From Calditrichota bacterium (GTDB lineage: Bacteria; Electryoneota; Electryoneia; Electryoneales; Electryoneaceae), in assembly GCA_018263585.1 (NCBI GenBank), contig JAANWZ010000088.1, positions 1 to 47,107 on the forward strand: a stretch of DNA of 47,107 bases. The letters run 5' to 3'. Within the stretch, counting starts at the first letter, position 1, and the number at the start of each line of letters is the position of its first letter. This document shows positions 1 through 47,107 of this stretch, in pieces. The translations under genes and the position numbers were made by a program. Below the pieces are notes generated by a model. The model did not search any database. It was not told the origin of the DNA and saw only the letters and a list, made by a program, of their open reading frames with translations.

Positions 1-55
1 CAAGATGCATGTCGCCCGCGCGGATCATGAGAAGGGCATGCTTGCAGCCAAGGGT

Positions 56-185
56 GTACCGGCCGTGCGGGCTTGCCCGCGCGGATGATCCACCGGTAAA
101 TCAACCCTGCGACATCGCTGCGCGCTGTCACAGGGGCACATTGAACGCCGCCGTGTACCGGCCGTGCGGGCTTGCCCGCGCGGGC
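56..185 (+). repeat. Composite P5 repeat (two P5 hairpins around a CCCTGCGACATCG spacer)
   Basis: Two copies of the P5 hairpin, GTACCGGCCGTGCGGGC followed by TTGCCCGCGC, lie at 56-84 and 155-183. The stem pairs GTGCGGGC with GCCCGCGC around a TT loop. Between them is a spacer reading CCCTGCGACATCG, then CTGTCACAGGGGCAC. The same hairpin-spacer-hairpin block recurs at 13957-14093, and a diverged one occurs near 18225-18365. The rest of the 216 bases before the first gene shows no coding signal. Confidence 0.85.
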
Positions 186-216
186 GAGCCCGCACGGGCA
201 ACACAAGGAGGGGAAT

Positions 217-1230
217 ATGACACGCAGGCGTCTCGCTCACACTGCAACTGTCGCGCTGATCGCGGCGGCGGCGGGGGCGATCTCCGGCTGCGACGTGTTC
301 AAGCGGCAGGCGTCCGAGGGCGACTCGATGGTCGGCGTCGGCGTCGAGGGTCGGATCGCGGATGTCGTGCGGCCGATCGTCGGCGGCATCTTCGACGAGC
401 GCATCTACACTCCGCAGCCGGAACGGAGGTTCGCCGTCGAGTACGTGCCGGACGATTCGCTCGCGCTTGTCACGAGCTGGCAGAACGTCGTCCTGCTCGG
501 CGCGCTCGAATCCGATGACGGGATCAGCCGGCGCGTGCGGCGGATGTTGAGCGACGAGGCGTTGGACGGCGTGCGTGACGGCGAGCTGCGCGTGTTCCGG
601 CAGCAGGACGTGTGGGTGCGCGGGCAGACGGTTGTCGTCGCCGTCGCCCCGACCCGTGGAGAGCTCGCGGCGTGGCTGAAGGAGAACGGCGCGGTCATCT
701 ACGACATCCTCCGCGAGGACCGGTACGCGCGGATGAAGAAGCACCTGTACGCGCGCCTCGAACAGAAGGAGATCGCGGACAGCCTGCGAAAAGCGCACGG
801 CTGGTATTTCCGCATCCCGCACGACTTCACGATCGTCGCCTCCGAGCGCGACCCGAGTTTCGTCCGCTTCCGGCGGCCGTTCCCGGACCGGTTCATCACG
901 ATCGCCTGGAAACTCGGAACGCCGGACAGCATCAGCGTGGACGCGCTCGTGCGCTGGCGCGACCGTCTCGGGCGAACCTACCCGGACACATCGCGCACGA
1001 ACCCGGCGATCCTCGACTCCGCGTGGACGACGCTCGGCGGGGTGGATGCGCTCGCTGTGCACGGGATCTGGGAGACGATCGGCCCGGCCGGCGGCGGTCC
1101 GTGTCTCGCGTACTTGCTGCACAAAGACGGGACGCTCTATCTTCTCGACGGCAAGGTGTACGCGCCCGACCGGAGGAAGGGGCAGTACGTGCGCCAGCTC
1201 GAGACGATCTTCAGCACGTTCGAGCCGTGA
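217..1230 (+). CDS. DUF4837 family lipoprotein
   Basis: Exported lipoprotein of unknown function, 337 residues. The start at 217 is preceded by a strong AAGGAGGGG ribosome binding site. The N-terminus MTRRR plus a hydrophobic stretch ends in the lipobox ISGC, so the protein should be cleaved and lipidated and sit on an envelope membrane. The C-terminal half matches the DUF4837 pattern known from Bacteroidetes and relatives: a segment reading VFRQQDVWVRGQTVVV, then a domain with FRIPHDFTI, the WETIGPAGGGP region that corresponds to the family's GLW...GGPF motif, and the ending YAPDRRKGQYVRQLE. The 5' end lies immediately downstream of a P5 repeat block, and purE follows after 57 bases. The family role is not established; assignment rests on these motifs. 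Confidence 0.8.
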   Translation: MTRRRLAHTATVALIAAAAGAISGCDVFKRQASEGDSMVGVGVEGRIADVVRPIVGGIFDERIYTPQPERRFAVEYVPDDSLALVTSWQNVVLLGALESDDGISRRVRRMLSDEALDGVRDGELRVFRQQDVWVRGQTVVVAVAPTRGELAAWLKENGAVIYDILREDRYARMKKHLYARLEQKEIADSLRKAHGWYFRIPHDFTIVASERDPSFVRFRRPFPDRFITIAWKLGTPDSISVDALVRWRDRLGRTYPDTSRTNPAILDSAWTTLGGVDALAVHGIWETIGPAGGGPCLAYLLHKDGTLYLLDGKVYAPDRRKGQYVRQLETIFSTFEP

Positions 1231-1287
1231 TCGACGAGCCGTCCGGAGCAGCGGCCGCCTCAACCTCTCACTGCACGCGGAGAACGA

Positions 1288-1752
1288 ATGAAACGTGTCG
1301 CAATCATGATCGGCAGCGCGAGCGACCGGGAGATCGTGGAGCGCGCGCTGCCGGTTCTCGACCACTTCGGCATCGAGCACGAGCTCCGTGTGCTGAGCGC
1401 GCACCGGAACGCGGAGGAAGTGAGCGAGTACGCGCGCGGGCTCGAGCAGCGCGGGTTCGGAGTCGTGATCGCCGCCGCCGGGATGGCGAATCACCTCGCC
1501 GGCACGGTCGCCGCGAAAACCCGCCTGCCGGTGATCGGCCTGCCGTTGCCCGGCGGGATGCTCGACGGGCTCGATTCGCTGCTTTCGACGGTTCAGATGC
1601 CCGGCGGCGTCCCGGTCGCGACCGTCTCGGTCGGGAAAGCGGGCGCGACGAACGCCGCCGTGCTCGCCGCGCGCATGCTCGCTCTCGAAGACCCCGCGAT
1701 CGCCGGCAAACTCGCCGAATTCGCCGCCCGCGGGTTCAAACTGCCGGGGTGA
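1288..1752 (+). CDS. purE: N5-carboxyaminoimidazole ribonucleotide mutase PurE
   Basis: Cytoplasmic purine biosynthesis enzyme, 154 residues, converting N5-CAIR to CAIR. Visible class I PurE motifs are GSASDREI near the N-terminus (substrate phosphate binding), the SAHRN signature around residue 42, and AAAGMANHLAGTVAAKT, equivalent to the usual AGGAAHLPG glycine-rich loop with altered residues. The GLPLPGG and VSVGKAGATNAA segments follow the family order. The start at 1288 has a GGAGAACGA site upstream. The stop is one base from the next start, so purE is probably co-transcribed with the sugar reductase gene. No purK partner is in the window. Confidence 0.95.
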   Translation: MKRVAIMIGSASDREIVERALPVLDHFGIEHELRVLSAHRNAEEVSEYARGLEQRGFGVVIAAAGMANHLAGTVAAKTRLPVIGLPLPGGMLDGLDSLLSTVQMPGGVPVATVSVGKAGATNAAVLAARMLALEDPAIAGKLAEFAARGFKLPG

Positions 1753-1753
1753 G

Positions 1754-2659
1754 ATGAGACGGATCCTGATCACAGGGTGCCACGGCCTGCTCGGGCAGAA
1801 GCTCGTGGAGCTCCTCGACCGGGAGTTCTGCGAGCTGCTCGGGATCGACGTGCACTCCGCGAGTTACTTTCCCACCCGGCGCGCGTACACGTATCACCAG
1901 CTCGATCTCACGAACCGGTCGGAGACGATCGAGCTCGTGCAGCGGATTCAGCCGAGCGCGATCGTGAACACGGCCGCGATCACGAATGTGGACGCGTGCG
2001 AATACGAGCGCGAGGCGTGCTGGAAGATCAACACGACGGCCGTCGAGTCGCTGGTAAAGGCGGCGCGGCTCGCCGGCTCGCGCCTGGTCCAGCTCTCCTC
2101 CGACTACGTGTTCGACGGCGAGGCCGGGCCGTACAGCGAATTCGACCGCCCGAACCCGATCAGCTACTACGGCAAGAGCAAGCACGCGTCGGAGAACGCC
2201 GTGCTCGGCGGCGGGATCGACGGGGTGATCGTGCGCACCGTCGTGCTCTACGGTCACGGGCGCAAGCTGAAGCCGAGCTTCGTCTCGTGGCTCGTGGAGC
2301 GGTTGCGCGCGCGGCGGGACGTGAAGATCGTCACCGACCAGATCTCGAACACGACGCTGGTCGATGACCTCGCGGCCGCGATCCGGCGGATCCTCGAGCT
2401 CGGCCGTACCGGGATCTACCACGTCGCGGGCCGGGAGATCCTCAGCCGCTTCGAGTTCGCGATGAAGGTCGCGAAGGTGTACCGCCTCAGCGACGTGTAC
2501 ATCCAGCCGACGCTGACGACACTGCTCGGGCAGAAGGCGCCGCGGCCGCTGCAGAGCGGGCTCGTCGTGGACAAGGCGCAGGACGACCTCGGGCTCACGT
2601 TCAGGAACGCGGAAGAGCAGTTGTTCGCGTTCCGCGAACAGGAAGCGATGCTGAACTGA
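1754..2659 (+). CDS. dTDP-4-dehydrorhamnose reductase-like (RmlD/SDR) protein
   Basis: NAD(P)-dependent extended short-chain reductase of the RmlD_sub_bind family, 301 residues. The N-terminal nucleotide-binding motif is TGCHGLLGQ (TGxxGxxG type). NTAAITNVDACE matches the family's N-A-A-x-T-x-V-D-x-C/A-E motif, and the catalytic pair is YGKSK (YxxxK), preceded by SSDYVFDG. The substrate is probably a nucleotide-linked 4-keto sugar; whether it is rhamnose cannot be told from sequence because rmlA, rmlB and rmlC are absent here. It starts one base after purE and is followed 77 bases later by two glycosyltransferases, a context that fits envelope polysaccharide synthesis. Confidence 0.85.
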   Translation: MRRILITGCHGLLGQKLVELLDREFCELLGIDVHSASYFPTRRAYTYHQLDLTNRSETIELVQRIQPSAIVNTAAITNVDACEYEREACWKINTTAVESLVKAARLAGSRLVQLSSDYVFDGEAGPYSEFDRPNPISYYGKSKHASENAVLGGGIDGVIVRTVVLYGHGRKLKPSFVSWLVERLRARRDVKIVTDQISNTTLVDDLAAAIRRILELGRTGIYHVAGREILSRFEFAMKVAKVYRLSDVYIQPTLTTLLGQKAPRPLQSGLVVDKAQDDLGLTFRNAEEQLFAFREQEAMLN

Positions 2660-2736
2660 CCGCCCCGCAGTCGGGCGCCCGGGGTTTCGGCCCGGGATTG
2701 GAGCAGGCAACGGCGGACAACCAACCCCGGACGACG

Positions 2737-3465
2737 ATGAACCCCCTTCGCAAGGTGCTCGCGATCATCCCCACGTACAACGAGCGCGAAAATGTGCGCA
2801 CCGTGATCGAACGCGTGCTCGCCGCTGACGAGCGGGTGAGCGTGCTCGTCGTCGATGACGCATCCCCGGACGGCACCGGCGCGATCGTGGAGGAAGTCCG
2901 GCGTGCGAACGCGCGCGTGTCGCTGATCGAGCGGGGTGGGAAGCTCGGGCTCGGCACCGCGTACGTGACCGGGTTCAAGTACGCGCTCGCGCGCGAGTTC
3001 GACGCGGTGATCGAGATCGACGCCGACCTCAGCCACAACCCGGATGACATTCCCCGCCTGCTGCGCGCGGCGGAGAACGCGCACTTCGTGATCGGGAGCC
3101 GCTACTGCTCCGGCGTGAACGTGATCAACTGGCCGCTGTCCCGGCTGCTGCTTTCCTACGCCGCCTCCGTATATTCGAGGTTTGCGACCGGAATGCCGTA
3201 CCGTGACCTGACCGCCGGCTACGCGGTGATCCGGAGAGAGGTGCTCGACACGCTCGACCTCGACCGGATCCGCTCGAACGGATACAGCTTCCAGATCGAG
3301 ATCAAGTTCAACGCGCACCGGAACGGGTTCTCCATCGTCGAGGTGCCGATCGTGTTCACCGAACGCAGCCAGGGGAGTTCGAAGATGAACCGGCGCATCG
3401 TGTTCGAAGCGATGTGGCGGGTGTGGAAGATGCGGCTGTCGGCGCTCCTCGGGTTTTCCTCGTGA
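2737..3465 (+). CDS. Polyprenol monophosphomannose synthase-like GT2 glycosyltransferase
   Basis: Family 2 glycosyltransferase of the dolichol/polyprenol-phosphate mannosyltransferase type, 242 residues. It would transfer a sugar from a nucleotide donor to a polyprenyl phosphate on the cytoplasmic side of the membrane. The opening AIIPTYNERENV, VVDDASPDGTG, GKLGLGTAYVTGFKYAL, the DAD motif in IEIDADLSHNP, FVIGSRY, and the acceptor-side signature LTAGYAVIRREVL are all present and in order. There is no C-terminal membrane anchor, as in the soluble bacterial form. I chose the ATG at 2737 because homology starts there; a TTG at 2698 would add 13 unrelated residues. The stop overlaps the next start by four bases. 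Confidence 0.88.
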   Translation: MNPLRKVLAIIPTYNERENVRTVIERVLAADERVSVLVVDDASPDGTGAIVEEVRRANARVSLIERGGKLGLGTAYVTGFKYALAREFDAVIEIDADLSHNPDDIPRLLRAAENAHFVIGSRYCSGVNVINWPLSRLLLSYAASVYSRFATGMPYRDLTAGYAVIRREVLDTLDLDRIRSNGYSFQIEIKFNAHRNGFSIVEVPIVFTERSQGSSKMNRRIVFEAMWRVWKMRLSALLGFSS

Positions 3466-5048
3466 TCGACCTGTCCGTCATCATCGTCTCGTACAACGTG
3501 CGCGAGCGGCTCGCGTCCTGCCTGCTCTCGCTCGAACGCGGGCGCGCCGGGCTCGCGATCGAGGTGATCGTGATCGACAACGCCTCCACCGACGGGTCCG
3601 TCGAGATGATCCGCGAACGGTTCCCGTGGGTGAAACTGTCTGTGAACGCGGAGAACCACGGGTTCGCGAAGGCGAACAACGAGGGGCTCGCGCGCGCGAG
3701 CGGGCGGCACCTGATGCTGCTCAACCCGGACACGATCCTCCGCGAGGACAGCCTCAGCGCGCTCGTCTCGTTTCTCGACGAACACCCGGAGTACGGCGCC
3801 GCCGGGCCGAAGCTGCTCAACCGCGACGGCGCCTACCAGCCGACCGGGAAACGGTCGATCCCGACCCCGTGGTCCTCGTTCTGCAAGCTGTCCGGGCTCT
3901 CGAACCTGTTCCCCCACTCGCGCATCTTCAGCTCGTACGAGCTCGGCCACCTCGACGAGGACGAGCGCCATGACGTCGGCACGCTGTGCGGCGCGGCGAT
4001 GATGGTGCGGCGCGCGACCTACGAGGACGCCGGCGGGCTCGACGAGGAGTACTTCATGTTCGGCGAGGACATCGCGTGGAGCGATGCGATCACACGCGGC
4101 GGGTGGAAGATCGCCTATGTCCCCGATGCGCCGATCATGCACTTCAAGGGCCAGTCAACCCGGCAGAACGACCGCGAGCGCGAGCTGCATTTCTTCAACG
4201 CGATGAAGGTCTTCTACCGGAAGCGGTTCCGGCCCGGGATGCTGCGGACCCTGTTCATGGATCTGAGCGTGGAAGGGGTACGGTTCGCTTCGAAGATCGG
4301 CCGCTACAAGCGGTCGTGGCGGCAGCCGCTGATCGACCTCATCCTGCTCGCGCTCGTCGTCTGGGTGCTGCTCCCGCTGCTTTCCGGGGTTCCGCGGGCC
4401 GGCGCGGACAATCCGACCGTCGCGCCGCTGCTCGTCGTGGCGCCGGTCCTGATGCTCGCTCTGCTCGGCGCGTACCGCGCCCGCCTGCCGCGGGAACACG
4501 TGCGCCTGCCGTTCGCCGTCGCATCGCTCGTCGTCTTTGCCTTCCTCGCGGTCCCGGGCTATTTTCTCGCCGGCGCCGACAGCCGGGTCGGGCTCGTGCT
4601 CCTGCTCTGGGCCGGGTTCGGCTCGGTGCTGCTCGCGGGACGGCGGACGCTGCGCACGCTGCGACGTGTCCCGCGCTCTACCGACAAGTCGGTCGTCGTC
4701 GGGCCGGACGATGTTTCGCGCGCGTGGGTCACGCTGCAGCACAAGCAGCGCCCGCTGAAAAACGTATGGGGCTGGGCGGTCTGGGGCGCGCCCGAAGAAA
4801 TGCCCGCGACCGAGACACTCGGGCTCCCCATCGTCGCGCGCGTCGAGGAGCTGCCGAAACTGGCGAAGACGGGCAACGTGCGGCGTGTGATCTTCTCCGC
4901 CGGGTCGGCCACCTACACCCAGATCCTCGAGTTTCTCGAGCTTTCGCCGCTCGCCGGCGCGGAAGTGAATCTGATCGACGAGAGCTCGCTGTGGCCCGCG
5001 CCGGAAACCGCGCGCGCGCCGGAGGAAGCACCGGGTCTGCCATCGTGA
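3462..5048 (+). CDS. GT2 glycosyltransferase fused to membrane segments and a nucleotide-binding-like domain
   Basis: A 528-residue inner-membrane protein. The start is a GTG at 3462 that overlaps the previous stop in a GTGA arrangement, so translation is probably coupled. Residues 1-245 form a GT2 domain of the WbbL rhamnosyltransferase type: SVIIVSYNVRERL, VIDNASTDGS, HGFAKANNEGL, LLNPDT, and LDEEYFMFGEDIAWSDAI. Four hydrophobic segments follow at about 290-310, 320-338, 349-371 and 376-393. Residues 408-510 (SVVVGPDD through LPIVARVEELPKL and VRRVIFSAGSATYTQILEFLEL) resemble the CoA/nucleotide-binding-like domain at the N-terminus of WcaJ-type polyprenyl-phosphate sugar transferases, but the catalytic sugar-transferase domain is missing. 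The acceptor sugar cannot be predicted. The GT2 call is firm; the C-terminal domain call is moderate. Confidence 0.82.
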   Translation: MIDLSVIIVSYNVRERLASCLLSLERGRAGLAIEVIVIDNASTDGSVEMIRERFPWVKLSVNAENHGFAKANNEGLARASGRHLMLLNPDTILREDSLSALVSFLDEHPEYGAAGPKLLNRDGAYQPTGKRSIPTPWSSFCKLSGLSNLFPHSRIFSSYELGHLDEDERHDVGTLCGAAMMVRRATYEDAGGLDEEYFMFGEDIAWSDAITRGGWKIAYVPDAPIMHFKGQSTRQNDRERELHFFNAMKVFYRKRFRPGMLRTLFMDLSVEGVRFASKIGRYKRSWRQPLIDLILLALVVWVLLPLLSGVPRAGADNPTVAPLLVVAPVLMLALLGAYRARLPREHVRLPFAVASLVVFAFLAVPGYFLAGADSRVGLVLLLWAGFGSVLLAGRRTLRTLRRVPRSTDKSVVVGPDDVSRAWVTLQHKQRPLKNVWGWAVWGAPEEMPATETLGLPIVARVEELPKLAKTGNVRRVIFSAGSATYTQILEFLELSPLAGAEVNLIDESSLWPAPETARAPEEAPGLPS

Positions 5049-5396
5049 ACAAGCCGCCATCAGTGTGTCCTGTGCGCAGGCCAGCGGTTGCTCGCAACCG
5101 CGGCTGGCGGGCGGCCCGGGGCTTGCCCCGGGTCTCATACACCGCCCGGATCACATAACCGACCGGATCACATACCGACCGGATCACATACGCTTGCCCT
5201 TGACTTTAGTCAAGGATAATCAAACAGTTGGGCGGCACCGGGGATAATCAAACAGTTGGGCGGCACCGGGGACGCTTGCTGGCAAGCGTCCCCGGAGTGC
5301 GCCGCACTTGCAAGCAAGTGCGGGCACGAGCCAACTCAAGCCCCAACCCTCAAGCCCCAGGCCTCAAGCCCCAAGCCTCAAGCCTCAGGACTGACA
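5049..5396. repeat. Intergenic repeat cluster upstream of accA (P2, P4, P1, P3 and tandem units)
   Basis: This 348-base gap has no gene but is packed with repeats. From left to right it holds a reversed, slightly degenerate P2 hairpin (5084-5105), a P4 hairpin (5114-5132), three direct copies of CCGGATCACATA (5146, 5163, 5179), P1 (5198-5215), a 28-base direct tandem beginning GGATAATCAAACAG (5214-5241 and 5242-5269), P3 (5268-5293), and a second hairpin GCACTTGC/GCAAGTGC (near 5299-5318). It ends in a CAAGCCTCAAGCCC-like microrepeat (about 5337-5390) running up to the accA start. Confidence 0.9.
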
Positions 5397-6353
5397 ATGA
5401 AAGACTTCGTGCTCGAATTCGAGAAGCCGATCGTCGAGCTGGAGAAGAAGATCGCGGAGATGCAGGAGCTGTCTGCCGGCGGCGAGGTGGACATCTCCGA
5501 TGAGATCGGCCTGCTGCGCAAGAAGGCGGACACGTTGCGCAAGGAGGTGTTCAGCAACCTGAACCGCTGGCAGCGTGTGCAACTCGCGCGTCACCCGCGG
5601 CGGCCGTACACGCTCGACTACATCAAGCTGGTCGCGGACCGGTTCCAGGAGCTGCACGGCGACCGCAGCTTCCGCGATGACCACGCGATCGTCGCCGGGC
5701 TCGCGACGATCGACGGGACCGACCTCGTGATCGTCGGCCACCAGAAAGGTCGCGGCACGAAGGACAACCTGTTCCGTAACTTCGGAATGCCGCACCCGGA
5801 AGGGTACCGCAAGGCGCTGCGTGTGATGCGGCTCGCGGAGAAATACGACCGGCCGGTGGTCACGTTGATCGACACCCCCGGCGCCTACCCCGGGCTCGGC
5901 GCGGAAGAGCGCGGCCAGGCGGAGGCGATCGCGCGCAACCTGTTCGAAATGAGCCGGCTGCGTGTCCCGATCCTCGCGGTCGTGATCGGCGAGGGCGGCT
6001 CCGGCGGCGCGCTCGCGATCGGGATCGCCGACCGTGTGCTCATGCTCGAGCACGCGATCTACAGCGTGATCAGCCCGGAAGGGTGCGCCTCGATCCTGTA
6101 CCGTGACGCGACCCAGGCGCCGAAAGCCGCCGACGCGATGAAGGTCACCGCGCCCGACCTGCTCGAGTTCGGAATCGTCGATGAGCTCGTCCCGGAAGCG
6201 TTCGGCGGCGCGCACCGTGACCGGGAACAGACCGCCGCAAACGTGAAGACCGCGATCCTCACCCGGCTCGCCGAACTGCGCGAGATCCCGCTTCCATCCC
6301 TGCTCGAACAGCGCGTCGAGAAGTTCGGAGAGATAGGGGTGTTTGACGAGTAG
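5397..6353 (+). CDS. accA: Acetyl-CoA carboxylase carboxyltransferase subunit alpha
   Basis: Cytoplasmic AccA, 318 residues, which with AccD transfers the carboxyl group from biotin carboxyl-carrier protein to acetyl-CoA to make malonyl-CoA for fatty acid synthesis. The N-terminal helical region MKDFVLEFEKPIVELEKKI is typical, followed by HPRRPYTLDYI, GDRSFRDDHAIVAGLA, GHQKGRGTKDN, NFGMPHPEGYRKALR, DTPGAYPGLGAEERGQ, GEGGSGGALAI and VISPEGCASIL, all highly conserved. Length is normal for the family. The start at 5397 is where homology begins; the open frame extends upstream only through repeat sequence. No accD is in this window. Confidence 0.97.
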   Translation: MKDFVLEFEKPIVELEKKIAEMQELSAGGEVDISDEIGLLRKKADTLRKEVFSNLNRWQRVQLARHPRRPYTLDYIKLVADRFQELHGDRSFRDDHAIVAGLATIDGTDLVIVGHQKGRGTKDNLFRNFGMPHPEGYRKALRVMRLAEKYDRPVVTLIDTPGAYPGLGAEERGQAEAIARNLFEMSRLRVPILAVVIGEGGSGGALAIGIADRVLMLEHAIYSVISPEGCASILYRDATQAPKAADAMKVTAPDLLEFGIVDELVPEAFGGAHRDREQTAANVKTAILTRLAELREIPLPSLLEQRVEKFGEIGVFDE

Positions 6354-6383
6354 AGGTAATCATCAGGACAGCGAGGCTAACAA

Positions 6384-7181
6384 ATGGTCGAACCCAGGGA
6401 CGTTCGTGTTGTCGAGTGTGCGTTTGAGTACTTGTCAGATCTGGTAGGCACCTCAGAGGAAGAGCTTCGTGGAAGGTTCAAACCTGATCCTCCGACTGAC
6501 ATGCCAGGCGTATTCGTACATGCGATTTCAACCGCGAAGAACAGAGATAGAATTTCTAATGCATTTGAGATGATATTTCTCCAAGACGGTGAAACTCTTG
6601 CTTCGTCTTCCCTTTCCGACTTGTTGTGTGCTTTTGATCCTAACGCTTTTCTTGAAACGTATCGTTCAGACGAGCACAATCTGCTGGAACAATTCAGGAA
6701 TAGATACGATCTAGATAGCAATCTCCGTAAAATGAGTGTTCCTGTCCAGATTGCAAAGTCAATTGTTTCGATAGCTGAGTTTCTAGTTCAATTCGAGAAC
6801 ATATCAAAATTTAAGAAATATATCTCAGCTTTCTATGATAACGATGCTACTAGGCCAGCACTTCCACTAGTTTTGAAGGAGGAAATTCATGGGTTCGGAT
6901 ACGCGCTAGCTTGCGATTTCTTGAAGGAAGTCGGATACGATAAGTACGGTAAACCAGATCGGCACGTAAAGGAAATCCTTTTCGGACTTAACTTGTGCGA
7001 AGAGGACGCTACTGATTTCAGATGTCAGCAATCTATTGTTAGAATCGCTGATAATAGTGGAGTAACCCCCTATGTTGTGGATAAACTGTTTTATTGTATC
7101 GGAAGCGGGCGTTGCTTTGAGGGAGAAAGCACTGGGCGGCGTTCAGAGGATTTCATAAGGTTTTGTGCCAATAGAATGTAG
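6384..7181 (+). CDS. AT-rich gene for a HhH/DNA-glycosylase-like protein, probably acquired
   Basis: Protein of 265 residues encoded in DNA strikingly poorer in G+C than its surroundings: the 60 bases from 6781 contain 15 G or C, against 43 in the 60 bases from 6001 in accA. Codon use (many AT-ending codons) also differs, which points to recent transfer. The C-terminal half contains IHGFGYALACDFLKEVG followed by GKPDRHVKEILFGL. This looks like the helix-hairpin-helix GxG plus the Asp-containing segment (VDTHV-like) of the HhH-GPD base-excision glycosylase fold. The lysine used by endonuclease III-type lyases is not at the expected place. The N-terminal 150 residues are not recognised. No restriction-modification or phage genes adjoin it. 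The fold is a moderate inference; the function is unknown. Confidence 0.6.
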   Translation: MVEPRDVRVVECAFEYLSDLVGTSEEELRGRFKPDPPTDMPGVFVHAISTAKNRDRISNAFEMIFLQDGETLASSSLSDLLCAFDPNAFLETYRSDEHNLLEQFRNRYDLDSNLRKMSVPVQIAKSIVSIAEFLVQFENISKFKKYISAFYDNDATRPALPLVLKEEIHGFGYALACDFLKEVGYDKYGKPDRHVKEILFGLNLCEEDATDFRCQQSIVRIADNSGVTPYVVDKLFYCIGSGRCFEGESTGRRSEDFIRFCANRM

Positions 7182-7455
7182 CTATTGTGAATTGCACGTT
7201 GAATGAGAACTCCAACTCGCCCCGATGTGCACAGACCCGGCCTCCGTTAGGCAGCTGGCTTGCGGAAACCAAGTTGTCACGCTTGACCAGAGGCGGATTC
7301 TATTTCGCTCCGTATGAGCCGCGGTTGCAAGCAACCGCGGGCCTGTGCCCCACCTGATCCCCGCAGCAGCCCCTTGAAGCCCCATGCCGCGCGCGGTATC
7401 TTGGTCGCGCGTTCAGACAATCACACCGCGCGCCCCACATCCGGGAGATCCGACG
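7182..7455. repeat. Spacer with P2 hairpin between the AT-rich gene and hutU
   Basis: The first about 135 bases after the AT-rich gene are intermediate in composition and may be the tail of the imported segment. A perfect P2 palindrome (CCGCGGTTGC, AA, GCAACCGCGG) followed by GCCTGT sits at 7319-7340, and from there on composition is that of the host. A GGGAGA site precedes the hutU start. No gene is seen. Confidence 0.75.
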
Positions 7456-9126
7456 ATGCGTTACTCACACCCTGTCACCGCCCCGCGCGGCACGGAGAGG
7501 ACCGCGAAGGGCTGGATTCAGGAAGCGGCGAAACGGATGCTGCTGCACAATCTGCAGCCGGACAACGCCGAGCTGCCGGAGCGGTTGATCGTCTATGGCG
7601 GCCGCGGCAAGGCGGCACGCACCTGGGAGGATGTCAATTGTATCATCCGCGAGCTCGAGCGGCTCGAGAACGACGAGACGCTGCTCGTGCAGTCCGGCCG
7701 TCCGGTGGGCGTGTTCACCACGCACGAGAACGCGCCGCGCGTGCTGATCGCGAACTCGAACCTCGTCCCCCGCTGGGCGACCTGGGAGCACTTCGACGAG
7801 CTCGACAGGAAGGGGCTGATGATGTACGGGCAGATGACCGCGGGCTCGTGGATCTACATCGGCACGCAGGGGATTCTGCAGGGCACGTACGAGACGTTCG
7901 CCGCGCTCGCGCGCAAACACTGGCACGCGGACTCGCTGCGCGGGAAGATCGTGCTCACCGGCGGGCTCGGCGGGATGGGCGGCGCGCAGCCGCTCGCGGT
8001 CACGTTCAACGAGGGCGTCGCGATCTGCGTCGAGGTGGACGAGCACCGGATCGAGCGCCGGCTCGCGCACCGGTACCTCGACACGCGCACCGACGATCTC
8101 GACGAGGCGATCCGGCTCGCGGAGCAGGCGAAGCGCGAGCGAAAACCGCTGTCCATCGGCCTGCTCGGCAACTGCGCGGATGTCGTGCCCGCGATCCTCG
8201 AGCGTGGATACCTCCCGGACATCGTCACCGACCAGACCTCCGCACACGACGAGCTGCACGGGTACGTCCCGCACGGTCTTCCCTACGAGGACGCGCTCGA
8301 GCTGCGCGAATCGGACCCGGCCGAGTACAAGCGGCGCGCGATCGAATCGATGGCGGTGCACTGCCGGGCGATCGTCGAGCTGCAGAACCGCGGCGCGGTC
8401 GCGTTCGACTACGGCAACAACCTGCGCGCGCAGGCGCAGCGGCAGGGGTTCGCGGACGCGTTCGCCTACCCCGGGTTCGTGCCCGCGTACATCCGCGACC
8501 TGTTCTGCGCCGGGAAGGGCCCGTTCCGCTGGTGCGCGATCTCCGGCGATAAACAGGACATCTACACGATCGACGCCGCGATCCGCAACCTGTTCCCGGA
8601 CGACGAACCGCTGCATCGCTGGATCGAGATGGCGCAGGAGAAGGTGCAGTTTCAGGGGCTGCCGTGCCGGATCTGCTGGCTCGGGCAGGGTGACCGCGCG
8701 AAGGCCGGGCTGCTGTTCAACGAGCTCGTGCGCACCGGGAAGGTGAGCGCGCCGGTTGTGATCGGGCGCGATCACCTCGACACCGGGTCCGTCGCGAGCC
8801 CGAACCGTGAGACGGAGGCGATGAAGGACGGGTCGGACGCGGTCGCCGACTGGCCGGTGCTGAACGCGTTGCTGAACACCGCGTCCGGCGCGAGCTGGGT
8901 TTCGTATCACCACGGCGGCGGGGTCGGGATCGGCTACGCGCTGCACGCCGGGCAGGTGATCGTCGCCGACGGTTCACCCGCCGCGGCGTCGCGACTGCTG
9001 CGCGTGCTCACGAACGATCCGGGTTCCGGGATCGTCCGCCACGCCGACGCCGGCTACGAACTCGCCCGAGAGACCGCGCGCACGCACGGGCTCCGCATCC
9101 CGCGCGACGAGCCGCTGGAGGAATAA
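7456..9126 (+). CDS. hutU: Urocanate hydratase
   Basis: Urocanase, 556 residues, the second step of histidine degradation, converting urocanate to imidazolonepropionate with a tightly bound NAD+. Visible features are the NAD-binding [13 protein letters not shown] around residue 172, [29 protein letters not shown], the catalytic-region [33 protein letters not shown] and the C-terminal [22 protein letters not shown]. Length is normal. The start at 7456 follows a GGGAGA site; the frame is open upstream without homology. hutH and hutI are not adjacent, so the pathway is either dispersed or incomplete. Confidence 0.97.
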
Positions 9127-9336
9127 TCTACCGCGGAAGACACGGAAAACACGGAAGCCACGGTGTCAGGATGACGGAATAACGAAGACGATGCGACCAC
9201 AGATGACACGGATGATCAAACGACCCCTGCCCTTGACTTTAGTCGAGGATAATCAGACGGTTGCTGAGATGCAGCATCGTCTTCCACAGCAATCGGTATC
9301 AAGGAACGAGAGACGAGGTCACGTCGAGGCGATACG
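9127..9336. repeat. Spacer with one P1 palindrome
   Basis: Contains a P1 palindrome with one mismatch (9231-9248, CCTTGACTTT then AGTCGAGG) followed by the usual GATAATCA tail, in the forward orientation. An A-rich microrepeat ACACGGAAAACACGGAAG lies near 9140. No gene is seen. Confidence 0.7.
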
Positions 9337-9822
9337 ATGAACCGAGCGACTCCTCCACCGCCGCCGGGAGCGGTGCCGCCGGGCACGGCGCAGGGTGACG
9401 GGCTGAAGATCGCGACGCGCACGCTGCCGGTCGGCACCGACGGGAACGGGCACATGATCGACCTGAGCGCGGACGCGTCCCGGCTGCTGAAAAGCGTCGG
9501 GATGAGCGAGGGCCAGGTCACGTTGTTCGTTCCCGGCTCCACGGCTGCGGTTACGACCATCGAGTTCGAGCAGGGCTTGAAGCAGGACCTGCCCGCCGCG
9601 ATGGAACGTGTCGCGCCGGTCGACGAAACCTACCGGCACAACGAAGCATGGCATGACGGCAACGGGCACAGCCACGTGCGCGCCTCGCTGATGGGTCCGT
9701 CGCTGGTCGTCCCGTTCACCGGCGGCCGGCTGATGCTCGGCACCTGGCAGCAGATCGTGCTCTGCGACTGGGACAACCGCCCGCGCAATCGCGAAGTGAT
9801 CCTCCAGTTCATCGGCAAGTGA
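9337..9822 (+). CDS. YjbQ/UPF0047 family protein
   Basis: Small cytoplasmic protein of the YjbQ (UPF0047) family, 161 residues; members have been reported to have weak thiamine-phosphate synthase activity, but the physiological role is uncertain. The family core is clear: FVPGSTAAVTTIE, then EAWHDGNGHSHVRASLMGPS with its histidines, VPFTGGRLMLGTWQQI and DWDNRPRNREVILQFIG at the end. The first about 22 residues (proline- and glycine-rich) are an extension beyond the usual family start, so a later start is possible, though the ATG at 9337 has a GAGG upstream. It stands alone, with repeat-filled gaps on both sides. Confidence 0.9.
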   Translation: MNRATPPPPPGAVPPGTAQGDGLKIATRTLPVGTDGNGHMIDLSADASRLLKSVGMSEGQVTLFVPGSTAAVTTIEFEQGLKQDLPAAMERVAPVDETYRHNEAWHDGNGHSHVRASLMGPSLVVPFTGGRLMLGTWQQIVLCDWDNRPRNREVILQFIGK

Positions 9823-10000
9823 CGCGACACGCCGGGTCGGATCAGTGAATCCGGCAAGTTCCGCGGGCGGTCAACCTTGACTGAAGTCAAGGGCAAGGAT
9901 GCCTGGGACCGTCCCTTGCCCCGACTTCAGTCCTGTCTCTTACCCACATCTCTCCAGAACACGCATCACGGTTTGGTTCCGGGGGTGTGAAGATGGGTCT
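9823..10000. repeat. Spacer with reversed P1 palindrome
   Basis: A P1 palindrome in reverse orientation (CCTTGACTGAAGTCAAGG, 9875-9892) is preceded by GCGGTCAA, as is the next reverse copy at 10352. Nothing else is recognised in this stretch, and no coding region is supported. Confidence 0.7.
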
Positions 10001-10105
10001 GTGGATGCGGTTTCGACCACGGTAGATGGGGTTTCGACCCCCTTGGATGGGGTTTCGACCCAGTTGGATGGGGTTTCGACCCCGGTGGATGCGGTTTCGA
10101 CCCCG
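10001..10105 (+). repeat. 21-bp tandem repeat, five units, each a TTCG-loop hairpin
   Basis: Five consecutive 21-base units start at 10001, 10022, 10043, 10064 and 10085, of the form KTGGATGSGGTTTCGACCMCS. Each contains a small hairpin, GGGGT-TTCG-ACCCC in the best units. The unit length is a multiple of three, so the array stays open in several frames and produces misleading open frames that encode seven-residue repeats (for example VDGVSTP). No spacer variation is present, so it is not a CRISPR array. Confidence 0.9.
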
Positions 10106-10120
10106 GCAGGGGTCGCACGT

Positions 10121-10400
10121 GAATAGCCCCGGGCGTCAGCCCGGGGAACCACCGACGCCACCTACACGAACCCCGAAGGGGTGGCACATTATTGTTATTA
10201 TTGAAGATATCTGTCCCCCTGCGGGGTTGACGGAAAACGTATCGGGGGACGGTCGGGGGCGGCGCCCATCCCGGGGCTTACGCCCCGCGCTATGCAGATG
10301 TCGCCGCTTCGCGGCTGAATCACTGATGGGCAAGAGACAACAGGCGGTCAACCTTGACTGAAGTCAAGGGCAACGGTGGTGGGTGCCGGCGCAGCTCTCA
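10121..10400. repeat. Run of different hairpins between yjbQ-like gene and mfd, ending in P1
   Basis: A dense series of short palindromes: CCCCGGGC/GCCCGGGG around GTCA (10127-10146), CCCCGAAGGGG (10171-10181), CGGGGC/GCCCCG around TTAC (about 10273-10288), and GCCGC/GCGGC around TTC (10303-10315), then a reversed P1 (10352-10369). The order and phrases look like REP-type sequence rather than the P2-P6 set. The stretch from about 10185 to 10205 is unusually AT-rich (ATTATTGTTATTATTGAAG). No gene is seen up to mfd. Confidence 0.75.
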
Positions 10401-10552
10401 GGACTGAGGGCCGGTCAGTTGCCGCGGCCCGCAGCCGCGCCGGTGGTCTCCGCCGTGTCCGCCGCGGCGCACCCGGGGCTTTGATAAACGAGTTGAGATC
10501 CATACTCTTTCCCGCGTCTCAGCCGGCACGGAAGCCGGCCGCGGGATGAAAT

Positions 10553-13500
10553 ATGACGGACCACGAACTGCCGACACGGGCGGCGACGCTGCCCGACCTG
10601 CTCGAGCAGGCTGGGAGTGCGCCGGCGATGCTCGAACTGCACCGGAGGCTCACCGCGGAGTCTCCAGGGACGGCGGAGTTCGCCCGCGCGGCGGGGTCGC
10701 TGCCGGCGATCGTCGCAGCGACCGTGATCCACAAGCTGCGCCGCCCGGTGCTCTATGTCGCGCCGGAGATGCGTCACGCGGAACGTGTCCGTGACGATCT
10801 GCGCGCGTTCGCCGGCGAAGAGCGCGCCGTGCTCCTCCCCCCCGATTTCGCAATCCCGTACGATCCGCTCCACCAGAACCACCGGTTCGACGAGCGCGCG
10901 GGCGCGTTCGAACGCCTGATCGCGCGCGAGTTCGACGCGTTGATTGTCGTCCCGCCGAGCCTCGTCGAGCGATACACCCCGCTCGACCGTCACGAGCACC
11001 GGCTCGTGCGCATCTCCGAAGGCGATCAGATCGACCGCGAGGCGCTCGCGCTCGTGCTCGCGGAGTCCGGGATGCGCCGGGAGATCCGTGTCGAGGACCC
11101 GGGCGGGTTCGCGATCCGCGGGTCGGTGATCGACATTTTCCCGCCTTCCGCGGAGACGCCGGTCCGGCTCGAGCTGTGGGGCGATGAGATCACGGAGCTG
11201 CGCGAGTTCGACCCGGCGAGCCAGCGTTCGCTCGCGCGGCATGACGAGCTCCTGTTCTACGCGGGCGAGCGCGCGAACGGGCGCGGCCGGGCGGGGATCT
11301 GGCAGCTCGTGCCGCGCGACACCGTGGTCCTGATCGACGACTCCGCCGCGCTCGCGGCCGCGCTCGAACGTCATTGGGAGGAAATCGAGTACCAGTACGA
11401 GCGGCGGAAGGAACTGGAGATCGACCGGAAGACGCGCGAGCCGGACACGTTGTACCACCGCCCGGAGGCCGTGTTCGCGGGGCTCGCGCTGCGTTCGCAG
11501 CTGATTCACCGCGGCGCGGGCGCGCCGGCCGCGGGAGCGGTCAACTTCGGCGCGGTCAGCCATGAGTCGTTCCTCGGCGACCTCGACCGGGTCGCGAGCT
11601 TCCTGCGCGCAGAGCACGAGCGCCGGATCACTCCGTTCATTCTCTGCGACCACGAGCGCCAGGTGGACCGGATCGCGGACATGCTCGAGGAGCACGGCGG
11701 GCTCGACGCGTCCGCGCGGCTCGGAGTCGCGCCGATCCACGCCGGGTTCACATGGCCGGACGCGCACATCGCCGTGCTCACCGACCACGAGATCTTCGGC
11801 CGGCACAAGCGCACGAGCCCGTTCCGCCGCCGGCGCCGCCGTGTCGATCCGACCGCGTACGAGGAGCTGAAACGCGGCGATTACGTCGTGCACGAGGAGT
11901 TCGGGATCGGCCGTTACCTCGGCCCGACAACGATCCGTGTCCGCGACACCGAACAGGAGGTGCTGCAGGTCGAGTACCGCGACGGGGTGAAGGTCTATGT
12001 CCGCCTCGACCAGTTCGCGCGGCTGCAGAAGTACCGCGGCACGGAGGGCGAGCAGCCGAAGTTGTCGAAGATCGGCTCCGGCGAATGGCAGCGCAGCCGG
12101 CGGAAGACGAAGGCGGCGGTGGAGAAACTCGCGAAGGAGATCCTCGAGATCTACGCGCAGCGCCAGCTCCACGGCGGCACCGCGTTCCGCGAAGACACGC
12201 CGTGGCAACGCGAACTGGAAGCCGCATTCGAGTTCGAGGACACCCCCGACCAGGCGCTCGCCGCCGACGAGGTGAAGCAGGACCTGGAGCGGCCGCTCGC
12301 GATGGACCGGCTGCTGGTCGGCGATGTCGGCTTCGGCAAGACCGAGGTCGCTGTCCGCGCCGCGTTCAAGGCGATCCAGGATTCGAAGCAGGTCGCGGTA
12401 CTCGTGCCGACGACGATCCTCGCGCAGCAGCACTTCGCGACGTTCTCCGAGCGACTGCGGCGCTACCCGCTCCGCATCGAAGTGCTGAGCCGGTTCCGTT
12501 CGCAGAAGGAGCGCCGCGAGGTCGTCGAGGGACTCGCGAACGGCGATGTCGATCTCGTGATCGGCACGCACCGTCTGCTCAGCAGGGACGTCAGGTTCAA
12601 GGATCTCGGCCTGCTTGTCGTGGACGAGGAACACCGGTTCGGGGTGAAGAGCAAAGAGGCGATCCGCCGCCTGCGCGCGACGGTTGACGTGCTCTCGATG
12701 TCGGCGACGCCGATCCCGCGCACGCTGCACATGGCGCTCTCCGGCGCGCGCGACATGTCGATGATCTCTACCCCCCCGCAGGACCGTCTCCCGATCGAAA
12801 CCGAGATCGTGCCCTACGACGAGCGCGTGATCAGGGAAGCGATCCTGCGCGAGGTCGCACGCGGCGGGCAGGTTTATTTCGTGCACAACCGCGTCGAAAC
12901 GATCGAGAACGCGCGCGCGAAGCTGCAGCGGATGCTCCCGCACGTGAAGATCGCCGTCGCGCACGGGCAGATGAAGGAGAGCGAGCTCGCGGACGTGATG
13001 GAGGGTTTCCTACACGAGAAATACCAGGTGCTCGTGTGCACGATGATCATCGAGTCCGGGCTCGACATTTCGAACGTGAACACGCTGCTTGTGGACCGCG
13101 CGGACCGGTTCGGACTCGCGCAACTGTACCAGCTCCGCGGGCGGATCGGGCGCAGCCACCGGCAGGCCTACGCGTACCTGCTCACCCCGCCACGGATGCT
13201 GCTGCAGCGGGACGCTAAACGCCGGCTCGAGACGATCGCGGAGCATACGCGGCTCGGCTCCGGGTTCCAGATCGCGATGCGCGACCTCGAAATCCGCGGC
13301 GCGGGCAATCTGCTCGGCCCCGAACAGAGCGGGCACATCAACGCGGTCGGGTTCGAGATGTACTCGCAGATGCTCGCGAACGCGGTGCGCGAGCTGAGCG
13401 AAGAAGGGGTCGCGGAGCTGCCGGAGAAACCGGCGCCGGCCGTTGATGCGCGCGATGTCAGGGTCGATGTCGCGCTCGACGCGATGCTGCCGGCGGCGTA

Positions 13501-13924
13501 CGTTCCCGACGCGCCGGAACGGGTCGATTTCTACCGCAGGATCAGCCGCGCACAGACGCCCGGAGACGTGGACGAGCTGCGAACAGAATTGCGCGACCGC
13601 TACGGGGCGCTGCCGGACGAGGCGGTCAACCTGCTGCGGATCGTGAAAACCCAGGCGCTCGCCGCACCGGCAGGAGTCGCGAAGATCGACCTCCACGAGA
13701 CCGTCTGCTTCCTCACCTTCCGCAAGGACTGGGGAAAGGACGATTTTGCGGGGCGGGTCTCAGTGCTGGTCGCGAGCACGCAGGACCAGCCGATCGAGCT
13801 CAAGGGCGCCGGCTCGCTCGCGCTCCGGCTCGACCTCGCCGAGTGCGACAATTGGGACGAGCGCTGGCGGAGCGTGCACGATCTGCTCGCGACGCTCCCG
13901 GTCGAGGAATTGGCGGCGAAGTAA
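10553..13924 (+). CDS. mfd: Transcription-repair coupling factor Mfd
   Basis: ATP-dependent translocase, 1123 residues, that dislodges RNA polymerase stalled at DNA damage and recruits UvrA. The N-terminal UvrB-like module is visible (LYVAPEMRHAERV, LLPPDFAIPYDPLHQ, RGSVIDIFPPS). The CarD-like RNA polymerase-interacting domain starts near residue 441 (RGDYVVHEEFGIGRYLG, ending in KYRG). The motor has Walker A VGDVGFGKTEVA near 588, motif II DEEH in VVDEEHRFGVKSKEAI near 691, SATPIPRTL, and QLRGRIGRSHRQAYAYL. A TRCF C-terminal domain follows (DVALDAMLPAAYVPDAPERVDFYRR region). Length is typical. The ATG at 10553 follows GGGATGAA. Confidence 0.98.
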   Translation: MTDHELPTRAATLPDLLEQAGSAPAMLELHRRLTAESPGTAEFARAAGSLPAIVAATVIHKLRRPVLYVAPEMRHAERVRDDLRAFAGEERAVLLPPDFAIPYDPLHQNHRFDERAGAFERLIAREFDALIVVPPSLVERYTPLDRHEHRLVRISEGDQIDREALALVLAESGMRREIRVEDPGGFAIRGSVIDIFPPSAETPVRLELWGDEITELREFDPASQRSLARHDELLFYAGERANGRGRAGIWQLVPRDTVVLIDDSAALAAALERHWEEIEYQYERRKELEIDRKTREPDTLYHRPEAVFAGLALRSQLIHRGAGAPAAGAVNFGAVSHESFLGDLDRVASFLRAEHERRITPFILCDHERQVDRIADMLEEHGGLDASARLGVAPIHAGFTWPDAHIAVLTDHEIFGRHKRTSPFRRRRRRVDPTAYEELKRGDYVVHEEFGIGRYLGPTTIRVRDTEQEVLQVEYRDGVKVYVRLDQFARLQKYRGTEGEQPKLSKIGSGEWQRSRRKTKAAVEKLAKEILEIYAQRQLHGGTAFREDTPWQRELEAAFEFEDTPDQALAADEVKQDLERPLAMDRLLVGDVGFGKTEVAVRAAFKAIQDSKQVAVLVPTTILAQQHFATFSERLRRYPLRIEVLSRFRSQKERREVVEGLANGDVDLVIGTHRLLSRDVRFKDLGLLVVDEEHRFGVKSKEAIRRLRATVDVLSMSATPIPRTLHMALSGARDMSMISTPPQDRLPIETEIVPYDERVIREAILREVARGGQVYFVHNRVETIENARAKLQRMLPHVKIAVAHGQMKESELADVMEGFLHEKYQVLVCTMIIESGLDISNVNTLLVDRADRFGLAQLYQLRGRIGRSHRQAYAYLLTPPRMLLQRDAKRRLETIAEHTRLGSGFQIAMRDLEIRGAGNLLGPEQSGHINAVGFEMYSQMLANAVRELSEEGVAELPEKPAPAVDARDVRVDVALDAMLPAAYVPDAPERVDFYRRISRAQTPGDVDELRTELRDRYGALPDEAVNLLRIVKTQALAAPAGVAKIDLHETVCFLTFRKDWGKDDFAGRVSVLVASTQDQPIELKGAGSLALRLDLAECDNWDERWRSVHDLLATLPVEELAAK

Positions 13925-14148
13925 GCCCTCGGTCGCCTGCAACGGCGTGATCGCGTGTACCGGCCGTGCGGGCTTGTCCGCGCGGGTGATAACACCGGTG
14001 CATGAACCCTGCGACATCGCACACAGACGCGCTGTCACAGGGGCACAAAAGAGTACCGGCCGTGCGGGCTTGCCCGCGCGGGTGATCCAGGGGTAATGAA
14101 CGCAGCCGCCTCGAAACCGCGGTTGCGAGCAACCGCGGGCCTGTGGGA
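13925..14148. repeat. P5 composite and P2 repeat cluster after mfd
   Basis: A second copy of the P5-spacer-P5 block seen at the left edge occupies 13957-14093, including the CCCTGCGACATCGC and CTGTCACAGGGGCAC spacer. A perfect P2 palindrome follows at 14117-14138 with its GCCTGT tail, directly abutting the M1 element at 14149. No gene is seen. Confidence 0.88.
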
Positions 14149-14307
14149 GTGTCATCCTGAACAAGCGCGGCGTTTGTTTGCCGCGCGCCGTGAAGGATCT
14201 ACGCGGTACACCACCCGGCGGTTGTTCCATATACACGATGGGTGGTTCTTTCTGGTAGATCCTTCACCCCCTGCACACACTGACGTGCAGGGGGTTCAGG
14301 ATGACAC
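14149..14307. mobile_element. M1 inverted-repeat element, copy 1 (159 bp)
   Basis: Ends in the inverted pair GTGTCATCCTGAAC and TTCAGGATGACAC. Inside each end is a hairpin: GCGCGGC/GCCGCGC near the left, and CCCCCTGCA/TGCAGGGGG near the right. Paired GAAGGATCTAC and AGATCCTTC lie further in. There is no coding capacity, so it is a MITE-like non-autonomous element. Close copies are at 27831-27994 and 45433-45590. The element end overlaps an ATG that lengthens the next open frame, but the real start of that gene is probably 14379. Confidence 0.85.
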
Positions 14308-14378
14308 GGGGGTCGCATAAACAGACGCACGTCAAACGCTACAAGAAAGCGCCGTGGAGAACAGCGGCGACAGACCGG

Positions 14379-15224
14379 ATGATGCGCAATTCGGCACAGA
14401 AGCGAACGTCGCGGACTTCCGCGCTGAGCGGACTGATTCTCGCCGCGGCGGGCTTGTTCGTCATGCTCGCGCTCGCCGGCTGCGGTGGCAACGGCGGCGG
14501 CGGGCCGAGCGGCGAGAGCGGGCTGATCGGAATCTACAGCGGAGCAGGCGCGTGGCCGGACTTCGCCGGCGCGGTTGACGCCGCGCTCGATACGCTCGGC
14601 CGTGACACGGAGTTCTTCACCGAAGCGGACGCGCAGTCCGGGCTGTCGAGCTACGCGCTGATCGTGTTCCCCGGCGGCGACCCGCTCGCGATGGTGGGCG
14701 CGCTCGGGTTCACCGGCCGCGAGAACGTCCGGCTCGCGGTGGGGAACGGCGCCGGGTACATCGGGCTCGGCGGCGGCGCTTACCTCGCCGCGGACACGCT
14801 CGTCTATGACGGCTCCGGTTCGACGAACGTGAAGCCGTTCGCCCTGTTCGAAGGGTCGGCGTTCGGGCCGATCACGTCCATCGCCCCCGCCGGCTCGTAC
14901 GCGCAGACGCTCGTCGATGTGCTCGACACGCGGTTCGACCCGGAGCTGACCGGCTCATTCCAGAGCCTGTACCGCGGCGGGCCGGAGTGGCTGATCGAGG
15001 CCGGCAGCTACACGTCGATCGCGCGCTACACGCAGACCGGCAACACGGCGGGCGTGACCTTCGAGCACGGCCTCGGCCGGGTCGCGCTGCTCTCATTCCA
15101 CCCGGAGATCGAAGAGGGCGACGACCGTGACGAGACCACGTTCGGCGACGACCTCGACGATCCGGACTCCGAGTGGTTCCTGCTCCGCGCCGTCGCGGAG
15201 TGGTGCCTGCGCGAGGCGTACTGA
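14379..15224 (+). CDS. Lipoprotein with a biotin-protein-ligase-N-like (class I glutaminase-like) fold lacking the Cys
   Basis: Exported lipoprotein of about 281 residues. The signal sequence ends in LALAGC with the lipidated Cys at 35, followed by a glycine-rich linker. The body matches the BPL_N/class I glutamine amidotransferase-like fold: LIGIYSGAGAW, LIVFPGGDP, and NGAGYIGLGGGAYLAAD, where family members usually have the nucleophile in GxCAGAY. Here that position (about 131) is Gly, so the usual Cys chemistry looks impossible. GLGRVALLSFHPE near the C-terminus fits the fold's His-containing strand. I chose the ATG at 14379 over the upstream 14301, which lies in the M1 repeat; 14382 is also possible. 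Function unknown. Confidence 0.72.
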   Translation: MMRNSAQKRTSRTSALSGLILAAAGLFVMLALAGCGGNGGGGPSGESGLIGIYSGAGAWPDFAGAVDAALDTLGRDTEFFTEADAQSGLSSYALIVFPGGDPLAMVGALGFTGRENVRLAVGNGAGYIGLGGGAYLAADTLVYDGSGSTNVKPFALFEGSAFGPITSIAPAGSYAQTLVDVLDTRFDPELTGSFQSLYRGGPEWLIEAGSYTSIARYTQTGNTAGVTFEHGLGRVALLSFHPEIEEGDDRDETTFGDDLDDPDSEWFLLRAVAEWCLREAY

Positions 15225-15304
15225 GCGCGGCGGAGAATGGGGACAATCGCCGGCATCCGGTTATCCCTTCGGCTCAGCCGGGAGCAATATTGGGGGTGGC
15301 GAGC

Positions 15305-15517
15305 GTGTCATTCTGACCGAAGCCCGACGTCGTGTTGTCGGGCGAAGGGAAGTTCATCCTGAACGAAGTGAAGGGAAGGTCCAGGTTCGACAGGGGTAAT
15401 GGGAAGGGGACGCTTGCTTGCAAGCGTCCCCGAAATCAAGAAATAACCGTCGGATAAACTGGACCTTCTTCACGCGCCTTCACGCACACAGACGCGCGAA
15501 GCCGCGTTCAGAATGAC
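15305..15517 (+). mobile_element. M2 inverted-repeat element, copy A, containing a P3 hairpin
   Basis: Begins GTGTCATTCTGACC and ends TTCAGAATGAC. It aligns along its whole length with the reverse complement of 26044-26212: the segments GAAGCCCGACGTC, GTCGGGCGAAGGGAAG, AAGAAATAACC and CTTCTTCAC occur in the same order. Relative to that copy, this one has two insertions: about 23 bases resembling the element's own end (TTCATCCTGAACGAAG, from about 15353) and a perfect P3 hairpin at 15406-15431. There is no coding capacity. The homology also extends about 40 bases to the left of the inverted end (CTCAGCCGGGAGCA). Confidence 0.8.
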
Positions 15518-15577
15518 GAAGCTGCGTTCAGAATGACGAAGCTGCGTTCAGAATGACGAAGCCGCGTTCAGAATGAC
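15498..15577 (+). repeat. Four tandem 20-bp copies of the M2 right end
   Basis: Units of GAAGCYGCGTTCAGAATGAC start at 15498, 15518, 15538 and 15558. The first is the terminal part of M2 copy A, so the array looks like repeated duplication of the element's end. It ends about 60 bases before the start of the M28 peptidase gene. From 15225 to 15304 the gap shows only the M2-associated flank. Confidence 0.9.
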
Positions 15578-15638
15578 GTAATATCAGCCTTTGTTCGATC
15601 TGGTCTATTCGACAGGCCAGCAACCAGGATGCGAACCG

Positions 15639-17525
15639 ATGTCGAGACTCGTCCCCCTGTACATCCTCCTGATCAGCGGCAGCGTCACACTCTTCCTGTC
15701 CCCCGCCTCCACGGTTCGGGCTCAGTCTCCGCTGAAGGCGCGGCTGATCGGCCACATCGAGTACCTCGCCGCCGACGAGCGGGACGGCCGGGGGATCAAC
15801 ACGCCGGGCCTCGACTCCGCCGCCGCCTACATCGCGCGGCATCTTGACCGAGCCAACCTCGACCCCCTGTTCGGCGGGAGCTACCGCCAGCAGTTCATGA
15901 TCGGCTGGGGCGCGACCGCGCATCCGGGAACGCGGTTTACATACGGCGATACGACACTCAGCCTCGGCTCCGGCATTCAGCCGGCCGGGTTCTCCAGCGC
16001 CGCCACGGCAACGGCCCCCGTGCTGTTCGCCGGGTACGGGATCACTGCCTCCGAGTACGAGTACGACGACTACGCGGAACTCGACGCCGAAGACAAGATC
16101 GTCGCCGTGCTCGCGGGCGAGCCGGCCCGTGATGACCCGGAGGCGGCGTTCGCCGGCGAGTTCGACACCGACCACGCGATCGTGCGCACGAAAGCGATCA
16201 ACGCGAAGATGCACGGCGCGGCCGGGCTGATCATCCTCCCGTACGCCGCGGACGCGGACACGCTTCCCGTGCCGCGCACCGGGGAGCCGTACCGGGACGC
16301 CGGCATCCCGGTCGCGCACATCACCCGCGCGGACTTCGGCACGCTGTTCCCGCGCGCGGACCTGGCGAAACTGCAGCGCAGCATCGACGTGAACGAATCG
16401 CCCCGCCCGCTCGCGCTCGGCGGGGAGGACGCCACGCTCGCCGTTGAAATCACACGCAACGAGGCGCCGGTCGCGAACGTCGGCGGGAAGGTCGAAGGCG
16501 ACGGCGAGATCCTCGTGATCGGCGCGCACTACGACCACCTCGGCTACGGTCAGGCCGGCACGCGCGAGCCCGGGGTGCGCGCGGTGCACAACGGCGCCGA
16601 CGACAACGCCTCCGGCGTCACCGTGCTACTCGAGCTCGCGCGCGAATTCGCCGCCGAACCGCCCGGGCCGACTGTCGTGTTCGTCGCGTTCACCGGGGAG
16701 GAGGCCGGGCTCGTCGGCTCGAGCTATTTCGTGAACAACCCGCCGCTCGATCTGGCCGCCGTCAAGCTGATGGTCAATCTCGACATGGTCGGACGGATGC
16801 AGGACGAGCAGTTGACCGTGTATGGCGTGAACAGCGCGGAGGGCCTGCGCGAGTTGGCCGGGGAGGCGGGCGATCGACTGGCGCGCATGCTGTACAAACT
16901 GCGCGATCCCGGCGTCAGGGGTCCGGAACCGGAGGAGGAATACGAGGCCGCGGTGAACGAATACACGCTCGACCTCTCGCTCACCGGCGGCGGCTACGGC
17001 GCGAGCGACCAGACATCGTTCTACGCGCAGGGAATCCCGGTGCTGCACCTGCTCACCGCCCTGCACGCCGACTACCACACCCCGCGCGACGATGTCGATA
17101 AGATCGACGGCGAGGGGCTCACGCACGTGTTCCACTACGCGTACCAGCTAGTGCGCGCCTACGCCGGCGAACGGCCGGAATTGACATATCTGAGAGCGGA
17201 AGATCCGAGCCGAGGCCGTTCACGCAGCGACCGGAACGTGTCGATGGGCACGATTCCCGACTTCACCGCGCCGGACAGCTTGCGCGGGTACCGCCTCCAG
17301 GGCGTCACCTCCGGCTCGCCGGCGGACAGCGCCGGGCTGCACGCGATGGATGTGATCGTCGCGATCGATCACGTGATCATCGACAACATCTACGACCTCA
17401 CGTACGTGATGGGCCGGCACAACCCGGGCGATACGGTGACGATCCACTACCTGCGGGACGGGGTGGAACACGAGACCCGACTCACGTTCGCCCCGGCGAA
17501 CACACGGCGGCGCGGTTCAGAATGA
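15639..17525 (+). CDS. Secreted M28 family zinc aminopeptidase with C-terminal PDZ domain
   Basis: Exported peptidase, 628 residues. An N-terminal signal peptide (hydrophobic YILLISGSVTLFL, cleavage probably after VRA) is followed by an M28 domain with an inserted PA-type region. Zinc-site motifs are visible: IGAHYDHLG, NGADDNASGV, AFTGEEAGLVGS, VNLDMVGR and DYHTPRDDVDKI, giving the expected His, Asp, Glu-Glu, Asp and His ligands. A PDZ domain occupies about the last 95 residues (GVTSGSPADSAGLHAMDVIVAIDH). The substrate is unknown; periplasmic or surface peptide breakdown is likely. The ATG at 15639 starts the signal peptide. The last codons and the stop lie in GGTTCAGAATGACAC, an M2-like end, so repeat sequence supplies the C-terminus. 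Confidence 0.9.
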   Translation: MSRLVPLYILLISGSVTLFLSPASTVRAQSPLKARLIGHIEYLAADERDGRGINTPGLDSAAAYIARHLDRANLDPLFGGSYRQQFMIGWGATAHPGTRFTYGDTTLSLGSGIQPAGFSSAATATAPVLFAGYGITASEYEYDDYAELDAEDKIVAVLAGEPARDDPEAAFAGEFDTDHAIVRTKAINAKMHGAAGLIILPYAADADTLPVPRTGEPYRDAGIPVAHITRADFGTLFPRADLAKLQRSIDVNESPRPLALGGEDATLAVEITRNEAPVANVGGKVEGDGEILVIGAHYDHLGYGQAGTREPGVRAVHNGADDNASGVTVLLELAREFAAEPPGPTVVFVAFTGEEAGLVGSSYFVNNPPLDLAAVKLMVNLDMVGRMQDEQLTVYGVNSAEGLRELAGEAGDRLARMLYKLRDPGVRGPEPEEEYEAAVNEYTLDLSLTGGGYGASDQTSFYAQGIPVLHLLTALHADYHTPRDDVDKIDGEGLTHVFHYAYQLVRAYAGERPELTYLRAEDPSRGRSRSDRNVSMGTIPDFTAPDSLRGYRLQGVTSGSPADSAGLHAMDVIVAIDHVIIDNIYDLTYVMGRHNPGDTVTIHYLRDGVEHETRLTFAPANTRRRGSE

Positions 17526-17558
17526 CACCTCCCAATCAACGTGCAACAGGACCTCAGC

Positions 17559-17969
17559 TCAGGAACCGCCGTCGAGCAGATCGGCGACGGTCGTGCCCGT
17601 GAGGTATTCGAGCAGGCCGCGCCGGTACGGGCGCCAGCGTTCGGCGAGAACCGCGACGAGATGGGCCGGAGCGCCGTCCATCGCATCGGCGGAAGGTTCC
17701 TCCGCAGGCAGGCCCTCGGTGGCGGCGGCCACATCACTCAACCTGATCTCCGCCGCCGGTTTCGCGAGCCGGACCCCGCCGCCGCGGCCGCGCGCGCTGT
17801 CGAGAATCCCAGCCGCGGTCAACGGCGACAACACCTTGCTCAGGTAGCTCGCAGGCAGCCCGGTCGCCTCCGCGAGCTCCCCGCTCTGCCATCGTTTCTC
17901 GGCGTGCTCAGCGCCCGCGAGATGCACGAGCGCCCGCACCGCGTACCCCCAACTCTTCGAAAACGCCAT
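17559..17969 (-). CDS. Rrf2 family transcriptional regulator without cluster cysteines
   Basis: Winged-helix regulator of the Rrf2 family, 136 residues. The typical opening is GYAVRALVHLA, then the DNA-binding helix region TGLPASYLSKVLSPLTAAGILDSARGRGGGVRLA and IRLSDVAAATEG. IscR- and NsrR-type members bind an Fe-S cluster through three Cys; this protein contains no Cys, so it must sense something else or nothing. The start at 17969 fits the family and has GGGAG upstream; the frame is open further upstream without similarity. It is not next to the Fe-S genes at 26290-29080. It converges with the M28 peptidase gene, with 33 bases between the stops. Confidence 0.88.
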   Translation of the reverse strand: MAFSKSWGYAVRALVHLAGAEHAEKRWQSGELAEATGLPASYLSKVLSPLTAAGILDSARGRGGGVRLAKPAAEIRLSDVAAATEGLPAEEPSADAMDGAPAHLVAVLAERWRPYRRGLLEYLTGTTVADLLDGGS

Positions 17970-18378
17970 TGTCCGCTCCCGCGCGTGATCACCCGATTCA
18001 CTCGCAGGAATATACGGGCAGTCACCGTGGGTGACTCGGGTTGAACAGTTGCCCCGGAAGCACGATGAGGCGTTGCCAGCACGACTGGAGAGCACAACGG
18101 GCGGCCGCAGTCTATCTCGACTCCATGTGACCAACCATGCTCTCGACCTGCACAGTCGCACGCGTCACCAGATCCTTTTCACAGGATCGAAAATCGCCCG
18201 TTTGTCCGATTCCCGCTGAACCAGCACAGTGCGGGCTTGCCCGCACGGATAGGGAGCGCCCGCAAGCTTGATGAGACATCACCTGCGAGAATCCCTCTAC
18301 TGATGAATGTGCCCCTGCGACAGCGCGTCGGTCTGTGATCTCGCAGGAATCATCGAACCGCCCCCGCGCGGGCATCCG
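17970..18378. repeat. Spacer upstream of the Rrf2 gene with P5-type repeats
   Basis: The part next to the Rrf2 start (17970-18200) has no recognised gene and may hold that gene's promoter on the minus strand; a small inverted repeat GTCACC/GGTGAC lies near 18024-18035 and GATCC/GGATC near 18170-18187. A P5 hairpin (GTGCGGGC/GCCCGCAC) is at about 18231-18248, and a diverged, reversed P5 spacer (GTGCCCCTGCGACAG, then TCGCAGG) runs from 18307 to 18350. Confidence 0.6.
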
Positions 18379-20349
18379 TTACCGCACCGTGTCCGCCTGC
18401 ACGAACGAATCGAGCCGGGCGGACGCCTCGCGGGCGGGGGCGTAGCGCGGAAACCCGGCGAGCACGCTGTCGAGCACCGCGCGCGCCCGCTCCACACGGC
18501 CGCGCAGCGCGAGCAGCACCGCTTGGTTGTACACGTAGCGCGGTTCGATCGGGTTCACGTTCGCGGCCTCTCCGCTCAGTTCGATCGCCCGGTCGAACCG
18601 ACCCTCCCCCGCCGCCTGTTGCGCGAGCCGGTCGAGCAGGTTCGCGAGGTTCACGCGCGCGTCCTGATAGGACGGATCTACCTTCAGCGCGCGCCGGTAC
18701 GCCGCGAGCGCCTCGTCGATCCGGCCCGCCCGTTCGTGGGCGACGCCGAGGTTGTTCGCCGCGAGCGCGTTGTCCGGGCGCGCGGCCAGCTCCGCCTCGA
18801 ACCAGGCGCGCGCGGAGTCGAGCCGGCCCTCGCGCAGGTGGATCACGCCGAGGTTGAGCCGGCCGTGTTTCACGTTCGGGTGCTCGCGCAGCAGCTCGTG
18901 AAATGCGACGCGCGCATCGTCGAATCGGTCGAGCCGGAGCAACGCATTCGCCCGGTGCAGCGCCCACGCCCGCTCCTCATCGACCGGCGCGACCGGCCGC
19001 GGGAGGAACACGACCGCCGCCGCGAGCAGCACGCGCGCGAGCAGCCACGCCCGCTCCGCTCGTGCGTCCGCGCGCTTCGAGCCGCCCCGCATCACCCGCC
19101 ACGTCCGGTCGAGCCCGATCGCGAACACGAGCGCGAGCACGGGCGCGAGCGGGAGACGGTAGCGCGCGTTCACGAAGAAGGCGATCACGACGAGCGCGTG
19201 GACGAGCGCGATCAGCAGCGCGGGACGGCTGCGCGGGATCTCGCGCCACGCGTGCGCCGCGAACGCGAGCGCGGCGATCATCAGCAGCGGGAACCCGACC
19301 GCGAGCAGGAGCGCGAACAGCGGGTGCACGGCGTGCAGGTACGGCCGCAGCGGGCGGTTGTTGCCGAGCTCGCGCCCGTTCAGCAGCGCGACGAACTTGC
19401 GGCCCGCGAGCAGGAGCGCCTCCCCGGGCCGGTCGGCCCAGAAACGCAGCGCGCGGTCCGTGTAGTAGCGGGACACTTCCGCCATCGATAGTACGCGGCC
19501 GGTTTCCCGCTCCGCGCGGGCTTCGATTTGCGCGCGCGTCCAGTCGCGCCCGAACTCCGGATCGACCGCGTACGCCCCGCTCGCGCCGTCACGGTTGCCG
19601 AGGAACAGGTTGATCCCGCCCTGCCCGCTGATCGTGAACCCGCCGCCGGTGCGCGCGTTGTGGGCGACGATCGGCGCGAGCGCTCCCGCGACGAGCAGCG
19701 CGCACGCGGCGAGCACGGCGAGCCGCTTCCCGGGCCGTACCCCGCTGCGCGCGCCGGCGATCGCGAGCGCTCCGATCACGACCGGCGCGAACGCGAGCGC
19801 GTTTGCCCGCAGTGCGCTCATCACCGCGAACACGACCGCTGCGAGCACCGCGTGCAGCGTCCACCGCGTACCGCGCGCGTTGTCGAGCAGGAACAGCAGC
19901 CCGATCACGCCGGACGTGAACAGGCTCGCGATCAGCCCTTCCCCGTCGAAGTAGATCGAGCTGCCGAACAGCGCCCACGCGAGCCCGGCCGCCCAGCCGG
20001 CGCGCGCTCCCGCCCAGCGCCGCGCGAGCACCGCGAGCACACCGGCGCCCGCGCTCGAAACCAGCACCTGTACGATCCGGATCGGCCAGAAGCTGTCGCC
20101 GAAAACCGCCCCAAGCGCGGCGATCAGGTAAGGATACAGCGGGGCGCGAAAATACGGCCCGGCCGGCGGGTTCCCGGCGAGGATCGCCTCCGCCCACTCG
20201 CGGTAGAGCTGCGCGTCCATCCCCGGACTGAGAAACGCCGGTTCATCCGACGCCGCGAGCAGGTAGCCGCCGCGAATCGCGACCGCCACGATCGCGCACA
20301 CGCCGGCCGTGACCCACCGCCGCCGCGTCTCCGCTCCGCGCTCCGGCAT
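18379..20349 (-). CDS. Multi-pass membrane glycosyltransferase (ArnT/PMT-like) with C-terminal TPR domain
   Basis: Integral membrane protein of 656 residues. An N-terminal transmembrane helix is followed by an outside loop carrying acidic residues in SPGMDAQLYREWAEAI and then FRAPLYPYLIAALGAVFG, typical of the GT-C superfamily (PMT_2/ArnT type) that uses polyprenyl-phosphate sugars. About ten further hydrophobic segments follow up to about residue 450. Residues 455-656 are tetratricopeptide repeats (AWALHRANALLRLDRFDDARVAF, LNLGVIHLREGRLDSARAWF, NNLGVAHERAGRIDEALAAY and two weaker units). It may glycosylate proteins or lipids at the envelope, with the TPRs as an interaction platform. It begins 68 bases after the TonB receptor gene and could share its transcript. 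Homology starts at 20347-20349; a longer open frame upstream lacks support. Confidence 0.82.
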   Translation of the reverse strand: MPERGAETRRRWVTAGVCAIVAVAIRGGYLLAASDEPAFLSPGMDAQLYREWAEAILAGNPPAGPYFRAPLYPYLIAALGAVFGDSFWPIRIVQVLVSSAGAGVLAVLARRWAGARAGWAAGLAWALFGSSIYFDGEGLIASLFTSGVIGLLFLLDNARGTRWTLHAVLAAVVFAVMSALRANALAFAPVVIGALAIAGARSGVRPGKRLAVLAACALLVAGALAPIVAHNARTGGGFTISGQGGINLFLGNRDGASGAYAVDPEFGRDWTRAQIEARAERETGRVLSMAEVSRYYTDRALRFWADRPGEALLLAGRKFVALLNGRELGNNRPLRPYLHAVHPLFALLLAVGFPLLMIAALAFAAHAWREIPRSRPALLIALVHALVVIAFFVNARYRLPLAPVLALVFAIGLDRTWRVMRGGSKRADARAERAWLLARVLLAAAVVFLPRPVAPVDEERAWALHRANALLRLDRFDDARVAFHELLREHPNVKHGRLNLGVIHLREGRLDSARAWFEAELAARPDNALAANNLGVAHERAGRIDEALAAYRRALKVDPSYQDARVNLANLLDRLAQQAAGEGRFDRAIELSGEAANVNPIEPRYVYNQAVLLALRGRVERARAVLDSVLAGFPRYAPAREASARLDSFVQADTVR

Positions 20350-20417
20350 ACGCACCCCTTCGCTCAGACACAGCCGGTGTGAAGATGCTGCACGGCGGGG
20401 AGCGGCGCAACGTGAAA

Positions 20418-22715
20418 TCAGCGTGCGCCGGCGGGCGACTCGTGCCGGAACGCGACCCGCAGCGACCACGTCCGGCCCGGCATCGGCATCCGCTCGAGCA
20501 ATTCGTAGCGCACGCCGGTCACATTTTCCACTGCGGCGGACAGCGCGATCGTCGGGCCCGGCGAAGCGAGCGAGAGCTCCCGCCGCAGCCGGAGGTCGAG
20601 CGTCGCGTACGAATCGAGCGCGGCCCCGGCGGCGCTGTACGGGTCCAGATTCGACTCGCGGCTGAACCGGCGCGAGCACGCGTGCAGCTCCACGGCGACC
20701 GTGGTCGCGCGCTCCGGCGCGAGCTCGAGGAGCACGCTCGCGAACCGGTCGGGTTGGAACGGGATCCGGTTCCCGCGATACGGCGAGCCGGGGGTCGTGT
20801 TCACCGCGCGCTGCCAGGTGAACGAGCCGGCGAGTACGCGCAGCCACGATCGCCCGCGCATGTGCAGCGACATTTCGAGCCCGCGGGCGCCGGCGCGCGC
20901 GAGGTTGTCCGGGAAATACTGCCCGCGCCAGTTGCGCCGCCACACGACGAGGTCGTCCGTCGCGCGCGCAAACGCCCGTGCGGACGCCGACGCGGTCACG
21001 CCCGCCGCCAGCGGCTGTGTGACCGTGACACCGCCCTGCAACTCGCGGATCCGTTCCGGCGCGAGCTCCGGGTTCCCGAGCGCGAACACCGACTCGACGA
21101 GGAACCGGTTCACGAACGACGGCGGCGCGTACGACGACCCCGTGCTCAACTCCGCCGACCAGCGCCCGGCGAGCGGTGACACGCGCACCGCGAGCTGCCC
21201 GCCCGTGTGGTCGCCGCCGCCGGGCGACCACGGCGCGGCGAACGCATCGCGCGCATCACGGTAGCGGTCGTTCCGGATCAACATTTCCGCCCGCCAGCGC
21301 AGGCCGAACCGGCGCGCGGTCGCGTCGAGCCCGGTCTCCACGCCGGCGGCTGCGCGGTGGATCGCGCCGCCGGTGCGGCTCGATGCGCCGGCGCCCGCGC
21401 GGTCGGCGCTGCGGAACCGCTCGAGCGTGAGCTCCGCCGATGCGAGCGCGTCCAGGCTCAATTCGTCACTATGGACGAGCGTGAGCCGGCTGTCGAGGTC
21501 CGCGCCCGCGCGCAGGTCGTCGTCCTCGACATCCGCCGGCGTGTGGCGAACAGTCTGACCGGTAGAGGGATCGGTCTGGTATTCCGGGTTGATGTAGCGC
21601 CGGTGACGGCCGGCGCTGAACAGCCGCAGGCGCAGCGGGGGGCGGGTCGGCGCGCCGGCGTCACTCGCGAACGAAATCTGCGCGCGCCAGCTTGTCTCGT
21701 CGAGGTTCGCCTCCGGCGCCGGCGGCTGATACAGCGGCGCGGGCGAACCGGCGTCCGTCGCATCCAACGCCGCCGCCCAGCGCGCGGTGAGATCGGCGGG
21801 CAGCACGTGTTCGCCGGACGCGTTCACCGACAGCCGTTCGCGCTGGTTGTTGCTCCGGGCGCGGAGCTCGCCGGACTCGTCGATATACTCGAAATCGCCG
21901 CGGGAGTCGAGGAAGCGCGCGTGCGCGGTCACTGTGCCGGACGGTGCGGAACGCGTGACCGAGAGCTCGCCGGCGACCGCGCGCGGGGCTTGCCCGGTCA
22001 CGGAGGCGCGGATCGCGTTCAGGGCGGCGCCGGGCGCGGGCACGGTCGCGATCCGGATCAGTCCGCCGGGCGCGCCGGGACGGGTGCGCGGGTCGATCTC
22101 GATCGAACGGATCGCGTTCGCGGGCAGCGCGCCGAGATCGACCGCCTCGCCCGCGCCGTCGTTGACCGGGACGCCGTCCACCTCCACGCGCACATGATCC
22201 GGCCGCGCTCCGCGCAGGGAGACGGTCTTCCGCGCGCCCGGCCCGCCGCTCTCGCGCACCCGCACGCCCGGCAGGTGACGGATCGCCTCCGCGGCGTCCG
22301 GCCACGCGTGCTCGCGGATCTCGCCGGCGGTGATCGTGTACGGCGCGCGTTCGGCGGGGATCGAATATGACAACGTGTCCGCGACAACCGCCGCCGGTTC
22401 GAGCTCGATCAGGAGACGGATTGTCTCGCCCTCGCGCACGCGGGCCGACCGCCGCGCGGTAGCGTAACCGATGTGACGCACGGCCAGCTCCCGGCGCCCG
22501 GAAGCGAGGTCGGGGAAGGAAAACACGCCGCGCGCGTCGGTCACCGTCATCCGGCGGCCGCTGTCGAGCACGATGTGTGCGCCCGCGAGCGGACGGCTCG
22601 TCTCCACGTCGAGCACGCGCCCCGCGAGCAACACGGGCGCGGGGTCGGCGCGAGTGGAAAACACAACCGATGCGGCGAATAGGGCGGACAGCAGAAGGAC
22701 CGGAATACGGCGCAC
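20418..22715 (-). CDS. TonB-dependent outer-membrane receptor, probably for cobalamin
   Basis: Outer-membrane transporter of about 765 residues. The start is taken as the GTG at 22715 (VRRIPVLLLSALFAASVVF, a signal peptide), because GGGAGG lies eight bases upstream and everything before it is riboswitch. After the signal come a carboxypeptidase-regulatory-like domain (about 27-110; LLAGRVLDVETSRPLAGAHIVL, GVFSFPDLASGRREL), a plug domain (HAWPDAAEAIRHLPGVRV, SLRGARPDHVRVEVDGVPVNDG) and a beta-barrel ending in an aromatic-containing strand (TWSLRVAFRHE). The cobalamin riboswitch directly upstream makes vitamin B12 or a corrinoid the likely substrate; the protein itself does not show this. No btuF, btuC or btuD is in the window. 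Confidence 0.9.
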   Translation of the reverse strand: MRRIPVLLLSALFAASVVFSTRADPAPVLLAGRVLDVETSRPLAGAHIVLDSGRRMTVTDARGVFSFPDLASGRRELAVRHIGYATARRSARVREGETIRLLIELEPAAVVADTLSYSIPAERAPYTITAGEIREHAWPDAAEAIRHLPGVRVRESGGPGARKTVSLRGARPDHVRVEVDGVPVNDGAGEAVDLGALPANAIRSIEIDPRTRPGAPGGLIRIATVPAPGAALNAIRASVTGQAPRAVAGELSVTRSAPSGTVTAHARFLDSRGDFEYIDESGELRARSNNQRERLSVNASGEHVLPADLTARWAAALDATDAGSPAPLYQPPAPEANLDETSWRAQISFASDAGAPTRPPLRLRLFSAGRHRRYINPEYQTDPSTGQTVRHTPADVEDDDLRAGADLDSRLTLVHSDELSLDALASAELTLERFRSADRAGAGASSRTGGAIHRAAAGVETGLDATARRFGLRWRAEMLIRNDRYRDARDAFAAPWSPGGGDHTGGQLAVRVSPLAGRWSAELSTGSSYAPPSFVNRFLVESVFALGNPELAPERIRELQGGVTVTQPLAAGVTASASARAFARATDDLVVWRRNWRGQYFPDNLARAGARGLEMSLHMRGRSWLRVLAGSFTWQRAVNTTPGSPYRGNRIPFQPDRFASVLLELAPERATTVAVELHACSRRFSRESNLDPYSAAGAALDSYATLDLRLRRELSLASPGPTIALSAAVENVTGVRYELLERMPMPGRTWSLRVAFRHESPAGAR

Positions 22716-22760
22716 AAAAAAAACCTCCCGTTTCGTGACGGCGTCCCCGAAACCGGGAGG
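22716..22760 (-). terminator. Riboswitch expression platform: terminator hairpin that includes the ribosome binding site
   Basis: On the minus strand CCTCCCGGTTTCG pairs with CGAAACGGGAGG, a 12-base-pair stem with one bulged G and a 12-base loop, followed directly by eight T and then the GTG start of the TonB receptor gene. The 3' arm (22724-22729 on the plus strand) is GGGAGG, the only good ribosome binding site. The same hairpin can therefore end transcription and hide the ribosome binding site. Confidence 0.85.
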
Positions 22761-22784
22761 GTGGGCGTGCGACAGGGAAGGGCT

Positions 22785-22997
22785 CCGTGCCGGTCCCGTC
22801 TCCCGCAACCCCGGGGAAACCTGGGCCGTACTCGCGGATGCCGGTCTCCGGGCTCGCGCATCGTCCTCCCGCGGCGCCTTCCCGAGCCGGCGACCGGCGC
22901 ATGCCGATCCTCCGCGCCCGGTGGCGTGTTGCCGCGTTTGTCCGCGCTTACCGTGGCGGGGGCCGCTCCCGATTCTCACGGGATTCCCTTCGCATCC
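22785..22997 (-). promoter_or_regulatory. Cobalamin riboswitch
   Basis: The minus-strand leader of the TonB receptor gene carries the conserved blocks of the AdoCbl-type riboswitch in order: GGGAATCCCGTGAGAATC at the 5' end, GAGCGGCCCCCGCCAC (family consensus AGCGGxCCCGCCAC), and then GAGCCCGGAGACCGGC (consensus GAGCCxGGAGACCxGC) near 22838-22856. A TTGACA at 23013-23018 could be the -35 of its promoter, but I see no convincing -10. The downstream limit of the aptamer is approximate. In this family, cobalamin binding switches the downstream gene off. Confidence 0.92.
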
Positions 22998-23079
22998 ACG
23001 AGGGTGATCGCTTGTCAACGGCGGAGCGTGGACCGCCCGCCGGGAAAGGCAAGATACACGGTCGGATCGTCCGCGGCAA

Positions 23080-23460
23080 GCGTTGAGGCGGACGGCTGGC
23101 CCGGGCTTCAGCCTCGGGTCTCATACACGGTCGGATCACACACCCTTGCCCTTGACTTTAGTCAAGGATAATCAAAGGGTTGGTCAGCCAGTCGGGTGGC
23201 CCGGGGCTTCAGCCTCGGGTCTCAGGTCACGCACACCGTCGGATGAACCGCGGTTGCAAGCAACCGCGGGCCTGTCAAGAACGGGGACGCTTGCTCGCAA
23301 GCGTCCCCCTCCACTCACGTGATCTATGCCCCGCGCCTGCTTGCAGGCCGGGTTCTTGTCACGGTGGAATCACCGCCGGATCAGCCGCGCGGCCGAGCCC
23401 GCACGGGCGACACAGATGATGGGTGGCCCGGGGCTTGCCCCGGATTTCACCGGCGGTGGC
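23080..23460. repeat. Dense cluster of P4, P1, P2, P3, P6 and P5 hairpins
   Basis: About 380 bases with no gene, made almost entirely of repeats. In order: P4-type (23098-23120, CCCGGGCTTCAGCCTCGGG with the TCTCATACACGG tail), P1 (23150-23167), P4-type again (23199-23222), P2 (23248-23269), P3 (23283-23308), P6-type CCTGCTTGCAGG (about 23336-23347), a degenerate P5 (about 23388-23412), and P4 (23423-23445). Tails such as GGTCGGATCA recur between hairpins. Confidence 0.9.
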
Positions 23461-23462
23461 GT

Positions 23463-23891
23463 CTATTCCTTCACCGCCCCCTGTTCGATCCAGGCGCGGA
23501 CGCGGTCGATCTGGTCCGGGGGCAACTCGCCACCCTGTGGCATTTGAAGCAGTCCGCCGGTCCCTTCGAGCCGCCACACGATCTCGCTGCTGTCCGGTTC
23601 GCCGGGAACTACGTAGGGGTTGCCGTAGGAGCTCTCCGCGTCGATCCACTCGTCGAACTCGCCGAGGTCGAGGCCGTTCCGGGCGAGCGCGCCGCCGTGG
23701 CACGCGGAGCAGTTCGGCTGGACGATGTTCGGCCGGATGTGATCGACCCAGGTGAGCGTGTTCTGGTCGTCGGCGTTGGTTCCGGGTCCGGTCGGCGCGT
23801 CGCCCATGTCCCCGCAGCCGGCGAACAGAAGCAGCGCGGGCAGCAACGTTCCGGCGGCGATCATCCGGCCGGTTGCGAACCATCTTGTCAT
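23463..23891 (-). CDS. Monoheme c-type cytochrome lipoprotein
   Basis: Small exported lipoprotein, 142 residues. The signal peptide ends in LLFAGC with the lipidated Cys at 26. One heme c attachment motif, CSACH, is at 61-65, and a methionine in LLQMPQGG (about 117) is a plausible second axial ligand. The pattern is that of single-domain cytochromes with a W-x-x-x-I-R-P-x-x-x-x-x-C start (WVDHIRPNIVQPNC). It would carry electrons at an envelope membrane. The start at 23891 follows GAGGAGG. It is the last of three minus-strand genes, 27 bases after the YceI-like gene. Confidence 0.85.
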   Translation of the reverse strand: MTRWFATGRMIAAGTLLPALLLFAGCGDMGDAPTGPGTNADDQNTLTWVDHIRPNIVQPNCSACHGGALARNGLDLGEFDEWIDAESSYGNPYVVPGEPDSSEIVWRLEGTGGLLQMPQGGELPPDQIDRVRAWIEQGAVKE

Positions 23892-23918
23892 CGATCCAGC
23901 CTCCTCGTATCCTCGGCG

Positions 23919-24518
23919 TTATTCCGGTGTTGCCGTGAACCTGACATCGATCTCCTGCTCCTCGGCGAGTTTGACGAACAGGAATTGCGGCCGCGGGATC
24001 TCGTAGTCGGTGAGTTTCACCGTCCACTCGGCCTCCACAACGAGGCTGCCGTCGCTCTGACGCACCACCGTCAGTTCGGGTTCGAGCGGATTCGTCACGC
24101 CGTGGCAGGTGAACTTACCGCGCGCGGTGAGTGTCTTCGCCTCGCCGACGGGCAGCGACGGCGGCGGATCGACCAGCCCCTCGAGCGCGAATGTCATCCG
24201 CGGGTATTTCTCCGGCTCGAGGTGATTCTTGAACATATGATTGTTGCGCAGTCCGATCCCGGTGTCGAGCGATTCCACTTCGATCCACACCTCACCGCGG
24301 GCCGGTTTGCGCAGGTCGCCGGGGTCGCAGGTGAACGAGCCATGGATTCGGTCGGTGCGGCCGTCGAACGTCTCGCCGACCGCGCGCGAGGTGAACACGA
24401 CCTCGTTGCCGCCGCCGGGCGAGATCGCGAACGTTGTCTCCTTCGCGCCGGCTGCCGCCGTGAACGCCGCGAGCATCAGCGCGACGCCGAATCGAACCGT
24501 TGTCCGTCGCAAGATCAT
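23919..24518 (-). CDS. YceI family periplasmic protein
   Basis: Exported lipocalin-like protein, 199 residues. The signal peptide MILRRTTVRFGVALMLAAF ends near AGA. YceI features are VGETFDGRTDRIHGSFTCDPGDL, GEVWIEVESLDTG, RNNHMFKNHLEPEKYPRMTF (the family's R-x-x-H-x-x-x-x-x-x-F-x-x-x-x-x-P-x-x-x-F region) and KFTCHGVTNPLE. Family members bind polyisoprenoid or similar lipids in the periplasm. The start at 24518 has GGAAGGA upstream and lies 13 bases after the porin-like gene's stop, so the two are co-transcribed. Confidence 0.9.
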   Translation of the reverse strand: MILRRTTVRFGVALMLAAFTAAAGAKETTFAISPGGGNEVVFTSRAVGETFDGRTDRIHGSFTCDPGDLRKPARGEVWIEVESLDTGIGLRNNHMFKNHLEPEKYPRMTFALEGLVDPPPSLPVGEAKTLTARGKFTCHGVTNPLEPELTVVRQSDGSLVVEAEWTVKLTDYEIPRPQFLFVKLAEEQEIDVRFTATPE

Positions 24519-24531
24519 ATCCGTCCTTCCG

Positions 24532-25632
24532 TTACCGCCACAAGTGAAGTTGAACGAGGAACTGGCCGAACCGCTCGTCGTCGAACGCGCCGTAGTCGGC
24601 GTAATTCCACTCGTACATCGGGGACACGCTGAAGTACCCGAACGGGACGAAATCGATCCCGGCGCGCACCCGCCAGCCGTGCCCGGTCGTGTAGTCGAGG
24701 TCGGGGTCGTAGTATTCGTACCAGCCGTTCACGTACACGCCGCGCCGGACCGTGAACCGGAGCAGGTGGGAGGCTACGAGGCCGGTCGTCCCTTCCGTTT
24801 CCGCGAGCAAATCGGTTTCGCCGAGGAACGTGAACCGCCCGAAGTTCGACCCGTAGAACGCGCCCGCGTGCCACGGCGAGAACGTGCCGGCGCCGAGATC
24901 GGTGACACGGCCGCTCGCGCCGAGCGTCGCGGTCAGATTTCCGAGCTGGAACCGGCGCGCGAACCGCCCGTGGTAGGCGTTCCCGGCCGTGCCCGGGCTG
25001 CCGTTGGACGCGCCGACGGTGAGGTCGTACCGCTGCAGGTACACGCCCGCCTCCATGCCGGAATCGTAGGCTCGCGTGCCCGGACCGCGCAGCGACCCGT
25101 AGCCGAGAAACCGGCGCACGAACAGCGTGTGATCGACAAACCCCCAGCCGTACGTGGAACGATACTGCCCCGCGCGCACGCGCAGCTTGCCGTTGTAGAA
25201 CGTGAAGTCGGCGAACGCCTCCTCCACCCCCCGCAGCGAGATGTCGAGCACGACGTTCGTCACGTCGGACATCGCGTACGCGAAATACGCGTCCCCCTGC
25301 ATCAGCACGAATTCGTTGCCCTCCACTTCGCCGTCGCCGTCCTCATTCCAGTCGTGCCGCAGCGCGTACACGCCGCGCAGGTCGAGGCCGTACTGGAGGC
25401 GGTCGTTGATCCGCGGGGACAGCTCCCGAATCTGCTCGAACTCGAGCTTGTTCACCGGCAGGTCGGAGTAGCTGAAGAACTGGGCGCCGTACTCGGTGCG
25501 GATTCCGCCGCCGGTCGGGTTGTAGTGACAGAGCGCGCAGGTCTGGTTGTAGCGCACCTGGTACTCGGGCAGCGCATGCGCCGCCGCCGTCACAAGCAGT
25601 GCGGCTGTCACGCCCGCGGTTGCGCGTTTCAT
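24532..25632 (-). CDS. Outer-membrane beta-barrel with an N-terminal heme c motif
   Basis: Exported protein of 366 residues. The start at 25632 follows GAGGGAGGG. After a signal peptide (cleavage near AHA, residue 20) comes CALCHYNPTGGGIRTEYG, with a CxxCH heme-binding motif at 32-36. The remainder alternates polar and aromatic residues in strands separated by glycine- and asparagine-rich turns, as in a porin-like barrel (GQYRSTYGWGFVD, YVNGWYEYYDPDLDY), and ends in a final strand QFLVQLHLWR. The likely role is an outer-membrane electron or solute conduit with a covalently attached heme near the periplasmic end. It is the first gene of a cluster with a YceI protein and a monoheme cytochrome. 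The barrel call is from composition, the heme from the motif. Confidence 0.75.
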   Translation of the reverse strand: MKRATAGVTAALLVTAAAHALPEYQVRYNQTCALCHYNPTGGGIRTEYGAQFFSYSDLPVNKLEFEQIRELSPRINDRLQYGLDLRGVYALRHDWNEDGDGEVEGNEFVLMQGDAYFAYAMSDVTNVVLDISLRGVEEAFADFTFYNGKLRVRAGQYRSTYGWGFVDHTLFVRRFLGYGSLRGPGTRAYDSGMEAGVYLQRYDLTVGASNGSPGTAGNAYHGRFARRFQLGNLTATLGASGRVTDLGAGTFSPWHAGAFYGSNFGRFTFLGETDLLAETEGTTGLVASHLLRFTVRRGVYVNGWYEYYDPDLDYTTGHGWRVRAGIDFVPFGYFSVSPMYEWNYADYGAFDDERFGQFLVQLHLWR

Positions 25633-26043
25633 GGTCCCTCCCTCATTCAGGTCGTGACGGGTGGCCCGGGGCTTCAGCCGCGGGTGTCGTATTTCCGCCT
25701 TCTCCTGTGCCCCGCCCCTGCTCGCAGGCCGGGCTCCTTCGACGGTCATCGGACCGCGACCGAATCCATGCCTGCAAGCAGGCATGGGCATAGGCATGAA
25801 CCCACGCCCGTCACCGTGTCTCGCAGTAAGGCAGCCCGAACTCCCGCCGGAAAGTATAGCACATATCATGCCCGGTGCGCTCACCGCCGCCTTGGACCGC
25901 AGGAGCTCTCTCGTTACCTTGCCGTGCACGTGACGGCGGCCGGGGAAGTGCCGGAGAAACCAGGGTATATGACCATGCGGTTTTGCCTTTGGCTCAGCCA
26001 CGTGCATGGTCCGCAATTCCGACCGCATTTGCGCGGTCCAGGC
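25633..26043. repeat. Spacer with P4 and P6 repeats
   Basis: Upstream of the porin-like gene. A P4-type hairpin (GGGGCTTCAGCCGCGGG, about 25664-25684), a P6-type CCTGCTCGCAGG (about 25719-25730) and a CCTGCAAGCAGG (about 25770-25781) followed by GCATGGGCATAGGCATG are recognised. From about 25800 to 26040 no gene and no repeat is evident. Confidence 0.65.
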
Positions 26044-26212
26044 GTCATTCTGAACCCGGCTTCACGCGTCTGTTTGCGTGGAGGCGGGTGAAGAAGATCC
26101 AATTCATCCGCGGGTTATTTCTTGCGTTTCCTGGTTCCCCCGACCCTTGTCGAACTCGGACCTTCTTCCCTTCGCCCGACAAACGGACGTCGGGCTTCGG
26201 TCAGAATGACAC
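26044..26212 (-). mobile_element. M2 inverted-repeat element, copy B (169 bp, no P3 insertion)
   Basis: Reverse-oriented counterpart of 15305-15517. It begins GTCATTCTGAACC and ends GTCAGAATGACAC. Its reverse complement contains GAAGCCCGACGTCCG, GTCGGGCGAAGGGAAG, AAGAAATAACC and CTTCTTCACC in the same order as copy A. It lacks both the P3 hairpin and the 23-base internal insertion of copy A. The flank homology beyond the end (CTCCCGGCTGAGTC) reaches about 26251, about 40 bases before the cysteine desulfurase start. Confidence 0.8.
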
Positions 26213-26289
26213 GCTTGCCTCCCGCGATACTGCTCCCGGCTGAGTCAAAGGGACAACGAGATACGAGCAATCACCGAAACCCGCGCACG

Positions 26290-27531
26290 ATGAGCGAACC
26301 GAAGCGAACCGCCTACCTCGACAACGGTGACAGCACGCAGCTGCTGCCGGAAGTGCTCGAGGCGATGATGCCGTACTTTCGGGAGTCGTACGGCAACCCG
26401 GCTTCACTGCATCAGCTCGGCCTCGACGCCGAGACCGCGATCGATGAGGCGCGCCAGACAATCGCCTCGCTGATCGGCGCGCGGAGCCGTGAACTGTTCT
26501 TCACCTCCTGCGCGACCGAGAGCAACAACATCGCGCTCGAAGGGCTGCGCCGGATGAACCCGGATCGGAAGCATGTGATCATCAGCCCGATCGAGCACGC
26601 GAGCGTGCGCAACGTCGTGCGCCGGATGGCGAAGGACGGCCACGTCGAGTACGACGAGCTCGCCGTTGACGGCGAGGGCCGTGTCGACCCGGACAGCCTG
26701 CGCGAACTGATCCGCGACGACACGCTGTTCGTCTCGATCATCCACGGCAACAACGAGATCGGCACGATCCAGGATTTGAGACCGCTCGCCGAGATCGCGC
26801 ACGAGCACGGCGCCGTGTTCCACAGCGACTGCGCGCAGACGCTCGGCAAGATCCCGGTGAACGTGAAGCAGCTCGGCGTCGATCTCGCCAGCTTCAACTC
26901 GCACAAGCTGCACGGGCCGAAAGGGGCGGGCGCGCTGTTTGTCAAGCGCCGCACGAAACTGCGCCGCCTGTTCGAAGGGTCGCCGCAGGAGAGCGGGCTG
27001 CGGCCGGGCACGGAAAACGTCCCCGCGATCGTCGGTTTCGCGACCGCCGCCGAGATCGCGGTGCGCGACATGGACGAGGTGATGCCGGCCGCGAACGAAC
27101 TTACGGTGCAGCTCGCTCAGCGCCTGCTCGAGATCCCGCATGTGCGTGTGAACGGGCCCGAGATCGGCGGGCCGGAGCGACTCCCGGGCAACCTCAACCT
27201 CACGTTCAAGTACATCGAGGGCGAGGCGGTGCTGATGAGCCTCAACTACGGCGGCGTCTATGTATCCAGCGGCTCCGCGTGTTCGTCGAAATCGCTCGTC
27301 CCGTCGCACGTACTCACCGGGATCGGACTGCTGCACGAAGAAGCGCACGGGTCGATCCGCTACACGCTCTCCCGGCTGAACACGCAGGAGGATGTGGACC
27401 TCGCCGTCGAGCAGACAAACGCGGCCGTGGACCGCCTGCGCGCGATGACCGCGTTCATCCCCGAGCAGCACTCCGAGCGCGAATCCGACGACGCGAAGAC
27501 GTTCTACCGGAAGCGGGAGGACAAGCTGTAA
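26290..27531 (+). CDS. Cysteine desulfurase, IscS/NifS type
   Basis: PLP-dependent class V aminotransferase, 413 residues, delivering sulfur from cysteine for Fe-S cluster assembly. Visible features are the N-terminal AYLDNGDSTQL, FTSCATESNN, PIEHASVRN, the aspartate region FHSDCAQTLGK, the PLP lysine in FNSHKLHGPKGAG, GLRPGTENVPAIVGF and the catalytic cysteine loop SSGSACSSKS. The usual N-terminal DNAATT reads DNGDST here, a mild deviation. A C-terminal tail beyond the fold ends EQHSERESDDAKTFYRKREDKL. The IscU-type genes follow after a 516-base repeat-filled gap. The start at 26290 is set by homology; the frame is open upstream into the M2 element. Confidence 0.93.
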   Translation: MSEPKRTAYLDNGDSTQLLPEVLEAMMPYFRESYGNPASLHQLGLDAETAIDEARQTIASLIGARSRELFFTSCATESNNIALEGLRRMNPDRKHVIISPIEHASVRNVVRRMAKDGHVEYDELAVDGEGRVDPDSLRELIRDDTLFVSIIHGNNEIGTIQDLRPLAEIAHEHGAVFHSDCAQTLGKIPVNVKQLGVDLASFNSHKLHGPKGAGALFVKRRTKLRRLFEGSPQESGLRPGTENVPAIVGFATAAEIAVRDMDEVMPAANELTVQLAQRLLEIPHVRVNGPEIGGPERLPGNLNLTFKYIEGEAVLMSLNYGGVYVSSGSACSSKSLVPSHVLTGIGLLHEEAHGSIRYTLSRLNTQEDVDLAVEQTNAAVDRLRAMTAFIPEQHSERESDDAKTFYRKREDKL

Positions 27532-27830
27532 CCCACCGGTCATGCGGATACCGATCATGCCCGGGGGCGCCGGAGGTATCCGCGGCTGATCGTCAGTCCT
27601 GTGGCTTCGGGCTTGGGGCTCGTGACAGGGTGGCCCGACGGGTGGCGCGGGGCTTGCCCCGGGTTTCACACACTCGTCACTCAGCTCACGAGCGCGGAGC
27701 CGCGGGTTCCTTCTGGACGAGGTTTTAGTTACATTCTTCACAAGAGCCCCGCTGACCGGGTAGCCGTCGGGATGCCGTACCTTGTGTGTGAACGGTCGTG
27801 GACCGATTCTCATGAATTGAGCCGTCGACA
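27532..27830. repeat. Spacer with a P4 hairpin between iscS-like gene and M1
   Basis: A P4 hairpin CGGGGC/GCCCCG with the GGGTTTCACACACTCG tail is at about 27646-27676. The rest, from about 27680 to 27830, has neither a supported gene nor a recognised repeat. Confidence 0.6.
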
Positions 27831-27994
27831 GTGTCATCCTGAACAAGCGCGGCGCAAGCCGCGCGCAGTGAAGAGCCTGCCCTGAGCGAAGCGAAGGGAT
27901 CTCGAGAAACAACTGTACCATGCAGCCAGAACTTGTGTTTTCGAGATCCTTCATCCCCCGCACAAACTGATGCGCGGGGGATTCAGGATGACAC
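27831..27994. mobile_element. M1 inverted-repeat element, copy 2 (164 bp)
   Basis: Ends GTGTCATCCTGAAC and TTCAGGATGACAC as in copies 1 and 3. The left inner hairpin here is GCGCGGC/GCCGCGC with a very short loop, followed by the variant GAGCGAAGCGAAGGGATCTCGAG, which in turn pairs with CTCGAA-like GAGATCCTTC at about 27938-27951. The right inner hairpin is CCCCCGC/GCGGGGG. No coding capacity. It separates the desulfurase gene from its scaffold-protein partner. Confidence 0.85.
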
Positions 27995-28047
27995 CCGGTC
28001 ATGCTTCGATCCATGTGAGACGGTCCAGTAGTGCAGATGAGGCCGTG

Positions 28048-28707
28048 ATGGCGATCAAGTATTCACAGAAGGTGATCGAGGAGTTCAAGCGGCCGGAGAA
28101 CGTCGGCGAGATCGCGAACGCGAACGCGGTCGCGACCGAAGGCAGCCCGGCCTGCGGCGATATGATCACCTACAACATGGTGATCGACCCGGAGACGAAG
28201 ATCATCCGGGACATCAGGTTCCGCTCCTATGGGTGCGCGTCGAACATCGCGACCGCGTCGATGGCGTCCCGGCTCGCGAAGGGCAAACACATCGACGAAA
28301 TCAAGAAGCTGTCGCCGAAGACGGTCACGGAGGAGCTCGAGGGCCTGCCGGCGATCAAGATCCACTGCAGCGTGCTCGCGATCAACGGGCTCAAGGCGGC
28401 GATCCGCGACTGGGAGAGGAAGCACGGACTCGTCGAGGAAGAGGGGCAGGAGGTGACGCCTCAGTCGGTGAAGCAGGCGCTGCGCGATGTCGTCAACCCG
28501 GAGACCGGCCTCTCGCTGGTGAAGATGAACATGGTGCGCCACATCGAGGTCGATCACGGCCGCGTGTTTGTCGAGATCTTCGTCGGCGAGACCGAGGAGA
28601 TGTTCTGGGAGAACATCGAGGAGGAGACCCGCGAACACCTCGAGCGCCTGCCTGGCGTGCTCGACGCCACGGTCAAGCTCAACGAGAAACAGGTGGTCGG
28701 AGACTGA
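28048..28707 (+). CDS. IscU-type Fe-S scaffold fused to a MIP18/SufT-like domain
   Basis: Protein of 219 residues. Residues 1-125 are an IscU/NifU-N scaffold with all three cluster cysteines: C36 in EGSPACGD, C63 in YGCASNIATASMAS and C107 in KIHCSVLA. Residues 137-215 (TPQSVKQALRDVVNPETGLSLV, GRVFVEIFVGE, LPGVLDATVKL) match the MIP18/DUF59 domain found in SufT and at the N-terminus of Mrp, factors that help mature or deliver Fe-S clusters. Joining scaffold and delivery factor in one chain is unusual to me. The ATG at 28048 starts the IscU homology; the frame upstream runs into the M1 element. A second IscU-like gene follows after 10 bases. Confidence 0.85.
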   Translation: MAIKYSQKVIEEFKRPENVGEIANANAVATEGSPACGDMITYNMVIDPETKIIRDIRFRSYGCASNIATASMASRLAKGKHIDEIKKLSPKTVTEELEGLPAIKIHCSVLAINGLKAAIRDWERKHGLVEEEGQEVTPQSVKQALRDVVNPETGLSLVKMNMVRHIEVDHGRVFVEIFVGETEEMFWENIEEETREHLERLPGVLDATVKLNEKQVVGD

Positions 28708-28717
28708 GGCGCCGGCG

Positions 28718-29080
28718 ATGGAACCGAGTGCGACCTACCTCGAACATTTCCAGGCGCCGAAGAACGTCGGCGAACTCGAAGAACCGCGCGCGTTCTCGGA
28801 GGTGGTTCATGAGGGCGGCGGCTGTTTCGACCGGTTGCGAGTCACGCTCCGGGTCGCGGACGGGGTTGTCGAGGATGCGAAGTGGCGCGCGCGGGCGTGC
28901 TCCGGGACCGTCGCCGCCGCATCCGCCGCGAGCGAGTGGGCGATCGGGAAGACCGTCGCCGATGTCGCCGCCGTCACCTCAGCAACCCTGATCGGCGCGC
29001 TCGACGGCATCCCCGAGCGCAAACGTCACTCGGTCGAACTGGCCGCGCGTGCGCTGCGTGAGGCCGCGGCAGATTCCTGA
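28718..29080 (+). CDS. IscU-like paralogue with one cluster cysteine replaced
   Basis: Short protein of 120 residues that aligns over its whole length with the scaffold domain encoded just upstream: YLEHFQAPKNVGELEEP corresponds to VIEEFKRPENVGEIANA. C36 (GGGCFDRL) and C61 (ARACSGTVAAASAASEWAIGK) are retained. The third ligand position (KIHCSVLA upstream) reads RKRHSVELA here, so Cys is Ser (S105) while the neighbouring His is kept. It is probably co-transcribed with the gene above. It may act as a partner or regulatory subunit of the scaffold rather than as a full three-cysteine scaffold; that is inference. Confidence 0.75.
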   Translation: MEPSATYLEHFQAPKNVGELEEPRAFSEVVHEGGGCFDRLRVTLRVADGVVEDAKWRARACSGTVAAASAASEWAIGKTVADVAAVTSATLIGALDGIPERKRHSVELAARALREAAADS

Positions 29081-29500
29081 CTCAATCTGCAGAACGTAGC
29101 CCGGGGTCGCCGACCCCGGGGCGGTAGCCGCGCGGCCGAGGCCGCACGGGCGACACTGATGTGGTCAGCGGACAGGGACGCTTGCTCGCAAGCGTCCCCG
29201 GAGTCAGGGCTGGGTGGCTCGGGGCTTGCCCCGGGTTTCGTACCGCGGTGACACCCTGCGGGCCGTCCCCGCGGGCATGTGTGCGTAAGCCGCTCAGCGC
29301 ACGAACATCCACTTCCACCCCCGCTCGCGTTCACCCTGCACTGTCGCGCGCACGAAACAGACCCCGCTCGCGCGATGGGAGCCGCGGTTGCGAGCAACCG
29401 CGGGCCTGTACTGTGCCGCTGCGACTCAGCAGCGGTTGCGAGCGACTGCGGGTCGGTCACTTCGTCCCTTCCGGGCTGTTGCGTCGCTATCTTACCGTCG
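29081..29500. repeat. Repeat cluster upstream of cmk (P4, P5, P3, P4, P2)
   Basis: No gene in this 420-base gap. It contains a P4 variant with a longer loop (CCCGGGGTCGCCGACCCCGGG, written as CCCGGGG/CCCCGGG around TCGCCGA, about 29101-29121), a degenerate P5 (about 29131-29150), a P3 with one base lost from the left arm (29174-29199), P4 (about 29217-29237), a perfect P2 (29392-29413) and a degenerate P2 (about 29431-29455). Confidence 0.85.
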
Positions 29501-30181
29501 ATGACGAACCTGAGACGGATTATCACGATCGACGGCCCGGCGGGGTCGGGGAAATCGACGACTGCGCGGCTTGTCGCGGTTCAGCTCGGCTGGCAGATGA
29601 TCGACACCGGCGCGATGTACCGCGCGATCGGGCTCGCGATGCTGCGCGACGGGATCGACCCGTCCGATGAGCGCGCCGTGTGCGCCCGGATCGGCGCGCA
29701 CGCGCTCGACCTCCGCCCCGGCAGTCCCCCCGCGGTGCTGCTCGACGGCGAGGACGTGAGCGGCGCGATCCGGACGAACGCCGCCGCGCGCGCGTCCAGC
29801 GAGGTCGCTGTGCACCGCTGCGTGCGCGACAAGCTCGTCGCAGCGCAGCGTCGGATCGGGTCGGAGCGGCCGTGCGTGATCGAGGGGCGCGACACGGGCA
29901 CGGTCGTGTTCCCGGACGCCGGGCTGCGGATCTACCTCGACGCGCCGGTCGAGCAGCGCGCGCAGCGGCGCCTGCGTGACCTCGGCGACAACCCGGGCGT
30001 TACACTCGCCGAGATGATCGCGCAGGTGCGCGAACGTGACCGGCGCGACCGCACGCGCGCGATCGGGCCGCTGGTGAAGGCGCCGGGCGCGGTTGTCATC
30101 GACACCGGCGGGTTGACCGTCGAGCGGCAGGTCGCGCGCGTGCTCGAGCTCGCGCGCGAACGGTTCGGAGGTGATCGATGA
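29501..30181 (+). CDS. cmk: Cytidylate kinase
   Basis: Cytoplasmic (d)CMP kinase, 226 residues, phosphorylating CMP and dCMP to diphosphates. It has Walker A GPAGSGKSTTA at the N-terminus, DTGAMYRAIGLAML (the family's nucleotide-binding DTGAMYRA), EDVSGAIRT, CVIEGRDTGTVVFPDA (GRDIGTVVFPDA consensus) and the C-terminal DRRDRTRAIGPLVKAPGAVVIDT. Length is typical. The stop overlaps the start of the acyltransferase gene in an ATGA arrangement, a widespread cmk-plsC pairing. Confidence 0.96.
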   Translation: MTNLRRIITIDGPAGSGKSTTARLVAVQLGWQMIDTGAMYRAIGLAMLRDGIDPSDERAVCARIGAHALDLRPGSPPAVLLDGEDVSGAIRTNAAARASSEVAVHRCVRDKLVAAQRRIGSERPCVIEGRDTGTVVFPDAGLRIYLDAPVEQRAQRRLRDLGDNPGVTLAEMIAQVRERDRRDRTRAIGPLVKAPGAVVIDTGGLTVERQVARVLELARERFGGDR

Positions 30182-30831
30182 ACGCGCGCGGGCGAATGAG
30201 ACTCGGTTACTGGTTCAGCAGCACGCTCGTGCGTACCGTGTGCCGGCTGCTGTTCGGGTTGCGCGTGCGCGGAGTCGAGAATGTCCCGCGCGACGGGAAG
30301 ATCCTGATCGTCTCGAACCACCTCTCGAATTTCGACCCGCCGATCATCGGCTCGGTGGTCCCGCGCGAGATCTGCTTCGCGGCGAAGATCGAGCTGTTCC
30401 GCGGGCTCGTCGGAGCGTGGGTGCGCTACCACAATGCGCTGCCGGTGCGGCGGAGCGGGTCGGACAAGGACGCGATCAAGCGGTTCGTCGGGGTGCTGAA
30501 CGAGGGGAGCGCGCTGCTCATGTTCCCGGAGGGCACACGCGCCCGCGACCCGCGGGGCAAGGACGCGAAGGCCGGCGCCGGAATGGTCGCCTCGCTCGCG
30601 AAAGCGGATGTGCTGCCGGTGCATCTGACCGGAACACACGACCCGCGGCGCGCGTTGTTCAGGCGAGGGGGGATGCGGGTCACGTTCGGCGAACGCATTC
30701 CGCACGAATATCTGCTCGCGGAAGCGCGTGCGCTCGCCGGCGACGGTGCGGGAAAGAAGGAGTTGTACCAGGCGATTTCGGACGTCGCGATGCGGTATGT
30801 GCGTGCGCTGGCTCCCGAGCGCGCGCGTTGA
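30178..30831 (+). CDS. 1-acylglycerol-3-phosphate acyltransferase (PlsC family)
   Basis: Membrane-associated acyltransferase, 217 residues, expected to acylate lysophosphatidate to phosphatidate in phospholipid synthesis. A hydrophobic N-terminal stretch (YWFSSTLVRTVCRLLFGL) precedes the catalytic NHLSNFD (NHxxxxD) and the substrate-binding FPEGTR. AKAGAGMVASLAKADVLPVHLTGT follows the family pattern. It starts within the cmk stop codon and is the last gene before an intrinsic terminator at 30902, so cmk and this gene probably form one operon. Confidence 0.93.
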   Translation: MNARGRMRLGYWFSSTLVRTVCRLLFGLRVRGVENVPRDGKILIVSNHLSNFDPPIIGSVVPREICFAAKIELFRGLVGAWVRYHNALPVRRSGSDKDAIKRFVGVLNEGSALLMFPEGTRARDPRGKDAKAGAGMVASLAKADVLPVHLTGTHDPRRALFRRGGMRVTFGERIPHEYLLAEARALAGDGAGKKELYQAISDVAMRYVRALAPERAR

Positions 30832-30901
30832 TTTCGGGAGATTCGATCCGCCTCCCGGTTTGCGTTCTCCCGCTTCGATGAGACTATCTTGCAGATTCGG
30901 A

Positions 30902-30929
30902 TCCGCCGGGCAGTTGCGGCGGACTTTTT
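30902..30929 (+). terminator. Intrinsic terminator after cmk-plsC
   Basis: TCCGCC (30902-30907) pairs with GGCGGA (30918-30923) around a ten-base loop, followed by CTTTTT. The stem is short but GC-rich and correctly placed, 70 bases after the acyltransferase stop and well before the rpsA-like gene. Confidence 0.65.
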
Positions 30930-31165
30930 CTGCCTGCGAGCGGCCCTTTCGCCGGGGTCGCGCGGTGACTGACCGCGAACGAGTGGCGTGCCGCGAGGCG
31001 GCGGAGGCCCGGGCCTCCGGCGGCGCGATCACGTGTCAAGAAGGCGGTGGAATCCGGATCACGGCGGCGGTCCCCGTCCCCCCGGACGGGACGGCGGGCG
31101 CGGCGTGATCGCGGGCGCGACGCCGGACGCGGGTTGTGGCATCCCCGCCGAACGCGACGCCTGTT

Positions 31166-31223
31166 GGAGGGGAGACCCTCCCGTCCACGGCCCCCATCAA
31201 CCGCGCCCGGGCTCGCCCCGGGC
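31166..31223 (+). promoter_or_regulatory. Two hairpins in the leader of the S1 gene
   Basis: In the 420-base gap before the S1 gene, GGAGGG and CCCTCC form a hairpin with a GAGA loop (31166-31181). GCCCGGG and CCCGGGC form a second hairpin around CTCGC (31205-31223), ending just ten bases before the GGAGAGGA ribosome binding site region at about 31233. Leader hairpins that let ribosomal protein S1 control its own synthesis are known in gammaproteobacteria; a similar role here is only a suggestion, and the second hairpin could be a P4-like repeat. Between the terminator and 31165 nothing is recognised. Confidence 0.4.
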
Positions 31224-31251
31224 ACGAGATGCCGGAGAGGAAACAGTCGGG

Positions 31252-34101
31252 ATGAGTGAACAGACGAAAAAGGACACGCCGGCGGCGCAGAAAAGCGAAA
31301 AGCCGGCGGACGAGGTGAAGGGCGAAAACGCCGACCCGAAAGAAGTGAAAGACGAAGAAAAGGCCAAGCAGGCGCCCGAAAAGCCGGCGGAAACCCAGCC
31401 TGAACCGGAACCGGCGAAGGAGCCCTCCGCGGAGACGGAGGCCGAACCCGCCGCGAAGCAGGACGAGGCGCCAGCGGAGTCGGGCGACAAGTCCGCCGAA
31501 CCGGCGAAGTCGGGCGAAGAGAAGTCCGCCGCGGAGAAGAAACCGGAGCCCGCGCCCGAGGCGAAGCGGCCGGAGAGCGCCGGCGCTGCCACGGCGGAGA
31601 CGCCGGCCGCGGAGGCGAAATCCGAATCCGAGCCGGGCGAGCGGACGCCGGAACCCGCCGCTGAGAAGAAGCAGACGCCGGCCGCGGGCGATCAGGTCGA
31701 GGAGCCCGAGATCGCCGAGGCCGAGCTCGCGGCGGAGATCCCGGAGCGCGCGGTCGGGCAGAACGAGGTCGAGGAGCTCGAACCCGCGCTGCGCAAGGTC
31801 GAGCTCGAGGAGCGCGGCGGCGAGAAGTACGTCAAGCTCGAAGACCTTGAGAAGGCGGAGCAAGAGGCGCGCGGCGACCTCGCCGACCTCGAGAAGCTCT
31901 ACGAGGATTCGCTCATCGACATCCGCGAGCAGGAGATCGTCACCGGCAAGATCATCGCGATCAGCGACAAGGAGGTGGCGGTTGACATCGGGTTCAAGTC
32001 GGAGGGCGTCGTCCCGATCGAGGAGTTCGCGGACCCCGGCGAACTGAAGGTCGGCGACCAGATCGAGGTCTATCTCGACAGCGTCGAGGACAGCGACGGC
32101 CAGCTCTCGCTGAGCAAGCGCAAGGCCGACTTCATGCGCGTCTGGGAACGCGTGAAGGCGGTGTATGCCGCGGACGGGATCATCAAAGGCCGCTGCACGC
32201 GCCGGATCAAGGGCGGGATGGTCGTCGATCTCGGGGGCGTGGACGCGTTCCTCCCCGGCAGCCAGATCGACGTGCGCCCGGTGCGCGATTTCGACGCGAT
32301 CATCGGCACCGAAATGGAGTTCAAGATCCTGAAAATAAACGAGCTGCGTAAGAACATCGTCGTCTCCCACAAGGTGCTCAAGGAAGAGAGCCTGCGCGAG
32401 GTGCGCGAGAAGCTGCTCGCGAACCTGGAAGTCGGCCAGGTGCTCGAGGGCGCGGTGAAGAACATCACCGACTTCGGCGTGTTCGTCGATCTCGGCGGCG
32501 TTGACGGCCTGTTGCACATCACCGACTTGAGCTGGGGCCGGGTCGCGCACCCGAGCGAGGTCGTCCAGCTCGACCAGAAAATCAAGGTGATGGTGCTCAA
32601 CTACGACCCGGAGCGGAAGCGGATCAGCCTCGGGTTGAAGCAGCTCTACGCCCACCTCTGGGACGAGATCGACCTCAAGTACCGCGTCGGGCAGAAGGTG
32701 CAGGGACGGGTCGTGTCACTCGCGAAATACGGCGCGTTCGTCGAGGTCGAGCCCGGGATCGAGGGACTCGTCCACATCAGCGAGATGAGCTGGACCCAGC
32801 ACATCAAGCACCCGAACCAGGTCGTGCGCGAAAACGAGTACGTGCAGGTCGTGATCCTCAACGTCGACAAGGAGAACAAGAAGATCAGCCTCGGGCTCAA
32901 GCAGACCGAGGAGGATCCGTGGGAGACGTTCGAGGCGAAGTACCGCGAGGGCACGCGTCACAAGGGCATCGTCCGCGACCTCGTCCCGTTCGGCGCGTTC
33001 GTCGAGCTCGAGGACGGGATCGACGGGCTCGTGCACATCAGCGACCTGTCGTGGACGCGCAAGGTGCGCCACCCGGGCGAGATCCTCAAGAAGGGCGAGG
33101 AGATCGAGGTCGTCGTGCTCAGCTTCAACCGCGACGAACGCCGGATCGCGCTCGGTCACAAGCAGACCGTCGAAAACCCGTGGGACCAGTTCGGTCGCGA
33201 ATATCCGGTCGGCACGCGCACGACCGGCACTGTCGTCCGCCTCATCGACAAGGGCCTGATCGTCGAAGTCCCGTACAAGATCGAAGGGTTCATGCCGAAC
33301 AGCCACATCTCGCGGAAGTTCTTCGACGGGAAGAAGCGGAACATCCAGGTCGGCGACGTGCTCAACCTGATCATCGCCGAGTTCGACAAGGACGACCGCC
33401 GGGTGATCCTCTCGAACACGCAGGCGGAGAAGGACCAGGCGAAGGCGACGTCCTCCACGCTGGACCGCGGCGGCCGCACCCGTCACAGCGGCGCCCCTGG
33501 AACCACGATCGGCGACACGCTCGGCGAAGACCTGAAGGCTGCGCTCGCCAAGGCCCGCGCTGAGGAAGCGGGCGAGGCGAAGGAGAAGACCACCGCGAAG
33601 GCCGCATCCGAAACTGCGGCCGAGCACGCGAAGGTGGAGAAGCCCGAGCCGAAGCAGGAGAAACCGAAGCCGGAGATGAAGGCGGAAGCCGGCGCCGTCA
33701 AGAAGCCTGCGAAGGAGGAGAAACCGGCGGCCGAAGCCGGGGAAGCGAAGGAGGCGGAGAAAAAACCCGCCGCGAAGAAAAAGGAAGAGAAACAGGAGTC
33801 CGCGGAGGCGCCTGAGCCGAAAAAGAAGAAAACCGCGGCAAAAACGAAGTCCGCGGGCGCGGCGAAGGCCGGAGCAAAGTCCGAAGCCAAGCAGGAGGAC
33901 GCCGCGGAGGGCAAGAAACCCGAGCCCGAGGGCAAGGCTGAGTCCGAATCGGACGGAGGCAAGAAGAAGACCGCGTCCAGGTCCCGGGCGAAGAAGGCCG
34001 CGTCCCCGGCGAAATCCGACTCCCCGGACAAGCCCGAAGCGAAGGAGGATTCCGGCGGCGTGGACGAGTCCGCGGGCGGGGAGGAGACGAAGGACGAGTG
34101 A
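31252..34101 (+). CDS. rpsA: Ribosomal protein S1 with six S1 domains and long disordered tails
   Basis: S1-type RNA-binding protein, 949 residues, far longer than the usual 400-600. Six S1 domains are visible at about 226-295, 308-375, 396-465, 480-552, 566-637 and 653-722; the third to fifth are the most canonical (NITDFGVFVDLGGVDGLLHITDLSW and similar). Residues 1-215 and 735-949 are low-complexity Lys/Glu/Ala/Pro-rich tails, the second with runs such as KKKEEK and PKKKKTAAK. S1 promotes mRNA binding to the 30S subunit. The start at 31252 follows GGAGAGGA. The stop overlaps the mtaB start in a GTGA arrangement. Paralogous RNA-binding roles cannot be excluded, but the domain number fits bacterial S1. 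Confidence 0.92.
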   Translation: MSEQTKKDTPAAQKSEKPADEVKGENADPKEVKDEEKAKQAPEKPAETQPEPEPAKEPSAETEAEPAAKQDEAPAESGDKSAEPAKSGEEKSAAEKKPEPAPEAKRPESAGAATAETPAAEAKSESEPGERTPEPAAEKKQTPAAGDQVEEPEIAEAELAAEIPERAVGQNEVEELEPALRKVELEERGGEKYVKLEDLEKAEQEARGDLADLEKLYEDSLIDIREQEIVTGKIIAISDKEVAVDIGFKSEGVVPIEEFADPGELKVGDQIEVYLDSVEDSDGQLSLSKRKADFMRVWERVKAVYAADGIIKGRCTRRIKGGMVVDLGGVDAFLPGSQIDVRPVRDFDAIIGTEMEFKILKINELRKNIVVSHKVLKEESLREVREKLLANLEVGQVLEGAVKNITDFGVFVDLGGVDGLLHITDLSWGRVAHPSEVVQLDQKIKVMVLNYDPERKRISLGLKQLYAHLWDEIDLKYRVGQKVQGRVVSLAKYGAFVEVEPGIEGLVHISEMSWTQHIKHPNQVVRENEYVQVVILNVDKENKKISLGLKQTEEDPWETFEAKYREGTRHKGIVRDLVPFGAFVELEDGIDGLVHISDLSWTRKVRHPGEILKKGEEIEVVVLSFNRDERRIALGHKQTVENPWDQFGREYPVGTRTTGTVVRLIDKGLIVEVPYKIEGFMPNSHISRKFFDGKKRNIQVGDVLNLIIAEFDKDDRRVILSNTQAEKDQAKATSSTLDRGGRTRHSGAPGTTIGDTLGEDLKAALAKARAEEAGEAKEKTTAKAASETAAEHAKVEKPEPKQEKPKPEMKAEAGAVKKPAKEEKPAAEAGEAKEAEKKPAAKKKEEKQESAEAPEPKKKKTAAKTKSAGAAKAGAKSEAKQEDAAEGKKPEPEGKAESESDGGKKKTASRSRAKKAASPAKSDSPDKPEAKEDSGGVDESAGGEETKDE

Positions 34102-35438
34102 GCGCCGCGCGCGACATCGCACCCTCCGAAAAACAGCCCACGGTTGCGTTCGCGACCGTGGGCTGTCGTTTGAACCAGGCGGAGACCGACGCGGTGCAGG
34201 ACCGGTTCCTCGCCGCCGGCTACCGGGTCGTCGCGTTCGCCGACGATCCGGACGTGGTTTATCTGAACACGTGCACGGTTACCGGCCGCGCGGACCGATC
34301 GTCCCGGCAGTGGATCCACCGCGCGCGCCGGCGCCGCGCTGATTCCGTGATCATCGTCGCCGGCTGCTTCGCGAACCGGGTCGCGGATGAGCTCGCCCGC
34401 GGAGGCGAGGTCGATGTCATCCTCGGCCAGCGCGAGAAACTGAACCCGCTCGCGCATTTGCCGCACGGCCCGCGCCGGCCCGCGGAACCGGTCGTCGCGA
34501 ACGCCGGCCCCGGCGGGTCCACGCCCGCCGCGGTCGGGACACGGGTCACCGGCCGCTCGCGCGCGTTCCTCAAGGTGCAGGACGGCTGCGACCGGGCGTG
34601 CACGTACTGCGCGGTCACACTCGCGCGCGGGCCGTCCGCGAGCGCACCCGCCCGTGAGGTTCGCGAAGCACTGCGCCGGATCGCCGACGCCGGCTACGAG
34701 GAAGTCGTGTTCACCGGCGTCGATCTCGCCGACTGGCGCAACGATCAGCGCGCGGTTGCGAACGGGGAGCCGGACTTCGTCTCATTGGTCGAACTCGCGT
34801 CGGACGCCGGACTTCCGCGGGTTCGCCTCTCGAGCCTTGAGCCGTGGGCGCTCGCTCCGGACCTGATCCGCCGGCTCGCGCAGTGCGAGCCGTGGTGCGA
34901 GCACGTTCACATCGCGCTCCAGAGCGGCGACCCGGGCGTGCTCCGGCGGATGAACCGGCTGCACGATCTCGGTCGCGTTCGCGAGGCGATGCAGGAGCTG
35001 ATCCGGCTGCGACCGGAGGCGACGATCGGTGCGGACATGATCGCGGGGTTCCCGGGAGAGACGGAGCAGGCGTTCGCGAACACACAGGCGCTCGTCGCGG
35101 AAAACTGGGTCCATTACCTGCATGTGTTCCCGTTTTCCCCACGACCCGGCACCACCGCCGCCCGCATCAAATCTCGGGTTGACCCGGATACGGTTCGCAA
35201 GCGCGCGCGCCGGCTCCGTGAGCTGTCTCATCTGAAAAAGCTCGCGCACATGAGAGCGGCGGTCGCTAAAAAAGCCGAACTTCTCGCCGAGCAAAACAAG
35301 CGAACCGGGTACACGAGGAATTATCTTCGGGCCGACCTGCGGGCCGACGCGAGCCGCGGGCCGGGCAAACTTGTCCCGGTGCGGATCACCGGCGTCGATC
35401 ACACTCGATTCACACTGGAAGCAGAGGAAATGAGATGA
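34098..35438 (+). CDS. mtaB: tRNA t6A37 methylthiotransferase MtaB
   Basis: Radical-SAM methylthiotransferase, 446 residues, that adds a methylthio group to N6-threonylcarbamoyladenosine at position 37 of tRNA. The N-terminal UPF0004 domain has the three cluster cysteines in TVGCRLNQAE, LNTCTVT and VAGCFANR. The radical-SAM motif CDRACTYC follows at about residue 172, with VFTGVDLADW, RLSSLEP, HIALQSGDPGVLRRMNR and DMIAGFPGET. A C-terminal TRAM-like region is present (GYTRNYL, RITGVDHTRFTLE). The GTG start overlaps the S1 stop, and its stop overlaps the next start (ATGA). The open VGCRLN version distinguishes MtaB from MiaB and RimO reasonably well. Confidence 0.92.
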   Translation: MSAARDIAPSEKQPTVAFATVGCRLNQAETDAVQDRFLAAGYRVVAFADDPDVVYLNTCTVTGRADRSSRQWIHRARRRRADSVIIVAGCFANRVADELARGGEVDVILGQREKLNPLAHLPHGPRRPAEPVVANAGPGGSTPAAVGTRVTGRSRAFLKVQDGCDRACTYCAVTLARGPSASAPAREVREALRRIADAGYEEVVFTGVDLADWRNDQRAVANGEPDFVSLVELASDAGLPRVRLSSLEPWALAPDLIRRLAQCEPWCEHVHIALQSGDPGVLRRMNRLHDLGRVREAMQELIRLRPEATIGADMIAGFPGETEQAFANTQALVAENWVHYLHVFPFSPRPGTTAARIKSRVDPDTVRKRARRLRELSHLKKLAHMRAAVAKKAELLAEQNKRTGYTRNYLRADLRADASRGPGKLVPVRITGVDHTRFTLEAEEMR

Positions 35439-36598
35439 ACGACGGGTACCGGATTCTGGAGAAAGAGCTGCTCGATGATTTTCTCACGATGGTCCAGATC
35501 GACAGCCATTCCCGCGACGAGCGTGCGATGGCCGACTGGCTCACCGAAGAGCTTCGCTCGCTCGGGTGTACCGTGGAGGAGGACGACGCTGGAGAGAAGG
35601 TCGGCGGCAACGCCGGCAACCTGCGTGTCACATTGAAGGGCAACACCGGCGCCCCGCCGCTCCTGTTCAGCTCTCACATGGACACCGTGAAGCCGGGAGA
35701 AGGGATCAAGCCGGTGATCGAGGACGGTGTCGTGCGCTCCTCCGGCGACACGATCCTCGCCGCCGATGACAAGTCCGGGCTCGCGGTCATCCTCCAGCTC
35801 GTCCGGCTCGCGAACGCTCAGCCGGACGTCCCCCGCCCCGACCTCGAGTTCTCGATTCACATCTGCGAAGAGATCGGCCTGCTCGGCGCGAAGCATGTTG
35901 ATACGAGCGGGTTCCGCGCGACGGCCGGGTTCGTGCTCGACGACGAGATCGTCGATCGCGTCTGCGTCGCCAGCCCGGGCGCGGTCCGGCTCACGTACCG
36001 GATCACCGGGAAGGCGTCCCACGCCGGGCTCGCCCCGGAAAAGGGAATCAACGCGATCATGGTCGCCGCGGACGCGCTTTCGCGAATGAAGATCGGCCGG
36101 ATCGACGAGGAGAGCACGGCCAACGTCGGCGTGATCGAAGGCGGCACCGCCGCGAACGTGGTCACCGAAAACGTGTCGATCAAGGCGGAAGCCCGCAGCC
36201 ACAACGTGGACAAGCTGCGCCGCCAGGTTGAACACATGAACGCCTGCTTCGAGGAGGCGTGCGCCGAGTGGCGGAAGAAAACCGGCTCCGATCTGCCGAG
36301 CTGGGAGCATGAGGAAGAAGAAGACTACCACCCGGTCAAGTTCACGCTCGATGACTACCCGGTGAAGCTCACGATCGCGGCGGGCAAAGAGCTCGGCTGG
36401 AACATGGGCACGTTCGTCTCCGGCGGCGGCACCGACGGTAGCGTGCTCACGCACGCCGGCATTCCGTGCGTCGTGCTCGGCGTCGGGATGAAGGACATCC
36501 ACTCGACGAGCGAACACATCGCGGTCGAGGACCTGAACAAGGCCGCCCGGCTCTGCGCCGCGATCGTGACCGCGCACGCGAACGGGAAGGTAAAGTGA
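35435..36598 (+). CDS. M20 family metallopeptidase, peptidase T-like
   Basis: Cytoplasmic di-zinc aminopeptidase of the M20 family, PepT-like, 387 residues. Metal-site motifs are SSHMDTV (His and Asp), LAADDKSGLAV (bridging Asp), ICEEIGLLGAKH (catalytic Glu and ligand Glu) and IHSTSEH near the C-terminus (His). The lid domain GKASHAGLAPEKGINAI carries the usual dimerisation histidine. It probably trims short peptides. There is no signal peptide. It starts within the mtaB stop codon, so S1, mtaB and this gene are translationally linked. Confidence 0.92.
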   Translation: MNDGYRILEKELLDDFLTMVQIDSHSRDERAMADWLTEELRSLGCTVEEDDAGEKVGGNAGNLRVTLKGNTGAPPLLFSSHMDTVKPGEGIKPVIEDGVVRSSGDTILAADDKSGLAVILQLVRLANAQPDVPRPDLEFSIHICEEIGLLGAKHVDTSGFRATAGFVLDDEIVDRVCVASPGAVRLTYRITGKASHAGLAPEKGINAIMVAADALSRMKIGRIDEESTANVGVIEGGTAANVVTENVSIKAEARSHNVDKLRRQVEHMNACFEEACAEWRKKTGSDLPSWEHEEEEDYHPVKFTLDDYPVKLTIAAGKELGWNMGTFVSGGGTDGSVLTHAGIPCVVLGVGMKDIHSTSEHIAVEDLNKAARLCAAIVTAHANGKVK

Positions 36599-36725
36599 GC
36601 CGCCGCGGGTGTGTCAGCGTGCGTCAGCAGTACGAATGACGCCCGTTGCCTGCCCGGCGGCGGGCGCGGACTGAACTGACCCGACCCGGGGTTCCGCCCC
36701 GGGTTTCATCGATCCGAATCCTGCG

Positions 36726-37373
36726 ATGAGCGAACGAGGTTCACCAGCGAGGGACCGCGACCTCCCGAGCGCACTGGCCTGGCCCGCCGTCGCTGCCGCC
36801 GCGGTCGTCTGGTTTTTCCTGTTCGCGGTGCCGGGGGTGAACTTCTGGGCGGTGATTGCGCCGGCGACGTTCGTGCTCGGCGGGGCGGCGCTGCTCGTGT
36901 ACCCGGACACACTGCGCGCGCCGGCGAGCCGGTGGCTCGTCTATCTCGCGATGGGAACCGTCGCCGCCGCGATCCTCTACGGCGTGTTCTTCCTCGGCAA
37001 CGAACTCGCCGGTGCGCTCCCGTTTTTCGGCGGACAGGTCGAGAACGTGTACACGACGAAGGCGCAGGCGAACCCGAACCTGATCGGCGCGCTGCTGCTG
37101 TTCCCGATCGGGCCGGGCGAAGAGTTGTTCTGGCGCGCGTGGGTGCAGCGGGCGTTGATGGCGAAGTACGGCCGCTGGCGTGGGTTCGCGATCACGACCG
37201 CTCTCTACACCGCGATCCACCTACCATCGTTGAACCCGACCCTGCTCGCCGCGGCCGCGGCCGCCGGCATCTTCTGGGGCCTGCTCTACATGCAGGTGCG
37301 CCACATCGGCCCCGGAATCGTCTCCCACGCGCTCTGGGATGCGGCGGTGTTTGTCTGGATTCCGTTTGCGTAG
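36726..37373 (+). CDS. CPBP family intramembrane metalloprotease
   Basis: Integral membrane protein of 215 residues with about six hydrophobic segments. The CPBP (CAAX protease and bacteriocin-processing, ABI) motifs are present: GPGEELFWRAWVQRAL (EExxxR), then TAIHLPSL with the second-motif His, and IVSHALWDAAVF with the third-motif H-x-x-x-D/N. Family members include prenyl-protein proteases and bacterial enzymes of mostly unknown target. It starts 127 bases after the peptidase; the gap contains one P4 hairpin (CCCGGGG/CCCCGGG, about 36684-36703). Confidence 0.9.
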   Translation: MSERGSPARDRDLPSALAWPAVAAAAVVWFFLFAVPGVNFWAVIAPATFVLGGAALLVYPDTLRAPASRWLVYLAMGTVAAAILYGVFFLGNELAGALPFFGGQVENVYTTKAQANPNLIGALLLFPIGPGEELFWRAWVQRALMAKYGRWRGFAITTALYTAIHLPSLNPTLLAAAAAAGIFWGLLYMQVRHIGPGIVSHALWDAAVFVWIPFA

Positions 37374-37440
37374 CGCCCGTTCCGACCAAGTTGCAGCGCC
37401 GGGGGGCATCGTGAACTGCGCCGCCGACTGTGTGTTCTGT

Positions 37441-40347
37441 TCAGTCAGTCGAGGAGTCCTCGTGTCCTGAGTTCTCTTCTCTCCGCTCCCGTTTCGCGTA
37501 GAGGTCGATGATCGTGCTCGAGCCGGCGTACGGGATCTCGTGCAGGTGTTCGAGGTCGGCGAGCCGTTTCACGTGCTCGTGCATCCGTGTCACCTGGTTC
37601 CTGATCCGTGTCATCCGGTCGCGGTCGTCGGGTGGGAGTTGCTTCCCGCGTTCGATCAACTCGCACATCCCCTGGATGATCGCGAGCGGGTTGTTGAACT
37701 CATGCGCGATCGTCGCGGCGAGCTTGTTCTTCGTCGAGAGCCGTTCGGTTTCGAGCAGGAGCTGCTTTTCTTCCTCTTCGGCTCGTTTCAGCTCCTCGCT
37801 GCGCACGCGCACGAGCTGCTCGAGCCTGCGCCGCTGGTTCTGCACGGCCGCGAGCCGCCAGCGCACGATGAGCACGACCGCTCCCGCGAGCAGTACGCTC
37901 CAGAGCAGGAACGCCCACCACGTGCGGAACCACGGCGGGTGGATTTCGAACGGAAATGTGATTGTCTCGCTGACGATCCCGTCCCCGGTGCGTGCGCGCA
38001 CCTCGAGCGTGTACAACCCCTCGCCGAGGTCGGTGAAATCGCGGTAGCTCTCACGTGTCCACGCGGACCAGGTGTCGTTGAATCCGAGCAGGCGTGTCTG
38101 GTATTCGTTGTGTAAACGCCCGCCGAACACGGGCAGCGCATAGTGAAACCGGAGCGAATTGAACCGGTAGGCGAGTTCGAGGCCGCCGGCGTCCACGCCC
38201 CGCCCATCGCCGAACAGCACGGAGTCCCCGTCGGAATCCACGAATTCGGCCGGGATCACGGCGCGGCGGATCGCGGGCCGGATCGCGAACGACGGGGTCT
38301 CGCTCCAGCCCACGTGATAGCGGAGCAACCGGCCGTTCGCGAGCCCGACCCAGAGCGCCGAATCCCCCGGCTCGAGCATGAGCGCGCGGATCACGCCGAG
38401 GTTGTCGAAGTCGGGGATCGCCCGTTTCCGGTAGCGGTCGCCCACGGGCTCGATGCAGCCGGCGCCGCCGTTTTCGCGCACGAACCAGATCCGCCCCTCG
38501 CTGTCGCCGACCGCGTACTCGATCGGCGGCGGGCTACCGTCGAAGGCGTCGTTGAGCCGGGCGCTCGGGGCGAACCGCCGCTCGTGCGCACGGTACAGAT
38601 AGAAGCCCGCGTGCGTGCCCGCGACGAGCCGGCCGGCCGCGGTCGTCACCGTGAGAACCTCCCCGCCGCCTGCTCCCGGTTCGACGCCGACCTGTTCGCG
38701 CGCGCCGTACCGCCCGGAACCCGGATCGAGCTCGAAGCGGCTGACAATCCGCTCGCGCCGTTCCCCGACCGCGATCGTGACCCAGAGCGCGGAATCGCCG
38801 CGGATCAGCGCGCGGATCGGCTCCGCCTGCGGCGGAAACGAGAGCGTGTCGTTCAGTTCCACGTGATCGCCGGTGCGCTCGTAGATGTACACGTGCCGGT
38901 AGCCGCAGACGGCGATCCGTTCGCCGGACTGATCCGCCGCGGCCGCGGTCGCGCCGGTCCACTGCTGGTCATAGACATCGACGGCCGCCGGCGGATCCGC
39001 GATCAGGCGGTGCAGCTTCACGTTCGTCGCGAGGTACGGCCCGTTCCGCAACCGGAGCAGCCGCACCGTCGCCCCGTGCACGCTGTCAACCGGAACGAAC
39101 CGCGCCGACCGTCCCGCCGTCCCCGGGACCGCCCGGTACAGCCCGAGCGTACTTCCGAACCATAACTCCCCGTTCACCCGCGCCATGTCCTTCACCACCC
39201 CTTCGAGGCCGAACGACTCGTTGAACAGTTCGATCCCTGAGGAGAGTTCGATGCGCGCGATGCCCTCGGCGGTGGACACCCAGAGCCCGCCCTCGCGGTC
39301 GAGAAAGCTCCCGCCGAACGTGATGTCCGACGGCAGGCCGTTGTCGCTCGTGATCACGGTGCGGATCGAGCCGTCACGGTTCGCGAGCACGACTCCGCTC
39401 TTGTACGTGCACACGGCGAACCCGCCGTCGGGCAGGGACTTCACGCTCATCGCGCCGTGTTTCTCGACGAAATCGGACAGCGCGATGTTCCAGCGCCGGA
39501 GCTCCGATCCGTCGTACCGGTACAATCCCCTGTCCTCGCTCGCGATCAACAGGCCGGCGCCGGGCAGTGGGACGAGCTCGCGGATGAAGTAGTGGTCCGC
39601 GAGCGGTTCCGTCCCTCGGATCACGCTGAGCGAGTCGCCGCTCAGTTCGCAGAGGCCGACGTCTTTCACGTGCACGAACACCCGGCCGCGATCGTGCAGC
39701 ATCGTCTGGAAGCTCCCGCCGGCGGGGGCCGGGATCTCCGTGATCGCGCCGCCGCCGGGCTGGACGCGGAGCAGGGCTGACGGGTTGAGCACGTACACCC
39801 CGCCGTCCGTCGCGGCGATCTCGAGCGGATCGATCCGGGCCCGCGCCTCCGGGCCGAGCAGCGTATCGAGCGGATCGTACCGCCGCTCGCCCCGCTCTCG
39901 CGGTGCGAGGTAGCCGAACCGGCCGACTGCGCCGATGAACACGCGATCGAGCGAATCAACGGCGACCGCGCGATAGCTGCCGCGTGCGAGCGGGAGCGTG
40001 TGAAACCCGACGCCGTCGAACTCGAGCACGGCGCGCGTGTCGGTCACGTACAGGAACCCGTCGCCGTCCTGCGCGAACTGGTTGTCCCGGCCGTGCAACT
40101 CCGGGTAGTCTGCGGCGGTGAACGTTTCGATCACCGGGATCCCGCGCACGCGCTGCACGCGGGTGTCGGAAAACGCGACACCCGGGGCACACGGCGCGAG
40201 CAGCAGCGTGCTTAGCAGGATCGTGAACGCGCCGCGCCGCGCGCGCGGCCGGCGTGCGCGCGCGCCCGCTGAACCGAACGCCCGCGTGTTCCTGTTCGTG
40301 ACTGGAGACAGCATTCCTGCACCCGTGATATCGTCGTCCGGATTCAT
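37441..40347 (-). CDS. Beta-propeller/Y_Y_Y sensor with histidine-kinase phosphoacceptor domain but no ATPase domain
   Basis: Large envelope sensor, 968 residues. The N-terminus has a basic stretch and a signal-anchor-like FTILLSTLLLAPCAPGVAF. Residues about 60-690 form a repeated propeller-type region (GFLYVTDTRAVLEFDG, GGLWVSTAEGIARI, GRIWFVRENGG). A Y_Y_Y domain follows (LELAYRFNSLRFHYALPVF, YQTRLLGFNDTWSAWT, GLYTLEVRARTGDG), then a transmembrane helix at about 803-827, a coiled coil, and a HisKA-type H-box AATIAHEFNNPLAIIQGM with His at 882. Only 86 residues remain after that His, and no N, G1 or G2 boxes of a HATPase domain are present. The stop TGA is unambiguous. The start could also lie at the in-frame Met ten codons downstream. 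Confidence 0.85.
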   Translation of the reverse strand: MNPDDDITGAGMLSPVTNRNTRAFGSAGARARRPRARRGAFTILLSTLLLAPCAPGVAFSDTRVQRVRGIPVIETFTAADYPELHGRDNQFAQDGDGFLYVTDTRAVLEFDGVGFHTLPLARGSYRAVAVDSLDRVFIGAVGRFGYLAPRERGERRYDPLDTLLGPEARARIDPLEIAATDGGVYVLNPSALLRVQPGGGAITEIPAPAGGSFQTMLHDRGRVFVHVKDVGLCELSGDSLSVIRGTEPLADHYFIRELVPLPGAGLLIASEDRGLYRYDGSELRRWNIALSDFVEKHGAMSVKSLPDGGFAVCTYKSGVVLANRDGSIRTVITSDNGLPSDITFGGSFLDREGGLWVSTAEGIARIELSSGIELFNESFGLEGVVKDMARVNGELWFGSTLGLYRAVPGTAGRSARFVPVDSVHGATVRLLRLRNGPYLATNVKLHRLIADPPAAVDVYDQQWTGATAAAADQSGERIAVCGYRHVYIYERTGDHVELNDTLSFPPQAEPIRALIRGDSALWVTIAVGERRERIVSRFELDPGSGRYGAREQVGVEPGAGGGEVLTVTTAAGRLVAGTHAGFYLYRAHERRFAPSARLNDAFDGSPPPIEYAVGDSEGRIWFVRENGGAGCIEPVGDRYRKRAIPDFDNLGVIRALMLEPGDSALWVGLANGRLLRYHVGWSETPSFAIRPAIRRAVIPAEFVDSDGDSVLFGDGRGVDAGGLELAYRFNSLRFHYALPVFGGRLHNEYQTRLLGFNDTWSAWTRESYRDFTDLGEGLYTLEVRARTGDGIVSETITFPFEIHPPWFRTWWAFLLWSVLLAGAVVLIVRWRLAAVQNQRRRLEQLVRVRSEELKRAEEEEKQLLLETERLSTKNKLAATIAHEFNNPLAIIQGMCELIERGKQLPPDDRDRMTRIRNQVTRMHEHVKRLADLEHLHEIPYAGSSTIIDLYAKRERREENSGHEDSSTD

Positions 40348-40641
40348 CCGTGCAGAAATCGTACCAGAGCTGGCGAGAAGATAGTGAGAAGTATGTGACC
40401 GCCGCGCGCGAGATGTGTGGCCCGGGGCTACCCCGGGTTTCGCCTCCGGTCGGATCAACCGCGCGGGCAAGCCCGCACGGGCGGTACTGACCTGGCGGAA
40501 GCTGACCCCGGCTTCGGCGAAGCCGGGCTACATGAAGCTCCGACCAATGCCCGCGGGGACACGCCGCAGGCCGTCACCGCGGCTCATCCACCCGTGGATT
40601 TCCCGTCTTCTCATCCCTGCGACATCCCGGCTGCGCCGCGC
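40348..40641. repeat. Repeat cluster between sensor and CLC genes
   Basis: Contains a P4 hairpin (CCCGGGG/CCCCGGG, about 40421-40439), a reversed P5 (GCGGGC/GCCCGC around AA, about 40464-40477) with GGTAC after it, and a related GCCGGGCTACATGAAG phrase preceded by CCCGGCTTCGGCGAAGCCGGG (a CCCGGCTTC/GAAGCCGGG hairpin, about 40504-40525). No gene is seen. Confidence 0.75.
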
Positions 40642-42726
40642 TCACGCGTTCGCGAGCCGCTGCACGATCTCCTGCGGGCCGCTGATCAGGAGCACGTCGC
40701 CGTGGCGGAGAACGAGATCGGCCGACGGGATCACGCTTTCCACCGTCCCCGGGTGTTCCGGGTGGCGACGGCGCACGACGAGCACCTCGATCCCTTCCGT
40801 GTTGCGGAGGTCGAGCGTGCGCAGATCCCTGCCGGCGAACGCGACCGGGAGCTCGATCTCCGCCATCGAATACCCGGGCGCGAGGTGCGACTGCTGCAGC
40901 TTGTGCGCGGCGTGGATGCTCGACGTGAGGCTGCCGGCGAGATCACGTTTGATGATCTCGTCGCTGTACGCGATCGCGACATCATCCCGGTGAATGCTGC
41001 CGATGATCCGGCGCGGTTCGGACGGGTCCACGACCGGCAGCTCGTCAAGGTTGCGCTCGGCGAACATCCGCATCACTACATCGAGCGTCTCCTTCGGCGT
41101 CACCGAGGCGGGCGTGAGCTCCGCGATGTCCGCGGCGACGAGCACCGGTTCGAGCGCCTCCACGTCGAACAGGATCTGCCGCAGCTCGTGGAAGGAAACG
41201 TGTCCGACCAAGCGCTCGTCGCGATCGACGACGAACACGGTCGAATGTTCCGCGGATTCGCTGATCCGGTCGAGCAGCGGGCGCAGGCGCATGTTGTCAG
41301 GCACCGCGATGAACTCCGGCCGCATCACCTCGCGGACCTGTATCCCCTTGAGCACATCGACCTCGCCGACCTGGCCGAGCTTGATCCCTTTCGCGGTCAG
41401 CTTCACCGTGTAGATGCTGTCCGTCATCAGCCGGTTGCCGAAGATCGTCGCGAGGATCGAGGAGAGCATGAGCGGGAGGATCACCTCGTAGCCGCCGGTG
41501 AGTTCGAACAGGATCAGGATCGCCTGCAGCGGGGCGCGTGTGGCGGCGGCGACGACCGCGGCCATCCCGACGAGCGCGTACGGGCCGGGCGTTGCCGCGA
41601 CGAGCTCAGGCGTGACGAATTTCGCCCCGTACCAGATCACACCGCCGGTCACCGATCCGAGGAACAGCGACGGCGCGAGAATCCCGCCCGATCCGCCGGA
41701 ACCGAGCGTCGCCGACGTCGCGATGATCTTCGCCGCGATCAGGGCGAACATCAACCCGAGCGGGAACCCGCCGAGCAGCGCCGTTTCGATGATCTCGTAG
41801 CCGACGCCATAGACGTGCGGCAGGCCGAACGCGCCGAGCGCGCCGATGATCATCCCGCCCACCGCCGGTTTCAGCCAGTTCGGGAACTTCCACCCGTCGA
41901 ACAGCCGTTCGGATGTCGCGAGCGTCTTCGTGAACGCGACCGCGACGAACGCGGCGGCGAACCCGAGCACGGCGTAGTGGACGAGCTCGATCGGGCTCGA
42001 GAGCGTGTATTCGGGGACGGCGAACGCGGGCTGGTTGCCGAGCATCATCCGCGAGATCGCGGTCGCGGTCACCGACGCGACGATGATCGGGCTGATGTTC
42101 GAGACGGCGAAGTTGCCGAGGATCACTTCGAGGCTGAACAGCATGCCGGCGACGGGCGCGTTGAACGTGGCCGCGATCCCCGCCGCCGCGCCGCACCCGA
42201 CGAACGTCTTCATCTTCCGCGCGCTCACCTTGAACAACTGGCCGAGCACGGATGCGGCGCCGCTGCCGATCTGCACGATCGGGCCTTCACGGCCGGCGGA
42301 GCCGCCGCTGCCGATCGTGACCGCGCTCGCGACCACCTTCGCGAGCGCGACCGGCCAGCGGATGATCCCGCCGCGGACAGCGACCGCGCCCATCACCTCC
42401 GGCACGCCGTGCCCCTTCACCTCCGCGGCGAGGAAGGTGACGATCGGCCCGACGATCAGTCCGCCGGCGACCGGAATCGCGAACCGCCAGTACCACGGGA
42501 GGCTGACCAGGTAGTCGAACGCGGGGTCGGCGATCCCATAGCCGGCGAGCCCGACGGCCTGGATCGCGAGCCGGAACCCGACCGCGCCGTAACCGCCGAT
42601 CACCCCGATCACCAGCCCGATCAGGATGTTGAAGCTGTACTCACGGGACGGGAATCCGCGCAGCGTCCGCACGAGCCGTTTCAGCAGGGGTTCGCTGCGC
42701 GTGCTGTCAGAACCGTCCGGTGACAT
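40642..42726 (-). CDS. CLC chloride channel/transporter with CBS pair and TrkA_C-like domain
   Basis: Inner-membrane protein of 694 residues. The CLC core has GHGVPEVMGAV (family GxGxP), GSGGSAGREGPIVQ with the gating glutamate, GCGAAAGIAATFNAPVAG, and GSGGSGGILAPSLFLG (GxFxP-like). Two CBS domains follow (VREVMRPEFIAVPDNMRLRPLL and VTPKETLDVVMRMFAERNLDELPVVD), then a TrkA_C/RCK_C-like C-terminal domain (LPVAFAGRDLRTLDLRNTEGIEVLVV, LRHGDVLLISGP). The CBS pair usually binds adenine nucleotides and the RCK_C module small ligands, so activity is probably ligand-controlled. The ATG at 42726 has GGAG eight bases upstream; a GTG three codons earlier has no such spacing. Confidence 0.92.
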   Translation of the reverse strand: MSPDGSDSTRSEPLLKRLVRTLRGFPSREYSFNILIGLVIGVIGGYGAVGFRLAIQAVGLAGYGIADPAFDYLVSLPWYWRFAIPVAGGLIVGPIVTFLAAEVKGHGVPEVMGAVAVRGGIIRWPVALAKVVASAVTIGSGGSAGREGPIVQIGSGAASVLGQLFKVSARKMKTFVGCGAAAGIAATFNAPVAGMLFSLEVILGNFAVSNISPIIVASVTATAISRMMLGNQPAFAVPEYTLSSPIELVHYAVLGFAAAFVAVAFTKTLATSERLFDGWKFPNWLKPAVGGMIIGALGAFGLPHVYGVGYEIIETALLGGFPLGLMFALIAAKIIATSATLGSGGSGGILAPSLFLGSVTGGVIWYGAKFVTPELVAATPGPYALVGMAAVVAAATRAPLQAILILFELTGGYEVILPLMLSSILATIFGNRLMTDSIYTVKLTAKGIKLGQVGEVDVLKGIQVREVMRPEFIAVPDNMRLRPLLDRISESAEHSTVFVVDRDERLVGHVSFHELRQILFDVEALEPVLVAADIAELTPASVTPKETLDVVMRMFAERNLDELPVVDPSEPRRIIGSIHRDDVAIAYSDEIIKRDLAGSLTSSIHAAHKLQQSHLAPGYSMAEIELPVAFAGRDLRTLDLRNTEGIEVLVVRRRHPEHPGTVESVIPSADLVLRHGDVLLISGPQEIVQRLANA

Positions 42727-42822
42727 TCGCTTCACTCCAGGGGAGAAAGACCGCCGCGGGTTGTGACGGCGGCCGCGGCCGGGCTGGTCGCCGCTGAATC
42801 GCGGAAGATAACGGGTGCAGGA

Positions 42823-43314
42823 TCAGGGTTCGTAACGCTCCCCGAGGATGTTCGTGAATCCGAGCACCTTGAGCTCGAACGTGCGCGCCGGTGTCTCCAC
42901 CGTCACCGTCTCCCCCGCCTTCGCCCCGCGGAGCTGCTGGCCGACCGGCGAGAGAATCGAGATCATCCCCTTGTTCACGTCCATCTCTTCCGCGAGCACG
43001 AGTTCGTAGGAATAACGGGCGCCGTTGCCGGTCTCCTCGAGGTCGGCGACCGAATACAACCCGACCGACGACTTGTCGATCTCGTTCAAATCGATCGCGG
43101 ACAGGCGCGAGAGACGGTGGCGCAGCTGCATCAGGCGCACGGACAGGTAGCTCTGCCGCTCCCGCGCCGCCTCGTATTCCGCGTTCTCCGAGAGGTCGCC
43201 CTTCTGGCGCGCCTCGTCGATCCGCACCGGCAGCTCGACTTCGAGCTCGCGGCGCACGGCGGCGATTTCATGCTGGAGAGATTGACGGATGGCGTCGATT
43301 CGTTCCTTGCCCAT
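42823..43314 (-). CDS. greA: Transcription elongation factor GreA
   Basis: GreA, 163 residues, which enters the secondary channel of RNA polymerase and stimulates transcript cleavage in backtracked complexes. The N-terminal coiled coil carries the signature ARQKGDLSENAEYEAARERQ with the acidic tip pair (D, E). The C-terminal FKBP-like domain has GARYSYELV, KGMISILSPVGQQLRGAKAGETVTV. Length is normal. The gene stands alone on the minus strand and is preceded by a terminator-like hairpin in its leader at 43348-43391. Confidence 0.95.
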   Translation of the reverse strand: MGKERIDAIRQSLQHEIAAVRRELEVELPVRIDEARQKGDLSENAEYEAARERQSYLSVRLMQLRHRLSRLSAIDLNEIDKSSVGLYSVADLEETGNGARYSYELVLAEEMDVNKGMISILSPVGQQLRGAKAGETVTVETPARTFELKVLGFTNILGERYEP

Positions 43315-43347
43315 CCAGGTACCCGGATCTGTTTCACGAACGGACAG

Positions 43348-43391
43348 AAAAAGGCATCGGGGAACTCAGCCGCGGCTGGCTTCCCCGATGC
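43348..43391 (-). terminator. Intrinsic terminator within the greA leader
   Basis: GCATCGGGGAA (43354-43364) and TTCCCCGATGC (43381-43391) are perfect 11-base inverted arms, with an inner CAGC/GCTG hairpin in the loop. On the minus strand the hairpin is followed by C and five T (43348-43352). No minus-strand gene lies upstream, since the neighbour is the plus-strand gene at 43539, so the hairpin sits in the greA leader about 35 bases before the start codon. E. coli greA has a comparable leader terminator that yields the GraL RNAs. Confidence 0.8.
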
Positions 43392-43538
43392 GTGCGGACC
43401 GGAAAGTACATCTCAATGCGCCTCGTTCGCAACGCCCCCCGCCGGCGCGGGGGAGAACGGGCGCGACAGCGCGCCCCCGGCGCTGTACCTTGTCGGGTGA
43501 ACACGGCTCCCGATCGCACGCTGACAACGGAGGCAACG

Positions 43539-45218
43539 ATGACACGCACGCCCGCGCTCATGATCCTGCTCGCCGCGATCCTGCTGCCCGCGCTCGCAAC
43601 ACCTCAGGGCTCGCTGATGCTCGTCGGCGGAGGGGAGGAGGGCTTCGACTCATGGTCGGACGAACCCTACGCCTGGTTCGTCGCCGCCGCCGATTCCGGC
43701 ACGATCATCAACATCGACGTCCACTTCACGAGCGGCTGGTACGAAGGATACTTCCAGTCGCTCGGCGCACACTACTCGAGCCACGCGCTCCAGATCTCGT
43801 CCTCGGACGCGAACGACCAGGATGTGTACGACGAGCTCGTGGGCGCGGACGGCATCTTCATCGAGGGCGGAGACGCGATCGACTACATCGAGGCGTGGCG
43901 CGGGACACTCGTCGAGGACGCATTGCACGCGGTGTTTGCAGACTCCGGCGCGATCGGCGGCACCGGCGGCGGGATGGCCGTGCTCAGCGAAGTCGTGTTC
44001 AGCAACGAGTCCGGCGAACTCGATCCCGCGGACGCCGCATACGACCCCTACCACCCGGAGATCGCGTTCACCGACGACTTCCTCGAGTTGCTGCCCGGCA
44101 CGTTCGCCGACATGAACTTCCAGGAGCAGGGCAACCTCTACCGGCTCGCTCCGATGCTCGCGCGCCGGGTCGCGGACTTCGGCGACGACAACCTGCTCGC
44201 GATCGGGATCGACGGCGAATCGGCGCTCTGCATCGACACGGCCGGCGTCGGGCACGTGTTCGGCCGCTCGGTCAACTTCCTCTACCCGACCGGCGCGTCC
44301 GAGGTTATCGTCAACGAGGGCGAGCCGGCCCATTTCACGCACGTCGGGTTCGACCTCTGCCTCGCGGGCGCGCGCTACGAGCTCGCGGACCGGTACCTCG
44401 TCGATCCCGGCCCGCACATGGAGCGGATCGAGTGGACGATTCAGCCGGAAGCGTCGTACACGCCGCTCACGCTGAACGGGGGCAGCGAAACGGTCGCGTA
44501 CGCCGGGGAAGTGCGCGTTGTCTCGTACACCGGCGATCCGGACGACTGGCTCACCGGCGGGCTTGCGCTCGCGGACGGCTCCGGCGACGTCCCGCGAACC
44601 TGCCTCGCCCCGCGCACGTTCACCGATCCCCAGTTCTACGCGAACCGGATCAGCGGCGCGGAGTTCGCCGCGGCCGCCAACTCCGGCTTCGCCGTGATCT
44701 GGCTCGACGACGGCGGCGGGATCGAGATCGACGGCGACGGGCTCGCGACGATCAACACGTTCGCCGCCGCACTCCGCACCGAGCACGCGACCGCGCTCGG
44801 ACTGAGCCCGAACAGTCTGCCCGGGATCGCCGGCGGGCGCCTGTTCCTGCTTGCCGGCGGCGACGAGTTTCACCTCGACGAGCTGCTCGCGGGTGTCGGT
44901 GACAACGGCGGTGCGGACCGCGACCGGCTCGCCGGCCCCTCCGACCCGCCGCGCACCGCCAACTTGCTCCCGGCGTACCCGAACCCGTTCAACGCGTCCG
45001 TCCGCTTCTCGTTCACCCTCCCGCGGCGGGAACGGGTCGCGGTGACCGTGTACGACATCACCGGCCGCCGTGTCGCGACGCTGCTCCGCGGAGTGCTCCC
45101 GGCGGGTGAACGCGACGCGAGCTGGTCGCCGTCACGAACCACCGCGAGCGGAGTCTATCTGCTCCAGCTCGCGGCGCAGTCACGCACAATCACCCGCCGC
45201 GTCACGCTCCTCAAATAG
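43539..45218 (+). CDS. Secreted cyanophycinase-like (S51) protein with Ser-to-Gly nucleophile and C-terminal sorting domain
   Basis: Exported protein of 559 residues. The start at 43539 follows CGGAGG and opens a signal peptide (ALMILLAAILLPALATPQG). Residues 25-300 follow the S51/cyanophycinase pattern: LMLVGGGEEG, VHFTSGWYEGYFQSLGA, ADGIFIEGGDAIDYIEAWRGT and GAIGGTGGGMAVLSEVVF. In active members the last motif is GTSAGA with the nucleophilic Ser; here it is GTGGGM, Gly at 143, so peptidase activity is unlikely. The last 85 residues form a FlgD-like/type IX-type sorting domain (LPAYPNPFNASVRFSFTLP, VYDITGRRVATLL, ASGVYLLQLAAQSRTITRRVTLLK). This end suggests surface display or secretion. Ligand unknown. 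Confidence 0.85.
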   Translation: MTRTPALMILLAAILLPALATPQGSLMLVGGGEEGFDSWSDEPYAWFVAAADSGTIINIDVHFTSGWYEGYFQSLGAHYSSHALQISSSDANDQDVYDELVGADGIFIEGGDAIDYIEAWRGTLVEDALHAVFADSGAIGGTGGGMAVLSEVVFSNESGELDPADAAYDPYHPEIAFTDDFLELLPGTFADMNFQEQGNLYRLAPMLARRVADFGDDNLLAIGIDGESALCIDTAGVGHVFGRSVNFLYPTGASEVIVNEGEPAHFTHVGFDLCLAGARYELADRYLVDPGPHMERIEWTIQPEASYTPLTLNGGSETVAYAGEVRVVSYTGDPDDWLTGGLALADGSGDVPRTCLAPRTFTDPQFYANRISGAEFAAAANSGFAVIWLDDGGGIEIDGDGLATINTFAAALRTEHATALGLSPNSLPGIAGGRLFLLAGGDEFHLDELLAGVGDNGGADRDRLAGPSDPPRTANLLPAYPNPFNASVRFSFTLPRRERVAVTVYDITGRRVATLLRGVLPAGERDASWSPSRTTASGVYLLQLAAQSRTITRRVTLLK

Positions 45219-45432
45219 GGGAGGGGGATGTCGCCGTGGCCCCGCGGCTCCGCCTGCGGGGGAGGAACCTGCTCGTGCCCGCGCTTGCTCTTCAAGCGCG
45301 GCACGTGTGGCCCGGGGTTCGCCCCGGCATGCACACCTTGCCTTTGACTTTAGTCAAGGATAATCATACAGTTGGATAGTCGTCACGCACCCTCGGATCA
45401 GCCGCGGTTGCAAGCAACCGCGGGCCTGTAGA
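45219..45432. repeat. P4, P1 and P2 repeats after the cyanophycinase-like gene
   Basis: A P4-type hairpin (GGGG/CCCC around TTCG, about 45311-45326), P1 with one mismatch in the left arm (45342-45359), and a perfect P2 (45402-45423) with the GCCTGT tail that runs directly into M1 copy 3. Nothing recognisable lies between 45219 and 45290 apart from a CGCGCTTGCTCTTCAAGCGCG hairpin, arms GCGCTTG/CAAGCGC, near 45280. Confidence 0.85.
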
Positions 45433-45590
45433 GTGTCATCCTGAACAAGCGCGGCGTCTGTTTGCCGCGCGCCGTGAAGGATCTACGCGGTACAGTACGC
45501 GGAGGTCATTTGACCCGCACCTTGGGCGGTTCTTGCAGGCAGATCCTTCACCCCCGCACACACTGACGTGCGGAGGGTTCAGGATGACAC
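45433..45590. mobile_element. M1 inverted-repeat element, copy 3 (158 bp)
   Basis: Ends GTGTCATCCTGAAC and TTCAGGATGACAC. The left inner hairpin GCGCGGC/GCCGCGC and GAAGGATCTACGCGGTAC match copy 1 closely. The centre differs, and the right inner hairpin is CCCCGCA/TGCGGAGG, slightly imperfect. As with copy 1, it lies directly after a P2 hairpin. No coding capacity. Confidence 0.85.
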
Positions 45591-45744
45591 CGCGGGGTGG
45601 CCCGGGCTTGCCCCGGGTCTCATGCACCGTCGGATGAGCCCGGCCTGCGAGCAGGCACGGGGCATAGCACGTGTGTGAGAGAGCCGCGGTTGCAAGCAAC
45701 CGCGGGCGTGTTGCTCTCATGCACGATTGATGAGCCGCGGCGTG
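45591..45744. repeat. P4, P6 and P2 repeats before the thioredoxin-like gene
   Basis: P4 (CCCGGGC/GCCCCGGG, about 45600-45618) with the GTCTCATGCACCGTCGGATGA tail shortened here to TCATGCACCGTCGG, then P6 (CCTGC/GCAGG around GA, about 45645-45656) with GGGGCATAG, and a perfect P2 (45684-45705). No gene is seen. Confidence 0.8.
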
Positions 45745-46050
45745 CTACCCGGTCGATTCGAGCCGGGCAGCGATCTCGTCCACTGTGGGCATCCCTGCTG
45801 GGTAGTGCCGGCAACTGAGCCCGGGCTGCTCCGGCGCGGGGTCGCCATAGAAATCGCTCCCGTCGATCAGCAGCGTCGGCGACCCGCGGAACCCGACGCG
45901 CGCGGCGGTCTCGTTGTCGCCGACAACGAGCTCGTCGTAGCTGACATCAGTGCCCGCGCGGCGGATCGCGTCGCGCACACGGTTTCGCAGTTCCCGCTCG
46001 TGCGGGCATCCTTCGAAATACTGAACCTGGAGCCTGAGTTTCTCCTGCAT
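45745..46050 (-). CDS. Small thioredoxin-fold protein next to merR
   Basis: Protein of 101 residues with a thioredoxin-like outline: LRLQVQYFEGCPHERELRNRV at the start (beta strand then Cys 15, a single Cys instead of CxxC), GFRGSPTLLIDGSDFYGD with the cis-Pro loop GSP, and a second conserved-looking Cys at 80 in GLSCRHYP. This layout is known in small proteins annotated as thioredoxin family or alkylmercury lyase-related and often found near metal regulators. It has no signal peptide. It starts 39 bases after the MerR-type gene and is probably co-transcribed. Binding of a thiol-reactive metal is a reasonable inference, not shown. Confidence 0.65.
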   Translation of the reverse strand: MQEKLRLQVQYFEGCPHERELRNRVRDAIRRAGTDVSYDELVVGDNETAARVGFRGSPTLLIDGSDFYGDPAPEQPGLSCRHYPAGMPTVDEIAARLESTG

Positions 46051-46089
46051 CGGTCTCTCCTCCGTCGCCGCATGCCGCGGCGATCAGTC

Positions 46090-46500
46090 TCACCAGTTCG
46101 TCGCGGCGGCCTCGTCCTCGAACGCGTCAAGGATCGGGCAATCGCCGGTCTTCCCGTCGCGCATGCACGTTTCGACAAGCCGCGCGAGCGTGCCGCGCAC
46201 CTGCCGCAACTGGCGGATCCGTTCATCGAGCCACGCGAGTTTCGCGGACGCCTGCCGGCGCACGTCCTCGCAGCTCGCGCCGTCCCGCGCGCGCAATTCG
46301 AGCAGACGTGCGATCTCGCTCAATGTGAACCCGGCCAGTTTCGCGTTGCGGATGAACCGGAGCCGGAGCACATCCGGCGGGCCGTACTCGCGGTAGCCGG
46401 ACTCGCGCCTCCCTGGCGGCGGCATCAGCCCGCGCCGCTCGTAGTAGCGGACTGTCTCCACGCCGACGCCGGCCGCTTTCGCCAGTTTCCCGATCGTCAT
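46090..46500 (-). CDS. MerR family regulator of the mercury-responsive type
   Basis: Dimeric activator-repressor, 136 residues. The DNA-binding part reads MTIGKLAKAAGVGVETVRYYERRGLM, then YREYGPPDVLRLRFIRNAKLAGFTLSEIARLL. The three cysteines C77 (GASCED), C112 (ETCMRD) and C121 (GDCPILDAF) have exactly the spacing of the Hg(II)-binding cysteines C82, C117 and C126 of Tn501/Tn21 MerR, and the surrounding residues match. It should sense Hg(II) or a similar soft metal. The start at 46500 follows GGGAGG. A mer-type promoter lies directly upstream. No merA, merT or merP is visible. Confidence 0.9.
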   Translation of the reverse strand: MTIGKLAKAAGVGVETVRYYERRGLMPPPGRRESGYREYGPPDVLRLRFIRNAKLAGFTLSEIARLLELRARDGASCEDVRRQASAKLAWLDERIRQLRQVRGTLARLVETCMRDGKTGDCPILDAFEDEAAATNW

Positions 46501-46529
46501 GATTGTGATACCTCCCGCATCTCACCGGC

Positions 46530-46561
46530 AAGCTACGGCCTGTACCTCGGTACGGAGTCAA
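46530..46561 (-). promoter_or_regulatory. mer-type promoter/operator for the merR-like gene
   Basis: On the minus strand TTGACT (-35, 46556-46561) is followed by CCGTACCGAGGTAC and then, after a spacer of 20 bases, TAGCTT (-10, 46530-46535). The dyad GTACCGAGGTAC (46542-46553) lies between -35 and -10. The run TTGACTCCGTAC is the same as in the classic mer promoter, and the over-long spacer is typical of MerR-controlled promoters. The promoter drives the regulator itself and its partner gene. Confidence 0.85.
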
Positions 46562-46970
46562 GATGGTGGGGGAGTTTTGAGAGCGGGAAGAGGAAGTGAG
46601 GTCCGCACCGCACTCCGGTCGCACGGCCGGTATACGGGGGCCGCACGCATGCCTTTGCCCTTGACTTTAGGCAAGGATAATCAACGGGTTGGCCACCCAT
46701 CCGCAAGCGTCCCCCTCCGCTGATCACATCAATGTCGCCCGTGCCGGCTTGCCCGCGCGACTACCGCCCCGGGGTCGGCGACCCCGGGCTACCTGCAAGC
46801 GTCTGGTTATCCTTGACTGAAGTCAAGGGCAAGGGGATGAGCGTATGGGAAAGGGGACGCTTGCTCGCAAGCGTCCCCGCTTCATCTCCATGCCCGCGCT
46901 TGCTCGTCAAGCGCGTACGCTTGTCCAGCCCGGCCTGCAAGCAGGCACGGGGCATAGCGCGGAAATGATA
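46562..46970. repeat. P1, P3, P4 and P6 repeat cluster
   Basis: P1 forward with one mismatch (46659-46676), a half P3 (GCAAGCGTCCCC, 46702-46713), a reversed P4 variant with long loop (CCCCGGGGTCGGCGACC, about 46767-46787), P1 reversed (46811-46828), perfect P3 (46853-46878), a GCGCTTG/CAAGCGC hairpin (near 46897-46914), and P6 (CCTGCAAGCAGG, about 46933-46944) followed by GGGGCATAGCG. No gene is supported. Confidence 0.85.
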
Positions 46971-47046
46971 TGAGACCCGAGGCTGAAGCCCCGGGCCACC
47001 CAGCCGTGGATGAGACCCGAGGCTGAAGCCCCGGGCCACCCAGCCG
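46971..47046 (-). repeat. Tandem 40-bp duplication of a reversed P4 unit
   Basis: TGAGACCCGAGGCTGAAGCC with its continuation CCGGGCCACCCAGCCG occurs at 46971-47006 and again at 47011-47046, separated by TGGA. Each contains the P4 hairpin in reverse orientation with the TGAGACC tail seen at 5131 and 23119. The two copies are identical over 36 bases, so the duplication is recent. Confidence 0.9.
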
Positions 47047-47074
47047 GACTCCCGAAGCCCCGGACCCCCGCAAC

Positions 47075-47107
47075 CTACTTCTTCAGTTTTTCGGTCAGCT
47101 TCGGCAA
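47075..47107 (-). CDS. C-terminal end of a gene running off the window
   Basis: On the minus strand the last ten codons before a TAG (47075-47077) read LPKLTEKLKK. The codon choice (AAG, CTG, GAA) and the Lys-rich amphipathic end look like a real C-terminus, and the repeats stop just here as they do at other gene ends. The product cannot be identified from ten residues. Confidence 0.35.
   Translation of the reverse strand: MPKLTEKLKK

Follow-up and report, generated by a model that had tools for sequence, protein, structure and literature searches.

The gene of a TonB-dependent receptor in the window, the stretch of 47,107 nucleotides analysed here, is preceded by a cobalamin riboswitch whose downstream hairpin holds the ribosome binding site (SD) of the gene and is followed directly by eight T and the start codon. 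This leader is proposed to act as an OFF switch repressed by cobalamin, with a dual expression platform in which one hairpin would both lock the SD and end transcription at the T8 tract. The probability of this reading, with SD lock and termination acting together as two parts that are not independent, is put at roughly 0.6. The elements involved are listed below; the names P13, L13 and L5 are used here for parts of the leader.

22822 to 23012, minus strand: cobalamin riboswitch aptamer (RF00174), from cmscan (70.3 bits, gathering cut-off 31.5)
22798 to 22820, minus strand: P13 stem and L13 loop, GTTTCCC CGGGGTTGC GGGAGAC, from the sequence
22800 to 22821, minus strand: 5' half of the predicted antisequestor/antiterminator, from the MFE fold of a transcript ending ahead of the lock 3' arm and from the cognate-pairing test
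22740 to 22759, minus strand: 3' half of the predicted antisequestor/antiterminator (lock 5' arm and hairpin loop), from the same fold and the cognate-pairing test
22748 to 22760, minus strand: 5' arm (anti-SD) of the lock/terminator hairpin, CCTCCCGGTTTCG, from the sequence
22724 to 22735, minus strand: 3' arm of the lock/terminator hairpin, CGAAACGGGAGG, which holds the SD, from the sequence
22724 to 22729, minus strand: SD GGGAGG, the last six nucleotides of the hairpin 3' arm
22716 to 22723, minus strand: T8, candidate U tract and SD-to-start spacer, from the sequence and from T-run and spacer counts
22713 to 22715, minus strand: GTG start codon, directly 3' of T8
20418 to 22715, minus strand: TonB-dependent receptor of 765 amino acids with a GTG start, a signal-peptide-like N-terminus (MRRIPVLLLSALF), and CarboxypepD_reg and Plug domains

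The first-pass annotation had recognized a cobalamin riboswitch in this leader and suggested a covariance-model scan as a check. The scan (cmscan) agreed with that call, returning a match to RF00174 on the minus strand (23012-22822) that covers the full model (positions 1-189) and lies above the gathering cut-off, and a genome-wide scan showed it to be the only RF00174 copy in the 2.85-Mb genome. The outer boundary that had been set at 22997 has to be moved, as the aptamer starts 15 nt farther out, at 23012. Most core blocks of the aptamer are intact, and it is expected to bind its ligand. A promoter scan of the window gave no candidate that passed. Two copies of a dispersed repeat, GGGCTTCAGCCTCGGGTCTC, are found just upstream of the riboswitch; within the window the repeat lies at 23103-23122, 23204-23223, 25669-25688, 46972-46991, and 47012-47031, and around 120 copies (71 forward and 49 reverse, with up to two mismatches) are present genome-wide, against none for the reversed control.

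Around 60 bases downstream of the aptamer, the arms CCTCCCGGTTTCG and CGAAACGGGAGG form the 12-bp hairpin described at first reading, with one bulged G and an additional 3-bp inner helix (-19.9 kcal/mol). The SD (22729-22724) occupies the end of the 3' arm, T8 (22723-22716) abuts the stem, and the GTG (22715-22713) follows at once, so that both the assignment of GGGAGG as ribosome binding site and the immediate succession of stem, T tract, and start codon hold. The distance from hairpin to start is therefore 8 nt. The motif CCTCCC...GGGAGGTTTTT is found once in the genome. A generic terminator scanner with a loop limit of 8 did not include this hairpin, whose stem has a bulge, in its output. 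The GTG start itself agrees with the signal-peptide-like N-terminus and with the relatives; a start codon farther downstream was rejected, since inspection by eye revealed no in-frame start with an SD and such a start would cut the signal peptide.

In DNA this rich in G+C, folding energy is uninformative, and it was discarded as proof of the hairpin (z of -0.25 when the 66-nt piece is folded, 0.12 for the leader as a whole). A lock on the SD also arises in 11 of 150 shuffles of the window upstream DNA, and in 0 to 58 of 150 when other leaders are shuffled in the same manner, which makes this comparison suggestive only. Codon bias was used to select 71 genes with an SD from a 222,110-base sample of this genome; the window lock ranks fourth of these in energy. 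The T tract stands out more sharply: 70 of these 71 genes have an SD-start spacer without any T run above 3, the single exception being the window T8, which is also the only run of at least eight T on either strand of the sampled bases. T8 is thus not an ordinary spacer.

The hairpin with T8 obtains a terminator score of 42.9, by a formula other than the Rnall caller of Barrick & Breaker, and ranks fourth of the 14 hairpin-plus-T sites that score above 10 in the 222-kb sample. At that threshold there is no excess over hairpin-plus-A controls, of which there are 15; above a score of 30 there are six sites with T and no control with A, suggesting that this organism appears to use intrinsic terminators. 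A terminator role is plausible, as T8 follows the stem without a gap and few sites in the sampled genome score higher; intrinsic termination at T8 is considered somewhat probable. The same T8 and score would also fit a pure transcription attenuator, an intrinsic terminator whose overlap with the SD is incidental. This explanation is regarded as very improbable: relatives that lack the T tract keep the SD-pairing arm, which identifies SD pairing as the conserved property.

The comparison with these relatives is what makes the lock convincing. All seven genomes examined of the class Ca. Electryoneia carry the riboswitch, and each has a hairpin ahead of the start codon whose 3' strand includes the SD GGGAGG. 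The arms of each lock match better within than between genomes, with p values for cognate against permuted pairing of 0.0014 for nine sequences and 0.0095 for the seven class members. The larger set adds the f3 loci L039 and L045 to the class members and leaves out the other two of the four f3 loci (L040 and L046), which precede a gene of another type; the seven-member set is free of such choice. An alignment (A1) whose locks MAFFT placed imperfectly was left out of pair counting. A search of genome contigs for further class members gave seven loci, consisting of the same six relatives and one weak Pseudomonas match that was left out. The ribosome-site lock proposed in the first-pass annotation is in this way well supported, and its control by the riboswitch is considered very probable.

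The T tract is far more variable than the lock. Where the window has T8, the spacers of the relatives read TTTTTTC (score 12.4), TTTTTC (20.4), ATTTTTC (4.0, or 27.8 when the A of this G001 leader is skipped), ATTTC (-54.0), ATTC (-17.4), and ATGGATC (-32.0). The score is hence positive in four and negative in three of the seven class genomes, and it is negative as well in both f3 loci examined. Since the lock is present in all seven and the T tract is not constant, the SD lock looks ancestral in the class, and these spacers suggest that a stop signal may have been added to an older ribosome lock.

The same variation can be read in favour of a switch that acts on translation only, with an SD lock as in Escherichia coli btuB and T8 as a drifted homopolymer spacer that does not terminate. 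The constant lock, the short or broken T tracts of several class genomes (ATTC, ATTTC, ATGGATC), the three negative terminator scores, and the 11 loci of another riboswitch family of the phylum (f4), whose common SD hairpin has no T tract behind it, all point in that direction. This reading is nevertheless held to be rather unlikely, given that no other sampled gene has a spacer with a T run above 3, that the T tract joins the stem without a gap, just as it does in intrinsic terminators, and that the two relatives whose receptors are most similar to that of the window have T5 and T6.

Two further riboswitch families were observed alongside the class. In f4 (L041, L047, L052, L055, L065, L067, and L069-L073), a short SD hairpin lies directly behind the riboswitch and the next ORF is a different one, membrane-protein-like. 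Changes in the f4 stem are paired, with 92% of cells paired and 5 of 500 shuffles as high, in a MAFFT alignment with two or more misplaced rows. In f6 (L042, L049, and L059), a terminator-like hairpin is found well upstream of a separate SD, which is the layout of plain transcription attenuation, again within this phylum.

When the leader is folded up to the hairpin loop, with the 3' arm still untranscribed, P13/L13 is predicted to pair with the hairpin 5' arm and loop, and similar pairings between P13/L13 and the lock are found in predicted folds of the other class members. The cognate duplex of the window reaches -32.1 kcal/mol, the second strongest of nine. Each genome's P13/L13 was then paired with every genome's lock, and permuted partners did as well as the cognate ones in 21 of 20,000 permutations when nine sequences were used and in 108 of 20,000 with only the seven class members (0.00065 and 0.00505 in a repeat); these p values are after the fact, as the test was chosen once the predicted folds had been seen. 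An antisequestor pairing with the short lock arm only was rejected, 178 of 300 shuffles of the window upstream segment pairing as well; the signal appeared once the hairpin loop was included and cognate pairs were compared with non-cognate ones by permutation.

Control pairings gave p values, for nine and seven sequences respectively, of 0.47 and 0.37 (P13 with coding sequence), 0.46 and 0.60 (linker with lock), 0.70 and 0.85 (P13 with the 3' arm), and 0.11 and 0.10 (aptamer 5' end with lock), none of which amounts to a signal. The pairing of P13 with the linker (0.068 and 0.0077) counts against full specificity. The earlier account was right about the hairpin lock and missed both this alternative pairing and the published category of dual platforms to which the leader belongs.

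The proposed sequence of events would be as follows. With cobalamin bound, the C-rich loop of the aptamer would hold L13 and keep P13 closed; by sequence, CGGGG in L13 is complementary to CCCCCG in that loop, and CGGGG recurs at the corresponding place in relatives. With P13 closed, the downstream hairpin would form behind RNA polymerase and, together with the U8 tract, end the transcript just ahead of the GTG. Transcripts that escaped would be silent too, the same hairpin holding their SD. Without cobalamin, P13/L13 would open and pair co-transcriptionally with the hairpin 5' arm and loop, so that neither terminator nor lock would form and the receptor would be made. In the full-length ensemble, the lock of the window is favoured at equilibrium by 4.3 kcal/mol and the mean probability of the SD being unpaired is 0.005, which implies that the modelled ON state must be a kinetic one, reached during transcription. 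Such a co-transcriptional ON state suits a terminator-type decision. In three of the nine leaders (G002, G004, and G013), the predicted ensemble leaves the SD mostly open without ligand.

The locus itself appears to have been rearranged. In six relatives (G001-G006) the riboswitch heads an operon with two genes ahead of the receptor, whose product shares 32-47% identity with that of the window; in the window those two genes are absent and the receptor gene directly follows the leader. The start of the window receptor, MRRIPVLLLS, resembles that of the first gene of G005, MRRLPILLLL, and the simplest account would be that leader and receptor gene were fused by a deletion. A 90-aa query with a relative's first gene, a weak test, found no match in the window's own genome. 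In the relatives, the two genes ahead of the receptor appear to encode secreted proteins; in the one relative scanned, PF18962 scored 28.4 bits for ORF1 (cut-off 27) and 20.4, below the cut-off, for ORF2. This receptor is also present in Candidatus Electryonea clarkiae, which places the window in Ca. Electryoneia.

A leader stranded by the loss of upstream operon genes might have degenerated and lost its response to the ligand. The absence of the two genes would agree with this, as would a GCCACTG box that reads GCCACCG in the window and an aptamer score that is the lowest of the seven class members (70.3 against 85.4-110.9 bits). Even so, the score exceeds the cut-off by a wide margin, and the aptamer keeps most core blocks; the lock, P13/L13, and the alternative pairing, whose strength was noted above, are intact. 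Decay of the switch is accordingly given very little credence.

A known system close to the proposed OFF switch is E. coli btuB, described (PMC11162775) as an OFF adenosylcobalamin riboswitch of the outer-membrane B12 receptor. There, the SD is sequestered in a stem-loop and released by an anti-SD/anti-anti-SD helix; transcription termination, mainly Rho-dependent or at a putative attenuator inside the ORF (+18 to +48), also lowers mRNA. The proposed OFF logic, the anti-SD/anti-anti-SD pairing, and the B12-receptor-like gene are common to both, whereas in the window the hairpin with its U tract lies ahead of the start codon.

A hairpin placed as the putative btuB attenuator is in that account was observed in family f2 (L044, L051, L054, L061, L064, L066, and L068). 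These ORFs are riboswitch-controlled and look receptor-like by eye. Within its first 110 nt, inside the reading frame, each has a G+C hairpin with a U run behind it (in L054 only AATTTTG), and the GCG codon of the hairpin 3' arm stands at +36 in six and +42 in one, in frame 0 in all seven. Seven of the nine f2 loci were counted, G007 having a different site and the G023 contig ending too early. Overlapping the signal-peptide codons, this hairpin may be an intrinsic terminator that acts once translation is blocked.

As a tentative scenario, to which we give somewhat less than an even chance, an ancestral translation-only lock could have gained its U tract stepwise (none, ATTTTTC, T5C, T6C, T8) and so become a terminator, with one P13/L13-lock pairing serving as both antisequestor and antiterminator. 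The phylum would then hold at least two geometries joining termination and translation, one with the SD inside a pre-start terminator (window) and one with a terminator around 40 nt inside the reading frame (f2). Dual platforms have been defined by computation, and the added effect of the second layer is a practical question. The six relatives, with apparently the same lock and U tracts from none to six, offer a natural series for the contribution of the U tract to an SD lock, and for asking whether translation-only switches become terminator switches by spacer lengthening.

Compared with known families, the aptamer is a full-length RF00174 member above the gathering cut-off that scores below the other six of the class. 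The receptor shares with BtuB the Plug domain (PF07715, 51.9 bits, above the cut-off of 23.9), and TonB-B12 (TIGR01779) is its best NCBIfam match; unlike BtuB, it scores far below the cut-off of that model (72.5 against 599.7 bits) and has an N-terminal carboxypeptidase-regulatory-like domain. In the portion of a 2025 study considered here (PMC12121620), transcriptionally active cobalamin riboswitches are reported in 10 of the 15 Gram-negative taxa having such loci. The expression platform corresponds to a category described, in the portion of the paper considered, by Barrick & Breaker in 2007 (PMC2258182), where the terminator is so near the gene that the ribosome binding site sits in the 3' side of the hairpin, with at most 10 nt from hairpin to start. 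The window has this arrangement, with 8 nt and its binding site in the 3' side, and a terminator-like hairpin with a U tail downstream of the aptamer according to the score formula used here, not Rnall. It is set apart from the platforms described there by its occurrence in Ca. Electryoneia, where some relatives have the lock without a clear terminator, and it is this graded series of relatives that adds to the known dual-platform category.

Follow-up and report, generated by a model that had tools for sequence, protein, structure and literature searches.

The window, by which we mean the whole stretch of 47,107 nucleotides analysed here, is one contig (C153) of a MAG assembly that comprises 2.85 Mb in 165 contigs, is 92% complete and has a G+C content of 67%. 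At best, the housekeeping protein Mfd of this genome is 76% identical to its counterparts in two MAGs; for named phyla, Sumerlaeota and Planctomycetota among them, identity is about 40%, so the host lineage is uncultured. The gap at 23080-23460 contains eight hairpins that can be read directly from the sequence (Table 1), the first of which is near-identical to the P4b copy (repeat D3). A cobalamin riboswitch (Rfam RF00174, 70.3 bits; 22822-23012, minus strand) adjoins this hairpin-rich gap.

Across the window, 49 copies from 11 families were placed, and at least 11 families occur in its intergenic gaps; none of the 49 copies lies within the six Pfam-supported genes that were checked. The sequence-only reading that drew attention to this locus had listed hairpin families P2 to P6 and named the gaps, this one among them, that they fill. 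Both descriptions hold, except that the copy at 23385-23406 differs from P5 in the middle of the stem and is therefore entered as P5-like, and that the supposed fixed tail GCCTGT is in fact the reverse complement of the 5' tag of P2. At 5214-5269 and 5335-5390, we observed short tandem duplications, namely two directly adjoining copies of a 28-nt unit and a repeated 14-nt unit (CTCAAGCCCCA..).

Table 1 Hairpin copies and their positions in the window
Family	Sequence, tag	Position	Strand	Remark
P4b-like	CCCGGGCTTCAGCCTCGGG, tag CTGG at 23096-23099	23100-23118	+	read directly
P8	GCCCTTGACT-TT-AGTCAAGGATAA	23148-23171	+	different core; 31 copies in 330 kb
P4b	GTGGCCCGGGGCTTCAGCCTCGGG, tag GTGG	23196-23219	+	16 copies in 330 kb
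P2	CCGCGGTTGC-TT-GCAACCGCGG, tag ACAGGC	23248-23269	-	tag is reverse complement of GCCTGT, 23270-23275
P3	GGGGACGCTTGC-TC-GCAAGCGTCCCC, tagless	23283-23308	.	127 copies genome-wide
P6	GCCCCGCGCCTGC-TT-GCAGGCCGGG, tag ATGC	23328-23352	+	
P5-like	CCGTGCGGGCTCGGCCGCGCGG	23385-23406	-	
P4	GTGGCCCGGGGC-TT-GCCCCGGA, tag GTGG	23423-23444	+	175 genome copies, ≤2 mismatches
P2		5082-5103	+	
P4		5111-5132	+	
P8		5196-5219	+	
P3		5268-5293	.	
PX	GTGC-CCGCACTTGC-TT-GCAAGTGCGG, tag GTGC	5302-5327	-	
P2		7319-7340	-	
P5		13964-13985	+	one mismatch
P5	CCGTGCGGGC-TT-GCCCGCGCGG	14060-14081	+	183 exact copies genome-wide
P2		14117-14138	-	
P3		15406-15431	.	
P9	GTAGCCCGGGGTCGCCGACCCCGGG, tag GTAG	29096-29120	+	
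P3		29174-29199	.	
P4		29214-29235	+	
P2		29382-29403	-	
P7	CCCGCGCTTG-CTCTT-CAAGCGCGG, tag GTGC	45278-45301	+	
P2		45402-45423	-	
P6		45639-45663	-	
P2		45684-45705	-	
P3		46853-46878	.	
P6		46929-46953	-	
P4b		46976-46999	-	first of 40-nt tandem pair
P4b		47016-47039	-	second of 40-nt tandem pair

Hairpin numbers exceed chance expectation

A genome with 67% G+C might be expected to produce hairpins by chance. Counting stems of at least 9 bp, the window contains 32 hairpins; 20 order-2 Markov simulations averaged 9.2 and never exceeded 17. In about 330 kb of the genome, window included, we counted 185 hairpins against 62-65 expected; as these stretches were partly picked for hairpin matches or Y1 genes, the densities are not genome averages. 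The six commonest hairpin centres in the 330 kb all have the form X-GC-NA-GC-X on one strand. Genome-wide copy numbers, obtained as exact or near-exact pattern matches, point the same way: the core TTGCNNGCAA has 441 sites compared with 39 for the reversed pattern, CCGNGNNNGCRAGCNNNCNCGG, in which the inner letters of both arms are free, has 430 matches compared with one, and P3 (127) and P4 (175, allowing two mismatches) have none in reverse. Subtracting the P5 count from the 430 CCGNGNNNGCRAGCNNNCNCGG matches leaves approximately 240 for P2. With more than 100 copies each, P2, P3, P4 and P5 display the high copy number characteristic of REPs. The comparison with shuffled sequence suggested by the sequence-only reading thus yields an excess of about three-fold over order-2 simulations and of 11- to 430-fold over reversed patterns, and an origin of the hairpins by chance can be dismissed.

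Paired stems surround a common core

Several families vary in mid-stem, where the two arms co-vary around the constant core GC-T(T/C)-GC. Pairing was tested by free-arm pattern searches. Of the 100 listed CCGNGNNNGCRAGCNNNCNCGG matches in this genome, nearly all are paired, and almost all belong to two types, P5 (CCGCGCGGGC-RA-GCCCGCACGG) and P2 (CCGCGGTTGC-RA-GCAACCRCGG), which differ in three inner pairs, each altered in both arms. A third type in the same frame, CCGCGCTTGC-AA-GCAAGCACGG, lies beside the second of the two RAYT genes described below (C81). Among relatives, the pattern GTGGCCCGNNNNGCTYGCNNNNCGGG was matched 108 times, in six genomes, and never in reverse; the 29 distinct stems are 78% Watson-Crick paired, whereas reshuffled arms average 39% and reach 54% at most. 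Eleven of these 29 stems are fully paired, and one relative, G012, alone has nine fully paired stems. The arms therefore change together, as had been proposed from the letters of the window. Most tagged copies have TT or TC as the loop of the tag strand. The shared core, which the sequence-only reading had given for most hairpins, is indeed frequent, but P8, P9 and the TTCA form P4b lack GC-TY-GC and have other cores.

Tags and arrangement of the copies

The GTRG tag of REPs is found as GTGG before P4 and P4b and as GTAG before P9. P2, the hairpin at C81, P6, P7 and PX do not carry a strict GTRG but (C)AGGC, ATGC or GTGC, and P5 is preceded by GTACCG or similar, so that most families have a variant tag, RTGC or AGGC. 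Judging by their position beside RAYT genes, the P2 and C81 hairpins may nevertheless work like REPs. For P3, the copies in the sampled stretches revealed neither a tag nor a flank consensus. We considered whether P3 might be a CGTC-tagged REP, a superfamily that PMC3733652 describes as having an unpaired CGTC, TGTC or CCTC tag, stems of 8-9 bp, a loop of 4-5 nt and a CCA tail, and set this aside, P3 having a 12-bp stem and a 2-nt loop without an unpaired tag. Neighbours of the same family are arranged head-to-tail in 27 of 29 cases and inverted in two; a description as REPIN or BIME, in which an inverted pair of one REP forms the unit, was accordingly rejected.

Lying between genes and having strong stems, the hairpins could also be transcription terminators or RNA processing signals under selection at gene ends. 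We regard this as very improbable, since the flank consensus contains no T run 3' of the hairpins of the kind that marks Rho-independent terminators, one gap holds several types side by side, the stem sequences are specific to the lineage, and the hairpins are associated with RAYT genes.

Two RAYT genes lie between their own hairpins

This genome contains Y1 genes of which three were found by PF01797 and a fourth by homology. Two of them, on contigs C160 and C81, are RAYTs and share 46% identity. The C160 RAYT scores 81.4 bits with NF047646 (cut-off 80), and Pfam Y1_Tnp stays just under its own cut-off. The C81 RAYT was found by homology and again by profile; a profile search of the genome returned no further RAYTs. 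Both reading frames are intact. In an alignment of 33 RAYTs from this genome and relatives (A1), HxH has an invariant second His and a nearly invariant first one, and the Tyr does not vary; the HUH motif (HVH) and the catalytic Tyr of the Y1 domain are thus conserved.

Each gene is framed by its own REPs in inverted orientation. Upstream of the C160 RAYT we found three copies of CAGGC-CCGCGGTTGC-TT-GCAACCGCGG, which is the P2 of the window, and downstream two to three P2 copies in the opposite orientation. The C81 RAYT is flanked by CCGTGCTTGC-TT-GCAAGCGCGG, with at least three copies upstream and five downstream, the latter in tandem at a spacing of 49 nt; in our sample this hairpin scarcely occurs outside its RAYT locus. 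Flanking copies of this kind are typical of REPs, and the C160 gene is just what the sequence-only reading had suggested looking for, a Y1 (HUH) transposase between hairpins of the window.

No RAYT flanked by P3 or by P5 to P9 was found, and this assembly has none for P3, P4, P5, P6, P7, P8 or P9, absences whose weight is limited by the incompleteness of the MAG. Of the 50 listed P3 places, 11 are no more than 300 nt away from a contig start (for example C1:22, C4:55 and C46:6 of G000), compared with about 0.9 expected for 165 contigs in 2.85 Mb. The assembly therefore breaks at these repeats, and loss of RAYT genes through such breaks is likely. More generally, RAYT genes may be under-counted wherever MAG assemblies are broken at hairpin repeats.

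The two other Y1 genes, IS200-type by NCBIfam, have unrelated flanking hairpins and were set aside. One (L001, 1486-1932) has several copies of GTGCGGCT-TC-AGCCGCAC on both sides (flanks 1300-2120); the other (L002, 1408-1854, minus strand) is adjoined by a hairpin array (1900-2239) that is made up of TCATCCCCTTCGGGGATGA and CCACGTTTACACGTGG and reaches the contig end. Separately, the window has an inverted repeat, GTGTCATCCTGAAC / GTTCAGGATGACAC, at 45433-45590 with 130 nt between its arms, whose left end recurs near the C160 RAYT (L003, 2118-2240). It is possibly a further small mobile element.

RAYT loci in relatives

We scanned 35 RAYT loci from this genome and its relatives, comparing the alignment score of each flanking pair with 100 shuffles. 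Most loci have an inverted flanking pair that scores far above the shuffle maximum; four (L009, L011, L017 and L050) lie slightly above it, and three (L005, L037 and L020) lie below it and have no clear pair. The common form of the flank is a tag RTGG or RTGC, a C-rich foot, a variable mid-stem and a loop usually starting with GCTY. A P4 hairpin is found on one side of the L020 RAYT (relative G004). In three RAYT-bearing relatives, 20-kb stretches show a small hairpin excess at most, so the dense pattern belongs to this genome and is not phylum-wide.

The sequence-only reading had suggested that one enzyme might move many families. This part was not upheld: the C160 and C81 RAYTs each lie between their own stem type, and G012 presents the same picture, three of its four commonest pattern-found stem types each flanking their own RAYT (L038 with GGTT, 10 copies; L039 with GACA/TGGA, 8 copies; L043 with GCGA, 15 copies). 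Because each RAYT is flanked by its own stem type even in this multi-RAYT genome, the comparison favours one RAYT per stem type as the probable arrangement. The alternative, in which one RAYT moves several families in trans by reading tag, foot and loop while stems drift as long as they stay paired, draws on several observations. The P5, P2 and C81 hairpins have a common foot and core and differ in three inner pairs only; P5, with its 183 copies, is without a RAYT of its own; and G012 has 17 stem variants for four strong RAYTs. Moreover, one tandem array of relative G006, with a common spacer and the tag ATGC, has two P5 stems in alternation with a degenerate C81-like stem. We nevertheless consider movement in trans unlikely, since every RAYT gene is flanked by a single stem type, the three frequent types of G012 each have their own enzyme, the C81 hairpin hardly leaves its own locus in the sample, and assembly breaks can account for missing RAYTs. 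P5 and C81 hairpins also agree in the position of a C.A mismatch; together with the common foot and core and the alternation in G006, this indicates that P5 probably belongs to the C81 line as a sub-type. A search of the 5-kb stretch around the two P5 copies of G006 revealed no RAYT.

Discussion

The hairpins of the window are best explained as REP elements, most of them spread now or formerly by RAYTs, that is, single-strand Y1/HUH transposases; for this explanation as a whole we estimate a probability of about 0.87. RAYTs flanked by the same hairpins in the same genome bear out both the REP-like nature and the link to RAYT-type Y1/HUH enzymes that had been anticipated. The copy number, the compensatory stems, the common core, the RAYT genes with HUH and Tyr, and the RAYT-specific flanking hairpins are observed in this genome, the flanking hairpins also in relatives. 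Weighing against the explanation are the presence of only two RAYTs for at least 11 families, the non-GTRG tags, the head-to-tail neighbours and the other cores of P8, P9 and P4b. P3, which has neither tag nor RAYT, falls outside the direct evidence.

From these features we infer how recognition, mobilisation and the order of events may have run in this lineage. A RAYT encoded between copies of its own hairpin, placed as an inverted pair or as arrays, would recognise, on one strand and partly by shape, the 5' tag (GTGG or GTAG, here often RTGC or AGGC), the C-rich foot and the loop core GCTYGC, and would copy or move this hairpin into intergenic DNA. Hairpins beside the gene would mutate, pairing being kept by compensation, and with duplication of the RAYT a novel stem type could arise together with a RAYT of its own, while older stem types would persist as relics. 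The anatomy assumed here, a fixed tag, foot and loop core with a free but paired mid-stem, fits by analogy the pairs of E. coli, Stenotrophomonas and Marinomonas, in which the RAYT binds one strand of the folded REP via the tag plus either the loop or an irregularity of the stem, with cleavage at a CT or CA site (PMC8266576).

One could go further and view all hairpins as relics of several past REP/RAYT systems, none of them mobile today. Most families are without a RAYT in the assembly, and Pseudomonas offers many comparable cases (PMC3686654). Both RAYT frames are intact, however, and P3 and P5 vary very little from copy to copy and are missing, or nearly so, from 40 relatives (for P3, none by exact match, a search that would miss diverged copies), which argues for recent spread. 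We therefore find the relic interpretation doubtful, if slightly less so than movement in trans, and retain REPs spread now or formerly by RAYTs.

A lead on tag specificity comes from the residue that follows the FW motif. All eight RAYTs with Leu or Met at this position have C in the fourth place of the tag, whereas 19 of 21 with Gln have G (Fisher p ~1e-5); in the C160 RAYT the residue is Met127. On the tree, however, Leu/Met traces back to one change, in a group with weak support (68/88), and common descent is by itself enough to explain the link. The residue corresponds to Gln95 of E. coli TnpAREP by local motif matching, in a stretch that the profile alignment omits. Plasmids provided only two distant matches, and the available genomes of the phylum were already all in the sample. 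It is conceivable, though rather improbable, that the RAYTs of this lineage shifted to tags with C as fourth base via this residue (the Gln95 guide-binding site) and also read mainly tag and loop core, spreading tagless P3 or RAYT-less P5 in trans.

Comparison with known systems

The kind of system is known, as the REP-RAYT link and the common GC-TT-GC core have been published (PMC3686654 Table 1, PMC3733652), and each RAYT has its own REP family (PMC6006769). What this genome adds is an uncultured lineage with dense, multi-family REPs, in which RAYT paralogues, each with its hairpins, lend themselves to direct comparison, and a natural data set on how RAYTs read hairpins, with tag and loop core fixed and the stem free if paired.

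The closest parallel is provided by the REPs of fluorescent Pseudomonas (orthogroups I-IV; PMC3686654 Table 1; PF8 GTGGGAGCGAGCTTGCTCGCGAT, PF14 GTGGGAGCTGGCTTGCCAGCGAT), which likewise combine a GTRG-type tag with a GC-TT-GC core. In classes PF8, PF13 and PF14 this core is surrounded by different paired stems, changed on both arms between classes, and each class lies beside its own RAYT; some abundant classes are left without a RAYT, and flanking REPs switch to new classes ('orthoswitch'). In contrast to these REPs, stems here are longer (8-12 bp), most tags are RTGC/AGGC-like, copies of one family stand head-to-tail without REPIN pairs, and many families are mixed in one gap. The GTAG-tagged superfamily (GTAG-1 to -24; PMC3733652) shares tagged palindromes of 20-40 bp, short loops that are often TY, families with alternative paired stems, clustering and RAYT association (REPtrons), but the hosts reported in the text consulted do not include this lineage, and several tags here are non-GTRG.

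E. coli REP/BIME and TnpAREP (PDB 4er8; PMC8266576) offer a related HUH/Tyr enzyme by profile search and a tag followed by an imperfect hairpin, whose bulge the stem mismatch of C81 and P5 resembles. The sequence match to TnpAREP is weak (E 3.9e-12 with profile) and, unlike in the E. coli REP, the common core here sits at the loop, a feature shared with group 3 RAYT/REP pairs, in which positions of the loop are important. REPINs (PMC3116915) are also RAYT-associated REP populations, but their defining inverted doublet is seldom seen in this genome (2 of 29 same-family neighbours). The system described here thus differs from known REPs in its RTGC/AGGC tags, its head-to-tail neighbours, the many families per gap and the tagless P3.
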